Assembly: GCF_028368935.1 (NCBI RefSeq)
Contig: NZ_JAQNDK010000001.1
Span: 434,001 to 498,000, forward strand
DNA: 64,000 nucleotides
Direction of reading: 5' to 3'
Source: Sorangium aterium
GTDB taxonomy: Bacteria; Myxococcota_A; Polyangia; Polyangiales; Polyangiaceae
Positions 1 to 64,000 of the stretch are shown one piece after another. The stretch's first letter is position 1, and each line of letters opens with the position of its first letter. Below the pieces are notes generated by a model, which was not told the DNA's origin, did no database searches, and worked only from the letters and a program-made list of their open reading frames with translations. The translations under genes and the position numbers were made by a program.

Positions 1-1
1 C

Positions 2-628
2 GACCTGGCGGAGCGGGCCGTCGAGGTCCGGTCGCTCGAGGTGACCGGCGCCTCGCGCGGCGGGCCCGGCGCGCCGGCCGAGGGCGCCGCGCCGGCCGCC
101 GATGCCGCGCCGGCCGCGGGTGCCGCGCCGGCCGCGGGCGCTGCGTCCGCCACCCTCGATCTCGAGCTCGGGGTGAGCAAGGGCTATTATGTGCGCTCGC
201 TGGCGCGCGATCTGGGCGCGCACCTCGACGTCCCCGCGCACCTGTCTGCGCTCCGCCGCACGGCGAGCGGCAGCTTCACCGTGGAGCAGGCCGTGTCCCT
301 CGATGCCGGCGCCGAGGTGCTGCGCGCGTCGCTGCGCCCGCTCGCCGACGCAGCCGCCGCGAGCCTCCCGGTCGCCCGCCTGACCGAGAACGGCGCCCGG
401 CGCGCGCGCATGGGACAAGCGCTCACGGAATCCGACTTCTCGCTATCTCCTGCGCACCCTGGCGCTGCTGTATGGCTCGATCCGGACGGAGTTGTCGTGG
501 CGCTCGGCGCTGCCGAGGTCGCCGATGAGAGCGCCGCTGATGGCCTTCCAGCGCCATCAGCGACTCGATTTTCCGTCCTGCGCGGCTTTTCTGGAGCGCC
601 CGACATGCGTGGGAATGCTGCTAGATAA
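2..628 (+). CDS. truB: tRNA pseudouridine(55) synthase TruB, C-terminal part
   Basis: TruB converts U55 in the T-loop of tRNAs to pseudouridine. The reading frame is open from base 2, so the gene starts left of the window and the catalytic Asp motif is not visible. The motif GYYVRSLARDLG, matching the family's K-G-x-Y-x-R-S/T-L-A-x-D-L-G box, starts near base 181. It is followed by the usual small C-terminal domain ending at TAA 626-628. Unusually, an insert of about 40 Ala/Pro/Gly residues (bases 41-155, repeated gccgcgccggcc-type units) sits just before that motif, where the family has a short strand connection. The identification is firm; the insert's role is unknown. Confidence 0.9.
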   Translation, partial: DLAERAVEVRSLEVTGASRGGPGAPAEGAAPAADAAPAAGAAPAAGAASATLDLELGVSKGYYVRSLARDLGAHLDVPAHLSALRRTASGSFTVEQAVSLDAGAEVLRASLRPLADAAAASLPVARLTENGARRARMGQALTESDFSLSPAHPGAAVWLDPDGVVVALGAAEVADESAADGLPAPSATRFSVLRGFSGAPDMRGNAAR

Positions 629-843
629 GAGAAACCCACAGCACACGGCAATTCCCTGGACTTCGGCAGATCTACGGCGCATGTCACTGGAAGCGCTCGG
701 CAGGATCGGTCGAGCTGGGGAGTCCGCCTTCGGGCGAGAGCGGCAAGAACGCGTGGTTCCGTCATCTCCTGAGATTTCGCGTCCCGGTCCGGTTGCGCTC
801 CCCTCGCCTGTTCCGTTACGATTCGTCCGTTAGGAGCCTCTGT

Positions 844-2136
844 TTGAGTCCCGATTTCGTTCCATTGCCAGCGCTCGGCGCTGCAGTTCTCTCCGCTGTA
901 CTTGGCTCGCTGTTCGTCGGTGCCGACACCGCACTGACGACGTTGAGCGCGACGAGGCTCGGCGCCCTGATTGAGCAGGCGACGGGCCCCACGAAGTCCG
1001 CCTACGAGCGGATTCGTCGAGAAGACGCCAAGCTCCGTTCCCGCTACCTGCTCGGCTGGGTCGTATCGACCAGCCTGACGGCCGCCTGCTTCGACCTCTT
1101 CTTCCGGCGGGTTGTCCCTGGCGCGGCGCTCTATCTCGGGCTGGCGACCACGATCGTCGTCAGCGGAGCCCTTTACGAGGTCAGCTCCACGCTGGGCCGC
1201 AAGCACGCCGATCGGGCCGCATCGATGGCGGTCCGCTTCTTGCGCCCTCTCGAAATCGCCATGCTGCCGCTCGCCGTACCGCTCGGCTGGATCGGCTCCA
1301 AGCTGGGGCCGCGGGACGGTGAGCAGCCGTCGGACCCGAGGGTTGCCGAGGCGGAGGTCGAGATCCTCGTCGATGAGGTCGAGCGCTCTGGTCTGTTCGG
1401 GCGGGAGCCGGCGGAGATGATCCGGAATGTGCTCGAGTTCGCCGATCTCACGGCGCGGGACGTGATGGTGCCGCGGTCCAAGGTCGAGGCCATCGAGATC
1501 TCCACTCCGCTGGAGAAGGTGCTGGAGATCGTCACCGAGAGCGGGCACTCGCGGTATCCGGTCTACAAGGATCAGACCGACAACATCGCTGGTCTTCTCT
1601 ACGCGAAGGACCTGTTCAAGGTCCTCGAGGAGCGCCGGCTCAAGAACACGACGCTCCGGGAGATCACGCGGAGCCCTGCCAATTTCGTCGCCGAGTCGCA
1701 GCCTCTCTCCTCTCTGCTCCGGGAGATGAAGAGCCGGAGACAGCACCTCGCGATCGTGGTCGACGAGTTTGGCGGTATGTCGGGGATTGTCACCCTGGAG
1801 GACGTGCTCGAGGAGATCGTCGGAGACATCCGGGACGAGCATGACGAGACGGACGACGGTGCCGCCATCCAGGATCTTGGCGACGGCCGCTTGGTCGCCG
1901 ACGCGGCCGTGTCGATGAGCGATCTCTCGGCCTACCTGGGCGCCGAGCTCGACCGGGAGGGAAAGTACGATTCCCTCGGCGGGATGATCACGCAGCACGT
2001 CGGCAAGGTGCCCGAGGTAGGCACGGCCGTGAGCAAGTTCGGCCTACGCTTCATCGTGCGCGACAGCGACGAGCGCCACATCGGCAAGGTCGAGATCGTC
2101 CGCCCCCGCGCCATGGGCGCCGGCGGCGCGGCCTGA
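844..2136 (+). CDS. CNNM/CorC-family membrane protein with CBS pair (hemolysin-C-like)
   Basis: A 430-residue protein with an N-terminal membrane region (DUF21/CNNM type, first ~150 residues with hydrophobic segments), a CBS-domain pair (ARDVMVPRS starts the first, GMSGIVTLEDVLEEIVGDI ends the second) and a C-terminal CorC_HlyC domain (YDSLGGMI). The family is linked to Mg2+/Co2+ efflux and ion homeostasis at the inner membrane. I chose TTG 844 because TAGGAG at 831-836 lies 7 bases before it; the in-frame TTG at 793 has no such site. The first two membrane helices are less hydrophobic than in typical members. The family is sure; the transported ion is not. Confidence 0.85.
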   Translation: MSPDFVPLPALGAAVLSAVLGSLFVGADTALTTLSATRLGALIEQATGPTKSAYERIRREDAKLRSRYLLGWVVSTSLTAACFDLFFRRVVPGAALYLGLATTIVVSGALYEVSSTLGRKHADRAASMAVRFLRPLEIAMLPLAVPLGWIGSKLGPRDGEQPSDPRVAEAEVEILVDEVERSGLFGREPAEMIRNVLEFADLTARDVMVPRSKVEAIEISTPLEKVLEIVTESGHSRYPVYKDQTDNIAGLLYAKDLFKVLEERRLKNTTLREITRSPANFVAESQPLSSLLREMKSRRQHLAIVVDEFGGMSGIVTLEDVLEEIVGDIRDEHDETDDGAAIQDLGDGRLVADAAVSMSDLSAYLGAELDREGKYDSLGGMITQHVGKVPEVGTAVSKFGLRFIVRDSDERHIGKVEIVRPRAMGAGGAA

Positions 2137-2173
2137 AGCGGCGGGCCGCGCGGGAGGCATTGGCGAGCTGCCC

Positions 2174-2337
2174 GGCCCGGAGCGAGGGGGGGCGTCGCGC
2201 GGCACGGCGCGGGGCCCCGCCGAACTCGCCCAAGTGACAAAGCTCCTCCGGCTTCGCCGGAGGAGCTTTGTCACTTGGGCTCAGACATCGGCCCATCCCC
2301 GCGCCGTGCCGCGCGACGCCCCCCCTCGCTCCGGGCC
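2174..2337. repeat. Large two-level palindrome with 41-bp perfect arms
   Basis: Bases 2174-2214 are the exact reverse complement of 2297-2337 (41 of 41). Inside, 2228-2252 is the exact reverse complement of 2256-2280 (25 of 25) with a TTC loop. Only the connecting pieces (about 13-16 bases each side) are imperfect. The element lies between a gene ending at 2136 and a convergent gene ending at 2538. No T-run follows, so a classical intrinsic terminator is not shown, but the transcript would fold into one long hairpin. It could be a bidirectional terminator, a MITE-like remnant or a cruciform site. Confidence 0.9.
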
Positions 2338-2362
2338 TACCGTCCCACCTCACGCGCCGCGG

Positions 2363-2416
2363 GCGGCGCTCCAGATCTGCCGCGGCCGAGCGGCGCTCCA
2401 GATCTGCCGCGGCCGA
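2363..2416. repeat. 27-bp perfect tandem duplication
   Basis: Bases 2363-2389 and 2390-2416 are identical 27-mers, each containing BglII-like agatct and SacII-like ccgcgg centres. A third copy begins (gcggcgcg) and diverges. The duplication lies between the large palindrome and the second inverted repeat, in the same 400-base convergent spacer. Confidence 0.9.
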
Positions 2417-2438
2417 GCGGCGCGCGCCCGCACAGGAG

Positions 2439-2515
2439 ACGGGCCCAGATCGGCGTTTTCGGCGCGCAGGCGCACTCCGGTGCGCCGAGCACCGAAAACG
2501 TCGAGATGGGCCCGT
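2439..2515. repeat. Imperfect long inverted repeat
   Basis: The left arm starts acgggcccagatcggcgttt and the right arm ends in gagatgggcccgt. The arms pair over about 37 bases with roughly six mismatches, including the shared block cgttttcgg. The element ends 23 bases before the stop of the minus-strand gene at 2538, so it may end transcription of one or both converging genes. Confidence 0.75.
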
Positions 2516-2537
2516 ATCCGAAGCGGGCGCGTGCCGC

Positions 2538-3743
2538 TCAGCGGGCGAGGGAGATTTTGTGGAGCTCGTTCGCGAGATCGTCGCCCTCCTTGATGAGGCC
2601 GGGCGTCTCTTCGACGGGGTTGTCCTTGTTGCCGTCGAGCGTCTTGCGGATGTCCGCCATCGCGCTGGCGAGCCGGAAGACCATCTGCTCGCTCGTGAGG
2701 CCTGCAACGGACTGAGGATCGACCGGGAGGGCCTGCAGATCGCCGCCGGCGATGTCGCCCTTCGTCCAGCGGGTGGCCTCCTTCTCGGCGGGCTTCAAGC
2801 CCTGCTGCGTGCGCTCGAGGCGGCTCACCGTGTACTTCGCCGGCCAGTCCTTGCCGAACGGGAACGGCGCCTTGTTGGGAACGAGCTCGGCCACCGTCTT
2901 GTCGCCGTCCCGGCGGAAGACCACCGAGAAGTTCACGACCGGCTCCTCCTGCTCCTTCCACGATTTCTCGACGGGAGCCTGCGCGGCGGAGAGGACGTTC
3001 TTGAGGCTGTCCTTGGTCTTGTTCAGATCCTGGACCGCCGTGGTGTAGGTGAGGAGCTGGCGCATCACCCGCCCCGGGAGGCTGCCGATCTGCTTGCCCT
3101 CCAGGTTGGTGGCGTCGAACGGGACGTTGATGCCGCCCAGCTCGTTCACGAGCTCCGCGGGGAACTTCTTCCCCTCGAGCGCCGCCCGGCCCGCCTCGAG
3201 CTTCTCCTTCAGCGCCGCCATCTTCTCGTTCGCGGCCTTCACGTCCTTCTCGAGCGCCGCGGCGCCCTCGACCGCGAGCTTGCCGCGATCGCCGCGCTCC
3301 TTCGCGCCGCCGATGGCGAAGCCCACGGCGATGCCGACGACCGCCGCGAGGCCGGCGTAGAGCGCCGTCTTCTTCGAGGCCTTCCGGCGCTCCTGCTCGA
3401 CCTCCTCGCCGACCTCGACCTTGATGGTCTGCGCGGCCGCCGTCGGCTTGGGCGGGGGCGTCTGGATCACAGGACGCGGCGCCGGCGCGAACGGAGGCAA
3501 CGGGATGCCTGGCGAGATCCCGGGCGGAGGCGCGATGCCCCCCACGGAGGGCATCGGCGGCCGCGCGCTCGGATGCGGAGAGGGCACGCCGATCGGGCCC
3601 GCGTTCATGTCGGGAGGCGGCCCCGATCCGGGCTGCGAGCCAGGCACGGGAAGGGGGACGGCCGCTCCCGGCGCCCCGCCTATCGCCGTTTTGCCAAGCC
3701 GAGCCTTCAGATCGATTTTGCTCTTCTTCTTTTCTTCAGCCAT
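2538..3743 (-). CDS. Membrane-anchored Pro-rich protein of unknown function
   Basis: 401 residues. A Lys-rich start (MAEEKKKSKIDLKARLGK) is followed by about 85 residues rich in Pro and Gly, a basic stretch (RRKASKK) and one transmembrane helix around residues 126-145 (ALYAGLAAVVGIAVGFAIGG). An Ala/Lys/Glu-rich coiled-coil-like segment follows (about 150-200), then a folded C-terminal domain. The topology suggests a cytoplasmic Pro-rich tail and a periplasmic domain. GGAG precedes ATG 3743. I recognise no family; it resembles lineage-specific myxobacterial envelope proteins. The spacer upstream is shared with a divergent hydrolase gene. Confidence 0.75.
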   Translation of the reverse strand: MAEEKKKSKIDLKARLGKTAIGGAPGAAVPLPVPGSQPGSGPPPDMNAGPIGVPSPHPSARPPMPSVGGIAPPPGISPGIPLPPFAPAPRPVIQTPPPKPTAAAQTIKVEVGEEVEQERRKASKKTALYAGLAAVVGIAVGFAIGGAKERGDRGKLAVEGAAALEKDVKAANEKMAALKEKLEAGRAALEGKKFPAELVNELGGINVPFDATNLEGKQIGSLPGRVMRQLLTYTTAVQDLNKTKDSLKNVLSAAQAPVEKSWKEQEEPVVNFSVVFRRDGDKTVAELVPNKAPFPFGKDWPAKYTVSRLERTQQGLKPAEKEATRWTKGDIAGGDLQALPVDPQSVAGLTSEQMVFRLASAMADIRKTLDGNKDNPVEETPGLIKEGDDLANELHKISLAR

Positions 3744-4187
3744 CGGCTCCTCGAGGACGGGATCGCTGCACCACTTCGCGCTGAAAACTCCAGCCCGCCC
3801 GAGGGAATCGACCCACCACGGCCCGAACCGGAGCTGCCGCTGCGCGAGCGGCAGCAGAAGACGACACGGGCCGGCCTCCAGCAGACCGACATGGGAGCGG
3901 GGAGGGAAAGATCAGCAACACGACGGGAGCGCCGGGCGAGCGGACAACCCGCCGGGCACGTTAGCGGCGCGCTGCCTGGAATGTCAACGCGATGGCGATC
4001 GCAGCGCGGGATGTGTTTCGACAGGCGATCGCCAGGCCACCCGGGCCCACGGCAGCCCCCGCTGGCCCGCAGCTGCGCCCTCGCCGGGTCGGTACCGTCG
4101 CTCCCGGCCCCCATCCTTTCCCATCACGCAGGCGACCGCCGGCAACCTGGCCCTCCGCGAAGGGACCGGGTAGGAAGCAGGGGGCTC
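3744..4187. other. 444-base divergent spacer with a hairpin
   Basis: The spacer separates the minus-strand gene starting at 3743 from the plus-strand hydrolase at 4188, so it must hold both promoters. The one clear structure is a 9-bp perfect stem with a 5-base loop at 3833-3855 (gctgccgct / agcggcagc), about 90 bases upstream of the minus-strand start. I see no convincing -35/-10 pair and no gene. Confidence 0.6.
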
Positions 4188-5303
4188 ATGGTCTCGTTCA
4201 AGTTCGGCGGGGGTCGGCCGCCGCGGCTCCGCTCTCCTTCCGGCAGCGGACCGCAGGCGCCGCCAGCTTCATCCACCGGCAACAGACCGCAGGCGCCGCC
4301 CGCGGCATCCTTTGGCGACGGGCGGCAGGCGGCACCCCCGCCTTCCAGCGGCGGGTGGCAGGCGCCGCCCCCTCCTGCCTCCAGCGGGGGCCGGCGGGGG
4401 CCGCCCTCGCGCCGGCCGTCGCTCCGGATGGAGACCCGGCGGGTCACGAGCTTCGATGGAACCGACATCACCTACCGCGTGACGCCGCCGCCGTTCGAGG
4501 GGGCGAAGACGGTGGTCCTGGTCAACGGTCTGGGCGGGCCGTACCTCGCCTGGCGGGCGCAGGTCGAGTACCTCTCCGACCAGTACCGGTTCATCACGTG
4601 GGACTACCGCGGGATGTACGCGTCGAGGCGCCCGTCGCCGGACGTTCCGGAGGCCTATGCGGTCGCGAACCATGTCCGCGACCTGGAGGCGATCCTCGCC
4701 GTCGAAGGGATCCGGCACGGCTCGCTGATGGGATGGAGCGTGGGCGTCCAGGTGGTGCTGGAGGCGTTCCACAGGCTCCCGGGGTTCGCCGCGAACCTGG
4801 TCCTGCTGAACGGCACCTACCGCCGGCCGCTGGGGACGATGGGGCCGCTGCCTGGGCTCGGGCGGCTGTTCCCGCCGTTCGTGGCGCTCGCGGCGCGTGC
4901 TCACACGCTGGCGGCCCGGGTGACGGGCAGCACCATGGCCCCGCCGGACGCGGTGCACTGGCTGAAGCGAATGGGGCTGCTCGGCAAGACGCTCGACGGC
5001 GATGCGTTCGCCGAGCTCGTGCAGCCTTTCGGCCGGCTCGACATGGACGCGCTCTTCAGCAACCTGCGCGCGCTGGACGCCCACGACGCCGAGCACGTGC
5101 TCGAGCAGATCGACGTCCCGACGCTGCTCATCACCGGCGACCGCGACGCGTTCACCCCGCGGGCGCTGGCGCAGTCGATGGCACGCCGCATCCCGATGGC
5201 GGAGATCCTCGTGGTCCGCGGCGGGACCCACACCACCGCGGTCGAGTTCCCCGAGCTCGTCTCGCTCCGGATCGAGCGCTTCTTCGCCGATCATGGGTTC
5301 TAG
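4188..5303 (+). CDS. Alpha/beta hydrolase with Pro-rich N-terminal extension
   Basis: 371 residues. From about residue 82 this is a standard alpha/beta hydrolase: the nucleophile elbow is GWSVG (Ser184), the acid is in TGDRDAF (Asp320) and the base in GGTHTT (His348), with a cap region between. The oxyanion loop is NGLGGPY. Residues 20-80 are a low-complexity Pro/Ser/Gly extension made of repeats such as PQAPPAS. ATG 4188 has an upstream taggaag; ATG 4428 (METRRVTSF) would remove the extension and cannot be excluded. No signal peptide is seen. The substrate is unknown; esterase, lipase or dehalogenase-like hydrolases share this pattern. Confidence 0.8.
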   Translation: MVSFKFGGGRPPRLRSPSGSGPQAPPASSTGNRPQAPPAASFGDGRQAAPPPSSGGWQAPPPPASSGGRRGPPSRRPSLRMETRRVTSFDGTDITYRVTPPPFEGAKTVVLVNGLGGPYLAWRAQVEYLSDQYRFITWDYRGMYASRRPSPDVPEAYAVANHVRDLEAILAVEGIRHGSLMGWSVGVQVVLEAFHRLPGFAANLVLLNGTYRRPLGTMGPLPGLGRLFPPFVALAARAHTLAARVTGSTMAPPDAVHWLKRMGLLGKTLDGDAFAELVQPFGRLDMDALFSNLRALDAHDAEHVLEQIDVPTLLITGDRDAFTPRALAQSMARRIPMAEILVVRGGTHTTAVEFPELVSLRIERFFADHGF

Positions 5304-5347
5304 CGCCGCCCGCCCGCCTGGCCCGGGGCCAGGCGGGCATGCGCCGC

Positions 5348-7732
<2,385 letters not shown>

Positions 7733-7787
7733 GGGCGCGGCATACGCGCAGGGTGCACGCGCGTCCAGGCTTGACTTGCTGTCTGCC

Positions 7788-9071
7788 TCAGCACCCCGCC
7801 GCGATGATGTCGCCGTCGCGCAGCACGGCCCGCGCGCGCGGCGCGCCCCAGGGCTGCACGATCGCGTTCTCGTGGGGCAGGTCCCACACGGCGAGATCCG
7901 CGCGCAGCCCCGGACGGACGGCGCCGCACACGCCGCCGAGGCCGAGCGCGACCGCCGCCTCGCGCGTCGCGCCCAGGATCGCCTCGGCGACGGTGAGGCC
8001 GTAGAGCCGCACCCCGAGCGCGAGCGCGAGCGGCAGGCTCTCGGTCGGCGCCGTGCCGGGGTTCGCGTCGCTGCCCACGATCAGCGGGACGCCGGCGGCC
8101 CGGAGCGCGGCGACGGGCGGCGGCTCCTGCCGCAGCGTGAAGCTCGCGACGGGCAGCAGCGCGGCGGCGACGCCCGCCTGGGCGAGCGCCGCGATGCCGG
8201 CCGGGGCGACGTGCTCGAGGTGGTCGGCCGACGCGGCGCCGAGCGCGGCGGCGAGCTCGGCGCCGCCCACGTCCGCGAACTGCCCGACGTGCACGCGCAC
8301 GCCGAGACCCAACCCGCGCGCGCGCTCGAGGACCGGCCGCGCCTCGTCCACCGAGAACGCGCCCCGGTCGATGTAGGCGTCGACGTAGCGCGCGAGGCCG
8401 GCCGCGGCGATCGCGGGGAGCCAGGAGCGCGCGACGGTCGCCGCGTAGGCCGCGCGGTCGCCGCCGGCCTCCGGGGGCAACGCGTGCAGCGCGAGGTACG
8501 TCGGAACGACGCGGGGCAGCCGCGCGTCCCTCCCCGCCTCGGCGACCGCCTCGAGCTGCTTGCGCTCCGTCGCCTCGTCGAGGCCGTAGCCGCTCTTGGC
8601 CTCGACGGCGGTCACGCCGAGCGCGGCCATCCGGCGGAGGCGGGCCCGGAGCGTGTCCGCGAGCTCGCCGGCGGCCGCGGCGCGCGCCGCGCGCATGCTC
8701 GCGACGATGCCGCCGCCGGCCGCGGCGATCGCCTCGTAGTCGCCGCCGGCCATGCGGATCGCGTACTCGGCGTCCCGCGAGCCGATCCAGGGCGCGTGCG
8801 TGTGGCAGTCGACGAGCCCGGGCGTGACGACCCCCCCGGCCTCGATCGCGATCGGCACGCCGGCCTCGGGCCGAAGGACCTCGTGCCGCGGTCCGACGGC
8901 GTCGATCGCGCCGCCTCGCACCACGATCGCGGCGTCTTCGATCACGCCGAGGGGGTCGCCGGCCGAGGCGCGGGACGGGTCGCAGGTGACGAGCCGGCGC
9001 GCCGTGATGGCGAACGGGCGCTCGGGGTGCTGCGCGGCCTCCGCGGGCGCGGCCCCCGGCGGCGCCGTCAC
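7788..9071 (-). CDS. hutI: Imidazolonepropionase
   Basis: 427 residues, close to the usual ~410. HutI opens 4-imidazolone-5-propionate to N-formimino-glutamate in histidine breakdown. Amidohydrolase landmarks: metal ligands in DCHTHAPW, the HutI box EAKSGYGLD, a later His in VHVGQFAD and SDANPGT near the C-terminus. GTG 9071 overlaps the stop of the upstream gene as GTGA, with GAGG 8 bases before it, so the two genes are probably translationally coupled. The partner is nagZ, not another hut gene, which is unusual. Confidence 0.92.
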   Translation of the reverse strand: MTAPPGAAPAEAAQHPERPFAITARRLVTCDPSRASAGDPLGVIEDAAIVVRGGAIDAVGPRHEVLRPEAGVPIAIEAGGVVTPGLVDCHTHAPWIGSRDAEYAIRMAGGDYEAIAAAGGGIVASMRAARAAAAGELADTLRARLRRMAALGVTAVEAKSGYGLDEATERKQLEAVAEAGRDARLPRVVPTYLALHALPPEAGGDRAAYAATVARSWLPAIAAAGLARYVDAYIDRGAFSVDEARPVLERARGLGLGVRVHVGQFADVGGAELAAALGAASADHLEHVAPAGIAALAQAGVAAALLPVASFTLRQEPPPVAALRAAGVPLIVGSDANPGTAPTESLPLALALGVRLYGLTVAEAILGATREAAVALGLGGVCGAVRPGLRADLAVWDLPHENAIVQPWGAPRARAVLRDGDIIAAGC

Positions 9072-10183
9072 GTCGCCGCCTCGGCGCCGCGCGCGCCGCG
9101 CGCCCGCTCGATGTCCTCGAGCACCGCCCGGGACGCGGGCCCGCCGACGATCTCGGCGAACGCCGCGGGCGAGGAGGCCGGCCGCGGCGGGCACCGCCGG
9201 CGCAGGCCCAGGCAGCGCGCGGCCGCCTCGGCGCAGCGCTCGCGGAAGCGCGGCTCGCGCTCGGCCTTGCGCACGAGCGCCTCGTGCACGCGATCCTGCA
9301 GGTCCTCGCGGTGGCAGACGAGCAGCGCGTCGCAGCCCGCCCAGACGGCCGCGGCGGCGGCCTCCTCGACGGCGTGGTGCGCGGCGATCGCGGCCATCTC
9401 GAGATCGTCCGAGAAGAGCACCCCCTCGAAGCCGATCTCGCCGCGCAGGAGGTCGGTGCAGATGGAGCGCGACAGCGTCGCCGGGACGCCGGGATCCAGC
9501 GCCTCGACGACGATGTGCGCCGTCATGAGCGACGCGACCCCGGCGCCGCAGGCGGCGCGGAACGGCGGCAGCTCGATCTCGTCGAGGCGGCCGCGCCCGT
9601 GGGCGATGGTCGGGAGCGCGAGGTGGCTGTCGAGCGCCGTGTCGCCGTGCCCCGGGAAGTGCTTGCCGCAGGCGAGCACGCCCTCCTCCTGGAGCCCCTC
9701 CAGGAACGCGACGGCGCTCCGCGCGACCGCGCCGGGATCGCGGCCGAACGCGCGATCGCCGATGATCGGGTTCGCCGGGTTCGAGTCGACGTCGAGCACC
9801 GGGGCGAAGTTCAGGTTGATGCCGACCGCCCGGAGCTCGGACGCGACGGCGCGCGCCGCGCGGCGCAGCAGCGGGAGGTCCGCGAGCTCGCCGAGGGAGC
9901 GCATCGACGGCAGCGTCAGGAACGGCGCGGGCAAGCGGGTGACGCGGCCCCCCTCCTGATCGATGCCGATGAAGGGAGGCCGTTCAGGGCCGCCCGCCGC
10001 GGCGAGCGCCTGGCAGAGCCGCGTCGTGGCGGCCGCGTCAGGGACGTTGCGCCGGAACAGGATCGCGCCGCCCCGCCGCCCCTCGGCGAGGGCCTTCAGG
10101 TACCGGGCCGGCGGCTCCACGCCGTCGAAGCCGCCCACGATGAGCTGACCACACAGGACCTCGAGCTCCAGATCGAGCCGCAT
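9068..10183 (-). CDS. nagZ: Beta-N-acetylhexosaminidase, GH3 (NagZ type)
   Basis: 371 residues. GH3 NagZ enzymes remove N-acetylglucosamine from anhydromuropeptides during cell-wall recycling in the cytoplasm. Diagnostic pieces: IGIDQEGGRV, the NagZ loop KHFPGHGDT followed by DSH (catalytic His/Asp pair) and the nucleophile region LFSDDLEM. No signal peptide is present, as expected. The C-terminal ~40 residues are Ala/Arg-rich and look non-catalytic. ATG 10183 (MRLDLELE) fits the family's N-terminus and is preceded by gagagg. It overlaps hutI by 4 bases. Confidence 0.9.
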   Translation of the reverse strand: MRLDLELEVLCGQLIVGGFDGVEPPARYLKALAEGRRGGAILFRRNVPDAAATTRLCQALAAAGGPERPPFIGIDQEGGRVTRLPAPFLTLPSMRSLGELADLPLLRRAARAVASELRAVGINLNFAPVLDVDSNPANPIIGDRAFGRDPGAVARSAVAFLEGLQEEGVLACGKHFPGHGDTALDSHLALPTIAHGRGRLDEIELPPFRAACGAGVASLMTAHIVVEALDPGVPATLSRSICTDLLRGEIGFEGVLFSDDLEMAAIAAHHAVEEAAAAAVWAGCDALLVCHREDLQDRVHEALVRKAEREPRFRERCAEAAARCLGLRRRCPPRPASSPAAFAEIVGGPASRAVLEDIERARGARGAEAAT

Positions 10184-10235
10184 CGTCCACCACCTCTCGC
10201 GCGGCGCAGGCGAGTGGCCGGCCGCGGAATCCGTT

Positions 10236-10257
10236 CGTAGACGACTCGTAAACGACT
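10236..10257. repeat. 11-bp direct repeat upstream of nagZ
   Basis: cgtagacgact (10236-10246) is followed directly by cgtaaacgact (10247-10257), differing at one base. It lies about 53 bases upstream of the nagZ start in a 164-base spacer, a position that could hold the promoter or a regulator site. Nothing more can be shown from the sequence. Confidence 0.4.
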
Positions 10258-10347
10258 TGGGCCGACGAGGCCACTTCCGGGGGATGCCGGCGCGCCGGAG
10301 GGGAGGCCGCGGCGCCGGAGGGGCGCAGCCCGTCGCGGTCGGCTCCG

Positions 10348-11361
10348 TCAGAACCGGATCGCGATCTTCCCGAAGTGTGAGCCGCTCGCCATGGACTCGA
10401 TCGCCTGGCGCACCTCGGCGAAGGGGACCACGCGGTCGACGACAGGCCGGAGCCCGCTCGCCGCGATCGCGCGGTTCATGTCCTCGAACATCGCCCGCGA
10501 CCCGACGAAGATGCCCTGCGCGGTGATCTGCTTCATCAGGATGGGGAACAGGCCGACATCCCCCAGCGCGCCGCCCGTGAGCACGCCGATGAGGCTCACG
10601 CGGCCGCCGAACCGGACCGCGCGGAGCGAGCGGGCGAGCGTGCCCGCGCCGCCCACCTCGATCACGTGATCCACGCCGGCGCCGCCGGTGAACGAGCGCG
10701 CGGGCGCGTCCCAGTCGGGGTTCGTGCGGTAGTTGATGGTCTCCGACGCCCCGAGCGACCTGGCGCGCTCGAGCTTCTCGTCGCTGCTCGAGGTGACGAT
10801 GACGCGGGCGCCCGCGAGCCGGGCGAACTGCAGCGCGAAGATCGAGACGCCGCCCGTGCCCTGGACGAGGACCGTGTCGCCCGCCTTGAGGTGGCTCGCC
10901 GCGAAGAGCGCGTTCCACGCGGTCACCGCGGCGCACGGCAGCGACGCGGCCTCCTCGTCCGTGAGGTGCTGCGGAACCTTGACGACCCCCTCCTCATCGA
11001 GCAGCACCCGCTCCGCCGCCACGCCCGGCAGCTCCCCGCCGAGCGCCGCCCGCGCCTTGTCCGCGGAGAGCTCCCCGTCGATCCAGCGCTGGTGGAAGGT
11101 CGGGCTCACGCGATCGCCGACCTTCACCCGCGTCACCCCGTCCCCCACGGCGACGACCTCGCCGACCCCATCGGAGAGCGGGATCAGCGGCAGCGAGAAC
11201 TTCGGGTTGTAGAGCCCCTTCGCCACCAGCAGGTCGCGGAAGTTGAGCGACGCCGCCCTCATCTGGAGGACGACCTGCCCAGGCCCCGGCTCAGGATCCG
11301 GAAGATCGATCGGGCGGAGCGCGTCGAGACCGAACGAACCCTGGAGAGCGAACGCTTTCAT
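10348..11361 (-). CDS. Zinc-independent medium-chain alcohol dehydrogenase/quinone-oxidoreductase-like protein
   Basis: 337 residues, the usual MDR length. The N-terminal GroES-like domain (to ~120) is followed by a Rossmann domain with the nucleotide loop GTGGVSIFALQFA. The conserved Cys and Glu catalytic zinc ligands and the structural zinc lobe (four Cys) of zinc alcohol dehydrogenases are absent, so this is the quinone reductase/enoyl reductase-like branch, probably using NADPH. AAGGAGG stands close before ATG 11361, a strong ribosome site. A permease gene follows upstream on the same strand after 51 bases, so co-transcription is possible. The substrate is unknown. Confidence 0.85.
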   Translation of the reverse strand: MKAFALQGSFGLDALRPIDLPDPEPGPGQVVLQMRAASLNFRDLLVAKGLYNPKFSLPLIPLSDGVGEVVAVGDGVTRVKVGDRVSPTFHQRWIDGELSADKARAALGGELPGVAAERVLLDEEGVVKVPQHLTDEEAASLPCAAVTAWNALFAASHLKAGDTVLVQGTGGVSIFALQFARLAGARVIVTSSSDEKLERARSLGASETINYRTNPDWDAPARSFTGGAGVDHVIEVGGAGTLARSLRAVRFGGRVSLIGVLTGGALGDVGLFPILMKQITAQGIFVGSRAMFEDMNRAIAASGLRPVVDRVVPFAEVRQAIESMASGSHFGKIAIRF

Positions 11362-11412
11362 GCAGATCCTCCTTGACCGGAGCTCCGCTATCCCACGCGG
11401 GATGGAGGCCGG

Positions 11413-12396
11413 TCAACGCGCCGGCCGCCGCGCGTCGCGCAGCGCCTGGGAAGCGAGCCACAGGCCGGCCGCCATCACGAGCGCCGTCCCGAGCAGCTGG
11501 TCCGCCGACGGGCTCTCGCCGAGCCAGGCGGCGGCGAGCACGTGCGACAGGACGACCCCGAGGTAACCGATCGCGCCGATGCGCGCCGCGCTGTCGAGCG
11601 CGTAGGCGCGCGTCATCGCGAGCTGCGCGAGGCCGCCGGCGAGCCCCGTCCCGATCAGCAGGACGGCGCCGAGCGCGTCGGGCGTCCGCCAGACCGGGAT
11701 CGACAGCGCGACCATCGCGGCGCTCGCCACGAGCGAGAAGTGCAGCGCGATCGCCTCGGGGCTCGCGCGCTCCCCGCCGGCGCCGATCCTGCGCAGCCAG
11801 ATCATGGCGAACGCGGAGAAGACGGCGCCGAGCGTGGCGATGAGCGCGATCTCGCCCGCGATCGCGAGCCTCGGCGCGGCGACCAGCCCGACGCCCGCGA
11901 AGGCGAGCAGGGTCGCGAGCCAGAGGCGCGGGCTCGTCCGCTCGCCGAGCAGCCGCGGGGCGAGGATCGCGACGAAGATCGGGCTCGTCGCGCCGAGCGT
12001 GACCGCGTCGCCGAGCGCGATCTGCGGCGTGCCGAGCGTGTAGAAGCCGCAGAGCATCGCCCCGGTGCCGCAGAGCGAGCGCGCCCACGCGAGCCGCCGG
12101 TCGCCCCGACCCATGGTGAGCGGCGCCCGGCGGACGAGCGCGACGCCGAGCGCGGTGGCCGCGCCCACCATCGTGCGCGACGCCGCCACCTCGGGCCACG
12201 GCGCGTGCGCCGAGGAGAGCCGCGCGAGGACGTTCATCGCGGCGAAGAGCGACTGGGCCAGGAGCATCCACAGGACGCCCGCGGTCGGGTGCGCCGCGCG
12301 CCCCTCGCGCTCCGCGGCGAGGACGATCGCGGAGGCCCCGGGCGGGTGCGCGGCGACGGCGCCCTGCGACGATGACGACGTGCTCACGTAGCGCAT
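11413..12396 (-). CDS. EamA/DMT-family inner-membrane transporter
   Basis: 327 residues with about ten hydrophobic helices after a ~35-residue Ser/Ala-rich leader. Two EamA halves are visible, each with the pattern of a first helix facing an E/P loop (AILAPRLLGERTSP in the first; AAAWLGESPSADQ in the second). EamA proteins export or import small metabolites, often amino acids or their derivatives. ATG 12396 lacks a clear ribosome site; an internal Met near the first helix (MLLAQSLFAAMN) is a possible shorter start. Substrate unknown. Confidence 0.82.
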   Translation of the reverse strand: MRYVSTSSSSQGAVAAHPPGASAIVLAAEREGRAAHPTAGVLWMLLAQSLFAAMNVLARLSSAHAPWPEVAASRTMVGAATALGVALVRRAPLTMGRGDRRLAWARSLCGTGAMLCGFYTLGTPQIALGDAVTLGATSPIFVAILAPRLLGERTSPRLWLATLLAFAGVGLVAAPRLAIAGEIALIATLGAVFSAFAMIWLRRIGAGGERASPEAIALHFSLVASAAMVALSIPVWRTPDALGAVLLIGTGLAGGLAQLAMTRAYALDSAARIGAIGYLGVVLSHVLAAAWLGESPSADQLLGTALVMAAGLWLASQALRDARRPAR

Positions 12397-12542
12397 CGCT
12401 TACCACCTCGACCTCGCCGCCGTACACGCCGCCGTGCGCCCGGAGGCGTCGGCGCTCCTGGGTGCGTGCGCGGCATCGAGGCGCTACGGTCGCAGCGATG
12501 CGCGCGATCATCGGAGTCACCAGGGGATGCAGGACAGGAGCG

Positions 12543-13613
12543 ATGGATGGTCAGCGAAGACGCCGGTCCGGAGCGCTCTGGCTCGGGCTCGTCGCCGTGA
12601 GCGCCCACGCGCTCGGGTGCGGCGCCAGCGCCGCGAAGGAGCCGGCGGAGGGGCCCTCCGGGGGCACGGCAAGAGAAGGCGCGACGGAGGAGAGCGCGCG
12701 CCCCTCGGAGGGCAAGGCCGCCGGCGTGGAGGCCAGCGGCGAGGCCCAGGGCGCCCAGGCCCCGCCCGCGCCGGGCCAGCAGATGACCCGCGCGGAGGCA
12801 GGCCGGTACGTGCTCGGCCTCGTGAACCGCGATCGCGCGGCGCACAAGCTGCCGCCCGTCCGGTGGGACGAGACAGCGGCGCGCGCGGGGCGGCGGCACG
12901 CCGAGGACATGGTCCGGATCGGCTTCACCGGCCATTGGGGCAGCGACGGCTCGGTCCCGGAGGAGCGCTACACGGCCGCGGGCGGCGACGGGTTCCCGAT
13001 GGAGAACGCCGGCTGCTTCGCCGACGCGATCCCCCGCGAGCTCGATCCGGATCCGCGCTTCTCCGCGGAGAGCCTCGAGCGCGTGCACCAGGCCTTCATG
13101 AACGAGAGGCCCCCGGCCGACGGGCACCGGCGCAACGTGCTCACAGCGTCGCACACGTCGCTCGGGGTCGGGCTGGCCAAGGCGAAGGGGTTCGACATCG
13201 CCTGCGTGGCGCAGGAGTTCGTCGACGACTACGGGACGTACCAGCCGCTGCCCAGGCGGGCGAAGATCGGCGAGCGGATCCGGGTGGGCGGCGAGCTCGC
13301 CGCGCCGGCGAAGATCGCGGGCGTCGGGATCTCACGGGTCGAGGCGGGGAAGCCGCTCAAGCCGGAGAAGCTGCTCAAGATGGGCGGATACCCGATCCCG
13401 CCGCCCTACGCGACGTTCTTCCCGAAGGGCTTCAAGACGCCTATTCCTCTCCAGGTGACCGGCAATCGATTCGACATCCAGGTCCCGCTGGACGACCGCG
13501 GGCGGCCCGGGCTCTACGGCGTCAGCGTCTGGGCGACGTTCCCCCCCTCGGATGAGCTCAAGATGGTCTCGCTCCGCACGATCGACGTCGTCGGCAAGGG
13601 AGGCGCGCGATGA
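12543..13613 (+). CDS. CAP-domain (SCP/PR-1-like) lipoprotein
   Basis: 356 residues. A lipoprotein signal (LGLVAVSAHALGC) leads into a ~55-residue Glu/Ala/Gly-rich linker. The CAP domain then spans about residues 85-235: a first His in GHWGSD, Glu in MENAGCF and a second His in ADGHRRNVL, the residues that line the CAP cavity. A C-terminal beta-rich domain of ~120 residues is unassigned. AGGAG lies 2 bases before ATG 12543. The stop overlaps the ATG of the following ATPase gene (ATGA), so the pair should be translated together. Extracellular CAP proteins bind sterols or metals, or act as proteases; which applies here is not shown. Confidence 0.85.
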   Translation: MDGQRRRRSGALWLGLVAVSAHALGCGASAAKEPAEGPSGGTAREGATEESARPSEGKAAGVEASGEAQGAQAPPAPGQQMTRAEAGRYVLGLVNRDRAAHKLPPVRWDETAARAGRRHAEDMVRIGFTGHWGSDGSVPEERYTAAGGDGFPMENAGCFADAIPRELDPDPRFSAESLERVHQAFMNERPPADGHRRNVLTASHTSLGVGLAKAKGFDIACVAQEFVDDYGTYQPLPRRAKIGERIRVGGELAAPAKIAGVGISRVEAGKPLKPEKLLKMGGYPIPPPYATFFPKGFKTPIPLQVTGNRFDIQVPLDDRGRPGLYGVSVWATFPPSDELKMVSLRTIDVVGKGGAR

Positions 13614-14794
13614 GCCAGAGCCGCCCCCCCTCGGCGTCCGAGGAGCTCGACGCGGTCAAGGTGCTCGATCACCTGGTCCGCCGCGCGGTCTCGATGGGCG
13701 CGAGCGACATCCACGTCGAGCCGAAGCGCGACGGCATCCGCGTGCGCTACCGCGTCGACGGCGTGATGGTGGCGCAGGGGCAGATCCCGATCGAGATCGC
13801 GCCGTCGCTCACCTCGCGCGTGAAGGTGCTCGCGCGGATGGACATGACCGAGCGGCGCCTGCCGCAGGACGGCCAGTTCAGCCTGGAGCTCCATGGCCAC
13901 CCGCTCATCCACCTGCGCGCCTCGACGTTCCCCGCGATCCACGGCGAGACGCTCGTGCTGCGCGTGCTGCTGAGCCACCAGCTCATCGCGCTCGACAAGC
14001 TCGGGCTCTCCGAGGGGGACCTGCCGCGGCTCGAGCGCCTCGCCGACAGGCCCTCGGGGCTGATCGTCGTGTGCGGGCCGACCGGGTCCGGCAAGACCTC
14101 GACGCTCTACTCGCTGATCAAGGTCATGAAGACGAGCGAGCTGAGCATCGTCACGCTGGAAGATCCGATCGAGGTCGAGTTCGCCGACATCACGCAGGGG
14201 CAGACCAACCCGAGGCAGGGCTTCACGTTCGCGACGGGCCTGCGCGCGATCCTGCGGCAGGACCCGGACGTGATCATGGTGGGCGAGATGCGCGATCCCG
14301 AGACGGCGCAGATCGCGCTGCAGGCGAGCCTCACGGGGCACCTCGTGCTGTCGACGCTGCACACCTCCGACGCTGTCGACACGGTCGCGCGCCTCGTGGA
14401 CCTCGGCGCGGAGTCGTGGATCGTGGCGAACGCCCTGCTCGCCGTGATCGCGCAGCGGCTCGTCCGCAAGCTCTGCGAGGAGTGCGCGGAGACGTACGAG
14501 CTCGAGACCGCCGTGACGGGCGAAGAGGACAAGGTCCTCATCGAGAAGGGCGCCGAGCTGAAGCGCGCCGTCGGGTGCCAGACGTGCCACATGACGGGCT
14601 ACCGGGGGCGCATGGGGCTCTTCGAGATGCTGGAGCTCGACGACGACCTGCGGGATCTCGTGAAGGCGCGGGCGGGAAAGCGCGCCTACCGGGACGCCGC
14701 GCGCAGGGTAGGGCTCGTGCCGCTCCGCGAGGCCGGGCTCACCAAGGTGAAGGAGGGGAGCACCTCCCTGGACGAGGTGCTCCGCGTGACGTGA
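13610..14794 (+). CDS. GspE/PulE-type secretion ATPase, short form
   Basis: 394 residues. It has the N2-like domain (SDIHVEPKRDG), Walker A GPTGSGKTS (156-164), Asp box (VTLEDPIE), Walker B (DPDVIMVGEMRDPE), His box (GHLVLSTLHTSDA) and the tetracysteine zinc site CEEC...CQTC typical of GspE/PilB. The N-terminal MshEN/N1 region (~150 residues) that docks GspL-type partners is missing. These ATPases power type II secretion or type IV pilus assembly. No other secretion or pilus gene is in the window. It starts inside the CAP lipoprotein gene (ATGA overlap). Confidence 0.92.
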   Translation: MSQSRPPSASEELDAVKVLDHLVRRAVSMGASDIHVEPKRDGIRVRYRVDGVMVAQGQIPIEIAPSLTSRVKVLARMDMTERRLPQDGQFSLELHGHPLIHLRASTFPAIHGETLVLRVLLSHQLIALDKLGLSEGDLPRLERLADRPSGLIVVCGPTGSGKTSTLYSLIKVMKTSELSIVTLEDPIEVEFADITQGQTNPRQGFTFATGLRAILRQDPDVIMVGEMRDPETAQIALQASLTGHLVLSTLHTSDAVDTVARLVDLGAESWIVANALLAVIAQRLVRKLCEECAETYELETAVTGEEDKVLIEKGAELKRAVGCQTCHMTGYRGRMGLFEMLELDDDLRDLVKARAGKRAYRDAARRVGLVPLREAGLTKVKEGSTSLDEVLRVT

Positions 14795-14838
14795 GATGGC
14801 TGGAGCGGTGCGCCGCGTGATCCGCGGCGCGCCGCCGG

Positions 14839-16230
14839 TCAGGTCGCCTGCGAGGAGCCGTCGTCGACCGCGTTGGCGGCGATGACGCCCTTGTACCAGA
14901 GCGCGCTGTCCTTCGGGATGCGCCGCTGCGTCTCGTAGTCCACCCAGACGATGCCGAACCGCTGCGAATAGCCGCGATCCCACTCGTAGTTGTCCATCAG
15001 CGACCACACGAAGTACCCCGCGAGCGGCGCCCCCGCGTCCATCGCGCGCCGCGCGGCGACGAAGTGATCGCGCAGGAACTCGAGCCGCCGCGTGTCCGGG
15101 ATGCGGCCGTCCTTGTCGGGCTCGGTCGAGTAGGCCGCGCCGTTCTCGGTCACGTAGAGCTTCGGCACGCCGTACTCCACGTGCAGCCGGAGGAGCAGCC
15201 GCCGCAGCCCTTCCGGGTAGACCTCCCAGTGCATCTCCGTCTGCTCGGAGAGGGGCGCGACGTGCACCGTCCTCGGCAGGTTCTGCTCCTCGGGCACCTT
15301 GCTGCTCCGCAGGACCGCCCGCGAGTAGTAGTTGAGGCCGAGGAAGTCGCACTGCGTGGCGATGATGTCGAGATCGCCCGGCTTGCACACGGTCAGCCCC
15401 TCCGGAGGGAGGTAGCCCAGCGCGATGTAGTCCTCGATCATGTCCGCCGGGTAACGCCGGCCGTACAGCGGATCGAGGAACCAGCGGTTGAAATACCCGT
15501 CGTAGTGGCGGCACGCGTCGTAGTCGGCGGCGCTCGGCGACGCGGGCATCGCGTAGTTCATGTTCAGCGTGATGCCCACCTCGGCGCCGGGGCAGTTCTG
15601 GCGCAGCACGGGCACAGCGAGGCCGTGGGAGAGCAAGAGGTGATGGCTCACCGTCAGGGCCTTCTTGAAATCGCGCCCGCCCGGCGCGTGGATCCCCTTC
15701 TCGTAGCTGAGGAACGCCGTGCACCACGGCTCGTTGTGCGTGATCCACTTCTTCACGCGATCGCCGAGCTTCCGCGAGATGACGTCGGCGAACTCCACGA
15801 ACGCATCCGCCGTCGAGCGGTGCTGCCAGCCCCCGACCTGGTCCTGGAGCACCTGCGGCAGGTCCCAGTGGAAGAGCGTCGCGTACGGCTCGATCCCGGC
15901 CGCGAGGAGGCCGTCCACGAGCCGGCTGTAGAAGTCGAGCCCCTTCTGGTTCACCGCGCCCCGGCCGTTCGGGAGGATGCGCGGCCACGCGATCGAGAAC
16001 CTGTAGGCCATCATGCCCAGGCTCTTCATCAGCGCGATGTCCTCAGGCCACCGGTGGTAGTGGTCGCACGCGATGTCGCCGTTGGTCCCGTCGACGATCT
16101 GACCGGGCGTCTTCGCGAAGCGATCCCAGATGGACTCGCTGCGGCCGTCCTCGTTCGTAGCCCCCTCGATCTGATAGGAGGACGTCGCGGTCCCCCAGAC
16201 GAAATTGTCGGGAAATCTCAGAGACGGCAT
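14839..16230 (-). CDS. GH1 beta-glucosidase
   Basis: 463 residues, a full-length GH1 enzyme. The acid/base Glu167 lies in THNEPW and the nucleophile Glu362 in YVTENGA. N-terminal FVWGTATSSYQIEGA and the C-terminal NYEWDRGYSQRFGI are standard GH1. There is no signal peptide, so it acts in the cytoplasm on imported beta-glucosides such as cellobiose. AAGGAG lies 14 bases before ATG 16230. It is the last gene of an ABC-importer operon, 18 bases after the second ATPase gene, which supports a role in splitting the imported sugar. Confidence 0.95.
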   Translation of the reverse strand: MPSLRFPDNFVWGTATSSYQIEGATNEDGRSESIWDRFAKTPGQIVDGTNGDIACDHYHRWPEDIALMKSLGMMAYRFSIAWPRILPNGRGAVNQKGLDFYSRLVDGLLAAGIEPYATLFHWDLPQVLQDQVGGWQHRSTADAFVEFADVISRKLGDRVKKWITHNEPWCTAFLSYEKGIHAPGGRDFKKALTVSHHLLLSHGLAVPVLRQNCPGAEVGITLNMNYAMPASPSAADYDACRHYDGYFNRWFLDPLYGRRYPADMIEDYIALGYLPPEGLTVCKPGDLDIIATQCDFLGLNYYSRAVLRSSKVPEEQNLPRTVHVAPLSEQTEMHWEVYPEGLRRLLLRLHVEYGVPKLYVTENGAAYSTEPDKDGRIPDTRRLEFLRDHFVAARRAMDAGAPLAGYFVWSLMDNYEWDRGYSQRFGIVWVDYETQRRIPKDSALWYKGVIAANAVDDGSSQAT

Positions 16231-16248
16231 GTCGGTTCGTGGTTCTCC

Positions 16249-17307
16249 TTAGAGAGGTCCGGCCTCGACGGAGGCGGGCACCTTGCGATCGTAGAGCGCT
16301 GAGGGAGCGATGACGGAGCCGGGCGCGTAGAGGTGGCAGCGGACCCAGTGCCCCGACCCGACGTCGACGGCCCCCGGCATCTGCTCCCGGCACGTGTTCA
16401 TCACGCTCGGGCAGCGGTCTGCGAAGGGGCAGCCCGGCGGCGGGTTGATGAGCTTCGGCGCCCCGGAGCGGGCCGGGAGCTCGCCGCGGATCGAGCCGTT
16501 CGGATCCGGAACCGCCGAGAGCAGGAGCTTGGTGTACGGGTGCGCCGGCTGCTGCATCAGCTCCTCGCTCGGCGCGCCCTCCACGATGTGGCCGGCGTAC
16601 ATCACCATCGTGCGATCCGCGACGTAGCGCGCGCTCGCGATGTCGTGCGTGATGTAGAGGTACGAGATGCCGCGCTCCTCCTTGAGCTTCTCCATCAGGT
16701 TCAGGACGCCCATGCGGATCGAGACGTCGAGCATCGAGATCGGCTCGTCCGCGAGGATCACGCTGGGATCCACCGCGAGGGCACGGGCGATCGCCACGCG
16801 CTGCCGCTGACCGCCCGACAGCTGGTACGGGAACTTGAGCGCGACCTCCGCGGGGGGATTCAGATCGACCGTCTTGAGCAGCTCGTGCACCTTCTCCCGG
16901 AGGATCGCCGGGGTGGGCGCCTTGTTGTGGAGCAGGAGCGGCCGCTCGAGGTGGTAGCCGATGGTGTGCACCGGGTTGAGCGAGCCGAACGGGTCCTGGA
17001 AGATCATCTGCACCTGCCCGCGGTAAGCGAGCGAGGCGCGGGTCGGCTCCTCCTTCAGCACGTCGCGACCCTTGAACACGATCTGCCCGCTGCTCGGGGG
17101 CATCAGCCGCGCGAGGAGCCGTGCGATCGTGCTCTTGCCGCTGCCCGACTCGCCGACCAGCGCGATGACCTCACGCACTGCCAGCGAGAACGATGCGTCG
17201 TGCAGCGCCCGGAGCTGCTGCGCTCGCAGCCCGCCGCCGACAGGGAAGTACTTCCCCAGGCGCACCACGTCGAGGACAGGCGAGACAGAAGGTTGCGTCA
17301 TCGTCAT
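16249..17307 (-). CDS. Oligopeptide/oligosaccharide ABC importer, ATPase subunit (OppF/DppF type)
   Basis: 352 residues. Walker A GESGSGKST, signature LSGGQRQRV, Walker B VILADEPIS and an H-loop THD define an ABC ATPase. The C-terminal oligopeptide_HPY region with PPGCPFADRCPS and three conserved Cys marks the Opp/Dpp branch. It starts 2 bases after the stop of the partner ATPase; a second ATG sits two codons in (17301). In this operon the importer probably handles cello-oligosaccharides, as in other SBP_bac_5 systems beside beta-glucosidases. Confidence 0.93.
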   Translation of the reverse strand: MTMTQPSVSPVLDVVRLGKYFPVGGGLRAQQLRALHDASFSLAVREVIALVGESGSGKSTIARLLARLMPPSSGQIVFKGRDVLKEEPTRASLAYRGQVQMIFQDPFGSLNPVHTIGYHLERPLLLHNKAPTPAILREKVHELLKTVDLNPPAEVALKFPYQLSGGQRQRVAIARALAVDPSVILADEPISMLDVSIRMGVLNLMEKLKEERGISYLYITHDIASARYVADRTMVMYAGHIVEGAPSEELMQQPAHPYTKLLLSAVPDPNGSIRGELPARSGAPKLINPPPGCPFADRCPSVMNTCREQMPGAVDVGSGHWVRCHLYAPGSVIAPSALYDRKVPASVEAGPL

Positions 17308-17309
17308 CG

Positions 17310-18269
17310 TCAGTAGAGGTGGCAGGCGCCGCGGTGCTCGGGCGCGATTTCACGAAGGACGGGCAGCTCGTTCTGGCAGGTCGCGAAGGCCTGCGGACAC
17401 CGGGGGTGGAAGCGGCAGCCGGGAGGCGGGTTGCGCATGTCGGGCGGCGAACCCGGGATGCCCTGCAGCCTGCGGCGCGGCCCCCGGACCGAGGGGAACG
17501 ACCCGAGCAGCCCCTGCGTGTACGGGTGCTTCGGATCGCTGAAGAGGTCCTTGGCGCGAGCGGTCTCCGCGAGCTTGCCCGCGTAGAGGATGGCGATGCG
17601 CGTCGAGAACTCGGCGATGAGCGAGAGGTCGTGCGTGATGAAGAGGATCGAGAAGCCGAGGCGCTCCTTGAGCTCGGCGATCTGCTGCAGGATCTCCTTC
17701 TGCACGACCACGTCGAGCGCCGTCGTGGGCTCATCCATGATGAGGAACGGCGGCTTGAGCGCCATCGCGATCGCGATCACCACGCGCTGGCGCATGCCGC
17801 CCGACAGCTGGTGCGGGTAGCTGTTCAGGCGCGACGAGTCGATGTTCACGAGCTTGAGCAGCGCGGCCGCGCGCTCCATCGCCTGAGCGGGCGTCACGCC
17901 GTCGTGCGCGATGATCGGATCCGCGATCTGCTCGCCGATCGTCAGCACCGGGTTGAGCGCGGTCATCGCGCTCTGGAACACCAGCGCCATCTTCCGCCAG
18001 CGGAAGGCGCGGAGCTGCTCCTCGTTCATCGCCAGGACGTCCTGCCCGGCGAAGTACACGTGCCCGCCCGTGATGACCGCCGGCGGACGGAGCAGCCGCA
18101 TGATGGCCATCGCCACCGTCGACTTGCCGCTCCCCGACTCGCCCGCCAGGCCGAGCACCTCGCCCGGGGCGATGTCGAAGGAGACGTTATCGACCGCACA
18201 CACCGGACCTGTCGGGGTGATGAACTCGACCCGGAGATCCTGAACCGAAAGAAGCGGACTAGGCGCCAT
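17310..18269 (-). CDS. Oligopeptide/oligosaccharide ABC importer, ATPase subunit (OppD/DppD type)
   Basis: 319 residues. Walker A GESGSGKST, signature LSGGMRQRV, Walker B FLIMDEPTTALD, and the C-terminal Cys motif PPGCRFHPRCPQAF of Opp/Dpp ATPases. It pairs with the next gene to make a heterodimeric ATPase on the inner membrane. Its ATG 18269 lies inside the 3' end of the permease gene (11-base overlap), which points to coupled translation. Confidence 0.93.
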   Translation of the reverse strand: MAPSPLLSVQDLRVEFITPTGPVCAVDNVSFDIAPGEVLGLAGESGSGKSTVAMAIMRLLRPPAVITGGHVYFAGQDVLAMNEEQLRAFRWRKMALVFQSAMTALNPVLTIGEQIADPIIAHDGVTPAQAMERAAALLKLVNIDSSRLNSYPHQLSGGMRQRVVIAIAMALKPPFLIMDEPTTALDVVVQKEILQQIAELKERLGFSILFITHDLSLIAEFSTRIAILYAGKLAETARAKDLFSDPKHPYTQGLLGSFPSVRGPRRRLQGIPGSPPDMRNPPPGCRFHPRCPQAFATCQNELPVLREIAPEHRGACHLY

Positions 18270-19215
18270 GAGTCCTCACCACCGGCGTTGACGAACCCGC
18301 CGTGACCTTGCGGCTCCTGAGGAGACGAGACCAGGCTCCCTCCGCGCGGAGCCGCGGATTCGAGATCTCGTCGATCGCGTAATTGATGAGCGTGAGCGCG
18401 AACCCGACGAGCGCGACGCACACGCCGGTGGGCACGATGGTCCACCAGGCGCCCGTGAGGAGCGCGGCGTTGTTGCTCGCCCAGTAGAGGTTCGTCCCCC
18501 AGGTGACGGCGCTCAGGTCGCCGAGACCGAGGAACTCGAGGCCGACCTGGGCGCCGATGGCGTAGACCGTCGCGCCGATGAAGCCGGACATGAGGAGCGA
18601 CGTCATGTTCGGCAGGATCTCCACGAAGATGATGCGCGCGCTGCTCTCGCCGCTCACGAGGGCCGCGGACACGAAGTCCTTGTCGCGCAGCGCGAGCACC
18701 TGCGAGCGGAGCACACGCGCGTTCCACGCCCAGCCCGTGAGGACGAGGACGAACAGGATCGTCAGCGGCCCGGCCGGCAGGTAGGCCGCGATGACCACGG
18801 CCATCGGCAGGCCAGGGATGATCAGGAACACGTTCGTGAGCAGCGAGAGCACGCTGTCGATCCAGCCGCCGAAGTAGCCCCCGGCCATGCCGATCGCCGC
18901 GCCGATCGCGATCACGGCGAAGCCCGTGGCGAAGCCGACGGCCAGTGAGGTCCGCGCGCCGACGATCGTCTGCGCGAGCACGTCCTGCCCCTGGCCGTTC
19001 GTGCCGAACAGGTGCTCGGCGGAGGGAGCCTCGTGCGGCATGCCCACGAACGCGTGCGGATCTTGGCCCACGATCGAGGGGCCGAGCAGCGAGAGGAGCA
19101 GGAAGAAGAGCACAATGAGCGTGCCCGCCATCGCCTTGCGATTCGAGAGGAGCAGGCGGAGCCATCCCGCCGCACGGGAGCCGCCGCCCCCGCTGTTGCC
19201 TTGTTGCGCAGCCAT
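18259..19215 (-). CDS. Oligopeptide/oligosaccharide ABC importer, permease (OppC/DppC type)
   Basis: 318 residues. An N-terminal cytoplasmic leader is followed by a first helix (AGTLIVLFFLLLSLLGP), the OppC_N extracytoplasmic segment with HLFGTNGQGQDVL, and five further helices carrying the EAA loop (SAALVSGESSARIIFVEILPN without the usual second Gly spacing). AGGAG stands before ATG 19215. It forms the membrane channel with the OppB-type permease 21 bases upstream. Confidence 0.92.
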   Translation of the reverse strand: MAAQQGNSGGGGSRAAGWLRLLLSNRKAMAGTLIVLFFLLLSLLGPSIVGQDPHAFVGMPHEAPSAEHLFGTNGQGQDVLAQTIVGARTSLAVGFATGFAVIAIGAAIGMAGGYFGGWIDSVLSLLTNVFLIIPGLPMAVVIAAYLPAGPLTILFVLVLTGWAWNARVLRSQVLALRDKDFVSAALVSGESSARIIFVEILPNMTSLLMSGFIGATVYAIGAQVGLEFLGLGDLSAVTWGTNLYWASNNAALLTGAWWTIVPTGVCVALVGFALTLINYAIDEISNPRLRAEGAWSRLLRSRKVTAGSSTPVVRTHGA

Positions 19216-19236
19216 CGCTTCTCCTGGACCCAGCCG

Positions 19237-20214
19237 TCAGCGCCCGCGGGCGCGGGGATCAAGAAACACGTAGATCACGTCGACCAGGAAGTTCGCCCCC
19301 AGCACGGCGAACGTGATGGTGAGGAATATCCCCTGCATGAGCGGATAGTCCTGGTTTCGAACCGCCTGGATGAGCAGATAACCTTGCCCCGGATACGAGA
19401 AGACGATCTCGGTGAGCAACGAGCCGGCGAGGACGAAGCCGAGCGCCATGCCGAAGCCGGTGACGTTGGGCAGGAGCGCGTTCCTCGCGGCGTAGGTGAA
19501 CATGACCCGCCACTGCGAGAGCCCCTTGGCCTGGGCCATCGTGATGTACTCCTCGGACAGCACGGTGACCATCGCGCTGCGCATACCGAGCATCCAGCCG
19601 CCGATGGTGGCGATGACGATCGACAGGGCGGGCAGGATCATGTGCGAGATCACGCTCCCGATGAACTCCAGGCTCCAGTCGGGCGAGAGCGTGTCGCTGT
19701 AGGCGTGGCGCAGCGGGAAGGCCCCGAGCACGAACCCGAGGATGTAGAGCGACACCATCGCGAGCCAGAAGTAGGGGAACGCGCCGAGGAACATCAGGAC
19801 CGGCGGCATGACCGAGTCGAGCCAGCCGCCCCGCTTCCACGTCGCGATGATCCCGAGCAGCGTCCCCAGGCCGAAGCTGACGATCACGGCGGCGCCCGAC
19901 AGGAGCAGCGTCCAGCCGAGGCCGGTCGCGATCACCTCCGTCACCTTCGCGGGGAAGTGCGCGACCGACGTGCCGAAATCGCCGACCAGGATGTGGCTCA
20001 GGTAGGTGAAGTACTGCTTGTAGAGCGGCTCACCCGTGAACCCGAACGCCTTCCGCAGCGCATCGATCGCCTCCGGCTGCAGCTGCCCCCGGAAGCGCAC
20101 GAACATGGCCGAGGCTGGATCGCCCGGCATGGCGCGCGGAATAAGGAAGTTCAGGGTGAGCGAGGCCCACGCCGCGATGAAGTACAAGCCCAGCTGTCGC
20201 AGAAGGTAACGCAC
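19237..20214 (-). CDS. Oligopeptide/oligosaccharide ABC importer, permease (OppB/DppB type)
   Basis: 325 residues, six predicted helices. The start MRYLLRQLGLYFIAAWASL and the following FLIPRAMPGDPA are the typical OppB N-terminus. The EAA loop is in MAQAKGLSQWRVMFTYAARN, followed by the final helices and the end DPRARGR. The start codon is GTG 20214, preceded by agagagag. It lies 48 bases after the binding-protein gene. Confidence 0.92.
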   Translation of the reverse strand: MRYLLRQLGLYFIAAWASLTLNFLIPRAMPGDPASAMFVRFRGQLQPEAIDALRKAFGFTGEPLYKQYFTYLSHILVGDFGTSVAHFPAKVTEVIATGLGWTLLLSGAAVIVSFGLGTLLGIIATWKRGGWLDSVMPPVLMFLGAFPYFWLAMVSLYILGFVLGAFPLRHAYSDTLSPDWSLEFIGSVISHMILPALSIVIATIGGWMLGMRSAMVTVLSEEYITMAQAKGLSQWRVMFTYAARNALLPNVTGFGMALGFVLAGSLLTEIVFSYPGQGYLLIQAVRNQDYPLMQGIFLTITFAVLGANFLVDVIYVFLDPRARGR

Positions 20215-20262
20215 AGAAGCTCTCTCTTTTAACCTGCGCTCCGGATCAGGTCACGCCCAACT

Positions 20263-21978
20263 TCACTTCGGCTTGAGCTCGGTGAGGACCAGCAGGTACT
20301 CGGGCGGGTTGTTGGGCGACAGCTTCGCGTACGGGTTCTCCTTGCTGGGGAACCCCGTGAAGCGGCGTGTGTTGTACTCGCCCCAGGACGGCCCGGGGAA
20401 CAGCGGGATCGAGGGCGCCGTCTCGGAGAAGATCTCCTGGAGCTGCTCGATGATCTTCTTCTGCTCCGCCGGATCGGTCGCGGCCTCGAACGCCTCGAAG
20501 AGGCTGTCGGCCTGCTTGGCGCCGAAGCGGTGCCAGTTGCGCGCCGACGTCTCGCCGACCGGCTTCGCGGTCGCGGTGCCGAGGAGGTCTCGGTAGAAAT
20601 TGTAGGGGGTCGGCTCCTCGTTCGACCAGCCCATCGACAGGTCGAACGTGCCCTTCTGGAGCGCCTCGAAGAACGCGCTGAAGTCGTACGTCTTCAGCGT
20701 GGCCTCGACGCCGATCTGCTTCACCTGCTGCGTGACGATCTGCGCCGCGCGCACCCAGTCGGACCAGCCCGTGACGACGTTGAGATCGAAGCGCAGCGGC
20801 TTCCCGTCCTTCACGCGGATGCCGTCCGCTCCCTTGGCATAACCCGCCTCGTCGAGGATCTGGTTCGCCTTGGCCACGTTGAACTTGACCCAGTCGCCCG
20901 CCTCGACCGTCTTCTGGCTGCGCCAGCGCTCGTGCGCGTCGCTCAGCGCCGTCGCGTCCGCCGGCCGCGTGTAGTTGTTCATCGCGACCTTGACGATCTG
21001 CTCGCGGTCGAGCGACATGCTGATCGCCTTGCGCACCCGCGCGTCATCGAGGGGCTTCTTCGTCGTGTTCGTGTAGACGAACACGGTGCTGCCGACGAGC
21101 GGGAACCAGTAGTGGTGATTCGTCGGGTCCTTGCCGACGTAAACCTTCTCGATCTCCGGGACGAAGTTGCCGGCCCAGTCGACCTCGCCGTTCAAGAGCG
21201 CCAGGTTCGCCTGATCGTTGCCCGGGTACGCCGGGAAGCGGAGCCCCTTGATCGCCGGCTTGCCCTGCTGCCAGTAGTTCGGGTTCCGGCCGAGCTCGTA
21301 GATCTGGTTCTGGAAGGTCTTCACCTCGGTGAAGGGCCCCGTCGCGACCGGGTTCTCGTTCGTGTACGTGACCGGATCCGCCACGTCCTTCCACTTGTGC
21401 TCCGGCACGATCGGCTGGTGGCCGAGGAAGACGAGCCCGGGGACGTACGGCCGCGTGAGCGTGAACTCGACCGTGGAGTCGCTCTTCGCCTCAACCGAGG
21501 TCAGCCACTTCCAGACGCCTTGCAGATCGAGGGCGACGTGCTTCTTCAGGAGCCCGAAGGTGAAGGCCACGTCCTTCGCCGTGAACGGCTGGCCATCGGA
21601 CCACTTGACGCCGGGCCGCGTCGTGACGGTGAGCGTCTTGTTCCCGTTGCCCCACTCGTACTTCGATGCGAGCCAGGGGGTGAACTCGCCCTTCATCGTG
21701 TTGTAAACGAGGAGCGGCTCGTAGATGCCAGCGACGGTTGGCCAGCGAACGTTGCCTGATGCGAGCAGGGGATTGAAGTTCCGCACCCATGACGCTTGCT
21801 GCTCGATCGAGACGGTCAGGAAGGTGTCGGCGGCCGGCGAGGGCTTGCCCGGCGCCGTGCTCGCGCCGCCCGTGGACTCCTTGGTCGGTTCGGTCTTCCC
21901 GCACCCCGCTGTGACACCGACCGAAAGCAGCAACGTCGACAACACGAAGGTCCGACGCGGCAACAACCAGTTCCTCAT
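20263..21978 (-). CDS. Solute-binding lipoprotein, SBP_bac_5 family (likely cello-oligosaccharide)
   Basis: 571 residues. A lipoprotein signal (LLLSVGVTAGC) is followed by a Lys/Thr/Ser-rich linker and the SBP_bac_5 fold: WVRNFNPLLASG near the start, LTVTTRPGVKWSDGQPFTAKD and the hinge NPVATGPF. The Trp-rich surface and WVRNFNPL resemble the binding proteins of cellobiose-type Opp systems rather than peptide binders. ATG 21978 has GAGGAG 9 bases before it. This is the first gene of the operon, so the promoter should lie in 21979-22731. The ligand is inferred from the GH1 gene in the operon. Confidence 0.88.
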   Translation of the reverse strand: MRNWLLPRRTFVLSTLLLSVGVTAGCGKTEPTKESTGGASTAPGKPSPAADTFLTVSIEQQASWVRNFNPLLASGNVRWPTVAGIYEPLLVYNTMKGEFTPWLASKYEWGNGNKTLTVTTRPGVKWSDGQPFTAKDVAFTFGLLKKHVALDLQGVWKWLTSVEAKSDSTVEFTLTRPYVPGLVFLGHQPIVPEHKWKDVADPVTYTNENPVATGPFTEVKTFQNQIYELGRNPNYWQQGKPAIKGLRFPAYPGNDQANLALLNGEVDWAGNFVPEIEKVYVGKDPTNHHYWFPLVGSTVFVYTNTTKKPLDDARVRKAISMSLDREQIVKVAMNNYTRPADATALSDAHERWRSQKTVEAGDWVKFNVAKANQILDEAGYAKGADGIRVKDGKPLRFDLNVVTGWSDWVRAAQIVTQQVKQIGVEATLKTYDFSAFFEALQKGTFDLSMGWSNEEPTPYNFYRDLLGTATAKPVGETSARNWHRFGAKQADSLFEAFEAATDPAEQKKIIEQLQEIFSETAPSIPLFPGPSWGEYNTRRFTGFPSKENPYAKLSPNNPPEYLLVLTELKPK

Positions 21979-22731
21979 GAGAATGCTCCTCGCGGGGCCC
22001 TCGTGGTTACGCCCGAGCGCCCACCGTCCCTCTCCCACTCCTCGATCTCCCTGGAAGCCACCACGCGGCAGAGCGGCTCGCCGGAATTCGACACCGCGAC
22101 GCAGTGCGCCATACCAGCATCCAGACGTCGGCACCGTAGCCGTTTTCGCACAGCAGTGTCAACGGGGATTCGAGGTCGCTGTCAAGTTCTCGCGCCGCTT
22201 ACTCAGGCGCGTTTTCAAGGGAGATGTCGTGGCGCGTCATGTCTCGCAGCAGCAACTCCGTCTCACGCTCATGCTCATGGTGTCATCACGCTTCATGAGG
22301 AATGATGGCCTAAGCACTGACACTGTTATTTTCTTTGGACGCAGCAAGAAAGTAAGCAGTCACGGACTGCGTCGGTTCAGGCACCTCAGGTGCGCCGCGG
22401 TCCACGCGCGTCCGGGGCACGTCTATACAGACGTCCGCGGGCGATTACAAGACCAGAAATTTCCAACTTCGCGCCGGTGACGGGCGGGCACGCTTCCAGG
22501 GCGAGCGCGGACACCCCCTGGGCGAACGGCGCGGGAAGGCCGCCTCAGGGAGGCGGGCGCGGGCGGAGCGTCGGGTGCGCTCAGCGTCGTAGTGCGGGCC
22601 GCGATTCGACGCCTGATGCGCTGGTCCTCTCCGCCGTGGCCGCGAGTACCACGTATCAGGAAAGGCTCCCTTCGATGTCATCCATGTTTCGCGCGCAGGC
22701 GCGGGGGCAGGCGGGCGGACGCGAGCGCGCC
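21979..22731. other. 753-base spacer upstream of the importer operon
   Basis: No gene is supported here. The middle (about 22180-22470) is less GC-rich than its surroundings and should hold the operon promoter. Three small perfect inverted repeats cluster in it: gcagtc-acg-gactgc (22356-22370), gcacct-c-aggtgc (22381-22393) and acgtct-atac-agacgt (22419-22434). They could be operators for the importer operon or termination signals for the minus-strand beta-helix gene that ends at 22732. I cannot decide between these. Confidence 0.5.
22356..22434. promoter_or_regulatory. Cluster of three short inverted repeats (possible operators)
   Basis: Three 6-bp-arm palindromes lie within 79 bases, 380-460 bases upstream of the solute-binding protein gene. 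The first two have loops of 3 and 1 bases; the third has a 4-base centre. Sugar importers of this kind are often controlled by LacI-type repressors that bind palindromes of similar size, but no regulator gene is adjacent. Confidence 0.3.
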
Positions 22732-25137
22732 TCAAGGGAGCGGGGGAGCGGACGCTGGCACGCGGAGCTCGCTGCCGGAGAGCTCTTCTGCGGTGCAGTC
22801 GTCGAGGAACGCGCTCTCCTTATCGTCATCATCGTCATCCCGCTTCAGCTCAGGTTCGGGCGAGCCCTGCACGATCAGCCCGAAGCGGTTGTCCAGGGCG
22901 CGAACCCGGGAGAGGCGACCCGAGCTCCGGTCGTACAGGATGCCGGCGCGCGCACAGCCTTCCACCCGCACGTCATCGAGCGCGACGGTGGAGCCGGCGA
23001 GCGCGAGGACACCATCGGCGACGAGCTCGTCGCGCCGCCTGCCCCGGGCGGCGCGGGGATCACCGGTCACCCCGTCGACGACGGTCTGCGAGATCTCCGC
23101 CTCGGAGGCGAACAGCACGACGCCGGCCGTGCGGCTCCCGCGGACGAGGGACGAGGCGAGCCGGATCTCGTACCCCGCGGCGGCGACGCCGATGCCCGTG
23201 CTGTCGTTGTGTGCTTCGTCGTCGTCCTCGCCGGATCCGCGGCCCGCGGTGCCGTCGATCAGGTTCCCGATGATCTCGACCCTGCTGCCGAGGACCTCCG
23301 TGCCGGCGAAGACGCCGACGGAGCGGTTGCCGCTCACGACATTGCCCTCGAGCACGGCGGTGGCGCCCCGGTGGATGACGATCCCCTGCCCCACCGGCGC
23401 GCGGCGGTCCGGCGCGACATGCCCCTCGACGAGGTTGCCAGTCACGGTCGCCTCGGACCCGTCATATCCCACGAGCAGACCGGTGCCCTCGTTGCTGCGA
23501 ATGGCATTCGACGCGAGCGTCACTCGGCCCTCCGCCACGGTCAGCCCGGCGCCGTCCCCCCAGCCGCCGTCGGCGACGGTGCCTTCGATGAGGTTGCCGC
23601 TGGCGATCAGCTCGGCGGACGAGTCGCCGACGTGAACCCCGGTGCCGCGGTTCCGGACGACCGCGCTGTCGTGGAGGCGCATCGCCGCGCCGCGGGCGAC
23701 GGCGACGCCGAATCCGCCGAGCAGCGACCCGGTCGGGGCCGCCACCGTGCCCTGCACCAGGCTGCGCGTCATCGTCGCCGCGGTGCCCTCGCCGATGACG
23801 GCGACGCCGATCTCCGTGTTGCCGAGGACCACGCTCGAGTCGATCGCGACGCGCGCTCGCCTCGTCGCATACACGCCGACGCCGTAAGGCGGGTCGGAGC
23901 TCCCGGGGCTGGTCCCCTCGACGAGGACGCCGGAGAGGGTCGCGGACGAGCTGGCCGCCACGAGGATCCCGGACAGCTGGTTACCGACGACAGCCGTGCT
24001 CTCGATCGACGCCTCGGCGCCGTCCTGCACGACGATCCCCTGGCCGTCCGCCGGGTAGCGCCCCGTCGACACGGTCCCCTCGACGAGGCTGCCCACCACG
24101 GACGCCGTGGCGCCCGCCTGGAGCGCCGCCACGCCGGCCGCGCGGTTGCCCGTCACGGCGCTCTCCTTCACGAGGAGCGCGCCGCCGGCGTCCGCAAAGG
24201 CGCCGATGCCGGCCCACGCGCCGCCGTCGCGCGTCCCCTCGATCCAGCTCTGCGCCACCGAGACGCGGGCGCCATCGCCCGACAGGACGCCGGCGTGCAT
24301 GGCGTCCTTGATGTGAACGCGCTCGAGCGTCACGGCGCTCGCGCCGGTCGCCACGACGCCGGCGCCGTCTCCGCCGATCTCGATCCCCCGGAGCGTCACC
24401 TCCCCTGCGTCGAGCACGGCCACGATCGCGGGAGGACGCGCGGTCGAGCTCACCCCGCGGATCCGCACGCGCGAGGCGCACCGGCCAACGATCTCGAGCG
24501 GCTTCGTGACGACGACCGGCTCGTCGTAGGTCCCCTCCCCGAGCGCGATCGTCCCGCCGTCGGCGACGAGCCCGAGCGCCGCCTCGATCGTCGTGACCGG
24601 CCTCGCCTCGGATCCGTCGCCGTCCGCGCCGGAGTAGCTCGGATCCACATAGACGTTCCCGGACACGCGCGCGACGCTCCCCCACGGCCCGCGCCCGCAG
24701 CCGGCGGGGCCGTCGACCGGCACACACCCCGCTTCCGGCGTCGCGAACGTGCCTGTCGGGCACCTCGCCATGGCCGGCCTGCAGAGCCCGTCGTCGCCCG
24801 CGAGCTCCGGAGCGCAGCGCGGGATGCCCGCGGGAATACAGCCCTCATCGAACTTCGGGATCGTCCCCGCGGGGCATTTCGCCATCGATGGATGGCAGAG
24901 CCCGTCGTCCTCCACGAACAGCTCGGCGCACCCCTGGATGCCCACCGGCATGCACGCGTCCGCGGGGCCGAGGACGTGCCCGGGCGCGCAGCTCGGCGTC
25001 CGCGGCGCGACGCCCTCGCAACCGAGCGGGGCACCGGAGCTCTGCGAGGGGTCGCTGCACGCCGAGACGACCGATAGAAGGGCCGCGATGCTGGCGGCCA
25101 GGCAAGACGAACCCGCGCGCGTCGCGCAGAAGCGCAT
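22732..25137 (-). CDS. Right-handed beta-helix lipoprotein with Cys-rich repeats
   Basis: 801 residues. The start ATG 25137 has AGGAGGGG just upstream and gives a lipoprotein signal ending in LLSVVSAC (Cys27). Residues 40-147 hold Cys-rich repeats of about 37 residues, with the pattern DDGLC-x-P-x-MA-x-CP-x-GT. Next comes VYVDPSYSGADGDGS, the usual opening of DUF1565/NosD-like folds. About 560 residues of parallel beta-helix rungs follow, with repeats such as (S/T)G-x-G-(V/I)-x-V and GNLIEGTV. A run of six Asp lies near the C-terminus. Such surface proteins often bind or cut polysaccharides, but no lyase residues can be assigned. Confidence 0.85.
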   Translation of the reverse strand: MRFCATRAGSSCLAASIAALLSVVSACSDPSQSSGAPLGCEGVAPRTPSCAPGHVLGPADACMPVGIQGCAELFVEDDGLCHPSMAKCPAGTIPKFDEGCIPAGIPRCAPELAGDDGLCRPAMARCPTGTFATPEAGCVPVDGPAGCGRGPWGSVARVSGNVYVDPSYSGADGDGSEARPVTTIEAALGLVADGGTIALGEGTYDEPVVVTKPLEIVGRCASRVRIRGVSSTARPPAIVAVLDAGEVTLRGIEIGGDGAGVVATGASAVTLERVHIKDAMHAGVLSGDGARVSVAQSWIEGTRDGGAWAGIGAFADAGGALLVKESAVTGNRAAGVAALQAGATASVVGSLVEGTVSTGRYPADGQGIVVQDGAEASIESTAVVGNQLSGILVAASSSATLSGVLVEGTSPGSSDPPYGVGVYATRRARVAIDSSVVLGNTEIGVAVIGEGTAATMTRSLVQGTVAAPTGSLLGGFGVAVARGAAMRLHDSAVVRNRGTGVHVGDSSAELIASGNLIEGTVADGGWGDGAGLTVAEGRVTLASNAIRSNEGTGLLVGYDGSEATVTGNLVEGHVAPDRRAPVGQGIVIHRGATAVLEGNVVSGNRSVGVFAGTEVLGSRVEIIGNLIDGTAGRGSGEDDDEAHNDSTGIGVAAAGYEIRLASSLVRGSRTAGVVLFASEAEISQTVVDGVTGDPRAARGRRRDELVADGVLALAGSTVALDDVRVEGCARAGILYDRSSGRLSRVRALDNRFGLIVQGSPEPELKRDDDDDDKESAFLDDCTAEELSGSELRVPASAPPLP

Positions 25138-26230
25138 GCAATCCCCTCCTTGGAAAGCGCTGCCTCGCGGGCTCCGCTCCTCGGGCGAACAGCTCTCCAG
25201 AGCTCCCGCGGCAGCGCGGATACCGCGCGTAGCCTCCATGAACAGGCGCTCCGAGCGCCCGAGATCGTCGATGAGCCCGCGCCAGGATGACGAGGACGCC
25301 GCCTGTGCGCCTGAGCGCCCGAGCGGCGCCGCGCGAACTCCTTTAGCGTAATGAATCCTACAACGGGAGATGCGCTCCTGCCAGGCAAAGGGGTCGTGAT
25401 CGCGCCGACTTTCCCTTCCCTGCAGCGCCGCGGACGGCTACGCCGCGCCGGGTCTCCCGGCGTGGGCGCGCGCGCCTCGCTGACACCGAGGCTCGCGCGC
25501 GCGGCCGAGCGTGTGGGTCAGACGTCTTCTGTCGACCACGTCGAGCCGGCCGAGCGCGGCGCAGGGATGCCTCGCCAAGGCGGCCGCTCCCGCTGCACCG
25601 CAGGCTCGCCGTCCGCGGCTGAAGGCGGCGGCCGCGCCGTCGTTCCGGACGACGTGGCGACGCGCGGCGCAGCGCAGAGCGCGGCACAGGCGCGCGACGA
25701 CGACGAGGTTGCCGCAGGAGGAGCGCCGCACAGGGCCCTTGTCGGCCGAAGTGGGCTGAGCAGGGCGTGACCAGATGGCCGCAAGCGATGAGAACATCGC
25801 CGCCGACGAGCGCAGATGTCGAGTCTCCGCAGCCCTTGATTGCAGGGATCGACCAGGTCTTCGGAAATGCGGCTTGCCGAGCGCGATAAAGCCGCAAGTC
25901 GGGTCGTCCTCCCCCGTCTCATGCCGTCCCGCCGCGCGCGACGCGCGGGGGCGCCCCGCGATGGACGTCGACATTTGCCTTTCTCCAGCGCTCGAAAGGC
26001 TCCCACATCGGCGCTGCGAGGCGGCGTCGGCGCGCGCGGGGCGCGGCGGCTCCCCGGCGCGACGAAACGGGGCAGAACGCTCACCGGGCGTGGATTCAGA
26101 CAATGCACTTTCGCCGTCGCCGACGCGGCAGGCTCTGCACACGCGCGGTCAGGCACGCAGCCTGCTCTCCACGCCGTTCAACATGCCGGCGCGGGCCCGA
26201 GGGCCGTAGCAGGGCATGGAAGGAGGACGG
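25138..26230. other. 1.1-kb spacer between two divergent lipoprotein genes
   Basis: The spacer separates the beta-helix gene (start 25137, minus) from the Gly/Pro repeat gene (start 26231, plus). Several overlapping reading frames of 140-230 codons occur on both strands (25351-26209), but all are dominated by Arg/Ala/Pro/Ser, none has a recognisable domain, and they contradict one another. A local AT-richer patch at 25335-25370 may be promoter sequence. I support no gene here. Confidence 0.5.
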
Positions 26231-27133
26231 ATGGTTCGCTCAATCGATATGAAGATGGCGCACGCGGCGATGCTCTTTTCTGTGTTGATGACCGGGTGCG
26301 CGGTCGACGCGGTGGCTCCGCAAGAGGCCGACTCGGACCAGGCTGACGTCGACGTGGCGTCGAGTGAGCAGGCGTTGGAGGCAGACGAAGCGACGGACGA
26401 GGAGACGCGGGGCGGCGGCCTGATCGGCGCGCCCGGGGTGCCGGGCAAGACCGATATCGGCCAGGGCCCCATCAAGGGCGGCCCGCTCCAGGGCCCCGGC
26501 GGCGTCGGACAGGGCCCCATCAAGGGTGGCCTCGGCGGCCCGCTCCAGGGCCCCGGTGGCCCGTTCCAGGGCCCCGGCGACGTCGGACAGGGCCCCATCA
26601 AGGGTGGCCTCGGCGGCCCGTTCCAGGGCCCCGGCGACATCGGCCAGGGCCCCATCAAGGGCGGCCCGCTCCAGGGCCCCGGCGGCGTCGGACAGGGCCC
26701 CATCAAGGGCGGCCTCGGCGGCGTCGGACAGGGGCCCGGCGGCCCGCTCCAGGGCCCCGGCGACATCAGCAAGGGCGGCCTCGGCGGCCCGCTCCAGGGC
26801 CCCGGCGACATCAGCAAGGGCGGCCTCGGCGGCCCGCTCCAGGGCCCCGGCGGCCCGCTCCAGGGCCCCGGCGGCCCCGTTGGTCAGGTCGGGCAGATGC
26901 CCGGCGGCCCGGTCGGGCAGACGGGCGGGATCCCCGGCCTCGGCGGGCCGTTCGGCGGCTACCCGGGGGGCCTGGGCGGCTACCCGGGGGGCATGGGCGG
27001 CTTCGGGTGGCCGCTCGGCATGGGCGGCTATCCGTACGGCGGCTTCGGCTTCCCCGGCGGCTTCGGCGCGCCGCTCGGTGGCTTCGGCGGCGGTGGGTGC
27101 TGCGGCGGCGGTGGTCTCGCTGGCTTTCCCTGA
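26231..27133 (+). CDS. Gly/Pro-rich repeat lipoprotein
   Basis: 300 residues. ATG 26231 is preceded by AGGAGG (26221-26226). The lipobox LMTGC puts the lipidated Cys at residue 23. An acidic linker (about 24-60) leads to residues ~65-225 built almost only from short modules: GQGPIKGG, GPLQGPGG, GDISKGGLGG. The tail (about 226-300) is Gly/Tyr/Phe-rich (GGYPGGLGGYPGGMGG) and ends with paired Cys in GGGGCCGGGG. The modules are not strict collagen G-x-y triplets. A disordered or polyproline-II-like surface fibre is plausible, perhaps an adhesive or matrix protein. No family is recognised. Confidence 0.8.
   Translation: MVRSIDMKMAHAAMLFSVLMTGCAVDAVAPQEADSDQADVDVASSEQALEADEATDEETRGGGLIGAPGVPGKTDIGQGPIKGGPLQGPGGVGQGPIKGGLGGPLQGPGGPFQGPGDVGQGPIKGGLGGPFQGPGDIGQGPIKGGPLQGPGGVGQGPIKGGLGGVGQGPGGPLQGPGDISKGGLGGPLQGPGDISKGGLGGPLQGPGGPLQGPGGPVGQVGQMPGGPVGQTGGIPGLGGPFGGYPGGLGGYPGGMGGFGWPLGMGGYPYGGFGFPGGFGAPLGGFGGGGCCGGGGLAGFP
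26455..26885. repeat. Tandem coding repeats of the Gly/Pro lipoprotein
   Basis: Units such as cagggccccatcaagggcgg and gcccgctccagggccccgg recur in varying order across about 430 bases, with near-identical DNA including silent positions. This suggests recent amplification and likely copy-number change between strains. Confidence 0.85.
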
Positions 27134-27307
27134 CGTCGTTCCCTGGGCGCGACGGCCACGCTGCCGCCGCGAGCCGTGGTGAATCGATACGAGGATCCGC
27201 CCGAACCTGCGGGGAGAGTCACACCAGCTCCCCGCGAGGCGGGCGGCCCGCCCGTCGACCCCGCGAAACGTTGGACCCCCGCCGCGCGGTCGAGGCAGCA
27301 TACGGGG

Positions 27308-28849
27308 ATGGAAGACGCCCCCCTCCTAGAGCGCGAACCGGAGACCAACATCTTCGGCGAATCCATGGCGGTGTTTCACACCGCCGCGGACCTCATCGGC
27401 CTGGCTCCCCGCATCCGGCTGGAGCTCGAGCAGCCCGACTACGAGCACATCTTCTACATCACCACGCAGCTCCAGGACCGCCTCGTCCCCTTCCGCGGAG
27501 AGGCGGCCGCCGCCTACGAGCGGCTCCCTGCGTCGGTGATCCCGAACCGGGCCGCGATCACCCCGCTCTTCAACGGCAAGCTCATCCTCCGCCCCGAGGC
27601 GCTCCGGAGCGGCTCGATCCACGTGCAGGACGGAGCGATCCGCCTCGGCGACCAGGGACTTTACCGCATCCAGCCCGGCGCGTTCGTGCGCTTCAAGGCC
27701 TATCGCGTCCAGCACAACCAGGCGCGAGGGCCTTACAAGGGCGGGCTGCGCTTCCACAAGGCCGTGTCGCTCGACCTGTTCAACGCGCTCGCCGCCGAGA
27801 TGACCTGGAAGACGGCCATCGCCGATGTCCCGTTCGGCGGCGCCAAGGGGGGTATTCGCATGGATCCGCGCGAGCACAGCAAGGAGGAGCTCGAGGCGAT
27901 CTCGCTCCGGTACATGTACCGGCTGAAGCAGCTCGTCGGGCCCAACGTGGACATCCCCGCGCCGGACGTGGGCACGAACGCCGAGGTGATGGCGTGGCTC
28001 CTGCGCCAGTACAGCGACGGCGAGCGCGAGCGGGTCAATCACCGCGGCGTCGTCACGGGCAAGGACGTGCGCATCGGCGGCTCCGAGGGGCGCGTCAAGG
28101 CGACCGGGCAGGGGCTCGCGTACTGCATCGAGGAGTGGTACGCGCAGCGCGGCGCCTCCCTCGCGGGGGCGCGCTTCATCGTGCAGGGCTTCGGCAATGT
28201 CGGCTCCGCCGCCGCCGAGATCCTGTGCCGGATGGGCGCGCGGTGCGTGGCGGTGCAGGACGCCGACGGCGCGATCTACGACCCGAACGGCGTCGACGTC
28301 GGCGCGCTGATGACCCACGTCAACGAGAACCCGCAGAACCTCCGGCGGTCGGTCGCCGGCTACAGCGGCGCCCAGGCGATCGCGCGGGACGATTTCTGGA
28401 GCGTGGACGCGGACATCTGCATCCCGGCCGCGCTCGGCGACGCCATCACCGGCGAGGTGGCCGAGCGGCTCAAGGCGAAGCTCGTGGCCGAGGGCGCCAA
28501 CCGGCCGACCACGACCGAGGGCGACAAGGTGCTCGCGGAGCGCGGCATCAGCGTCATCCCCGACATCATCGGCAACGCGGGGGGCGTGACCGTCTCCTAT
28601 TACGAATGGGTCCAGAACAAGCGCATGGAGCACTGGACCGAGGGCGAGGTGAACGCGCGGCTGGAGCGCGCCATCAAGAGCAACTACCGCCTGATCTGCG
28701 ACATCGCGGAGGACCGGCCGCGCCGCTCGGAAGATCACGACTCGACCAGGCTCGTCATGGGCAAGCGCCTGCCGATGCGGCTCGCCGCGATGGTGCTCGC
28801 GCTCAAGCGGATCGAGGCGCACTACATGCTGGAAGGGTTCTCCCAATGA
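27308..28849 (+). CDS. Glu/Leu/Phe/Val dehydrogenase family protein with enlarged N-terminal domain
   Basis: 513 residues against a usual 410-450. The glutamate dehydrogenase core is clear: GPYKGGLRFH near residue 140, the catalytic Lys region VPFGGAKGGI, the dinucleotide motif GFGNVGSAAAE and AEGANRPTT. It interconverts an amino acid (probably glutamate) and its 2-oxo acid with NAD(P). The extra ~55-60 residues lie between the first helix (EHIFYITTQLQDRL) and the FKAYRVQHNQARGPYKGG strand, where normal enzymes connect directly. No strong ribosome site precedes ATG 27308; the frame is open 132 bases further up. Confidence 0.88.
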   Translation: MEDAPLLEREPETNIFGESMAVFHTAADLIGLAPRIRLELEQPDYEHIFYITTQLQDRLVPFRGEAAAAYERLPASVIPNRAAITPLFNGKLILRPEALRSGSIHVQDGAIRLGDQGLYRIQPGAFVRFKAYRVQHNQARGPYKGGLRFHKAVSLDLFNALAAEMTWKTAIADVPFGGAKGGIRMDPREHSKEELEAISLRYMYRLKQLVGPNVDIPAPDVGTNAEVMAWLLRQYSDGERERVNHRGVVTGKDVRIGGSEGRVKATGQGLAYCIEEWYAQRGASLAGARFIVQGFGNVGSAAAEILCRMGARCVAVQDADGAIYDPNGVDVGALMTHVNENPQNLRRSVAGYSGAQAIARDDFWSVDADICIPAALGDAITGEVAERLKAKLVAEGANRPTTTEGDKVLAERGISVIPDIIGNAGGVTVSYYEWVQNKRMEHWTEGEVNARLERAIKSNYRLICDIAEDRPRRSEDHDSTRLVMGKRLPMRLAAMVLALKRIEAHYMLEGFSQ

Positions 28850-28931
28850 GCTCGGCGAAATGACGAGAGCGGCGCGCGTCGGGCGCTCGATCGGCGATCG
28901 ATCGGGCGGCCGGACGCCCGCCCGGCGAGGG

Positions 28932-30920
<1,989 letters not shown>

Positions 30921-31176
30921 GGGGCCGGTCCTGTAACCGCTCACACTGCCCAACTACGCCTCATTCCTTCCAACGGCAACCGGGAAGCGGCGGCGCCCCC
31001 GGCCTTCGACGAAGGCGCGCGGGGGCGAGCAGTCCGCCTAGCGCTCGCGGCGCTCGCGGCGCTCGCCTCGCCGCGTGTCCGCGCCGCCGACGGGCGTTTT
31101 CGGCGTTTTCGCTGCCCGCGCGCGCTTTCGAAGGCCGGGGGCGCCGCGCGGGGCGTCCGCATGGTAAGGAGGTCGT

Positions 31177-31491
31177 ATGCTCCGCCTCAACGCCGAATGG
31201 ACACAGGTGCTCCGCCGGTACAAGGAAGACCACCAGGATCCACGCAACCAGGCGTGTCACCAGGTCGGCATACCGCTGATCGTCGCGAGCTTCCCGGTGG
31301 GCGCGACGCTCATCGGCCTCCCGCTCGCGGCCGCGATGTTCACGACGGGCTGGGGCTTCCAGTTCGTGGGCCACTACTTCGAGGGAAAGAAGCCGTCGTT
31401 CGTGGACGACAAGCGGAGCTTGGTCATCGGCGTGCTCTGGTGTCTCGAGAAATACGGCCTGCGCGTCTTCGAAGAGACGAAAGCCCCCTGA
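31177..31491 (+). CDS. Mpo1-like (DUF962) membrane protein
   Basis: 104 residues. The DUF962/Mpo1 pattern is complete: YKEDHQDPRNQACHQVGIPL with His19 and His28, two hydrophobic helices (about 32-58) and FQFVGHYFEGKKPSF with His66. Yeast Mpo1 is an Fe(II)-dependent dioxygenase that oxidises 2-hydroxy fatty acids by one carbon. AAGGAGG lies 5 bases before ATG 31177. The gene is short and stands alone before two hairpins. Activity on the 2-hydroxy fatty acids typical of myxobacterial lipids is inference. Confidence 0.82.
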   Translation: MLRLNAEWTQVLRRYKEDHQDPRNQACHQVGIPLIVASFPVGATLIGLPLAAAMFTTGWGFQFVGHYFEGKKPSFVDDKRSLVIGVLWCLEKYGLRVFEETKAP

Positions 31492-31520
31492 CGCTCCTCG
31501 CCAGGCGCTTCCCAAGCGCG

Positions 31521-31547
31521 GTCCACGTGCACGGCTGTGACGTGGAC
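31521..31547. repeat. 8-bp inverted repeat
   Basis: gtccacgt (31521-31528) pairs with acgtggac (31540-31547) across 11 bases. It lies 29 bases after the Mpo1-like gene and may be part of a two-hairpin termination region. Confidence 0.4.
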
Positions 31548-31566
31548 AGATCGGCCTCCTGCCTCG

Positions 31567-31589
31567 GAAAACCATGGAACATGGTTTTC
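31567..31589 (+). terminator. Hairpin with 10-bp stem and T-rich edge
   Basis: gaaaaccatg (31567-31576) pairs perfectly with catggttttc (31580-31589) across a GAA loop and is followed by tctctgcc. The 3' arm itself is T-rich (ttttc). It is one of the few intrinsic-terminator-like structures in the window and lies 76 bases after the Mpo1-like gene. Confidence 0.5.
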
Positions 31590-31816
31590 TCTGCCACTGT
31601 GCTGCATCGCGCAAAGCTTTCTTGACGTGATGAACGCACGGTCGTACCTGTGTCGCGGGCGGGCGACGACTCTTCCTCTCTCGGGTTCTCGGCAGGCACC
31701 GCGCCCGCCGGCGCATCGACGTCCGTCCAGCGCGTGCGCCTGTCCCAGCGAGCTCCCGGAGCTTTGTGACCGGCCCACCGCAGGCGATGAGATGGACGAG
31801 GACGAGGAGGCGGGGG

Positions 31817-32653
31817 ATGGGGGGTGCGGGGAGCATGAGGGGGAAAGTCGCCGTGATCACGGGGGGCACCTCGGGGATCGGGCTCGCGACGGCATCCGCG
31901 CTGGCGCGGCAGGGCGCCCGGGTGACCGTGCTCTGTCGCCGGACCGGCTCCGACGGCGCGAGGAAGCTCGCCGCGCTGAAGGCGCTGGGCGAGGTCAGCC
32001 TCATCGAGTGTGACCTCGGCCGGCTCGCCTCCGTACGCGCGGCGGCCCGCCAGGTGGCCGACCGGTGTCGGGTCGTTCACCTGCTCGTGAACAACGCGGG
32101 CGTGTTCCTGCGTGAACGAGCGGAGTCGGCCGACGGCCTCGAGATGACGTTCCAGGTGAACTACCTGTCGCATTTCCTGCTGTCGAACCTGCTGCTCGAC
32201 CGGCTCAAGGCCGCGCGCGACGCGCGCGTCGTCAACATGGTCGCGCCGGTGGACAGCATCCGGCTCGACTTCGACGATCTCATGTCGAAACGCTCCTATT
32301 CGTTCCTCTCCGCCTCCGCGCGGTCGAAGCTCGCGCTCGTGCTCGCGGCGCGCCGCCTCTCGGAGAGGCTCTCGAGCACCGGAGCCCAGGTGCTCTGCTA
32401 CTACCCTGGCCTCGTGCGCTCAGGGCTGTTCGAGGGGACATCGCGCGTCCTCAAGGCGCTGATCGACGTCGTGGGCGCGACCCCGGCGCAGGCCGCCGCG
32501 AACCTCCTCGCGATCCTGGCCGACACGGCGCCCACCGGAAGCCCCGCCTTCTTCGAGCGGACCAGGGCGAGGCCGCTCAAGGGAATGGCGACCGACGCCG
32601 AGGCGGCCTCGCGGCTCTGGGAGATGAGCTCGAGGCTCGTCGGCTTCACCTGA
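31817..32653 (+). CDS. SDR-fold protein lacking the catalytic Ser and Tyr
   Basis: 278 residues, retinol-dehydrogenase-like SDR. The cofactor loop TGGTSGIG (15-22), NNAG (92-95), an Asn in QVNYLSHF (115) and Lys171 are kept. The catalytic Ser position (normally VNVSS) reads VNMVA, giving Ala143. The Tyr four residues before Lys171 is Ser167 (SASARSK where relatives have AYCRSK). It should bind NAD(P)H but is unlikely to run the normal reaction, so it may be a sensor or structural protein, or use other residues. AGGAGG lies 6 bases before ATG 31817; ATG 31835 is an alternative start. Confidence 0.82.
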   Translation: MGGAGSMRGKVAVITGGTSGIGLATASALARQGARVTVLCRRTGSDGARKLAALKALGEVSLIECDLGRLASVRAAARQVADRCRVVHLLVNNAGVFLRERAESADGLEMTFQVNYLSHFLLSNLLLDRLKAARDARVVNMVAPVDSIRLDFDDLMSKRSYSFLSASARSKLALVLAARRLSERLSSTGAQVLCYYPGLVRSGLFEGTSRVLKALIDVVGATPAQAAANLLAILADTAPTGSPAFFERTRARPLKGMATDAEAASRLWEMSSRLVGFT

Positions 32654-32671
32654 ACGGACGCCCCACCCGGC

Positions 32672-34531
32672 TCATCGAGGTCCGCGCTTCTTGAGCTCCG
32701 CAGCGAGCGACGACTGCACGCGCTCGACCTCCCGGCCGATGGCCCGCACCGCCTCCGTCGCGCTCTCGAGCGTCCCCGCGCGGGCCTCCCGATCGAGCCG
32801 CGCGCAGAGCTCCTTCAGGCTGAAGGCCGCGAGCGCGTCGGCGCTCTCGTAGAGCGCCCAGGCGAGCCGCTCGAGCTCGCCGAGCGCGCCCTGCGCCGCG
32901 GCGTCGCGCATCGAGGCCACCCGGGTCGGGGCCTCCGTGAGGAAGAGCTCGATCACCTCGGTGACGACGTCGGGCTCGACGGCGCGCAGCCCGCCCCGCG
33001 TCCGCAAGGAGGCGGGCTGGCCGCGCTTCGACGTCGACGGGGGCGAGGGCGTGACCAGGGTCGGCGGAGCGAGCTCCACGCTCGGCGGCGCGCCGTCGAG
33101 GTGGGCGGCCTCGTACGCGCCGGACCGCGACGCCGCGCCGGGAGGCCGCCGCGCGCGGTCGCCCTCGTCCTGCCTCGGCGGCTTCGATGAGGCCGCCGCT
33201 CGCGGCGACCTCGGCGGGTGCGCGCGCGCCCCGGCGGACATGTGCTCCGGCGGCAGCCCTGCGAGCAGCCGCAGGCTCGAGTGCAGCTGCGCGCGCCGGA
33301 TCGGCTTGATGAGCACGGCGTCGACCTCGGCGCGGCTGGGCGCCTCCCTGCCGGGGTAGGTCATGAGGCCGACGCGAACGGGCGCGATCGCGGGGTCCGC
33401 CTTGATGTGCTGGAGCAGCCTCAGGCCGTCGAGATCGGTCAGCTCGAGGTCGATCAGCACCATGTCGTAGTCGGCGCCGGCGTCCGCCGCCTCGCGCAGC
33501 GCGGCCAGCGCGGCGGCGCCGCTGCCCGAGGTGCGGCAAGCGAGCCCGAGCTCCTCGATCAGCTTTCGCACCACCTGGCGCACCGAGCCGCTGTCGTCGA
33601 CCACGAGCACCCGCTTCCCGGGCAGGTCGATGCGCGGGATGAGCGCGCGCTCCGCGCCGCGCGCGCGCCGCTCGAACGGCAGCGCGAACGAGATCCCATG
33701 CCGGCGCGCATCGATGTCCGCGGGCTCGCAGAGCTCGCCGCCCATCGCGACGACCAGGCGCTTCGCGACGGCCAACCCGGACGCCACGCCGAGATCCCGC
33801 CCGGGCGCAGGCCGCGCTCCCCCGGCCGGCGCGCCCGACGCGCCCGGCGCCGCCGCGCCGTCCGCGCGCCCTGCCCCGCCCGTGAGGCGGACATCGAAGC
33901 GCACCCGCGCGCGCGATCGCTCGGGCGCGGCGTCGAGCCTGCCCTTCGCCTCGTCGTTGCGGGCCGCGTCCAGCGCGGCGCGCACCAGCACCTCGCCTCG
34001 GGGCGCCGCGCCGATCGCGGTCGCCACGACGTTCTGCAGGATCTGCCGCAGCCGGGCGGCGTCTCCGCGCACCGCCGCCGGCACGTCCGGGTCGACGTCG
34101 AGCACGAGCTCGGTCCCGTCATCATGCGCGCGATCGCCGAGCAGCTCCGCCGCGTCCTCGATCGCCCGGCGCAGATCGAAGTCGGCGTGATCGACGTGCG
34201 GCCCGCGGCCGTCCGGCTGGCCGAGCGAGATGAGATCGTCGACCATCGAGAGCACCGCGTCGCCGCTGCTCCGGATGCGCCGCGCCCAGGAGCGCTGCTC
34301 CGGGTCGAGCTCGCTGTCGAGCAAGAGGCTGCTGAACCCGACGATCCCGCTGAGCAGCGCCCGGATCTCGTGCCGCATCTGCGCGACAGCGCTCGCCTCA
34401 TCCTCCTCATGGGCGAGCGCCCACGGCCGCGCGGCCGGCTCCTGCGGCGCGAGCGCGCGCTCCGCGGACTCGCTGCTCCTCGTGCCGGGGCTGCTCTCTG
34501 GACCGCTCCGGCGCTGCTCTTTGCCTGCCAT
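32672..34531 (-). CDS. Hybrid histidine kinase-like protein with degenerate ATPase and HPt regions
   Basis: 619 residues, no membrane helix. A His-kinase dimerisation box carries His54 (QMRHEIRALLSGI). The ATPase domain is weak: its N-box reads QILQNVVATAIG, without the second Asn, and the G2 box is GVASGLAVAKRL. A receiver (about 307-420) keeps the acidic pair Asp312/Asp313, phosphoacceptor Asp361, Thr391 and Lys409. After a ~110-residue Ala/Pro/Ser linker an HPt-like bundle follows, but its phospho-His is Trp558 (ERLAWALYES for AHTLKGS). It could act as a phosphate sink or scaffold. ATG 34531 lacks a clear ribosome site; GTG 34576 is an alternative. Confidence 0.82.
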   Translation of the reverse strand: MAGKEQRRSGPESSPGTRSSESAERALAPQEPAARPWALAHEEDEASAVAQMRHEIRALLSGIVGFSSLLLDSELDPEQRSWARRIRSSGDAVLSMVDDLISLGQPDGRGPHVDHADFDLRRAIEDAAELLGDRAHDDGTELVLDVDPDVPAAVRGDAARLRQILQNVVATAIGAAPRGEVLVRAALDAARNDEAKGRLDAAPERSRARVRFDVRLTGGAGRADGAAAPGASGAPAGGARPAPGRDLGVASGLAVAKRLVVAMGGELCEPADIDARRHGISFALPFERRARGAERALIPRIDLPGKRVLVVDDSGSVRQVVRKLIEELGLACRTSGSGAAALAALREAADAGADYDMVLIDLELTDLDGLRLLQHIKADPAIAPVRVGLMTYPGREAPSRAEVDAVLIKPIRRAQLHSSLRLLAGLPPEHMSAGARAHPPRSPRAAASSKPPRQDEGDRARRPPGAASRSGAYEAAHLDGAPPSVELAPPTLVTPSPPSTSKRGQPASLRTRGGLRAVEPDVVTEVIELFLTEAPTRVASMRDAAAQGALGELERLAWALYESADALAAFSLKELCARLDREARAGTLESATEAVRAIGREVERVQSSLAAELKKRGPR

Positions 34532-34666
34532 CGACGCCCCGCCACGCCTCAGCCGCCCGCCCCACGCGGACCCCACGGCGCCGGAGCTTCAAGTGTACTG
34601 CTTACAATGCCCCGGAGAGAAGCTCGCCGTGCGCGCCGCGATGAGCGCTCCGCGCCATCTCCACGT

Positions 34667-34711
34667 CATCCACGCCATCCACGTCATCCACGCCATCCAC
34701 GCCATTTGCGC
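34667..34711. repeat. 9-bp tandem repeats (catccacgY)
   Basis: Four units catccacgc, catccacgt, catccacgc, catccacgc run from 34667 to 34702, and a diverged fifth (catttgcgc) follows. They lie in the 207-base spacer between the end of the diiron gene (34739) and the kinase-like gene start (34531), both minus strand. Role unknown. Confidence 0.7.
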
Positions 34712-34738
34712 AATGTCAGCGCGCGATGTCAGCGTCCG

Positions 34739-35734
34739 TCAGCTCCGGCGCCCCGCATCCCGCGCCACGGCGGGGGCGCTCGGCGGCTTCTCCCGCGGCC
34801 CGCGAGGCGCGTGGGGGCGGCGCGCGTCCCCGAGCGCCGTCACGACGACGCGCTCGCGATCGACCGCCGCTTCCGCCGAGAGCACGCTGACGGCCGACGG
34901 GTCCTCGGACGACGCGAGCGCGCGCCGGCTGTGCCCGAACAGGCGCAGGAGCAGCTCCGGCGGGGCGAAGTCGAGGTCGCTCTCGTGGACGAAGAGCCGC
35001 CCGAGGTGCTCGGCGTAGGCGCTGGCGAGCACTTGGAAAGGGATCCTGTCGAAGGCGAGCGCGCGCCGGCGGCTCGCGGCCGCCGACCCGAGCAGCGCCG
35101 CGAAGAGGGTCGTGTAGATGGCGCGCAGCCTGATCCGCATCGAGGGCGGGCTGCGCTTCAGGGCCTCGCGCAGGAAGTGGACGTTGAGCGGGACGTGGAA
35201 CGACTCGTCGCGCGTCAGGATCGTCAGCATCTGGCGCACCGCCGGGTACCGGGCTTCCCGCAGCGCGAGGCGGTAGGTCGTCGAGCCGATGGTCTCGAAC
35301 ATGAGGTTCGTGAGCACGATCGTCTCCACCCGCCTCGCGCGGCCGTACAGGCGGTAAAAGGTGCCGGTGACGCGGCCCATCGGCCGGACCTCGCCGCCGA
35401 TGTGCGCGAGGAACTTCGTGAGCAGCTCGCGGTGCCACCCCTCCTCGTCGCCGTAGAGCCGCAGGCACTCGCCGAGCTCGGGGTCCCAGCCGCTCACCTC
35501 GTCGGCCAGGGCATGCGCCTGCATGAGGCCGGACTCCTCGGCGCGGAACGCGGCGTTGAAGAACGCGATCGCGGCCTGGCGCTCTCCCTCGCTCTCCCAC
35601 GCGATCGGCCGGGAGAGGTCGAGCTCTTCCTCGTACATCCGCTCCGCGCGGCGGCGCAGCATGGTGAGCCACCACGAGGTGGGACGCTGGACGGGAGGCT
35701 TGCGGGAGATCGTCTGGGGCGCTGCAAAAAGCAT
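34739..35734 (-). CDS. Diiron ferritin-like protein
   Basis: 331 residues. The spacing of Glu67, E98xxH101 (DEEGWH), Glu147 (MFETIG) and E177xxH180 (RDESFH) matches the carboxylate/His ligands of a four-helix-bundle diiron site, as in ferritin-like oxidases, desaturases and ribonucleotide-reductase-like proteins. It lacks the extra His of AurF-type N-oxygenases. A ~100-residue C-terminal part follows with LDFAPPELLLRLFG and then a low-complexity Arg/Ala/Pro end. ATG 35734 is chosen by where similarity-like sequence begins; no strong ribosome site is seen, and Met25 is an alternative. The substrate is unknown. Confidence 0.72.
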   Translation of the reverse strand: MLFAAPQTISRKPPVQRPTSWWLTMLRRRAERMYEEELDLSRPIAWESEGERQAAIAFFNAAFRAEESGLMQAHALADEVSGWDPELGECLRLYGDEEGWHRELLTKFLAHIGGEVRPMGRVTGTFYRLYGRARRVETIVLTNLMFETIGSTTYRLALREARYPAVRQMLTILTRDESFHVPLNVHFLREALKRSPPSMRIRLRAIYTTLFAALLGSAAASRRRALAFDRIPFQVLASAYAEHLGRLFVHESDLDFAPPELLLRLFGHSRRALASSEDPSAVSVLSAEAAVDRERVVVTALGDARRPHAPRGPREKPPSAPAVARDAGRRS

Positions 35735-36153
35735 CGGGCAAGGAGCCCGTCGGTGGCGGATGAGGAGCCGTCTCCTCGATCGCACAGGACGGGACGGGGC
35801 GGGCGGCACCATAGCGCAGTTGTTCGGCGCGGCGCACCCGGGTGCGCGGCGCGCGCGTCGCGAAGGCGCGCGCCGAGGGCGGAAGGCAGCTCGGGGTCGA
35901 CGGCTCCCTGCGCGCTCGCGCGATCGCCCCGACGGGCGGCGCCGGGCGGACGACCCGGGGGGCATGTCGCTCGGGGGCACACGCCGTGCAACCGCCGTGC
36001 AACCGCCGTGCAACCGCCGTGCGTGGCCCGACTCGACGCCGCGCGGCGCCGCGCCAGACCACGCGACGCCCCCCCGCGCAGAGCGAGACGCGCGTTCGTC
36101 GCCGAGGCGCCCTTTGTACGCCCCCCCGGGTGGGATACCATAGTCGACCCACT
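35735..36153. other. 419-base divergent spacer with 11-bp repeats
   Basis: The spacer lies between the diiron gene (minus) and the 5'-nucleotidase gene (plus). It contains three perfect 11-bp direct repeats and a partial fourth (35983-36022). Close to the right end, gataccat (36134-36141) resembles a -10 box only 12 bases before the GTG start, so the nucleotidase transcript may have a very short leader. No gene is supported. Confidence 0.5.
35983..36022. repeat. 11-bp tandem repeat (gccgtgcaacc) x 3.6
   Basis: Units occupy 35983-35993, 35994-36004 and 36005-36015 and are identical; gccgtgc (36016-36022) begins a fourth. The 11-base period puts successive copies on the same face of the helix, as for arrays of regulator sites, but an unstable simple repeat is equally possible. 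Confidence 0.8.
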
Positions 36154-37713
36154 GTGTTCTTCGAGCAGCTCGAGCTCCCCCTCGGAGGGCTCTATCCCCA
36201 GACCGAGCCCACGCGCATCCCACGGACCCGGCGCGTCTTCGTCAACCGCAACCTCAAGCTGGCGGGGATCGACTGGGTCGGCTTCGACATGGACTACACC
36301 CTGGCGATCTACAACCAGACCGAGATGGACAACCTCTCGATCCAGGGGACCGTCACGAAGCTCGCGGCGCGAGGCTACCCCGAGGAGCTCCTGCGGCGCC
36401 TCCGCTATCCGATCCACTTCCCGATCCGCGGCCTGCTGATCGACAAGCGCTTCGGCCACGTGCTCAAGATGGACCGGTTCAAGGTGGTCCAGCGCGGGTA
36501 CCACGGCCTCCGGGAGCTCACGAAGGACGAGCTCCGGTCGCTCTACCAGCACCGCAAGATCCGGCCGAACACCGCCCGCTACCACTGGATCGACACGCTC
36601 TACGCGCTGAGCGAGGCCACGCTCTACGCCGGCATCGTCGACGCCCTCGAGGAGCGCGGCGTCGCGCTCGACTACGCGCGGCTGTTCACCGACATCCGCG
36701 AGTGCATCGACGAGGCGCACCGGGACGGCACCATCCTCGACGTCGTCCTGTCCGACCTGCCGCGCTTCGTCGAGCGGGACCCGAACCTGGCGCAGACGCT
36801 CCACAAGTTCCGCTCGGCGGGCAAGAAGCTCTTCTTGCTCACGAACTCGCGCTGGCCGTTCACCGAGAAGATGATGACGTACCTGCTCGGGGACGCGATG
36901 CCCGAGTACCCGAGCTTCCGGCACTACTTCGACGTCATCGTCGTCGCCGCGCAGAAGCCGGCGTTCTTCCAGGAGCGCCGCCCGCTGCTCATCCGCGACG
37001 GCGCCGAGCCCCGCCCCGCCACGGCGCCGCTCGAGCGCGGCGCCATCTACGAGGGCGGCAACCTCAACGACTTCGAGAAGTTCCTGAACATCTCCGGCGA
37101 TCGGGTCCTCTACGTCGGCGATCACATCTACGGCGACATCCTCCGCTCCAAGAAGGAGAGCGCGTGGCGCACGGCGATGATCATCCAGGAGATGGAAGCG
37201 GAGGTCGCCGCCCACGAGTCCTGCCGCCGCGAGCACATGGAGAGCGCCCTGCTCGAGGGGCGCCGCGAGGAGCTCGAGGACCAGCTGCGCTTCTACCAGC
37301 AGCGCTACAAGGACCTCACCCGCAAGATCGAAGAGGAGCAGCAGAAGAGGAACGGCGCGACCAACGGGGGCGGAGCGCCGCTGCTCGCGGAGGCGAACGG
37401 CGAGCACGTCCGGATCGACTACGCGACGTCGTTCTACGAGGCCGAGCGGGGCCGCACCAAGCGCGCGGTCGAGCGCATCCGCGGCCAGCTCCGGGCCGTC
37501 GACGCGGAGGTCGGCAAGCTGGAGCGCGAGATCGCCCGCCGCTTCCACCCCTACTGGGGCTCGCTGCTCAAGGAGGCGAACGAGACGTCCAGCTTCGGCG
37601 ATCAGGTCGAGGAGTACGCCTGCATCTACACGTCCCGCGTCTCGAACCTGCTCGCCTACTCGCCGCTGCAGTACTTCAGGAGCCCGCGCGACCTGATGCC
37701 GCACGAGCTCTGA
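36154..37713 (+). CDS. HAD-family 5'-nucleotidase (cN-II/HAD-IG type)
   Basis: 519 residues. HAD motif I is FDMDYTL (nucleophile Asp45, acid Asp47), motif II LLTNS, and the last motif YVGDHIYGDIL. The long cap between motifs I and II is typical of purine 5'-nucleotidases, which free nucleosides from IMP/GMP-type nucleotides in the cytosol. After the HAD core come about 150 residues rich in charged heptads (RREELEDQLRFYQQRYKDL and a second helix near 460) that look coiled-coil. The start is GTG 36154 (VFFEQLELPL) with no ribosome site; the open frame extends upstream but its content is noise. Confidence 0.9.
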   Translation: MFFEQLELPLGGLYPQTEPTRIPRTRRVFVNRNLKLAGIDWVGFDMDYTLAIYNQTEMDNLSIQGTVTKLAARGYPEELLRRLRYPIHFPIRGLLIDKRFGHVLKMDRFKVVQRGYHGLRELTKDELRSLYQHRKIRPNTARYHWIDTLYALSEATLYAGIVDALEERGVALDYARLFTDIRECIDEAHRDGTILDVVLSDLPRFVERDPNLAQTLHKFRSAGKKLFLLTNSRWPFTEKMMTYLLGDAMPEYPSFRHYFDVIVVAAQKPAFFQERRPLLIRDGAEPRPATAPLERGAIYEGGNLNDFEKFLNISGDRVLYVGDHIYGDILRSKKESAWRTAMIIQEMEAEVAAHESCRREHMESALLEGRREELEDQLRFYQQRYKDLTRKIEEEQQKRNGATNGGGAPLLAEANGEHVRIDYATSFYEAERGRTKRAVERIRGQLRAVDAEVGKLEREIARRFHPYWGSLLKEANETSSFGDQVEEYACIYTSRVSNLLAYSPLQYFRSPRDLMPHEL

Positions 37714-37762
37714 TCGCCGAGGCCTCCGCGCGGGTGCGCGGGCGCCGCATGAGGAGATCGCC

Positions 37763-38089
37763 ATGAGCATCGCCCGCCCCCGCCCGCTGTTCGTCGCGCT
37801 CGTCGCCCCCGCCCTCCTCGTCGCCGGCTCCGCCGGCTGCGGCAAGCGGGCCTGCTTTCACTGGACAGAGCTCGAAGGGGCGTGCCCGTCGAGCGACGAG
37901 GCGCGCGTGTTCTTCGAGAACCCAGGCTGCGTGAGCTCCATCGAGTCCATCGACAGCGAGGCGGATTTCGACGGCGAGCTCTGCTGCTACGACGTCACCA
38001 CGGTCGACACCGGCGACGAGGAGTGCACGACGGTGCAGGGGCCGATGTCCGGCGGCGCCGGCGGCGGACGCCCCCCCATACCCAAGTAG
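37763..38089 (+). CDS. Small Cys-rich lipoprotein
   Basis: 108 residues. gaggag lies 6 bases before ATG 37763. The signal peptide ends LLVAGSAGC, giving a lipidated N-terminus. The mature part has six further Cys (ACFHW, GACPSS, PGCVSS, ELCCYD, EECTTV), probably in disulfides, and ends in a Gly/Pro tail. No family is recognised. It follows the nucleotidase by 49 bases and may share its transcript; it converges on the SUMF1-like gene with 30 bases between. Confidence 0.75.
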   Translation: MSIARPRPLFVALVAPALLVAGSAGCGKRACFHWTELEGACPSSDEARVFFENPGCVSSIESIDSEADFDGELCCYDVTTVDTGDEECTTVQGPMSGGAGGGRPPIPK

Positions 38090-38119
38090 CCCGGGGCGCA
38101 GCGCGCGGCCTGCGCCGCG

Positions 38120-38911
38120 TCACTTGCAGCAGCGGAAGCCGGTCGAGTAGTCGTGGTACCCGGGCGAGTGCGCGGTGGTCTTGTACTCGCAGCCGTCGCC
38201 GTGCTTGGCGCTGTCGAGGTAGTAGCCGCCGCGGAAGGTCCCGCGCGGCGCGCTCGTCCACTCGTGCAGGTTGCCCACCATGTCGTTGACGCCGAAGCTG
38301 CTCCTGCAGCGGCGGAACGCGCCCGCGGGCGCCAGCGTGCCCGGGAGCTGGTTCAGGCGGTCGTCGTTCATGTTGGCCCACGTGAACGCCGACAGCGGGG
38401 CCTCGCCCCCCTGGCCGAAGTAGCGGTTGAACGACGAGACGCCGCTGTCGTTGCAGGCGCCGCGCTCCCGCTCGCGTCCGTAAGGGAACACCGTCGCGCG
38501 CTTGCCCTTGCACGCGGTGACCCACTCGTCGTCCGTGCAGAGCCGCTTGCCGGCGTTCTGGCAGGCGGCCTCGGCCTGATCCCGGCTGACGTACGCCTGC
38601 GGCTTCACGCCGCGCCGGCTCACCGCCTTCACCTTCAGCTTGCCGACCGGCTCGAACGGCGAGTGCCGGCGCTTTCCGCCGCCGGAGAGCAGCTCGACGG
38701 TGCTCGCCTCGAAGCGATCGATGCAGAACGTCCCGCGCACCGAGGCCATTCCTGCGGGGCACGCGGCGCGCGCGGCGGCGGCCGGCCGTGGGCTCGGCAG
38801 CCCGAGGACCGCGAGGCCGAGCGCCGCGACGCCCGCGGCGAAGAGCGGCGAGCGCGCGAGCGACAGGACGGGCCGGCGCGCGAGGGGGTGAGGCGGGAGA
38901 GGCGGTCGCAT
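38120..38911 (-). CDS. Secreted SUMF1/FGE-like protein
   Basis: 263 residues. A signal peptide or membrane anchor (FAAGVAALGLAVLGL) is followed by a formylglycine-generating-enzyme-like domain: CIDRFEAS, then AEAACQNAGKRLCTDDEW, FPYGRE, FGVNDMVGNLHEW and the end STGFRCCK. The copper-binding Cys pair of true FGE (GGSWxC...C) is absent, as the equivalent reads RGGYYLDSAKHGDGC. So this is the broader SUMF1/PvdO/EgtB-like class, function unknown. A second, frameshifted copy lies at 54701-55566. ATG 38911 lacks a strong ribosome site. Confidence 0.8.
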   Translation of the reverse strand: MRPPLPPHPLARRPVLSLARSPLFAAGVAALGLAVLGLPSPRPAAAARAACPAGMASVRGTFCIDRFEASTVELLSGGGKRRHSPFEPVGKLKVKAVSRRGVKPQAYVSRDQAEAACQNAGKRLCTDDEWVTACKGKRATVFPYGRERERGACNDSGVSSFNRYFGQGGEAPLSAFTWANMNDDRLNQLPGTLAPAGAFRRCRSSFGVNDMVGNLHEWTSAPRGTFRGGYYLDSAKHGDGCEYKTTAHSPGYHDYSTGFRCCK

Positions 38912-39081
38912 CGCGGAGAGGCCCAGACCCGGGGCGAGCTTCCGGCCATAGCCGATCCCCGGCGCGGCGGGCAAATTGCCGCAGCTCGCGGAGGCGGGCC
39001 CGGAGGCGCGTGTGCGCGCTGCTGCGTGCGCGCGCTGCTGGCGCTGGACGAGCGGGCGATTTCGGTCACGCTGCCGCTCCC

Positions 39082-40344
39082 ATGACAGCCACCGCCCCGC
39101 CCGACGCGGGCGCCACGGCCGCGGGCTCGCGCGGCGACCTCCCCGCGCCCGCGGGCTCGCCCGACGATCTTCCCGCGGCCCTGCTCCGGAGCTCCCCCGC
39201 CGACTTCGTCGTCGAGGAGCTCCCCGCCTATGCGCCGAGCGGCCGCGGCGAGCACGTGTTCGTGACCTTCCGCAAGACGGGGCGCAACACCCCCGACGCG
39301 GTCCGGGCCATCGCGCTCGCGCTCGGGGCCGACCCGGGCGGCGCCGGCTTCGCCGGCATGAAGGACCGGCACGCGATCACGACGCAGACCGCGTCGTTCC
39401 AGCTCCCCCTCGCGCAGGACCCAGCGCCCCTGCTCGAGAAGGCGGAGCTGCCCGGGATCGAGGTCCTCGCGGTCACCCGCCACGACAACAAGCTCAAGCC
39501 GGGGCACCTCCTCGGCAACCGGTTCAGGATCGCGCTCCGGGGCATCGCCCCCGCGGCGCTCCCGCTCGCCGAGCAACGCCTCGCCGAGATCGGCCGCGCC
39601 GGCGTGCCGAACGCGTTCGGGCCTCAGCGGTTCGGAAGGAACGGCGACAACCCCGAGCGCGCGCTCGCGTGGATCTCGGGTCGGGAGCGCGGGCCCCGCG
39701 ACAAGCGCGAGCAGCGGCTGCTCTTCTCGGCGCTCCAGTCGCTCTGGTTCAACGAGGTGCTCGCGCGCCGCGAGGCGGACGGCACCTGGAGCGCCGTGCT
39801 CCCCGGCGATCTCGCCAAGAAGCGCGACAGCGGCGGGCTGTTCCTCGTGCCGCTCGAGGGCCCGGAGCTCGCGGACGCCGAGGCGCGCGCCGCCGCGCTC
39901 GCGATCTCGGCGACGGGCCCGATGTTCGGCCGGAAGATGCGCTGGCCCGAGGGCGCCCCGGGCGCGCTGGAGCGCGAGGTGCTCACGGCGGCGATCGGCG
40001 ACCCTCGCAAGCTCGACGCGTTCGCCCACGCCGGAGAAGGCACGCGGCGCCCGCTGCGCCTGGAGGTGGACGACCTCGAGGTGTCCGCCATGGAGGCGAC
40101 CGCCGGGGACGCGGCGGTGAGAGCCACCACGCGAGAAGCCGCGGACGATCCGGATGTACGGCACGGAATCGTCGTCTCGTTTGTGCTACCGAAGGGCGGC
40201 TACGCGACGACCGTCCTTGGGCGAGTCTTCCGGCTCGTCGACGCCTCCGCCCCCCGGCCCCCCATCGGCAGGCCTGGGGCGGCGAGCGCCCCTCCTCCGG
40301 AGGAGGACGAAGTCGAGGAAGGGCAGCCCGCCGTCGATCCGTAA
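39082..40344 (+). CDS. truD: tRNA pseudouridine(13) synthase TruD
   Basis: 420 residues. TruD makes pseudouridine at position 13 of tRNA. The catalytic Asp95 sits in [24 protein letters not shown] and the C-terminal [16 protein letters not shown] are family marks. An N-terminal ~30-residue Ala/Pro/Gly leader and a C-terminal acidic/Pro tail ([14 protein letters not shown]) are extra. ATG 39082 is used because the conserved part begins soon after; the frame is open further upstream. An ExbB-type gene follows after 58 bases. Confidence 0.93.
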
Positions 40345-40402
40345 ATGGTCTTCGAAGCGCGGCTCCCACCCACCCCCCATCGGAAAGGCACCAAGGAACA
40401 AG

Positions 40403-41170
40403 ATGAACCTCGTCGAGTGGCTGCAGCGCATCATGGTCGGATTCGGGGCCGCCTGGGTCATGTGGTTGATGATCGCGCTCAGCGTCGTCTCGGTCGCCAT
40501 CATCCTGGAGCGCGCCTGGTTCTTCTGGTCGCTCCGCGACGACCTCACCGTCCTCGCGCGGGATCTCAAGACGTCCCTCGACGATTCCATCGAGGCGGCG
40601 CGGCGGCGGATGGACGCCTCGCCCTCGGCCGAGGCGGCGGTCGTCGCGGCCGGCCTCGCGGTGGCGCACCAGGGCCCCGAGGCGGCCGAGGAGGCCATGG
40701 CCGGCGCCGCGGCGCTCCAGCGCATGAAGCTGGAGCGGCGCCTCGCCTACCTGGGCACGCTCGGCAACAACGCGCCGTTCATCGGGCTGTTCGGCACCGT
40801 CATCGGCGTCGTCGGCGCCTTCGACGCGCTCGGCCAGGCGGCGAAGACGCCCGTGGCGCAGGCGACGTCGCAGGCCATGGCGCCGCAGGCGGTCATGTCG
40901 AGCATCGCCGAGGCGCTCGTCGCGACCGCGGTCGGCCTCGCGGTCGCCATCCCGGCGGTCGCCGCGAACAACTTCTTCCAGCGCATGATCAAGTCGACGC
41001 TCGCCAACACCGAGGCGCTGACGCGCGTCCTGCTCGCGCACCTCAAGATCGATCCGGCGTTCGCCGGGGCCGCGCCCACCGCCGCCGTCGAGCAGCCGCG
41101 GGGCAAGGCCGCGAGGGCGTCGCGGCAGGAAGAGCACAAGAAGGGCGGCGCGGGCGAGGAGGAGCGCTGA
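40403..41170 (+). CDS. exbB: ExbB/TolQ-type proton channel subunit
   Basis: 255 residues. A first helix near residues 15-35 ([19 protein letters not shown]) and two more (about 130-150 and 175-200) form the MotA_TolQ_ExbB fold; [19 protein letters not shown] is the diagnostic block. With ExbD it turns proton flow across the inner membrane into work on a TonB-type protein. AAGGAACAAG precedes ATG 40403. Its stop overlaps the ExbD start (TGATG). The Arg/Lys-rich C-terminal tail is cytoplasmic. Confidence 0.92.
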
Positions 41171-41673
41171 TGGCCGGCATGAGCCGCAACGACGATGACG
41201 AGATGATCAGCGGCATCAACGTCACGCCGCTCGTCGACATCACCCTCGTCCTCCTCATCATCTTCATGGTGACGGCCAAGATCATCGTCTCGCAGTCGCT
41301 CCCCCTCGATCTGCCGAAGGCGGCGCAGGGGCAGGAGGTGCAGCTCATCTTCGGTCTCGAGCTGCACGCGAACGGCGACACGCTCGCCGACGGCAAGAAG
41401 CTCGCGAGCGAGGACGCCATCCTGCCGATCGCGCGCGAGGCCCAGGCGAAGAACCCGGAGCTCCGCGCCGTGATCCGCGCCGACACGACGGTCCCGCACG
41501 GCCGGGTGATCCGCGCGCTCGATCTGCTGAAGCAGGCCGGCGTCTCCAAGATCGCGTTCGGCGTGACGCCGATCGCGCCCGAGCCCGGCGCGGCCCCGGG
41601 TACGGCGCCGGGCGCCCCTGCCGCGCCTGCCCCGGCGGCCCCCGCGCCCGCAACCCCGAGCCCCGCGCCGTGA
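41170..41673 (+). CDS. exbD: ExbD/TolR-type subunit
   Basis: 167 residues. GINVTPLVDITLVLLIIFMV holds the single helix with the proton-accepting Asp (PLVD). A periplasmic ExbD domain follows (EVQLIFGLELHANGDT, KIAFGVTPI) and a Pro/Ala tail ends the protein. GAGGAGGAG lies inside the exbB end, and ATG 41170 shares a base with the exbB stop, so translation is coupled. Confidence 0.92.
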   Translation: MAGMSRNDDDEMISGINVTPLVDITLVLLIIFMVTAKIIVSQSLPLDLPKAAQGQEVQLIFGLELHANGDTLADGKKLASEDAILPIAREAQAKNPELRAVIRADTTVPHGRVIRALDLLKQAGVSKIAFGVTPIAPEPGAAPGTAPGAPAAPAPAAPAPATPSPAP

Positions 41674-41692
41674 GCGCGCCGAGCGAGACCTT

Positions 41693-42712
41693 ATGAGCCA
41701 GGTCACGAGCGATCGCGCCGCGGGGGCGGTCCACGACGGCCGCCGCCGAGACGAGCGCGGCGGCGCCGAGCCCGGGGGAGCCAAAGATCCCTCGCCCGCC
41801 CTCGCCTCGCGCGCGCCGGGCCGCGCCGCCGATCGCCGGCGCGGCGCGGATCCGCTCGCCGCGGTGCTCGCCCTCGGCGACCGCGCGTCGCGCGTCGGCG
41901 CCTTTCTCGGGGTCACGCTGGCGGTCACGAGCCACGGCGCGGCCTCGGCCCGGGCCATCGTCTCGGGGTCGCTGCGCGACATGCGGCACGTGGTCGGGGA
42001 GATGCGCGCCGGCATCCACGACTACCTCTGGGCGATCTACGAGGTCGACGTCCCGCCGCCGAAGGTCGAGCAGCCCAAGCCGCCGGAGCCCGAGCCGCCG
42101 CCGCCGGCGCCCGAGCCCGAGCCTGTCCCCAAGGTCGCGCCGCCTCCCCAGGCGAACACCCCGCCGCCCAAGGACGACCCGTACGACCCGCCCCCCGCCG
42201 CCGCCGCGGCCGCGAAGGTCCTGACGAAAGAGCCGGATCCGGACGAGGTCCTCGACATGACCGATCGCGGGATCGCGAGCGGCGACGGGCAGGGCGTCGG
42301 CTACGGCCAGGTGGCCGGCGCGGGCACGGCGAAGACCCCCACGTTCAACCCGAACGCGAAGGTCGGGGGCGTCGTGGGCGGCAAGGGCACGGGCGACCCC
42401 GTCCCGCCCCCGCCCCCCGCGGGGCCGGACCGCTCCGCGCCGCCCGGGCTGATCGGCAGCAGCAACTGGAACTGTCCTTTCCCTCCGGAGGCCGACGTCG
42501 ACCAGATCGACCAGGCGAAGGTCGTCCTCATGGTCACGGTGCGCCCCGACGGCAGCCCGCTCTCGGTCAAGGTCGTCAGTGATCCTGGCCACGGCTTCGG
42601 TCGCTCCGCGCGCATGTGCGCGCTCGGCCGCCGCTACAACCCCGGCAAAGATCGCTCCGGCGCCTCGATCGCCGCCACGACGCCGCCCATCACGGTGACG
42701 TTCACGCGCTAG
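41693..42712 (+). CDS. TonB-like energy transducer
   Basis: 339 residues. An Arg/Ala-rich cytoplasmic start is followed by a weak helix (AFLGVTLAVTSHGAASARAI, about 69-88), a Pro-rich span (PPPKVEQPKPPEPEPPPPAP) typical of TonB, a Gly-rich middle and a C-terminal domain with VVLMVTVRPDGSPLSVKVV and a CxxA-like end (RMCALGRRYNPG). It should reach through the periplasm to outer-membrane receptors. It starts 19 bases after exbD. The membrane helix is less hydrophobic than usual; two Cys (NWNCPFP and RMCALG) could form a disulfide. Confidence 0.85.
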   Translation: MSQVTSDRAAGAVHDGRRRDERGGAEPGGAKDPSPALASRAPGRAADRRRGADPLAAVLALGDRASRVGAFLGVTLAVTSHGAASARAIVSGSLRDMRHVVGEMRAGIHDYLWAIYEVDVPPPKVEQPKPPEPEPPPPAPEPEPVPKVAPPPQANTPPPKDDPYDPPPAAAAAAKVLTKEPDPDEVLDMTDRGIASGDGQGVGYGQVAGAGTAKTPTFNPNAKVGGVVGGKGTGDPVPPPPPAGPDRSAPPGLIGSSNWNCPFPPEADVDQIDQAKVVLMVTVRPDGSPLSVKVVSDPGHGFGRSARMCALGRRYNPGKDRSGASIAATTPPITVTFTR

Positions 42713-42780
42713 CCGCTCGCCGCGAGCTCCCTTTAAATTCGCTCCGCGCCCTCCGCCTCGGTTATCCTCGCCGGCGGCTT

Positions 42781-43254
42781 GTGATCGTCCCCGAACGGAT
42801 CGAGCAGCTCTCGAAGGTCCCTCTCTTCAAGGGCCTCACCCCGGCCGCGCTGGAGCTCATCTCACGCGTCGCGAGCGAAGAGACGCACGCCCTCGGCACC
42901 AAGATCTTTCAGCACGGGGATCCGGGCGACAAGCTCTACATCCTGCTCGAAGGCAAGGTCCGGATCAGCCGGGAGATCGCCGGGATCGGCGAGGAGGCGC
43001 TCGCGGTGCTCGGCCCGGGCGCCGTGTTCGGCGAGATGGCGCTGCTCGACGAGGCCCCCCGCTCCGCCGACGCGCGCGTCCACGAGCGCTGCCGGTTGCT
43101 CACCGTGTCGAAGGACGCGTTCGAGGACCTGCTCTTCCTGCACAAGGAGCTCGCGTACGAGGTCCTCTGGAACGTCGTCCGGATGCTCGTCCAGCGGCTC
43201 CGCGAGACGAACAACAAGCTCACGTTCCTCTCCGTCTCAGGCAAATTCGAGTAG
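42781..43254 (+). CDS. Cyclic-nucleotide-binding (cNMP) domain protein
   Basis: 157 residues, a single Crp-type cNMP domain. LFKGLTPAALELIS opens it. The phosphate-binding cassette reads FGEMALLDEAPRSADARV, with Glu and Arg in the right places for cAMP/cGMP binding. The C-terminus is a helix (LVQRLRETNNKLTFL) and no helix-turn-helix follows, so it is a stand-alone sensor or partner subunit. The start is GTG 42781 with no clear ribosome site. It lies 68 bases after the TonB-like gene; ctttaaatt at 42731 may be promoter sequence. Confidence 0.88.
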   Translation: MIVPERIEQLSKVPLFKGLTPAALELISRVASEETHALGTKIFQHGDPGDKLYILLEGKVRISREIAGIGEEALAVLGPGAVFGEMALLDEAPRSADARVHERCRLLTVSKDAFEDLLFLHKELAYEVLWNVVRMLVQRLRETNNKLTFLSVSGKFE

Positions 43255-43360
43255 AGTGCCGGCCAGATCGCCCGGCGACCGTGGGCGCGCGCGCCAGCGC
43301 GGCGCGGCCTGCCGCACGGGGGGCGGCGTTCGGCTCGAACTCAACGTTCCTTGGAGGACC

Positions 43361-44059
43361 ATGGCAGCCAGAATGAAGCACGCAGCGCTCGCCCTCGCGC
43401 TCTGGATGGGCGCCTTCGCAGGAGCCTGCGGCTCCAGCACGCCGCCGCCCGAGACGGCGGCGGACAAGAACGACTTCGACGGCGAGTCGAGCCCGGACGA
43501 GGGCAAGGCGACCGCCGACGCCGAGGGCGCGAAGCCCGCGAAGCCGGGGAAGGACGCGGAGGCGCAAGAGCACCAGGAGGAGCCCGCGGCTCCCGCCAAG
43601 TCGACGCCGCTCCAGGCGACCAAGTTCGAGGCGGATCTGAAGAAGATCGGGATCAACCTCAAGAAGATCCCCGCGCTCGAGAAGCTCCCGGCGGGGCAGA
43701 AGAAGAAGGTGATGCCGCTGCTCCAGAAGGCGCTCGGCTACGACACCTGCGAGGGCTGCCACGTCGAGGGCGACTTCAAGAAAGAGACGCGGAACATGAA
43801 GGTCGCCCGCGAGATGTGGCGCAACTTCGTGGCGCCGCTCCGCAGCGAGAGCGGCGGAACCCTCTTCTGCGACAGCTGCCACGCCGGGAACGAGCACGTC
43901 CTGAACCGCAAGGACAAGAAGGCCCTCCAAGCGTTCATGGAGGAGGAGTACCAAAACAAGGTTTCCCGGGCGAGCAAGGAGGACATGGAGTGCGGCACGT
44001 GTCACGGCGACGCCATGGAGACCAAGATCATCGAGAAACTCTGGAACATCCCGAAATGA
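43361..44059 (+). CDS. Triheme c-type cytochrome lipoprotein
   Basis: 232 residues. TTGGAGGACC precedes ATG 43361. The lipobox MGAFAGAC gives Cys23, followed by a ~60-residue charged linker. Three CxxCH heme sites are present: C130EGCH134, C170DSCH174 and C211GTCH215. The spacing and Lys-rich surface fit a small multiheme electron carrier on the periplasmic or outer membrane surface. Further distal His ligands are not certain. It is the last gene of the Ton/cNMP unit, 106 bases after the cNMP gene; the redox partner is unknown. Confidence 0.85.
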   Translation: MAARMKHAALALALWMGAFAGACGSSTPPPETAADKNDFDGESSPDEGKATADAEGAKPAKPGKDAEAQEHQEEPAAPAKSTPLQATKFEADLKKIGINLKKIPALEKLPAGQKKKVMPLLQKALGYDTCEGCHVEGDFKKETRNMKVAREMWRNFVAPLRSESGGTLFCDSCHAGNEHVLNRKDKKALQAFMEEEYQNKVSRASKEDMECGTCHGDAMETKIIEKLWNIPK

Positions 44060-44316
44060 CGGGAGCCATCTGGACGCCGCGCGAGGCGCTTGTCCAGCAG
44101 CGGGGCACGGCGGAATCCGGCGAAGCACCATCGCCGTGCCCGCCGGATATTCGTTAACCGCCTTACCTTTCAACCGGAGCGGCCTCGAGGCCTGCCTGCG
44201 CTCCGATCTCGCACCAGCGTCCACCTCCCGCCTGCGCCGGCGCTCGGCCGCCTCATCATTGACGAGAGATCGCCATGACGGTGGGTCATGCACCGTTTTC
44301 GTACTAGATAGGCGGC

Positions 44317-45756
44317 ATGTGCGGTGTGTTCGGAATCTTTGGCCACCCCGAGGCGGCCAACATGACCTACCTCGGGTTGCACGCGCTCCAGCATCGAGGG
44401 CAGGAGTCGGCGGGTATCGTCAGCAGCGACGGGGAGCGCCTCTTCGGCCACCGCGCCATGGGGCGGGTGCAGTCCGGCTTCGCTCCGTCCGATCTCGCGA
44501 CGCTGCCCGGCGAGCGCGCCATCGGCCACGTCCGCTACTCCACCGCGGGCGGCTCGCACCTGAAGAACGCGCAGCCGCTGGGCGTCGACTACGCGCGCGG
44601 CTCGCTGGCGGTCGCGCACAACGGCAACCTCACGAACCATGAGGCCCTGCGCGATCGGCTCGAGGCGCGCGGCTCGATCTACCAGACCGCGAGCGACACC
44701 GAGTCGATCGTCCACCTCATCGCGATGAGCAAGAAGGAAGCGCTGCGCGATCGCATCGCGGAGGCGCTCATGGAGGTGGAGGGCGCCTACTCGCTGCTCT
44801 TCTTGACCGAGCGCGAGCTCATCGCCGTGCGCGATCCGCGCGCGATCCGGCCGCTCTGCCTGGGCGAGATGGCGAGCGCGAGCGGCGTCGCCCACGTGGT
44901 CGCGAGCGAGTCGACGGCGTTCGACCTCATCGGCGCGCGCAAGGTGCGCGACGTCGCGCCGGGCGAGATGCTGATCATCAGCGCCGACGGCGTGCGCTCC
45001 GAGTTCCCCTTCGCGCAGGAGCAGCGCAAGCTCTGCATCTTCGAGCACGTCTACTTCGCCCGGCCCGACTCGACCCTCCAGGGCGTCAGCGTCTACGAGG
45101 TCCGCAAGGCGTTCGGCCGGCGCCTCGCCGCCGAGCAGCCGGTCGTGCCCGGCGACGATCTCGTCGTGATCCCCGTGCCCGACTCGGGCGTGCCGGCCGC
45201 GATCGGCTTCGCCGACCGCGCGCGCGCCCCCTTCGAGATGGGGCTCATCCGCAGCCACTACGTCGGCCGCACGTTCATCGAGCCGCAGCAGTCGATCCGG
45301 CACTTCGGCGTCCGGCTCAAGCTCAACCCGAACCGGGCGGTGATCGAGGGCAAGCGGGTCGTCGTCATCGACGACTCGATCGTCCGCGGGACGACGAGCC
45401 GGAAGATCGTCAAGATGATCCGCGACGCCGGCGCGCGCGAGGTGCACGTCCGCATCTCGAGCCCGCCCACGCGCTGGCCCTGCTACTACGGGATCGACAC
45501 GCCGACGCGGTCGGAGCTCATCGCGTCGAGCCACTCGGTGGACGAGATCTCCAGCTACCTGACGGCCGACAGCGTCGGGTACCTGTCGCTGGAGGGCCTC
45601 GTCGAGAGCGTGCGATCCCTCGAGGTGCGCGCCGGGGACGCCGCCGGCGCGCGGCCGTCGGCGGACAGCTACTGCCACGCGTGCTTCTCCGGGAGCTACC
45701 CGATCTCCTTCACACCGGCCGCGCCGAACCGGCAGCTACGGATGGTGAGCGGTTGA
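44317..45756 (+). CDS. purF: Amidophosphoribosyltransferase
   Basis: 479 residues. First step of purine synthesis: PRPP plus glutamine to phosphoribosylamine. The start MCGVFGIFG places the glutaminase nucleophile Cys2 directly after Met, so no propeptide is made. The Ntn domain has HRGQESAGI and HNGNLTNH; the PRPP motif is [14 protein letters not shown]. The Fe-S/Cys-type C-terminus ends [10 protein letters not shown]. aggcggc precedes ATG 44317. The 257-base upstream spacer holds ttttcgtactagat near 44296, a possible promoter; no riboswitch was recognised. Confidence 0.96.
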
Positions 45757-45788
45757 CGCTGCCCCGCTCCGGCGCCGAGGGTCCTCCG

Positions 45789-46775
45789 ATGGCCGAGGGC
45801 ACCGCCGCTCACGAGAGCGCGGATCGCGCCGCCGCCTCGGCGCCGCTCTTCGCCCGCGTCGCGGACGAGGTCTCGATCTTCGAGGTGAGCCCGCGGGACG
45901 GGCTCCAGAACGAGGCGGCGATGATCCCGATCGACGGCAAGCGGCGGCTCATCGCGGCGCTCGTCGCCGCCGGTCTCCGCAAGATCGAGATCACGAGCTT
46001 CGTCTCGCCGAAGTGGGTGCCGCAGCTCGCCGACGCCGAGGAGCTCGCGCGGACGCTCCCGGCCGAGCGGGGCGTGACCTTCAGCGCCCTGTGCCCGAAC
46101 GCGCGCGGCCTCGAGCGCGCGCTCGCCGTGGGCCTGCGCGAGATCGCCGTCTTCCTGAGCTCGAGCGAGGCGCACAACCGCGCCAACATCAACAAGTCGA
46201 TCGACGACACGCTCTCGGTGTTCTCGGAGATCGTCCCTCCGGCGCGCGAGGCGGGCCTCGCCGTGCGCGCCTACGTCTCGACCGTGTGGGGCTGCCCGTA
46301 CGAGGGCGACGTCGACCCTGCCCGGGTCGTTCGCATCGCGGAGCGGCTCATCGACCTCGGCTGCTACCAGGTCTCCCTCGGCGACACGATCGGCGTCGGC
46401 ACCCCGCGGCAGACGCACGACATCGTCCGCCGCTTCCTCGACGCGATGCCGCCCGAGCGGTTCGCGCTGCACCTGCACGACACGCGCGGCACGGCGCTCG
46501 CGAACATCCTGGTCGGCCTCGAGCTCGGGGTGCGCGACTTCGACGCGTCGGTGGCGGGCGTCGGCGGCTGCCCCTACGCGCCGGGCGCGGCGGGCAACAT
46601 GGCGACGGAGGACCTCGTGTTCATGCTGCACGGGATGGGCGTCCGGACCGGCGTCGATCTCGACAAGCTGATCGAGGCGGGGAACGTCGCCGAGCAGGTC
46701 ATCGGCCGCCCGCTCCCGGGCAAGGTCCACCGCGCCGGCCCGTTCCGGTTGCGCCGCCAGCCGACCCGGGACTGA
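45789..46775 (+). CDS. Hydroxymethylglutaryl-CoA lyase
   Basis: 328 residues. It splits HMG-CoA to acetoacetate and acetyl-CoA in leucine breakdown. HMGL-like TIM barrel marks: SPRDGLQNE at the start, VSTVWGCPYEGDV, LHLHDTRGTAL with the metal His pair, and the active-site Cys loop VGGCPYAPGAAGNMATEDL. The final part is Arg-rich. ATG 45789 lies 32 bases after the purF stop; a TTG overlapping that stop (45753) is possible but less likely. Myxobacteria use this pathway for isovaleryl-CoA/leucine metabolism. Confidence 0.92.
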   Translation: MAEGTAAHESADRAAASAPLFARVADEVSIFEVSPRDGLQNEAAMIPIDGKRRLIAALVAAGLRKIEITSFVSPKWVPQLADAEELARTLPAERGVTFSALCPNARGLERALAVGLREIAVFLSSSEAHNRANINKSIDDTLSVFSEIVPPAREAGLAVRAYVSTVWGCPYEGDVDPARVVRIAERLIDLGCYQVSLGDTIGVGTPRQTHDIVRRFLDAMPPERFALHLHDTRGTALANILVGLELGVRDFDASVAGVGGCPYAPGAAGNMATEDLVFMLHGMGVRTGVDLDKLIEAGNVAEQVIGRPLPGKVHRAGPFRLRRQPTRD

Positions 46776-46792
46776 GCGCGGCCCAGCGGGGC

Positions 46793-46817
46793 GCCGAGCC
46801 GGCGCGCCGCGCTCGGC
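46793..46817. terminator. GC-rich hairpin between convergent genes
   Basis: gccgagc (46793-46799) pairs with gctcggc (46811-46817) around an 11-base loop, in the 55-base gap between the HMG-CoA lyase gene and the convergent MopE-like gene. It may stop both transcripts, but no T-run is present. Confidence 0.3.
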
Positions 46818-46830
46818 CGCGAGGCCGCCC

Positions 46831-48477
46831 TCAGTCGCCCGCGATGCACCCGAGGCGCGTGAAGAAGACGTGGTGCTCGCCGCCCTCGCGATCGTCGCGG
46901 AAGAGGATGCCCACGTCGCCCTCCGGCCCGAACGTCGCGACCGGGCCGATGCTGTCGCGGGGCGCGAAGGTGAGCCGCTGCTCTGCGCTGATCGGCACGA
47001 GATCCGCGTTGACCGTGACCGCGTAGAGCTCGTAGCCGTCGTTCTGATCGCGATCGTCCGAGTAGATCGCGAGCAGCCGATCGCCGAGCGGGCGCAGGAA
47101 CGGGTACCGGGAGCGGAAGGGCCCAGGGTCCGAGATGGGCGTGGGCGGCGTGAGGATCTGGCCGTCCTCCGAGACCGCCGCCGCATAGATGGCCTTGAGG
47201 CTCGCCGATTTGTCGAACCACGCGATGACGTAGCGATCGCGGTTCCAGACCACCGTCGGATAGACCGCGTCGGTCTCGCCGGTCGTCAGCGTGACGATCT
47301 CCGAGCGCGGATCGAGCTCGGCGGTGAACGTCCGGAACTGGATGAAATGCGTGGCCGCGTCGCCCGTGGACCACGCGACCCCGATGCCGCCCTGGCCGGC
47401 CGCCGCGGACGGCGCCTCGTTGCCGAGGCCGTTCGACGCCTCCGTGAGCTGGACGTTGTCGCCGATCAGGTTGCCGTCGATGTCGATGCGCTGCGCGAAC
47501 AGATCGAAGAGGCCGTTGCGCTCGTCCTGCCAGACGGGGATGAACTCCGCGTCGTTCCAGGTGAGCGTCACGTTGACGGAGAAGCCGGGCGCCTTCGAGA
47601 GCCGCCGATCGCCGCCCTCCACCTTCTGGCCGTCCTCGTCGAGCAGGGAGAAGTACACCTCGTAGTCGCCGTCGCGCCGGTCCTGCCACGCGGCGCCGTA
47701 CCGATCGCCGACCCACACGATCGGTCCGCCGGAGGCGTCGCCGTTCTTCGGCGTGATGACCTCCTCGCCCGGCGCGAGCGGCTGCCCGTCGACGCTGATC
47801 ATCGAGCGGTACACGTTGAAGCCCTGCGTGGTCCCGGTGTAGAGCGACGCGTACGACGTCCCGCTCCAGGCGAGCCCGCCGGCGCCGGCCGGCGCGATGT
47901 CGCCCGAGATGCGGGTCGCGTCGGTGTCGAGCGGCACGAAGCGGGCCCCGTTGTCGACCGTGCCGTCGCAGTCGTTGTCGACGCCGTCGCAGATCTCGAT
48001 CCCCCCAGGGAAGGCCGCGGCGCTCGCGTCGTCGCAGTCGTCGCCGCACGAGAGCGGCTCGCCGGGGATCGTGCCGGGCAGCGCCGCGCGGAAGCCGTCG
48101 CCGTCGATGTCGAGCGTCGACGGCCCGTAGATGCACGCCCCGGTCGCGCTCTCGCACGTGTCCTTGGTGCAGGGGTCGCCGTCGTCGCAGTCCACCGGCT
48201 CCAGCGCGACGCACTCCCCGCCGCGCCGCGGGGCCGCGCCCTCGGGCGAGGGCGCCGCGCCGCCGTCGGGCTGCCCCGCCTCGAAGAGCTGGCAGAACAC
48301 GGGCTTGCAGAGATCCTCGACGCCGGGGCAGTCGGCGTCCACCTCGCACTCCGGCGCGGGCGGCGGGATGTTCAGCCCGGTCCGCGCCCCGCACCCCCCC
48401 GAGAGCGAGCCGCCGGCAAGGACCGTCCCGAGCAGGGCCGCCGCCAGCGCCGCCTTCCGGCGCGCGCGCCGACCCAT
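46831..48477 (-). CDS. MopE-like Cys/Asp-rich lipoprotein
   Basis: 548 residues. A lipoprotein signal (LLGTVLAGGSLSGGC) is followed by a Cys-rich segment (CEVDADCPGVEDLCKPVFC), CDDGDPCTKDTC and the MopE-type metal-binding motif DGDGF...CDD...GIEICDGVDNDCDGTVD. The rest, about 370 residues, consists of short repeats with Trp and Asp (VWVGDRYGAAWQDRRDGDY; FIPVWQDERNG) that look like a beta-propeller. Similar proteins in methanotrophs bind copper. GAGG lies 7 bases before ATG 48477; ATG 48498 would overlap the preceding gene by 10 bases. Confidence 0.8.
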   Translation of the reverse strand: MGRRARRKAALAAALLGTVLAGGSLSGGCGARTGLNIPPPAPECEVDADCPGVEDLCKPVFCQLFEAGQPDGGAAPSPEGAAPRRGGECVALEPVDCDDGDPCTKDTCESATGACIYGPSTLDIDGDGFRAALPGTIPGEPLSCGDDCDDASAAAFPGGIEICDGVDNDCDGTVDNGARFVPLDTDATRISGDIAPAGAGGLAWSGTSYASLYTGTTQGFNVYRSMISVDGQPLAPGEEVITPKNGDASGGPIVWVGDRYGAAWQDRRDGDYEVYFSLLDEDGQKVEGGDRRLSKAPGFSVNVTLTWNDAEFIPVWQDERNGLFDLFAQRIDIDGNLIGDNVQLTEASNGLGNEAPSAAAGQGGIGVAWSTGDAATHFIQFRTFTAELDPRSEIVTLTTGETDAVYPTVVWNRDRYVIAWFDKSASLKAIYAAAVSEDGQILTPPTPISDPGPFRSRYPFLRPLGDRLLAIYSDDRDQNDGYELYAVTVNADLVPISAEQRLTFAPRDSIGPVATFGPEGDVGILFRDDREGGEHHVFFTRLGCIAGD

Positions 48478-48488
48478 GGCGTACCTCG

Positions 48489-49040
48489 TCACAGACATCC
48501 GCCCATCCCCGCGACGTCGATCGGCTCGCACACGAACCCGGGATCGCAGTTGACGTCGCCGCTGAGCGCGCAGAGCTCGACGCACTGGGTGCCCGAGCCG
48601 GTCACCACGCAGGCGAACCCGGCGCCGCACTGGCTGCCGCCGCTGCACGGATCGCCCTGCCGGCCTGGACCGGCCGGCGCGCAGTACGCGCCGTAGATCT
48701 CCTGCCCGCACGGCTCGTCCGGATACTGCACGTAGATGAAGCACCCCTCTCCCGGGGCGCAAAAGCCGCTCGACTGGTCGTACGGATCGCACGCGAAATC
48801 GGTGACCGGCGGCTCGGTGTCAGGACAGCCGGGGTCTTCGTACTCTTCGAGCGGATCCCTCCCCGCGTCGGAGCCGCCCCCCCCGCCGGTCGGGACCGGC
48901 GGAGCGCCGGCCTCGCCGCCGCCCCCGCCGTCTGCGGACGGATCGTCCACGATGACTGTCTGGCCGCAACCGACAGCGAGACCGAGCCCAGGGAGCGGTA
49001 CGCAGAGGAGTGTCAGGAGGAGCGAGGAGCGCCGTCGCAT
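48489..49040 (-). CDS. Cys-rich lipoprotein
   Basis: 183 residues. The signal peptide ends LGLAVGC. A Gly/Pro-rich linker is followed by about 110 residues with at least 12 Cys (PGCPDTE, DFACDPYD, GFCAPGEGCF, EPCGQEIYGAYC, DPCSGGSQCGAGFAC), characteristic of disulfide-knotted repeats in myxobacterial surface proteins. The C-terminus abuts the MopE-like gene, so the two form an operon of secreted Cys-rich proteins. Function unknown. The start ATG 49040 has no clear ribosome site. Confidence 0.78.
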   Translation of the reverse strand: MRRRSSLLLTLLCVPLPGLGLAVGCGQTVIVDDPSADGGGGGEAGAPPVPTGGGGGSDAGRDPLEEYEDPGCPDTEPPVTDFACDPYDQSSGFCAPGEGCFIYVQYPDEPCGQEIYGAYCAPAGPGRQGDPCSGGSQCGAGFACVVTGSGTQCVELCALSGDVNCDPGFVCEPIDVAGMGGCL

Positions 49041-49185
49041 GTCGCCATGCTATCGATTCCTCGCGCGCCCGCCATGCATTTGACAGCGATGGCAGTGTCC
49101 TGACGCCACGACGAGCGGTGGATCGTTTCCCCCAGGCTGCAATCCCACTTGCCTGTTGGCCGGCACTCTGATGTATCTCTCAACA

Positions 49186-50163
49186 ATGCACACGCGCAAC
49201 CTGCTCACCATCGCACTCCTCGCAGCCCCCCCTCTGGCGCTCGCCCCCCTCATGGCGTGCGGCGGTGACGACGAGACGGGAGGAGGTGGAGCGAGCTCCT
49301 CCAGCACCACCGCGAGCAGCTCCGGCGAAGGCGGCGGCGGCGGTGAGGCCGGCGCCGGCGGGGAAGGCGGCGCGGGCGGCGCCGGCGGCGCTGGCGGAGG
49401 AGACGGCGGCGGCGGCGCGGTCCCCGGTGAGCCGGCCGGCCACGTGCTGATCTCGGAGATCGTCGTCAGACCCGGAGCGGCCGAGTTCATCGAGATCTGG
49501 AACCCGACCGAGGCCGAGATCGACCTCACCAACTACTACCTTTCGGACAACAGCGTTTATTATGCCATCACCACGGGTACCGCCTGGGCGCCGACCGGCA
49601 GCGCAGGGACGGACTTCCTCGTCCAGTTCCCCCCCGGGACCATGATTCCTGCGGGCGGACGCCTCGTGCTGGCGAGCGATGACGGCTTCGAGCTCGAGTA
49701 CCAGCGGTGCGCCGACTTCGCCCTGGACGAGACGCCCATCCCCTGCGGGGGGGACGACGTGCCGCCCATGATCGCGCCGACGAACGGCGCACTCGGGGCG
49801 CAATCGGGCGCGCTGCTCACCGACGGCGGAGAGATGGTGATCCTCTTCGAGTGGGACGGCACGGAGCGCAGCCCGCTCAAGGACATCGATTACGTCATCT
49901 GGGGCGAGGAGCTGGGGAACTCGGCGATGGCGTACAAGACCGGCAAGGCCGGTTATGCCGATGACACCGCGCGCGGCAGCCAGCGGCCGGCCGCTGCCGC
50001 CGGCAGCGGAGCGAGCCTGGTCCGCTGTAGCGATGTCGAGTTCGGCGAGCTCTTGACCGAAGGCAACGGCATCAGCGGGCACGACGAGACGAGCGAGTGG
50101 CTCGACATCAGCTTCACCGTGGCGTCCACGCCGACGCCCGGCGAAGAGAACGACTGCCCGTGA
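49186..50163 (+). CDS. Lamin-tail-domain (LTD) lipoprotein
   Basis: 325 residues. The signal (LAPLMAC) leads to a ~60-residue Gly/Ser/Ala linker. The LTD begins VLISEIVVRPGAAEFIEIW and runs to about 250, with an Ig-like beta pattern (YYLSDNSVYYAI, GGRLVLASD, MVILFEW). Bacterial LTD proteins are secreted and sometimes attached to nucleases; here no enzyme domain follows. The tail TPGEENDCP is the usual ending of LTD proteins. ATG 49186 or ATG 49171 could start it; neither has a strong ribosome site. Confidence 0.78.
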   Translation: MHTRNLLTIALLAAPPLALAPLMACGGDDETGGGGASSSSTTASSSGEGGGGGEAGAGGEGGAGGAGGAGGGDGGGGAVPGEPAGHVLISEIVVRPGAAEFIEIWNPTEAEIDLTNYYLSDNSVYYAITTGTAWAPTGSAGTDFLVQFPPGTMIPAGGRLVLASDDGFELEYQRCADFALDETPIPCGGDDVPPMIAPTNGALGAQSGALLTDGGEMVILFEWDGTERSPLKDIDYVIWGEELGNSAMAYKTGKAGYADDTARGSQRPAAAAGSGASLVRCSDVEFGELLTEGNGISGHDETSEWLDISFTVASTPTPGEENDCP

Positions 50164-50239
50164 GCGCGCCCCCTCCGAGCTCGGCTCCTCGCCGCGGGGC
50201 GGCGGGAGCCCGGGCTCGGCGCGGGGCGCCCCGACGCGA

Positions 50240-51037
50240 TCACTGCCGGGTGATCGTCACCTTCTTGATGACCGGCGGGGTGACCGGGCGTTCGCCCTTG
50301 ACCTCGACGCCGGCCAGCTTGTGGACGAGCTCCTCGGGCCCGCACTCACCGAAGATGGTGTAGCCGTTGTCGAGGTGGAACGCCGCCGCGTCGGTGATGA
50401 AGAACTGCGCGGAGTTCGTGTTCTTGCCGCGGTTCGCCATGCACAGGAGCCCCGCGCGATCGTGGCTGCCGTCCTCCCAGACCTCGTCGGGGATGACGTA
50501 ACCGGCCTCGCCGGTGCCGTTCTTCTTCGCGTCACCGCCCTGGATCATGAATCCCTTGATGATGCGGTGGAAGATCGTCCCGTCGTAAGCGGGCTTCTTC
50601 TCCCATGTCCCCTCCGGCGTCTTCCAGGGCCTGATCCCTCGCGCCAGGCCGACGAAATTGGCGACGGTGATCGGCGCCTTGTCGTCCAGCAGCTTGCAGG
50701 ACAGCGTGCCGAGGTCGGTCTCGATCGACGCGGTCAACGTCTTGCCCGGCGGGAGCCCCTTGGTGGCGTCGTCGAGCGTCCACTTGCCCTTGACCGGGTC
50801 GTCCTCGCTGGGCTTGACCTCGGCGACCGGCTTCGCGGTGACCTTGCGCTTCTGCGGCTGAGGGCGCTCCTTCTCCGCCGTCTCCGCCTTGCCTCCGGCC
50901 AGCCCCGTCGACGCAGGCGTGGTCTTCGGCTTCGGCGCTTCTTCGGCCGTGGGCTCCGGGGTCTTCGAACATCCCGCGAGGGCCGAGAGCGTGGCGAGGG
51001 CGGCGATGGACTGAATGGCGAGGGTTCGAGCGTTCAT
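50240..51037 (-). CDS. Cyclophilin-type peptidyl-prolyl isomerase lipoprotein
   Basis: 265 residues. The lipoprotein signal (LATLSALAGC) is followed by a ~70-residue Lys/Glu/Pro linker and a full cyclophilin domain. FHRIIKGFMIQGGD holds the catalytic Arg, QFFI and GYTIFGE are present, and the cyclosporin Trp is replaced by His (AFHLDNGY). The domain isomerises Xaa-Pro bonds, here in the envelope. It converges on the LTD gene; the promoter lies in the 66-base gap shared with the divergent DUF192 gene. Confidence 0.9.
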   Translation of the reverse strand: MNARTLAIQSIAALATLSALAGCSKTPEPTAEEAPKPKTTPASTGLAGGKAETAEKERPQPQKRKVTAKPVAEVKPSEDDPVKGKWTLDDATKGLPPGKTLTASIETDLGTLSCKLLDDKAPITVANFVGLARGIRPWKTPEGTWEKKPAYDGTIFHRIIKGFMIQGGDAKKNGTGEAGYVIPDEVWEDGSHDRAGLLCMANRGKNTNSAQFFITDAAAFHLDNGYTIFGECGPEELVHKLAGVEVKGERPVTPPVIKKVTITRQ

Positions 51038-51103
51038 CGTGCGACGATTTCCCGCGTCGCGGTCCAGCGGTCAAGGACGAGCGTCGCCGTGGTAGGAAGC
51101 GGC

Positions 51104-51853
51104 ATGAGCTCGCGCTGCGCCCTCGCGACCCGTCCGTTCACCTCCGCGACGTCCGCCACGTCCGCCTCGCTCGCCATTCCCGCCGTGCTCGCCTCGCTCG
51201 TTCCCGCCCTGGGCACGCTGCTGCTCGGGCTCGCCCTTGGCGCATGCGAGCGCCGCGTCGACGAGCCCCTCCCGCTCACGCCCAGCAGCAACGTGGGCGA
51301 CGTTGCGCCTCCCGCCTCGACCGGGACGCCTCCCGCCTCGACCGGGACGCCTCCCGCCTCGGCCGGGGGGCGGGAAGCCGGCCGCTGCATCCAGCCGACG
51401 GCGTCGACGCCGGAGCGACCGTCCCCGAAGCTCACCGGCCCGGATCCGGCGTGCCCCGACGACCCGACCGGCCCGTTCCAGCTCGCGACCGGCAAGGTGA
51501 CCTTCCTCGAGGCCAAGGCCCCCGACGTCACCGTCGAGATCGCCAGGAGAGAGCAAGAGCGCATGCGCGGCCTCATGTACAGGACGAGCATGGGGGAGAA
51601 CCGCGGGATGATCTTCGTCTTCCAGCAGCGGACCAATCACTCGTTCTGGATGCACAACACATGCATCCCGCTCGACATGCTGTTCATCGACAGCGACGGT
51701 ACGATCGTGGGTATCGAGGAGAACACCCCGACGCTCAACGACTCGACCTTCGACGTCGGCTGTCCGTCGACGTACGTCCTCGAGCTGAACGCCGGCTGGG
51801 CGCGGCGCCACGGGGTCGTCGCAGGCCAGAAGGTGCGGCTCGACGGGATCTGA
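51104..51853 (+). CDS. DUF192 lipoprotein
   Basis: 249 residues. taggaag precedes ATG 51104. A long signal with LLLGLALGAC is followed by a Thr/Ser/Pro linker built of three PPAST-G repeats, then a DUF192 domain from about residue 145: RREQERMRGLMYRTSMGEN, FWMHNTCIPLDMLF and GIEENTPT. DUF192 proteins are small extracytoplasmic beta proteins of unsolved role. Two Cys flanking the end (VGCPS) may pair. Confidence 0.85.
   Translation: MSSRCALATRPFTSATSATSASLAIPAVLASLVPALGTLLLGLALGACERRVDEPLPLTPSSNVGDVAPPASTGTPPASTGTPPASAGGREAGRCIQPTASTPERPSPKLTGPDPACPDDPTGPFQLATGKVTFLEAKAPDVTVEIARREQERMRGLMYRTSMGENRGMIFVFQQRTNHSFWMHNTCIPLDMLFIDSDGTIVGIEENTPTLNDSTFDVGCPSTYVLELNAGWARRHGVVAGQKVRLDGI
51308..51365. 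repeat. 21-bp tandem coding repeat
   Basis: cctcccgcctcgaccgggacg occurs twice, followed by a diverged third copy (cctcccgcctcggccggggg) in the linker of the DUF192 lipoprotein, encoding PPAST-G units. It is a likely site of copy-number change. Confidence 0.8.
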
Positions 51854-51892
51854 CGCTCGCCCGAGCGGCGGCTCCTCGGCCGGCGCTCGCTC

Positions 51893-52747
51893 CTAGATCC
51901 CCGTGAACAGACCGAGCTGGCGCGGGGCAGCCGGCGGCCCGAGCGACGAGCGCGCCGCGCCGGGCGGAGGGGCCGGCGGCGGCGCCGCCGCGTCGAGGAC
52001 GAGCGGCCCCCGAGGCGGCGCGGCGACGAGGCGCGCGCGCCGGCCGACGAGCGCGTCACGGGCGGCGTCGAGCGCGAGGTCCGGGCGGTTGTTGACCTCC
52101 GAAAGGTGCATCAGCGCGACCGTGTGGGTGCCGCCGGGCAGCGCCGCCAGCAGCTCGCACGCCTGCGCGTTCGACAGGTGGCCCCGCGCCGAGCGGATCC
52201 TGCGCTTGAGGTGCTGTGGGTACGGGCCGGCCTCGAGCAACCCGGGGTCGTAGTTCGACTCGAGCATCACCACATCGCAGCCGGCGACGTGCTCCAGGAG
52301 CCCCGGAGGGACCTCGCCGAGATCCGTCACGAGCGCGGCCCGCCGCGCGCCGTCGTCGACGACGAGCGCGACCTGCGCCGCGTCGTGCGGCAGCGGCTTC
52401 GGCGAGAAGGTGAGCGCGCCGACAGCGAACGGCTCGCGCGACGAGAAGCCCCGGACGCGCTCTGGATCGCCGAGCTCCGCCGCGCGCGCGGTCGCCTCCG
52501 AGGCGTAGATCGGGATCTTGTGCTTCTTGTTGTACCTGGCGGCCACGCCCACATGGTCGGCGTGCGCGTGTGTGATGACGATCGCGTCGGGCAGCAGCCT
52601 GCCGTCCGCGCCGCCCGCGGCCGCCGCCGAGAGGCACTGCTCGAGCACCCGCGGCCCGACGCCCGCGTCCACGAGGACCCGCGTGCCACGGGAAGCGAAC
52701 AGCGTGGCGTTGCCTCCGCTCCCGCTCGCGATGATGGTGATCTTCAT
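51893..52747 (-). CDS. MBL-fold metallo-hydrolase (YycJ/WalJ-like)
   Basis: 284 residues. It starts MKITIIASGSGGNATLF, the typical YycJ opening, with the metal site THAHADHVG and a later His in HLKRRIRSARGHLS and LMHLSEVNNRP. YycJ-type proteins are nucleases or phosphodiesterases tied to cell-wall and DNA metabolism. The last ~40 residues are Pro/Ala-rich and end QLGLFTGI. GGAG lies before ATG 52747. It converges on the DUF192 gene with 39 bases between. Confidence 0.88.
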   Translation of the reverse strand: MKITIIASGSGGNATLFASRGTRVLVDAGVGPRVLEQCLSAAAAGGADGRLLPDAIVITHAHADHVGVAARYNKKHKIPIYASEATARAAELGDPERVRGFSSREPFAVGALTFSPKPLPHDAAQVALVVDDGARRAALVTDLGEVPPGLLEHVAGCDVVMLESNYDPGLLEAGPYPQHLKRRIRSARGHLSNAQACELLAALPGGTHTVALMHLSEVNNRPDLALDAARDALVGRRARLVAAPPRGPLVLDAAAPPPAPPPGAARSSLGPPAAPRQLGLFTGI

Positions 52748-52878
52748 ACCGGGCTCCGGGGACCGGACTACAGGCGGCTCCGTGACCCGTAGCGCAGGCG
52801 AGGGCTCGGCTGCAAGCGCGCTGAGCGGCGCGAAGCGCTCGCGACGGCGCGCGAACGACGCTACAGGGATCCCACTTC

Positions 52879-54321
52879 GTGGCGCCCTCCCCCCGCCCCT
52901 CCTCTGCCTCTTCCCCCGACACCGACGCGGAGGTGCCGCTCGCCGCGCCGCGTGCCTCTGGCGAGAGCGGTGCGCCGCGCGTCCCTGACGAGAACGCTGC
53001 GCCGCGCGCCCCTGGGGAGAGCGGCGGCGCGCCACACGGCGCGCGCGGCAGGCGGCGCCTCCGCGCCCTGATCGCGGCGCTCGTGGTCGTCGCCCTCATC
53101 GGGGCCGCCGTCGCCGCGATCCTCGTGCTCGGTCCGCCCGCGCTCCGCCGGCGCATCATCGCCGAGGCCCGCGCGCGCGGCGTCGCGCTCGATCCTGGCG
53201 TGATCGACGTCGATCTCCGCTCGATCCGCCTGCGCGACGGCCGCTTCTCGCTCCTCGGGGTGCGCGGGGTCTCGGGCACGGTCGCGCGCGCCACCATCGA
53301 GCTGCGCGGGCTCTCGCCCGCGCGGATCGCGACGGAAGGCGTCGAGCTCACCCTCGTGGGGACCGACGCCCTGGAGGATCTGCCGGCGTGGGTCGCGCAG
53401 TACGGCCCGCGCGCGGCGGCGCTGCCGCTCACCACGGGCCGCCTCCGCCTGGGTCTCCGGGATCGCGACGGCGGACCGGAGGTGCTCGTGCTGGCCGACG
53501 GCGCCCTCGAGCGGCGCGCGGCCGCCCCGGTCGAGGGCGCCGCCGCGCCGCCCGGCGCGCCGCGGCCGGAGATCGGCGTCCTGAAGCAGGCCCGCGTGCT
53601 CGTCGCCGGCAAGGAGATCGCGCGCACCGACATCGCCTGGTCCCTCGGCGCAGCCTCGATCGCCCTCGGCTTCGGCGGCGAGGACCTCGTCTCCGCGCCG
53701 CTCAGGGCCGAGCTCCGCCCACGCCCCTCGCCGAGCGCCGCGATCGAGCTCGCGCCGACGCCGCTCTCCGCCGTGGGCGCGCTCCTCGGCGTCGACGTCG
53801 GCGCCTCGACGATGGTCGTCGCCGGAACGCTCGAGCTGCGGCTCGCGGATGGGGCGGACCGGACCGCCCTGTCCGAGGCGCCGCTCGAAGGGCCGATCGC
53901 GCTCACGGTGAAGGGCTTCACCCTGCCCCACCCCAGGGAGCTCGACGGGCTCCTCTTCGGCAACACCACGACCGTCAAGGCGGACGCGAGCATCTCGGCG
54001 GACCGCCAGCGCGTCGCGCTGAGCGGCGTGGAGGTCGCCGCCGGCGCGCTGAAGCTCAAAGGAACGGGCACCGTCGAGCGCAGCGGCGCGGACGCCGCGA
54101 TCGCGATGGATCTATCTGGATCCATCCCATGCTCGCTCCTGGCCGGCTCTGCTGCGATGTCGCACCTGACCGGCGCCGTGGGGCTGCTCGCGCGCGACCT
54201 GGTGAGCCGCGCGCTCGCAGGCTCGGTGGCGGTCCAGGTCCACGTCGACGCGCGCGCGAGCCGGCTGACCGCCGCGCGTGTCACGCCGAGCGCGATCCTC
54301 CGTTGTAAGCTCCGCTTCTAG
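52879..54321 (+). CDS. AsmA/TamB-like single-pass envelope protein
   Basis: 480 residues. An Ala/Ser/Pro-rich cytoplasmic start is followed by one helix at about 64-86 (LIAALVVVALIGAAVAAILV) and a long periplasmic beta-strand region with alternating LR/VTL patterns such as ELRGLSPARIATEGVELTL. This layout, with the opening ALRRRIIAEARARGVAL, resembles AsmA-like proteins involved in envelope lipid transport, but no diagnostic motif is visible. The start is GTG 52879; no ribosome site is clear. It diverges from the MBL gene. Confidence 0.6.
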   Translation: MAPSPRPSSASSPDTDAEVPLAAPRASGESGAPRVPDENAAPRAPGESGGAPHGARGRRRLRALIAALVVVALIGAAVAAILVLGPPALRRRIIAEARARGVALDPGVIDVDLRSIRLRDGRFSLLGVRGVSGTVARATIELRGLSPARIATEGVELTLVGTDALEDLPAWVAQYGPRAAALPLTTGRLRLGLRDRDGGPEVLVLADGALERRAAAPVEGAAAPPGAPRPEIGVLKQARVLVAGKEIARTDIAWSLGAASIALGFGGEDLVSAPLRAELRPRPSPSAAIELAPTPLSAVGALLGVDVGASTMVVAGTLELRLADGADRTALSEAPLEGPIALTVKGFTLPHPRELDGLLFGNTTTVKADASISADRQRVALSGVEVAAGALKLKGTGTVERSGADAAIAMDLSGSIPCSLLAGSAAMSHLTGAVGLLARDLVSRALAGSVAVQVHVDARASRLTAARVTPSAILRCKLRF

Positions 54322-54700
54322 CGGGTCGCTCCGCCGCGCCGGGTCCCGCGACCCGGAACCCAGAACCCGAATCCCGGGAGGAAAGGACGGTAGGGCGCCA
54401 ACGAAGCGGATAGCCCTGGAATTTTCTCTTCCTGGCATTCAAGGTACCCCCGTCGCGGCTCGACGGTCGAACTGCTTTTCCCGGCGCTTTCGCTTCCAAG
54501 CACCGCTGTCGCGCCTTGCCGTCCCCTGCGGGAGCACTCCGTCCGAGAGCCGCGAGGATCGATGAGGGAGGAAGGCGGAGGGCGAATGTCTGTGTCGAGG
54601 ACGATCCGATGCGATGAACCAGGGCGCGGAGCACGGGAGGCGCGGCGCGCGCTCGACGCGCGACCGCCGCTCTGACACGTTGTTCGATGAGGAGCCCGCA
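54322..54700. other. 379-base spacer, hairpin at its start
   Basis: A 7-bp GC stem with a 4-base loop (54339-54356) lies 17 bases after the previous stop and may be a terminator. The stretch 54360-54500 is less GC-rich and contains no supported gene. gaggag at 54687-54693 is the ribosome site of the next gene. Confidence 0.5.
54339..54356 (+). terminator. GC hairpin after the AsmA-like gene
   Basis: ccgggtc (54339-54345) and gacccgg (54350-54356) form a 7-bp stem with loop ccgc, 17 bases after the stop codon. No T-run follows, so this is only a candidate. Confidence 0.35.
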
Positions 54701-55566
54701 ATGCGCTCTGGAGCTCTCCCCCTCGCCGCTCGGCTCACCTCGCTCCTAGGGCTCGTGGCGCTCTTCAGCGCTGCCTGCAACGGCGGTCTCGGCGCCGGCA
54801 TGGACGACGCCCCGGGCGGCGGGGGCGCGGCGGCAGCGTCGTCGTCGTCGTCGGCCTCCGTGGCATCCTCGTCACCCTCCGTGACATCGGGCGGAGGCAG
54901 CGGCGCAGGCGACGGCGGGGGCCCCGGAGAAGGCGGCGGGGGAGGCAGCGGCGGAACCGACGAGCAGGACTTCCCCCTCGACTCGACGCCACCGGCGCCC
55001 TGCCCGCCCGACATGGCGGAGGTCGAGGGATACTGCATCGATCGCTTCGAGGCGCCGAACGTGGAAGGCGCCCTGCCGCTCGTCATGGAGAGCGCCGTCT
55101 CGGCGCACGCCTGGTGCGAGGAGCGCGGAAAGCGCCTCTGCACCGAGGACGAGTGGGACACGGCGTGCCAGGGCCCCGAGGCGTTCGTCTATCCCTACGG
55201 GAACACCCACGAAGCGGAGCGCTGCAACGACAACAAGACGTGGAGAGCGCCCGACGAGGGCGCGCTCAGCTCCTGGCCTTCGGATGGAGCGCTGGCCGAG
55301 GTCCAGGCGCTGTACCAGGCCGAGCCGAGGGCTCGCGACCCGGGTGCGCGAGCGCGTTCGGCGTCCACGACATGACGGGGAGCGTCGAGGAGTGGGTGGT
55401 GCGCACCCAATACCACGTCAACGAGTATCCTCACGTCCTCAAGGGCTGTTACTGGTCCGGCTGCTTCGGCGGCGCGAAGCCGCGGTGCGGCTCCACGAAC
55501 CCGGCGCACGGGGACGGGTTTCGCTTCTACGAGACCGGCTTCCGGTGCTGCCGCGACGTCGAGTGA
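54701..55566 (+). pseudogene. SUMF1/FGE-like lipoprotein gene with a frameshift
   Basis: ATG 54701 is preceded by gaggag. The first frame gives a lipoprotein signal (LVALFSAAC), a Ser/Gly linker and a SUMF1-like start (CIDRFEAPN, EERGKRLCTEDEW, FVYPYGN). It then runs into a random end and TGA at 55373. The rest of the domain (CASAFGVHDMTGSVEEW, KGCYWSGCFGG, GFRFYETGFRCC) continues in the frame one base back, to TGA 55564-55566. The switch is needed between about 55325 and 55358. One lost base explains it; a -1 ribosomal shift or a sequence error is also possible. The intact relative is at 38120-38911. Confidence 0.8.
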
Positions 55567-55754
55567 GCGACCCGGCGGCGACGCTCGGGCCCGCACAGGA
55601 GCGGCCCGACGGCGCGGCGCGCAGCGGACGTTCGGCGCGAGCGCAGGCGCAGCGCCGCCGGTGACCGACGCGATCCCGCGCCGTGGCCTCGCGACAGGCA
55701 ACCTGAACGAACCGCTTCCCCTCGGTCCGGCCGCACGCTAGGGCACCCTGAACG

Positions 55755-56654
55755 GTGCTGACCTTACCGAGAGAGCCTCGCCCCAGCCTTGACCTCGTGA
55801 AGGACGCGATCGCGGCGTTCGCGCTCAAGGGCCGCGGGCGCGCCCGCCCGGACGATCTCGACGCGCGCGATCCGGCGTTCATCGCCCGGGTGCTCCCGCT
55901 GCTCGGCTTCCTCTACGACGACTACTTCCGCTGCGAGACCGAGCTCGAAGAGCAGCTGCCCGACGGCCCCTTCCTCGCCGTGAGCAACCACAACGCGATG
56001 ACGGGAATGCCCGATATGTACTGCCACATGACGGCGTTCTGGCGCCTTTATGGGCCATCGCGGCTGTCCTACGGGCTGATGCACGATCTCCCGTTCAACG
56101 TCCCGAAGGCCGGCGCCTGGCTCAACGCCTGCGGCGCCATCGCGGCGAGCCCGGAGAACGGGCGGCGAGCGCTCGCCCGGGGCGCGGCGGTGCTGGTCTT
56201 CCCCGGCGGCGATCTCGACGCGTGCAAGCCGACCTCGGCGCAGTACACGATCCGCTTCGGCCGGCGCCGCGGCTTCGTCCGGCTCGCCATCCGCGAGGGC
56301 GTGCCGATCGTGCCGATCGTGAGCGCGGGCGCGCACCAATCCCTCTACATCGCCACGGACGGGAGCAGACTGGCCAGGTGGCTCCGCCTCCCCGAGCTCG
56401 CGCGCTCGAACGTGGCGCCGCTCGGCCTCGCCCTGCCGTGGGGGCTCATCGTCGGCATCCCGATCCCCCATGTGCCCCTGCCGGTGAAGATCCACACGCG
56501 GGTGCTCCGCCCGCTGCACCTCGGGCTCCCGAGAGAGGCCGCGAGCGACCCGGACGAGGTCGAGCGCGCATTCGCGCAGATCGTCGCGCGCATGGAGGCC
56601 GGGCTGGACGAGCTCCGGACGGCGGGCAGGCACGGTCTGTTCCCGCGTGGTTGA
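55755..56654 (+). CDS. Glycerol/lysophospholipid acyltransferase-like protein
   Basis: 299 residues. LAVSNHNAMTGMPD resembles the acyltransferase NHxxxxD box, but the Asp is eight residues after His79 instead of five. FPGGDLDA takes the place of FPEGTR, as in the DGAT/MGAT-like branch. LPWGLIVGIPIP and other hydrophobic stretches suggest membrane association. It should move acyl chains from acyl-CoA/ACP to a glycerol-type acceptor. The start is GTG 55755. A 16-bp repeat array begins at its stop codon. Confidence 0.78.
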   Translation: MLTLPREPRPSLDLVKDAIAAFALKGRGRARPDDLDARDPAFIARVLPLLGFLYDDYFRCETELEEQLPDGPFLAVSNHNAMTGMPDMYCHMTAFWRLYGPSRLSYGLMHDLPFNVPKAGAWLNACGAIAASPENGRRALARGAAVLVFPGGDLDACKPTSAQYTIRFGRRRGFVRLAIREGVPIVPIVSAGAHQSLYIATDGSRLARWLRLPELARSNVAPLGLALPWGLIVGIPIPHVPLPVKIHTRVLRPLHLGLPREAASDPDEVERAFAQIVARMEAGLDELRTAGRHGLFPRG

Positions 56655-56724
56655 TGGGCCGCAGGGTTGATGGGCCGCGCGGTTGATGGGCTGCGTGGTT
56701 GACGGGCCGCGCGGTTGACGGGCG
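56649..56724. repeat. 16-bp tandem repeat array starting at a stop codon
   Basis: Four and three-quarter units of ggttgatgggccgcgc-type sequence run from 56649 to 56724 (56649-56664, 56665-56680, 56681-56696, 56697-56712, partial). The TGA stop of the acyltransferase gene is inside the first unit. Units differ by 1-3 bases. Each carries tgatggg or tgacggg, so every unit could end translation in that frame. Confidence 0.85.
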
Positions 56725-56893
56725 AACCGCAGGAGAGTGGCGGCGCGGTGGCGTGCGTGGCGTCCGGAGCGCGCCCGGGGCCCGAGCGGGCAGCGCGCGG
56801 CGCTCCAAAACCAGCGGGCGCGCGACAAAGGGCGCTGGGCCTCGCGCAGCGCTCGGAAAACCGAGTCCGTTCATGTAGGCTTGAGCGCCAGCC

Positions 56894-58321
56894 GTGACCC
56901 CCGACCGCACCGCGCAGCTCCTCGCACCGCTGGCCCAGCCGGGAGAGCTCATCGCAGCCAAGTACCGCGTCGAGCGGGTCGTGGCCATCGGCGGTATGGG
57001 CGTCGTACTGGCGGCGCGCAACGAGGATCTCGACCAGAAGGTCGCCATCAAGATCCTGCGCCAGGACGCCCTCGCGAACCAGGAGGCCGTTACGCGCTTC
57101 CTGCGGGAGGCGAGGACGGCGGCGCGCCTGTCGGGCGAGCACGTCGCGCGCGTGTTCGACGTCGGCACCACCGAGACCGGCGTGCCCTTCATGGTGATGG
57201 AGTTCCTGACCGGGCTCGATCTCCAGCAGGTCATCGATACCCACGGTCCGCTGCCCATCCAGGACGCTGTCGACTACGTACTGCAGGCCCTCGAGGCCGT
57301 GGCCGAGGCGCACGCGGCCGGCGTCGTCCACCGGGACATCAAGCCTTCGAATCTGTTCCTCGCCGAGCACACGGACGGCACACGGCACATCAAGGTCCTC
57401 GATTTCGGCATCTCGAAGGGGCAAGGCCTCGACTCGCCGGCGGAACCGGGGCTCACGTCGACGAAGCAGGTGATGGGCTCGCCCGGGTACATGTCGCCCG
57501 AGCAGATGATGGCGCCGAGGACGGTCGACGGGCGCGCCGACGTCTGGTCGTTCGGTGTGCTGCTCTACACGCTGGTGACGGGCGAGCCGCCATTCCAGGG
57601 CGAGACCGTCGCCGCGGTGATGGCGAACATCCTGCACCAGCCGGTGCCGCGGCTGCGCGACAAGCGCAGCGACGCGCCCGCCACGCTGGAGCGCATCGTC
57701 TCGCGCTGCCTGGAGCGCGACGTGAGCGAGCGGTACGCCAACGTCGGCAAGCTCGCGCAGGCCCTCGAGCCGCTCGGGTCGAGCTTCGCGAAGCTCTCGA
57801 CCTCGCGCATCCAGAGCGCGATCGGCGCGGCGTCGCCGGCCGGACAGACGTTGCTCAACTCGCGGGCGGCCGAGGACAGCGACAGGCTGTCCGGCGCGTC
57901 ATGGTCGCACACGAGCAACCGGCGCCGCTCGCGGCGCAGGCTCCTCGTCGCCGCCGGCGTGGCCGCGCTGGTGGCCAGCGCGGCCGGGGCGGGCATGTGG
58001 CTCGTCGCGAGCGTGCACGTGGCGTCGCAGGCGCCGAGCGCCGCCGCGTCACGCCAGCCCGAGCGCGCCGCGGCCGACGCGCTCGGGCCCGAGCCGCCCG
58101 CCGCAGCGCCGAGCGCTCCAGCCGCGACCGCCAGCGCAACGACCGAGGCGTCGAGCTCGGCGGCGCCGCCGGCGTCTGCGCCGAGCGCGGCTCCCACGGG
58201 CAGCGCTGCGGCCGACGCGCGCCCGAAGGCGACCGCCTCCGGAGCGCCGCTCAAGCCGGGCCACCCGCCGAGACAGCCGAGGTCGATCAGCGAGGACGAG
58301 ATGCTGAGGAGCCGCCATTGA
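56894..58321 (+). CDS. Hanks-type Ser/Thr protein kinase with transmembrane helix
   Basis: 475 residues. The kinase domain (about 24-290) has GGMGVVLAAR, catalytic Lys53 in VAIKIL, HRDIKPSNL with Asp148, DFGISK with Asp170 and SPGYMSPEQ, so it should be active. One helix near 355-378 follows a basic RRRSRRR stop. The outer part is Ala/Ser/Pro-rich with no domain and ends ISEDEMLRSRH. The start is GTG 56894. Its stop overlaps the start of the next gene (TTGA), giving a coupled kinase / TPR / propeller unit. Confidence 0.94.
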   Translation: MTPDRTAQLLAPLAQPGELIAAKYRVERVVAIGGMGVVLAARNEDLDQKVAIKILRQDALANQEAVTRFLREARTAARLSGEHVARVFDVGTTETGVPFMVMEFLTGLDLQQVIDTHGPLPIQDAVDYVLQALEAVAEAHAAGVVHRDIKPSNLFLAEHTDGTRHIKVLDFGISKGQGLDSPAEPGLTSTKQVMGSPGYMSPEQMMAPRTVDGRADVWSFGVLLYTLVTGEPPFQGETVAAVMANILHQPVPRLRDKRSDAPATLERIVSRCLERDVSERYANVGKLAQALEPLGSSFAKLSTSRIQSAIGAASPAGQTLLNSRAAEDSDRLSGASWSHTSNRRRSRRRLLVAAGVAALVASAAGAGMWLVASVHVASQAPSAAASRQPERAAADALGPEPPAAAPSAPAATASATTEASSSAAPPASAPSAAPTGSAAADARPKATASGAPLKPGHPPRQPRSISEDEMLRSRH

Positions 58322-59358
58322 GATCGTTACGAGCGCGACACGCGGGCGCATGGCTCGCGCTGCTCTGTGGGACCAGCCTGACCTCACCGCTCCTGGCGCA
58401 GCCGACCGCGGCGGACAAGGCGCTCGCCGAGGGGCTGTTCCAGGACGGCAAGAGGCTCATGGACGAGGGCAAGCTCCAGGAGGCCTGTCCGAAGCTCGCG
58501 GAGAGCCAGCGCGTGGATCCAACGGTCGGGACGCTGCTGAATCTGGCGGTTTGCCACGAGAAAGAGGGCAAGACGGCCAGCGCATGGGCCGAGTTCACGG
58601 AGGCGTCCTCGCTCGCGGCGAGCGCCGGGCAGCAGGATCGCGCCCAGTTCGCGGCCAAGCGCGCGTCCGAGCTGGAAGCCAGGCTGACGCGCCTCGTCCT
58701 CGACGCGGCGCAGGCGACGCAGACGGCTCCTGCGATGACAATCACGCTGAACGGCAAGGAGCTGAGCGCCGCCGCGGCCGCGGGCTCGGGCATCCCCGTG
58801 GATCCGGGCACGGCGACGATCGAGGCCAAGGCGCCGGGCAAGCAGCCCTGGTCGCAGCGGGTGACGCTCGACCCCGGGCCCAGCACGACGCGGGTGACCA
58901 TCCCGCCGCTCGCGGACGTCGCCGTTCAGGCGGCGAAGGCGGCTCCCCCTGCCCCGCCGCGCCCGCCGCCCGCCCGTCCGGAGGCCGCGAGGCCCGAGGC
59001 GACAGGCAACCCGATGCGCGCGCTCGGCTTCGTCGCTGGCGGCGTCGGCATCGCCGGGCTGGGCGTGGGGGCGGTGTTCGGGGTGCTGACGATACAGAAA
59101 GCGGGTGATGTCGAGGAGGGGTGCAGCGGCAGCTTCCGCTGCAGCCGCGCGGACGTCGAGGCGAACGAGAGCGCCCAGACGAAGGCGATGGTCTCGAACA
59201 TCGCGATCGGCGCGGGGCTGGTGTGCCTCGGGGCGGGCGTCGCGATGGTCCTGATGTCCCCTCGTTCACAGGAGCGGGCTGCCGCGGTCGAGCGCGTGTG
59301 GGTCGCGCCCAGCGTCGCTTCGGACGGGGGGCGCGTGGTGCTCGGAGGCCATTGGTGA
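58318..59358 (+). CDS. Secreted TPR-type protein with two C-terminal helices
   Basis: 346 residues. The start is TTG 58318, overlapping the kinase stop, with GAGGAG 9 bases before it inside the kinase gene. A signal peptide ends about SPLLAQP. A TPR-like helical pair follows (ALAEGLFQDGKRLMDEGKL, EACPKLAESQRVDPTVG). A PEGA-like beta segment comes next (ITLNGKEL, VDPGTATIEAKAPG), then a Pro-rich hinge and two hydrophobic helices (about 232-255 and 290-312). Such proteins are common next to myxobacterial kinases, as extracytoplasmic partners, but no function is proven. Confidence 0.82.
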   Translation: MRSLRARHAGAWLALLCGTSLTSPLLAQPTAADKALAEGLFQDGKRLMDEGKLQEACPKLAESQRVDPTVGTLLNLAVCHEKEGKTASAWAEFTEASSLAASAGQQDRAQFAAKRASELEARLTRLVLDAAQATQTAPAMTITLNGKELSAAAAAGSGIPVDPGTATIEAKAPGKQPWSQRVTLDPGPSTTRVTIPPLADVAVQAAKAAPPAPPRPPPARPEAARPEATGNPMRALGFVAGGVGIAGLGVGAVFGVLTIQKAGDVEEGCSGSFRCSRADVEANESAQTKAMVSNIAIGAGLVCLGAGVAMVLMSPRSQERAAAVERVWVAPSVASDGGRVVLGGHW

Positions 59359-60416
59359 TGCGAAGCTCGAAGTGCTCTGCCGTGACGCTGGCGCTTGCCG
59401 CGCTCGCGCCGTGCCTCAACGGCTGCGCGGAGATCGCGGGGCTCGAAGATCGCCAGGTGATCCCGCTGCTCGTGATCGCCCAGAACCAGGCAGAGCCTCG
59501 CGCCATCGCGCTCGACGAGGAGGCGATCTACTGGACCAACGGGCGGAGCGACGGGACGCAGGAGAGCTCCACGGGCGGCGCGCTCCGGAGGCAGATCAAG
59601 GATGACTGGGAGGTCGTCGATCTGCTCGAGCCTTCCAGCGAGGCGCCCGAGGCCATCGCGGTGGACGCGGCGCACATCTACTGGTCGAGCACCGACACCC
59701 GATATGCCAACGAGAACTGCATGGGCACGGGGAGCACACGTGACAAGCTGCTGAGGCTGCCGAAGGACGCCAGGTTCCCCGCAGCTCCCGTGACCGCCGA
59801 GACAACCCTCTGGCAAGGTTGCGGCAAGATAAGCACCCTCGTGATCGGCAGCTCCCGGGTCTACGGAGCGCGGACCTCGGGCCACCGCGTCACGTGGGCC
59901 GACAAGGACGAGAGCGACGAGGGCAGTTACCCCACCGGGGTCTCCGAGCCGAACGGGGCCCCCATCGGCGTCGCGACGGACGGGAACATCGTCTATTTCA
60001 CGGACAAGGCATCGGGGACGATCTTCGTCGACGACGTGGGCAACGACGAAAAGGAGAAGGCCGTCCTCGAAGGTCTCGTGGATCTGGGTCTGATCGTCAT
60101 CGACGACACCAACCTCTACTGGGTCGCCGGGAACAGCGTATGGCGGTACCCGCGGAGCCAGCCGCCTGGCGAGGACCCGGTGCCCCTCCTCGAGGGGCTG
60201 TCGAGCCCGCCCACGGGGCTCGCCGCCCATGGGGACTACCTCTACGTCACCGTCGAGGCGACGGGGACGGTCTACCGGTTCCGCAAGGACACGGCCGGCG
60301 CTCAGGAGGAGATCGCGACGGGTCAGGAGGGGCCGAAGGGCATCGCCGCGGACGGGACGGGCGTTTACTGGACGAACTCCGTTTCGGGACAGATCGTCCG
60401 CTTCAACGACGAGTGA
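59358..60416 (+). CDS. Propeller-like lipoprotein
   Basis: 352 residues. ATG 59358 shares a base with the stop of the TPR gene (TGATG). The lipobox LAPCLNGC is followed by repeated strands of the NHL/DUF5050 type: AIALDEEAIYWTN, AIAVDAAHIYWSS, GVATDGNIVYFTD, LIVIDDTNLYWVA and GIAADGTGVYWTN. This gives about five or six blades of a beta-propeller. Such lipoproteins probably bind a ligand or partner outside the cell; as third gene of the kinase unit it may be the sensor. Confidence 0.85.
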   Translation: MRSSKCSAVTLALAALAPCLNGCAEIAGLEDRQVIPLLVIAQNQAEPRAIALDEEAIYWTNGRSDGTQESSTGGALRRQIKDDWEVVDLLEPSSEAPEAIAVDAAHIYWSSTDTRYANENCMGTGSTRDKLLRLPKDARFPAAPVTAETTLWQGCGKISTLVIGSSRVYGARTSGHRVTWADKDESDEGSYPTGVSEPNGAPIGVATDGNIVYFTDKASGTIFVDDVGNDEKEKAVLEGLVDLGLIVIDDTNLYWVAGNSVWRYPRSQPPGEDPVPLLEGLSSPPTGLAAHGDYLYVTVEATGTVYRFRKDTAGAQEEIATGQEGPKGIAADGTGVYWTNSVSGQIVRFNDE

Positions 60417-60471
60417 CGCGCAGCCGCCAGCCAGGCGGCCTCCCCGCGCGGGCCGCTGGGCCCTCCTGGGC

Positions 60472-61296
60472 TCAATCGATCTGCAGGTGGTAATGCGGCG
60501 GCCGCGACTCCTCGAGCGCGAACACGCCCCCGACCTCGTCGACCCCCTCGAGGAAGGCGCGCTTCTCCGCGGGCGTCATGTCCCGGTTCCGGATGTCGAC
60601 GGCGCCCTCCCGGAGGTGCGCGGAGATGAACACGCCGCGATCGATCTGGGCGCGGATCACCCGCTCGAGGGCGGCGATCATGGCCTCCGGCGGGTGCTCG
60701 GCCGAGCGCTGCTCGTCGTAGGCGCTCTTGATCTCGCGCACCGCCGTCTTGTCCTTGTAGAGGCCGAGGACGTCGGCGCCGTGCCGGAAGAGCTCGTGCA
60801 TCGCCTCGGCCTGTCGCGCGGGATCCCGCGTGCCGCTCGTGACCACGAGCTCTTTTCCGGTTCGCCGGAAGTAGGCGGACGCGATCTTCTCGACCTTCTG
60901 CTCCACGGCGGGCGCGAGCTCGACGCCAGGCAGGAGCACGTAGCGGCGCTCCTCGTCGGCCTCCGCCGGCGCCGCGCCGGGCGCCGGAGCCCGCGCGGGC
61001 GGCTCGGCGTCGGAGGCCTCGGCGTCGGAAGCTTCGGCGTCGGGGGGCTCGACCTCGTCGTTCTCCTGGACGTGCAGCGAGAGCACCCTGGCGGCGGGGC
61101 CGTCGGGCACCCAGAAGCCGAACCCCACCTGCGCGCCGAGGGCGGGGGCGGTCACAGGCGGGCGTGGCGTCCCGACCAGCTCTGGCGCCGGCGCGGCCCG
61201 GGAGACGCAGCCGCCCGCAGCGAGCACGAGGGCGATGACGACGGCGCGGCGAGCGCCCTGGAGAGCAGAAGAGCGCGAGCACAACATGCGAGCCAC
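60472..61296 (-). CDS. M15-like D,D-/D-carboxypeptidase lipoprotein
   Basis: 274 residues. AGGAGG lies 6 bases before GTG 61296. The signal ends LVLAAGGC. A linker with DAEAS repeats is followed by the M15/VanY-like domain: LVVTSGTRDP, the zinc pair His227/Asp234 in SAHLREGAVDI (spacing H-x6-D as in M15) and the third ligand in PPHYHLQI near the end (His268 or His270). The enzyme probably trims peptidoglycan stem peptides. It lies 9 bases after the DUF2914 gene and shares its transcript. Confidence 0.78.
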   Translation of the reverse strand: MARMLCSRSSALQGARRAVVIALVLAAGGCVSRAAPAPELVGTPRPPVTAPALGAQVGFGFWVPDGPAARVLSLHVQENDEVEPPDAEASDAEASDAEPPARAPAPGAAPAEADEERRYVLLPGVELAPAVEQKVEKIASAYFRRTGKELVVTSGTRDPARQAEAMHELFRHGADVLGLYKDKTAVREIKSAYDEQRSAEHPPEAMIAALERVIRAQIDRGVFISAHLREGAVDIRNRDMTPAEKRAFLEGVDEVGGVFALEESRPPHYHLQID

Positions 61297-61305
61297 GGGC
61301 GCCTC

Positions 61306-62034
61306 CTACTTCGTGATCGTGAACGAGGCGCGCGCGAGCTCCTTGCCCGCCGCGTCGCTGACCGTCACCGCCCAGAGCCCCGCCGAGCGCGCCTTCCGCG
61401 TGGCAGCCCACGTACGGAAGCGCCGTTGCGCGCCGACCGCGAGGGGGATGCGCAGGGGCGCGCTGCCATCGGGCGGCGTGAAGGTGACGCTGATCTCCGA
61501 GGTGGCCTGGTCCTTGTTCGAGAGCTCGACGAAGGCGTAGAGGCGGTCGATCTCCGCGCTCGCGAACGAGGTCGCCGGCTCGAGCGGCTCGCGGCCGGCG
61601 ATGCCCTTCGAGACGACGAGCCGCATCACCTGGAGCTCGGGCGCTCGAGCGGCGCCCTCTCCCACGCCGCCCTGCGCCGCGCCGGCGGCCGTGCGCCCCT
61701 CCTGAGCCGACCCCGACCTGCGGCGACGCTCCCGTGCCGGGCCGCGGGCGGGCGACGCGTCCGCCGCGTCGCTGCGGCGCTCCTCCGCGGCAGCGCCGCT
61801 CGCGGCGGCCTGGGCCGCGTCCGGTCGCGCCTCTCCCGCCGCGGCCGCGCTCGCCTGCCCCTCGGCCCTGCCGCCCGGCCTCGCCTCTGCCAGGCGGTTC
61901 AGCGCGGGAAGCTCTTCCCGGGAGATCCGCGCGATCGCCTCGCTCGGATCGCTGCAACCGAGCCCCGCCCCGCCGAGAGCGGCGGCGGCGAGCGCCAGGA
62001 CCATGGTTTTCCGTGTCGTTCCCCGGGTGTCCAC
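61306..62034 (-). CDS. DUF2914 lipoprotein
   Basis: 242 residues. The signal (LGGAGLGC) is followed by about 100 residues rich in Ala/Arg/Glu/Gly and then DUF2914: VSKGIAGREPLEPATSF, IDRLYAFVELSNKD, ARSAGLWAVTV and ELARASFTITK at the end. DUF2914 proteins are envelope proteins of unknown role. It precedes a putative peptidoglycan peptidase by 9 bases, which suggests wall-related work. The start is GTG 62034, whose TTRKT n-region fits a signal peptide; ATG 62004 is possible. Confidence 0.82.
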   Translation of the reverse strand: MDTRGTTRKTMVLALAAAALGGAGLGCSDPSEAIARISREELPALNRLAEARPGGRAEGQASAAAAGEARPDAAQAAASGAAAEERRSDAADASPARGPARERRRRSGSAQEGRTAAGAAQGGVGEGAARAPELQVMRLVVSKGIAGREPLEPATSFASAEIDRLYAFVELSNKDQATSEISVTFTPPDGSAPLRIPLAVGAQRRFRTWAATRKARSAGLWAVTVSDAAGKELARASFTITK

Positions 62035-62184
62035 ACCGACGAGGTGCCACGATTCAGCAGAGGGGGCGAAAAAACGGCAACCCGACGGCCAGCGGCCCCG
62101 CGGCCCGCGCCGGACTCACGAGGGATCGTCGCCGCACGCTGAACGTGGGGTCCGGGGCGCAGCCATCTCGAGGTTCCGAGATTT

Positions 62185-62203
62185 CATCAGGGAATTCCTG
62201 ATG
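62185..62203. repeat. 7-bp inverted repeat (catcagg / cctgatg)
   Basis: catcagg-gaatt-cctgatg spans 62185-62203, in an AT-richer spacer between the DUF2914 start (62034) and the 64-residue orphan gene end (62281), both minus strand. It could end the orphan transcript or act as an operator. Confidence 0.35.
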
Positions 62204-62280
62204 TATGGCAGCACCGCGTCGCGGCGTGCCAACGCTCCGGTGGGAGCCCACGTCCGCGAGGGGCCTCGCGGCGCTCCGGG

Positions 62281-62475
62281 TCAGTGCTTCGGACGGGACC
62301 GACGCGGACCGTTGGTCGACTCGCCCTCTGGCGTCGTACCGAAGCTGGTGATCGCGCTGTCTTCGATCATCAGGATGAGCAGGCCCCCGCTCGCGCCTCG
62401 TGCCGTCTTCGCCCGGGATCCCTGGCTTGTCTCCCGCGACGAGTGGTCCGAGCTCTCCGCTGCGATCCGCTTCAT
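62281..62475 (-). CDS. Orphan 64-residue protein
   Basis: 64 residues from ATG 62475, which has AAGGAG 7 bases upstream. It begins MKRIAAESSDHSSRETSQGS, has a hydrophobic stretch GGLLILMIEDS in the middle and ends GPRRSRPKH. No Cys, no family. The surroundings (62100-62760) are poorer in GC than most of the window. A leader-core split like a ribosomal peptide precursor is conceivable, but no maturation enzyme is nearby. The ribosome site makes it a credible gene; its function is unknown. Confidence 0.5.
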   Translation of the reverse strand: MKRIAAESSDHSSRETSQGSRAKTARGASGGLLILMIEDSAITSFGTTPEGESTNGPRRSRPKH

Positions 62476-62710
62476 CTCCAACTCCTTCAAGACTTCAGTC
62501 CTGCTGTTCACGCCCCGGCCGGCTGACCTGCGTGGACTTCCGTGCACCGCGTCTGGGGCGAAAACCGAACCGGGCGCGAGAACGCCAATATTCGCAGAAT
62601 AGTCACGGACTCGACTGAAAATCACCTGGAAAGCGCCACGCCCGGCGGATTCGTTCCGGCAGAGGCTCGAGCGTCGGTTTCCACTTCCACTTCTACTTTC
62701 ACCTGGATCT

Positions 62711-62732
62711 ATCGAGATTTCATCGAGATTTC
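62711..62732. repeat. 11-bp direct repeat (atcgagatttc)
   Basis: atcgagatttc occurs at 62711-62721 and 62722-62732 in tandem. The shared core gagatttca also appears at 62179 (ccgagatttcatc). The copies sit just upstream of the end of the zinc-ribbon gene, in the AT-richer gap; regulatory role unproven. Confidence 0.45.
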
Positions 62733-62763
62733 AGCGGAGGTCGCGAGGTGGCGCGACAGGGAT

Positions 62764-62997
62764 TCAGCGGCGGCCGAAGCCGGGCAGCTGGCGGGTCGCG
62801 GCCACCACCTCGTCGCAATCGATACAGCGCATGAGCCCGTCGACCAGCTCCATGCTACCGAGGCTGCCGCACTCCGGGCAGCGGTTGGCGAGCTGGTGCT
62901 TGCTCTCCTCGCAGAGCCGGCTCTGCTCCGCCTCGGCCTCCGCCTCGACACGGAAGATCTCGGCCGGCGTGCGCGCCTCTCGCTTTCGGTCATCCAT
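62764..62997 (-). CDS. Small zinc-ribbon protein
   Basis: 77 residues from ATG 62997. An acidic helix (EIFRVEAEAEAEQSR) is followed by a zinc-ribbon with CPEC and CIDC, spaced by about 18 residues, and the end ATRQLPGFGRR. Proteins like this bind nucleic acid or act as structural adaptors. Its promoter is presumably in the gap before the lipoprotein gene upstream. No ribosome site is obvious. Confidence 0.72.
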   Translation of the reverse strand: MDDRKREARTPAEIFRVEAEAEAEQSRLCEESKHQLANRCPECGSLGSMELVDGLMRCIDCDEVVAATRQLPGFGRR

Positions 62998-63093
62998 GGC
63001 GCGCAACGTATCATGTGCTCGGCGCGCGCTGCGAGCGCAGCGCGCCGCGCTCGCAGCGCGCACGGCCGCGCGGCCTCTGGGCCTCTCGATCGC

Positions 63094-63687
63094 TCACCGC
63101 GCGGACTCGATCATGCTCCGGAACGCCGACCGCGCCGACTGCACGGTCTCGTCGGGGCCGACGATCCTGAAGAACCAGTTTCCGCCATCCGGCGCCCTCA
63201 CCGCCGCGCCGATGAGCCGGTAGTCGTCCTTCACCATCTCCACGGGCGATCGCTTGCGGGCGCCGGACTGCGGCCCGAGCGCGATCTTGTAGGTGCCGGC
63301 CACCTCGACCAGCTCGACCGGCATGCCGCGCACCTCGAACGACGCGCGTTTGGCCTTCGCCCCGACGTCGCCATCGAACTGCGCGAACCACTCGTCGAAG
63401 CGCGCGTCGACGTCTCCTTTGCTCCCCAGACCGAACGAGAGGACCTGCACCTCGGCGTCCTCCTTGTCGTTCGCCGCCCTCGGCACCTTGTAGAGGGCCT
63501 TGCGCGAGCCGTCGCGCGGCACGTCGAGCGCGGCCCAGCTCCCCGGAACGTCCCACGCGAGCCGCGCGGCGGCGGGCGCGCTGGAGACGGCCGGCGGCGG
63601 CTCCGGCTCCGCCGGGGTCCTCGAGCAGGCCGAGACCGCGAGCGCCATCATCGCCGCTCGAGCGAACGACACCCGGCGTCGGAGCAT
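63094..63687 (-). CDS. Lipoprotein of unknown function
   Basis: 197 residues. The signal (MMALAVSAC) is followed by a short Pro/Ala linker and a folded domain starting AWDVPGSWAALDVP, with alternating strands (KALYKVPRA, VQVLSFGLG, FEVRGMPVELVEVAGTY, WFFRIVGPDETV) that resemble small extracytoplasmic domains of the LpqN/PsbP-like kind. No catalytic motif. It diverges from the kinase gene that starts at 63909. Confidence 0.72.
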   Translation of the reverse strand: MLRRRVSFARAAMMALAVSACSRTPAEPEPPPAVSSAPAAARLAWDVPGSWAALDVPRDGSRKALYKVPRAANDKEDAEVQVLSFGLGSKGDVDARFDEWFAQFDGDVGAKAKRASFEVRGMPVELVEVAGTYKIALGPQSGARKRSPVEMVKDDYRLIGAAVRAPDGGNWFFRIVGPDETVQSARSAFRSMIESAR

Positions 63688-63908
63688 GGAGGCGGTTCTA
63701 CCACCGTGCCCTCCGTCGAGGCGCAGGATTTCGATACCCCGCGCGGCCGGGAACCGCGATCCTCTCCTCGGGCGACGAGCCGCCCGAACGGGGGACGTTG
63801 CGCTCGCAGGAGGGACCCGGCGCGATCCGAGCCCAGGCTCAGGTGTAAGCCCTCGGCCTTGCTCGCACGTAGAAGAGACGCCCCGGCCAGGGAGAGGAGA
63901 CGGCGCGC

Positions 63909-64000
63909 ATGGATCAGATCGGCGAGTACCTCGTTCGACGCCTCGTCGGCGAGGGCGGGATGGGCAAGGTCTACGAGGGCGAGGAGCGCCTGTCGCGCCG
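63909..64000 (+). CDS. Ser/Thr protein kinase, N-terminal fragment
   Basis: The window ends about 30 codons into this gene. MDQIGEYLVRRLVGEGGMGK has the glycine-rich loop of a Hanks-type kinase, with the Gly-Met-Gly pattern, followed by VYEG. ggagagga lies upstream of ATG 63909. The rest is outside the window. It is the second kinase gene here, unrelated in position to the coupled kinase unit at 56.9 kb. Confidence 0.88.
   Translation, partial: MDQIGEYLVRRLVGEGGMGKVYEGEERLSR

Follow-up and report, generated by a model that had tools for sequence, protein, structure and literature searches.

Integron attC sites combine a conserved structure with variable stem letters, lie behind a gene in a fixed orientation, and are bounded by the boxes RYYYAAC and GTTRRRY. 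MITE terminal repeats are conserved between copies, which those of the Sorangium element described here are not. GTAG REPs show a preference for the 3′ ends of genes and for convergent spacers that is similar to that of the present element, and REPtrons can be lost, according to the available portion of PMC3733652. Template copying between hairpin arms is described in the available portion of PMC8794818. In the open-licence literature, to which the survey was confined (subscription papers being outside its scope), no such repeat family was found described; the available portion of PMC10434271 mentions Sorangium for genome size only, and that of PMC3696898 does not mention such a repeat. The family reported here is probably best explained as a non-autonomous mobile palindrome that is REP/MITE-like in behavior and whose arms are kept by recopying.

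The window, a 64-kb stretch of Sorangium DNA analyzed as a whole, contains about 170 bases of hairpin-forming DNA built from two nested pairs of arms (Table 1). The original prediction had claimed exact outer arms of 41 bp and exact inner arms of 25 bp; both pairs are indeed perfect, at sizes far above chance, and the loop of the inner hairpin is 3 nt. A scan of the window for perfect arms of at least 16 bp, both within about 230 bases, returned three pairs in total, two of which are the outer arms and the inner hairpin of the element. The third is an unconnected row of Table 1, a 20-bp perfect inverted repeat with a spacer of 118 bp. Folded as RNA, the element strand reaches −174.7 kcal/mol, compared with a mean of −82.1 (SD 4.2) for shuffled sequences (z = −22), and none of 200 shuffles was as stable; the DNA fold of the same strand reaches −110.8 (z = −19). 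From the outside in, the fold consists of the 41-bp arms, a 4 × 4 bubble, a 5-bp stem, an asymmetric loop, and the 25-bp hairpin.

Table 1. Positions (in the 64-kb window) of the palindrome, its parts, and its surroundings
Feature	Position	Strand	Remarks
Upstream gene, CorC/HlyC-type membrane protein	793..2136	+	CNNM, CBS, and CorC_HlyC domains
Spacer between the two convergent genes	2137..2537		401 bases
Left tail GGGAGGcaTTGgCGAGCTGC	2152..2171	+	Fits left-tail consensus of the family
Outer left arm, 41 bp	2174..2214	+	Pairs with 2297–2337 in the minimum-energy fold; perfect complement
Left core strand GGCCCCGCCGAACTCGCC, conserved internal-loop strand	2213..2230	+	Conserved in 14-copy alignment; exact match G000:C1:436213-436230
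Inner hairpin left arm, 25 bp	2228..2252	+	
Inner hairpin right arm, 25 bp	2256..2280	+	
Right core strand GGCTCAGACATCGGCCCATCC	2278..2298	+	Conserved in 14-copy alignment; exact match G000:C1:436278-436298
Outer right arm, 41 bp	2297..2337	+	
Right end CCTACCG	2336..2342	+	Minus strand is CGGTAGG (GTAG tag); column conservation falls beyond
27-bp tandem duplication	2360..2386 / 2387..2413		One mismatch
Family B, second repeat family	2412..2542	.	Distinct high-copy hairpin element, outside the palindrome
Inverted repeat of family B	2412..2465 / 2489..2542		81% complementary
Convergent downstream gene, 401 aa	2538..3743	-	Without Pfam match
20-bp perfect inverted repeat	30990..31147		

The stop codon of the upstream gene lies 35 bp before position 2172. 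The palindrome had been described as lying in a convergent spacer of about 400 bases together with a 27-bp duplication and a second long inverted repeat, and all three surroundings were found. In the orthologous spacers, one similar unit end of the duplication is retained in G004, and two similar units are present in G002. The second inverted repeat belongs to a family of its own (family B) with 56 matches in the same genome, where 40 of 195 candidates, including that of the window, were scored at 89 to 100% identity. G003, G004, and G005 also have family B at the orthologous site, and in the nine copies examined its outer arms vary while remaining mostly complementary (16–21 of 24 positions).

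The palindrome is likewise a member of a dispersed family. A BLASTN search of its own 13.47-Mb genome gave 24 matches, counting partial and reverse-strand ones. Among the first 39 genomes searched, its own included, eight had a match; six of these belong to one genus, Sorangium, and the other two had short weak matches only (27 and 45 bp). With a covariance model built from 14 copies, the family was found in all six genus genomes. The 162 model matches, obtained over 85 sources, correspond to 84 copies once the weaker strand of each palindrome is removed (21 in the own genome, G000, 21 in G004, 15 in G001, 21 in G003, four in G005, and two in G002). These 84, which include the 14 copies of the model, are the copies among the matches listed, so that the genus holds at least 84, and decayed copies are under-counted since the picking was done with a structure model. 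Two loci that are considered below, L061 and L098, have no match at the threshold used for the 84 copies, and L017, which lies outside the 84, is apparently a chance match in coding-like sequence. The whole-genome search that had been proposed together with the original prediction thus recovered dispersed copies in this genome and its relatives, instead of finding the palindrome to be the only copy anywhere.

The copies are 146 to 177 bp long, with an outer hairpin of mostly 34 to 46 bp, and they have in common a conserved, asymmetric core with CCGAACTCG on the left strand opposite CTCARACA(T/A)CGG on the right. The usual ends of the element are CCGGCC and GGCCTACSG. The right end is usually CCTACSG, and CTAC is found there in 61 of the 84 copies compared with 19 of 1008 control windows. 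On the other side, a left tail near GGGAGGTCTTGCCGAGCTGC (at least 13 of 20 positions matched) occurs in 41 of 84 copies and in 0 of 336 control windows, its consensus being derived from the same copies on which it was scored. The letters of the arms and of the inner hairpin vary greatly among the 84 copies. Nevertheless, ordinary folding yields an outer helix of at least 26 pairs in 83 of them (the remaining copy, L018, has 16). In total, these outer helices contain 3191 Watson–Crick pairs, 14 G–U pairs, and 72 mismatched positions, and 38 of the 84 folded copies are free of both G–U pairs and mismatches. An alternative count over 30 arm positions gave 42 perfect copies out of 84; the 2520 positions include 39 mismatches and 59 gaps.

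Some copies have additional features next to the element. A motif like AACCAGGGA, possibly a weak right tail, occurs within 40 bases past the right end in seven of the 84 copies (L094, L099, L104, L129, L130, L137, and L142) and in two of 336 control windows. Short tandem repeats of approximately 20 bp that resemble pieces of the right arm follow the element in the right flank of L134 and in L190. Locus L138 contains two elements (1201–1358 and 1523–1673) in opposite orientation and 164 bp apart, an arrangement reminiscent of paired REPs.

With gene ends called by a rule based on G+C content by codon position and accepted at distances of up to 400 bases, 69 of 84 copies have the stop of a same-strand gene to their left (median distance 36 bp), and 35 have a convergent gene end to their right (median 118 bp). 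A gene end is present on the left only in 39 copies and on the right only in five (p = 1.4e-7), on both sides in 30, and on neither side in 10. Where both gene ends are present, the left one is nearer in 24 copies and the right one in five.

Such sense orientation near gene stops, together with the very stable fold, is what one would see if the element were a structural RNA or the transcription terminator of the upstream gene, with selection on the transcript removing unpaired mutants. The strand-asymmetric core, which is conserved among copies and recurs in two other genera, also agrees with this explanation. Terminator-like sites are absent from positions 2000 to 2700 (scan limited to loops of 3–8), which argues against it, as does the lack of an Rfam match at gathering score in the window. 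A permissive Rfam search of positions 2000 to 2600 gave 11 matches far below the gathering score, all of them microRNA or small-RNA models; we had considered that the core might resemble a loop of 5S rRNA but dropped this as chance, there being no 5S model among these matches. In the 58 copies that end in CCTA, the T count in the 10 nt from the CTA is 2.9, one T being fixed by the CTA itself, compared with 1.5 in the control, and the U-rich tract that follows the GC hairpin of an intrinsic terminator was not found. Of the terminator or structural-RNA role that had been put forward originally, the position behind genes fits, and the U-tract and the Rfam match do not. Taking into account the arm comparisons and site data described below, we consider an RNA or terminator function a possible but rather unlikely explanation of the palindrome.

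The way in which the two arms change together was analyzed in several data sets. In an alignment of 14 copies made without fitting to the structure, pairing is seen in 96.8% of the cells, compared with 78.7% in shuffles, and 45 of 65 pairs show double-sided changes, compared with 21.4 in shuffles. In outer helix 1 of these copies, 99.7% is paired; 21 of 28 pairs have changed on both sides and none on one side only. G–U cells number 67 inside compared with 14 in the outer helix, and at the base of the inner hairpin, two pairs are G–U in four of the 14 copies each. These G–U pairs indicate that the inner part is less strict than the outer part, and they also favor the RNA explanation. In 82 of the 84 copies (L140 and L149 were left aside since their core was not recognized), the first 26 positions of the outer arms hold 2096 Watson–Crick pairs, 20 mismatches, and 16 bulges. 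The 20 mismatches comprise three G–T, four A–C, and 13 others; there is no sign of wobble tolerance in these positions, the numbers being small. The near-equality of G–T and A–C speaks against selection on a transcript, although these few events are too few to count against it in earnest. Imbalances of G–T and A–C in the inner part, and among the single changes of the whole-element tally given below (185 G–T and 342 A–C), were set aside because they are contaminated by the conserved unpaired core.

Comparisons between individual copies gave a similar picture for the outer arms. In 13 pairs that share a site (nine by both flanks and four, L008/L119, L069/L120, L106/L131, and L021/L143, by the left flank only), 289 positions are the same, 64 have double changes, 10 single changes, and two are broken, and 50 are present in one copy only. 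The corresponding numbers for 17 young pairs within one genome are 427 unchanged, 40 double, nine single, one broken, and 66 in one copy only. Both sets were chosen by hand, with some copies in two pairs, and the positions present in one copy only include end effects from cutting at 30 positions. In the comparison of L008 and L119, a 5-nt indel is present in both arms, and the outer arms are perfect in each copy. These copies, which represent the same locus pair as L003/L041, have a common upstream gene and a left flank that is 91 to 94% identical, and the right flank is unmatched. A paired indel of this kind is hard to attain by single steps and thus argues against selection of an RNA structure. 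A cruder whole-fold tally with flanks (20 combinations) gave 200 double, 19 one-sided, and 522 broken cells, the latter mostly from mismatched folds and alignments; this tally was used for the L008/L119 alignment only. In G003, single changes are often as frequent as double ones, and over all pairs of at least 80% identity, taken over the whole element with the core included, there are 1017 double and 1048 single changes, the pairs not being independent. Since outer-arm changes are mostly double-sided and some indels occur in both arms, the sequences suggest that one outer arm is recopied from the other at the DNA level, with decay where copying lags. Given family B, such arm behavior may be general in Sorangium.

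Several copies are nearly identical at unrelated sites. L134 and L135 in G003 are 97% identical, and 16 to 18 of the nearest 30 flanking bases match, compared with nine to 11 of the next 30. L105 and L107 in G004 have nearly the whole element in common in three exact blocks, and their flanks are unrelated. For 15 young or similar pairs, 10 to 19 of the nearest 30 bases match on the left and five to 19 on the right, compared with six to 12 of the next 30 on either side; in L148, L149, and L138b (G003), 16 to 19 of 30 bases of the right flank are in common. The boundaries of the element are therefore not fully sharp, many pairs being partly alike within 30 bases, and the confinement of flank matches to the nearest 30 indicates that what moves is the element, accompanied in some copies by parts of up to 30 adjacent bases. 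By eye, no target-site duplication was obvious in the flanks, and the spacers at empty sites have diverged.

Sites also differ in their occupancy among genomes. The spacer that holds L134 is convergent but without an element in G000, G001, G002, and G004 (as judged by eye), and the G005 locus is not decisive. The window's own site has a full copy in G003, left-end remnants in G002, where the contig ends at this site, and in G005, and none in G001 and G004. At the L107 site, there is a left remnant in G000 and the neighbor family B in G001, and nothing recognizable in G003 and G005 (about 330 bases) or in G002 (91 bases). Only 28 of the 84 copies fall into shared-site groups, of which there are 12, and the other 56 have no partner among the copies compared, which again speaks against a conserved RNA or terminator. 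Reciprocal best matches make up only three of the 20 combinations at shared sites, which suggests that sites are refilled, that copies are converted between one another, or that they diverge fast; a tree of the copies is based on short sequences and has no support values.

Mobility of the family is indicated by copies that are almost the same although their sites are unrelated, and by a site that holds the element in one genome but not in four others. The two near-twin cases could partly be gene conversion, and the empty site could be loss. The mobile-repeat (MITE/REP-like) branch of the original prediction gains support from the dispersed copies, the near-identical twins, and the sites that differ among genomes. 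In an alternative explanation, the palindrome would serve chromosome structure or protein binding and would have spread without transposition, by gene conversion or recombination. Intergenic dispersal is in line with this idea, and the low number of reciprocal best matches would also be expected from conversion; nearly identical copies with flanks that show no relation past the first 30 bases or so, and the site that is empty in four genomes, are not in line with it, and we regard it as quite improbable. Another conceivable explanation is an integron attC-like site, at which a folded strand recombines and which moves along with the gene preceding it, since a stem-variable, structure-conserved hairpin in fixed orientation behind a gene resembles the attC design. 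The ends of the element lack both attC boxes, and at three sites relatives have the preceding gene whether or not the element is there; no gene-plus-element unit that moved together was seen at these three sites. An attC-like origin is thus extremely unlikely.

The irregular copies bear on how a mobile palindrome would be copied. Extra tandem copies of one arm lie beside the element in eight of 84 copies (L014, L015, L016, L146, L151, L012, L056, and L100), with 24 or 25 of 25 matches, and in L012, L014, L015, and L016, the tandem unit takes in flanking bases. Solo right halves, which start at the core, end near CCTRCSG, and lack the left half, were seen in L098 (1180–1250) and L051 (1490–1570), and left-end remnants in L085, L088, L200, and L061. 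The extra tandem arms and the solo halves fit folding of the strand during replication or copying. One specific version of this is that the element copies itself via a folded single strand of RNA or DNA, one arm being synthesized on the other at each move, in a SINE-like or hairpin-replicating manner aimed at gene 3′ ends in the sense orientation. Copying that starts at the right end and stops early would account for the solo right halves from the core and for a left tail that about half of the copies have; the left-end remnants mean that simple deletions are also favored. We consider this route improbable, and the already low weight given to it was lowered slightly because the right end is less sharp in some copies.

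As for the enzyme, a profile search for Y1_Tnp (PF01797) identified no candidate for mobilization in any of the six genus genomes, two of which are fragmented drafts, and the control search was positive in five of 14 known genomes. This result argues against a true REP mobilized by a RAYT (TnpA-REP) tyrosine transposase, and so does the size of 146 to 177 bp compared with 20 to 40 bp, with copies in the tens. GTAG at one end of the palindrome, and a location behind genes and between convergent genes like that of GTAG REPs in the available portion of PMC3733652, would be accounted for by a true REP, which we nevertheless find very unlikely. In the strict sense, the family is not a REP: a RAYT gene was not found, and the family lies out of range in both size and copy number.

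Matches beyond Sorangium were found in two of 39 family genomes outside the genus, one in G050 and two in G043. These elements have the same core strands, including CCGAACTCG, with other arms, and the CCTACSG/CTAC right end is absent from the elements of both genera. In G050, the likely coding frames (G+C by codon position) run opposite to the element strand, so that this copy does not lie behind a same-strand gene. A more distant version is present twice in L188, from another genus (558–732 and 5549–5726), approximately 5 kb apart and in opposite orientation; both copies have a longer inner part that is alike in the two. The DNA between the elements on contig 163 of G043 was considered as cargo and rejected: the ORFs tested comprise one DnaJ domain, the rest being unmatched, and no transposase. 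A search of phages, viral contigs, and plasmids gave no credible match to the element; a 36-bp plasmid match, located where two Aureimonas coding genes overlap, was taken as chance. Matches to the core pattern outside Sorangium (five of 33 stretches) are without a long palindrome, and by our own rough estimate about two would arise by chance.

For the preferred explanation, a mobile palindrome with recopied arms, we propose that an enzyme supplied in trans would recognize the core and the ends in the folded single strand. The outer arms would be kept perfect by recopying, either through template switching in an extruded hairpin or through hairpin-templated synthesis while the element is copied, and recopying would replace a separate compensating mutation for each change. 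As a 3′ hairpin, the element might, in the weakest part of this proposal, also protect the upstream mRNA or terminate it.

When pairing persists in long stems whose letters diverge freely, this is normally taken to prove selection on RNA. In this family, the outer arms show mostly double-sided changes and a paired insertion, which suggest arm copying and would make the family a natural test bed for template-switch hairpin evolution. The idea of a REP would also be widened, to a GTAG-tagged palindrome family that has its core across genera and occurs in genomes where RAYT was not found.

Compared with described systems, the Sorangium element resembles GTAG REPs (REP/REPIN/BIME) in having GTAG at one foot of a palindrome and in being extragenic, behind genes and between convergent genes. 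Unlike these, it is about four to nine times as long, contains a nested hairpin as well as a conserved core, is present in tens of copies (21 analyzed in its own genome), does not conserve its arm sequence, and occurs in six of six genomes in which RAYT was not found. Like a bacterial MITE, it is short and dispersed, and the whole element is an inverted repeat with definable ends, whereas its strong sense orientation behind genes sets it apart; no target duplication was obvious by eye, and no cognate transposon was found among the core-pattern matches looked over in the own genome. In contrast to attC sites, it lacks the end boxes, and at the three sites the gene stays and the element comes and goes. 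Quasipalindrome correction by template switching also perfects inverted-repeat arms and gives paired changes; the available portion of PMC8794818 concerns RNA genes with mostly short stems, whereas here a mobile family with arms of approximately 40 bp and a paired insertion is involved. The element can thus be filed under REP/MITE-type behavior, separate from attC by its ends and from canonical terminators by the lack of a U-tract, with a terminator role that is predicted only.
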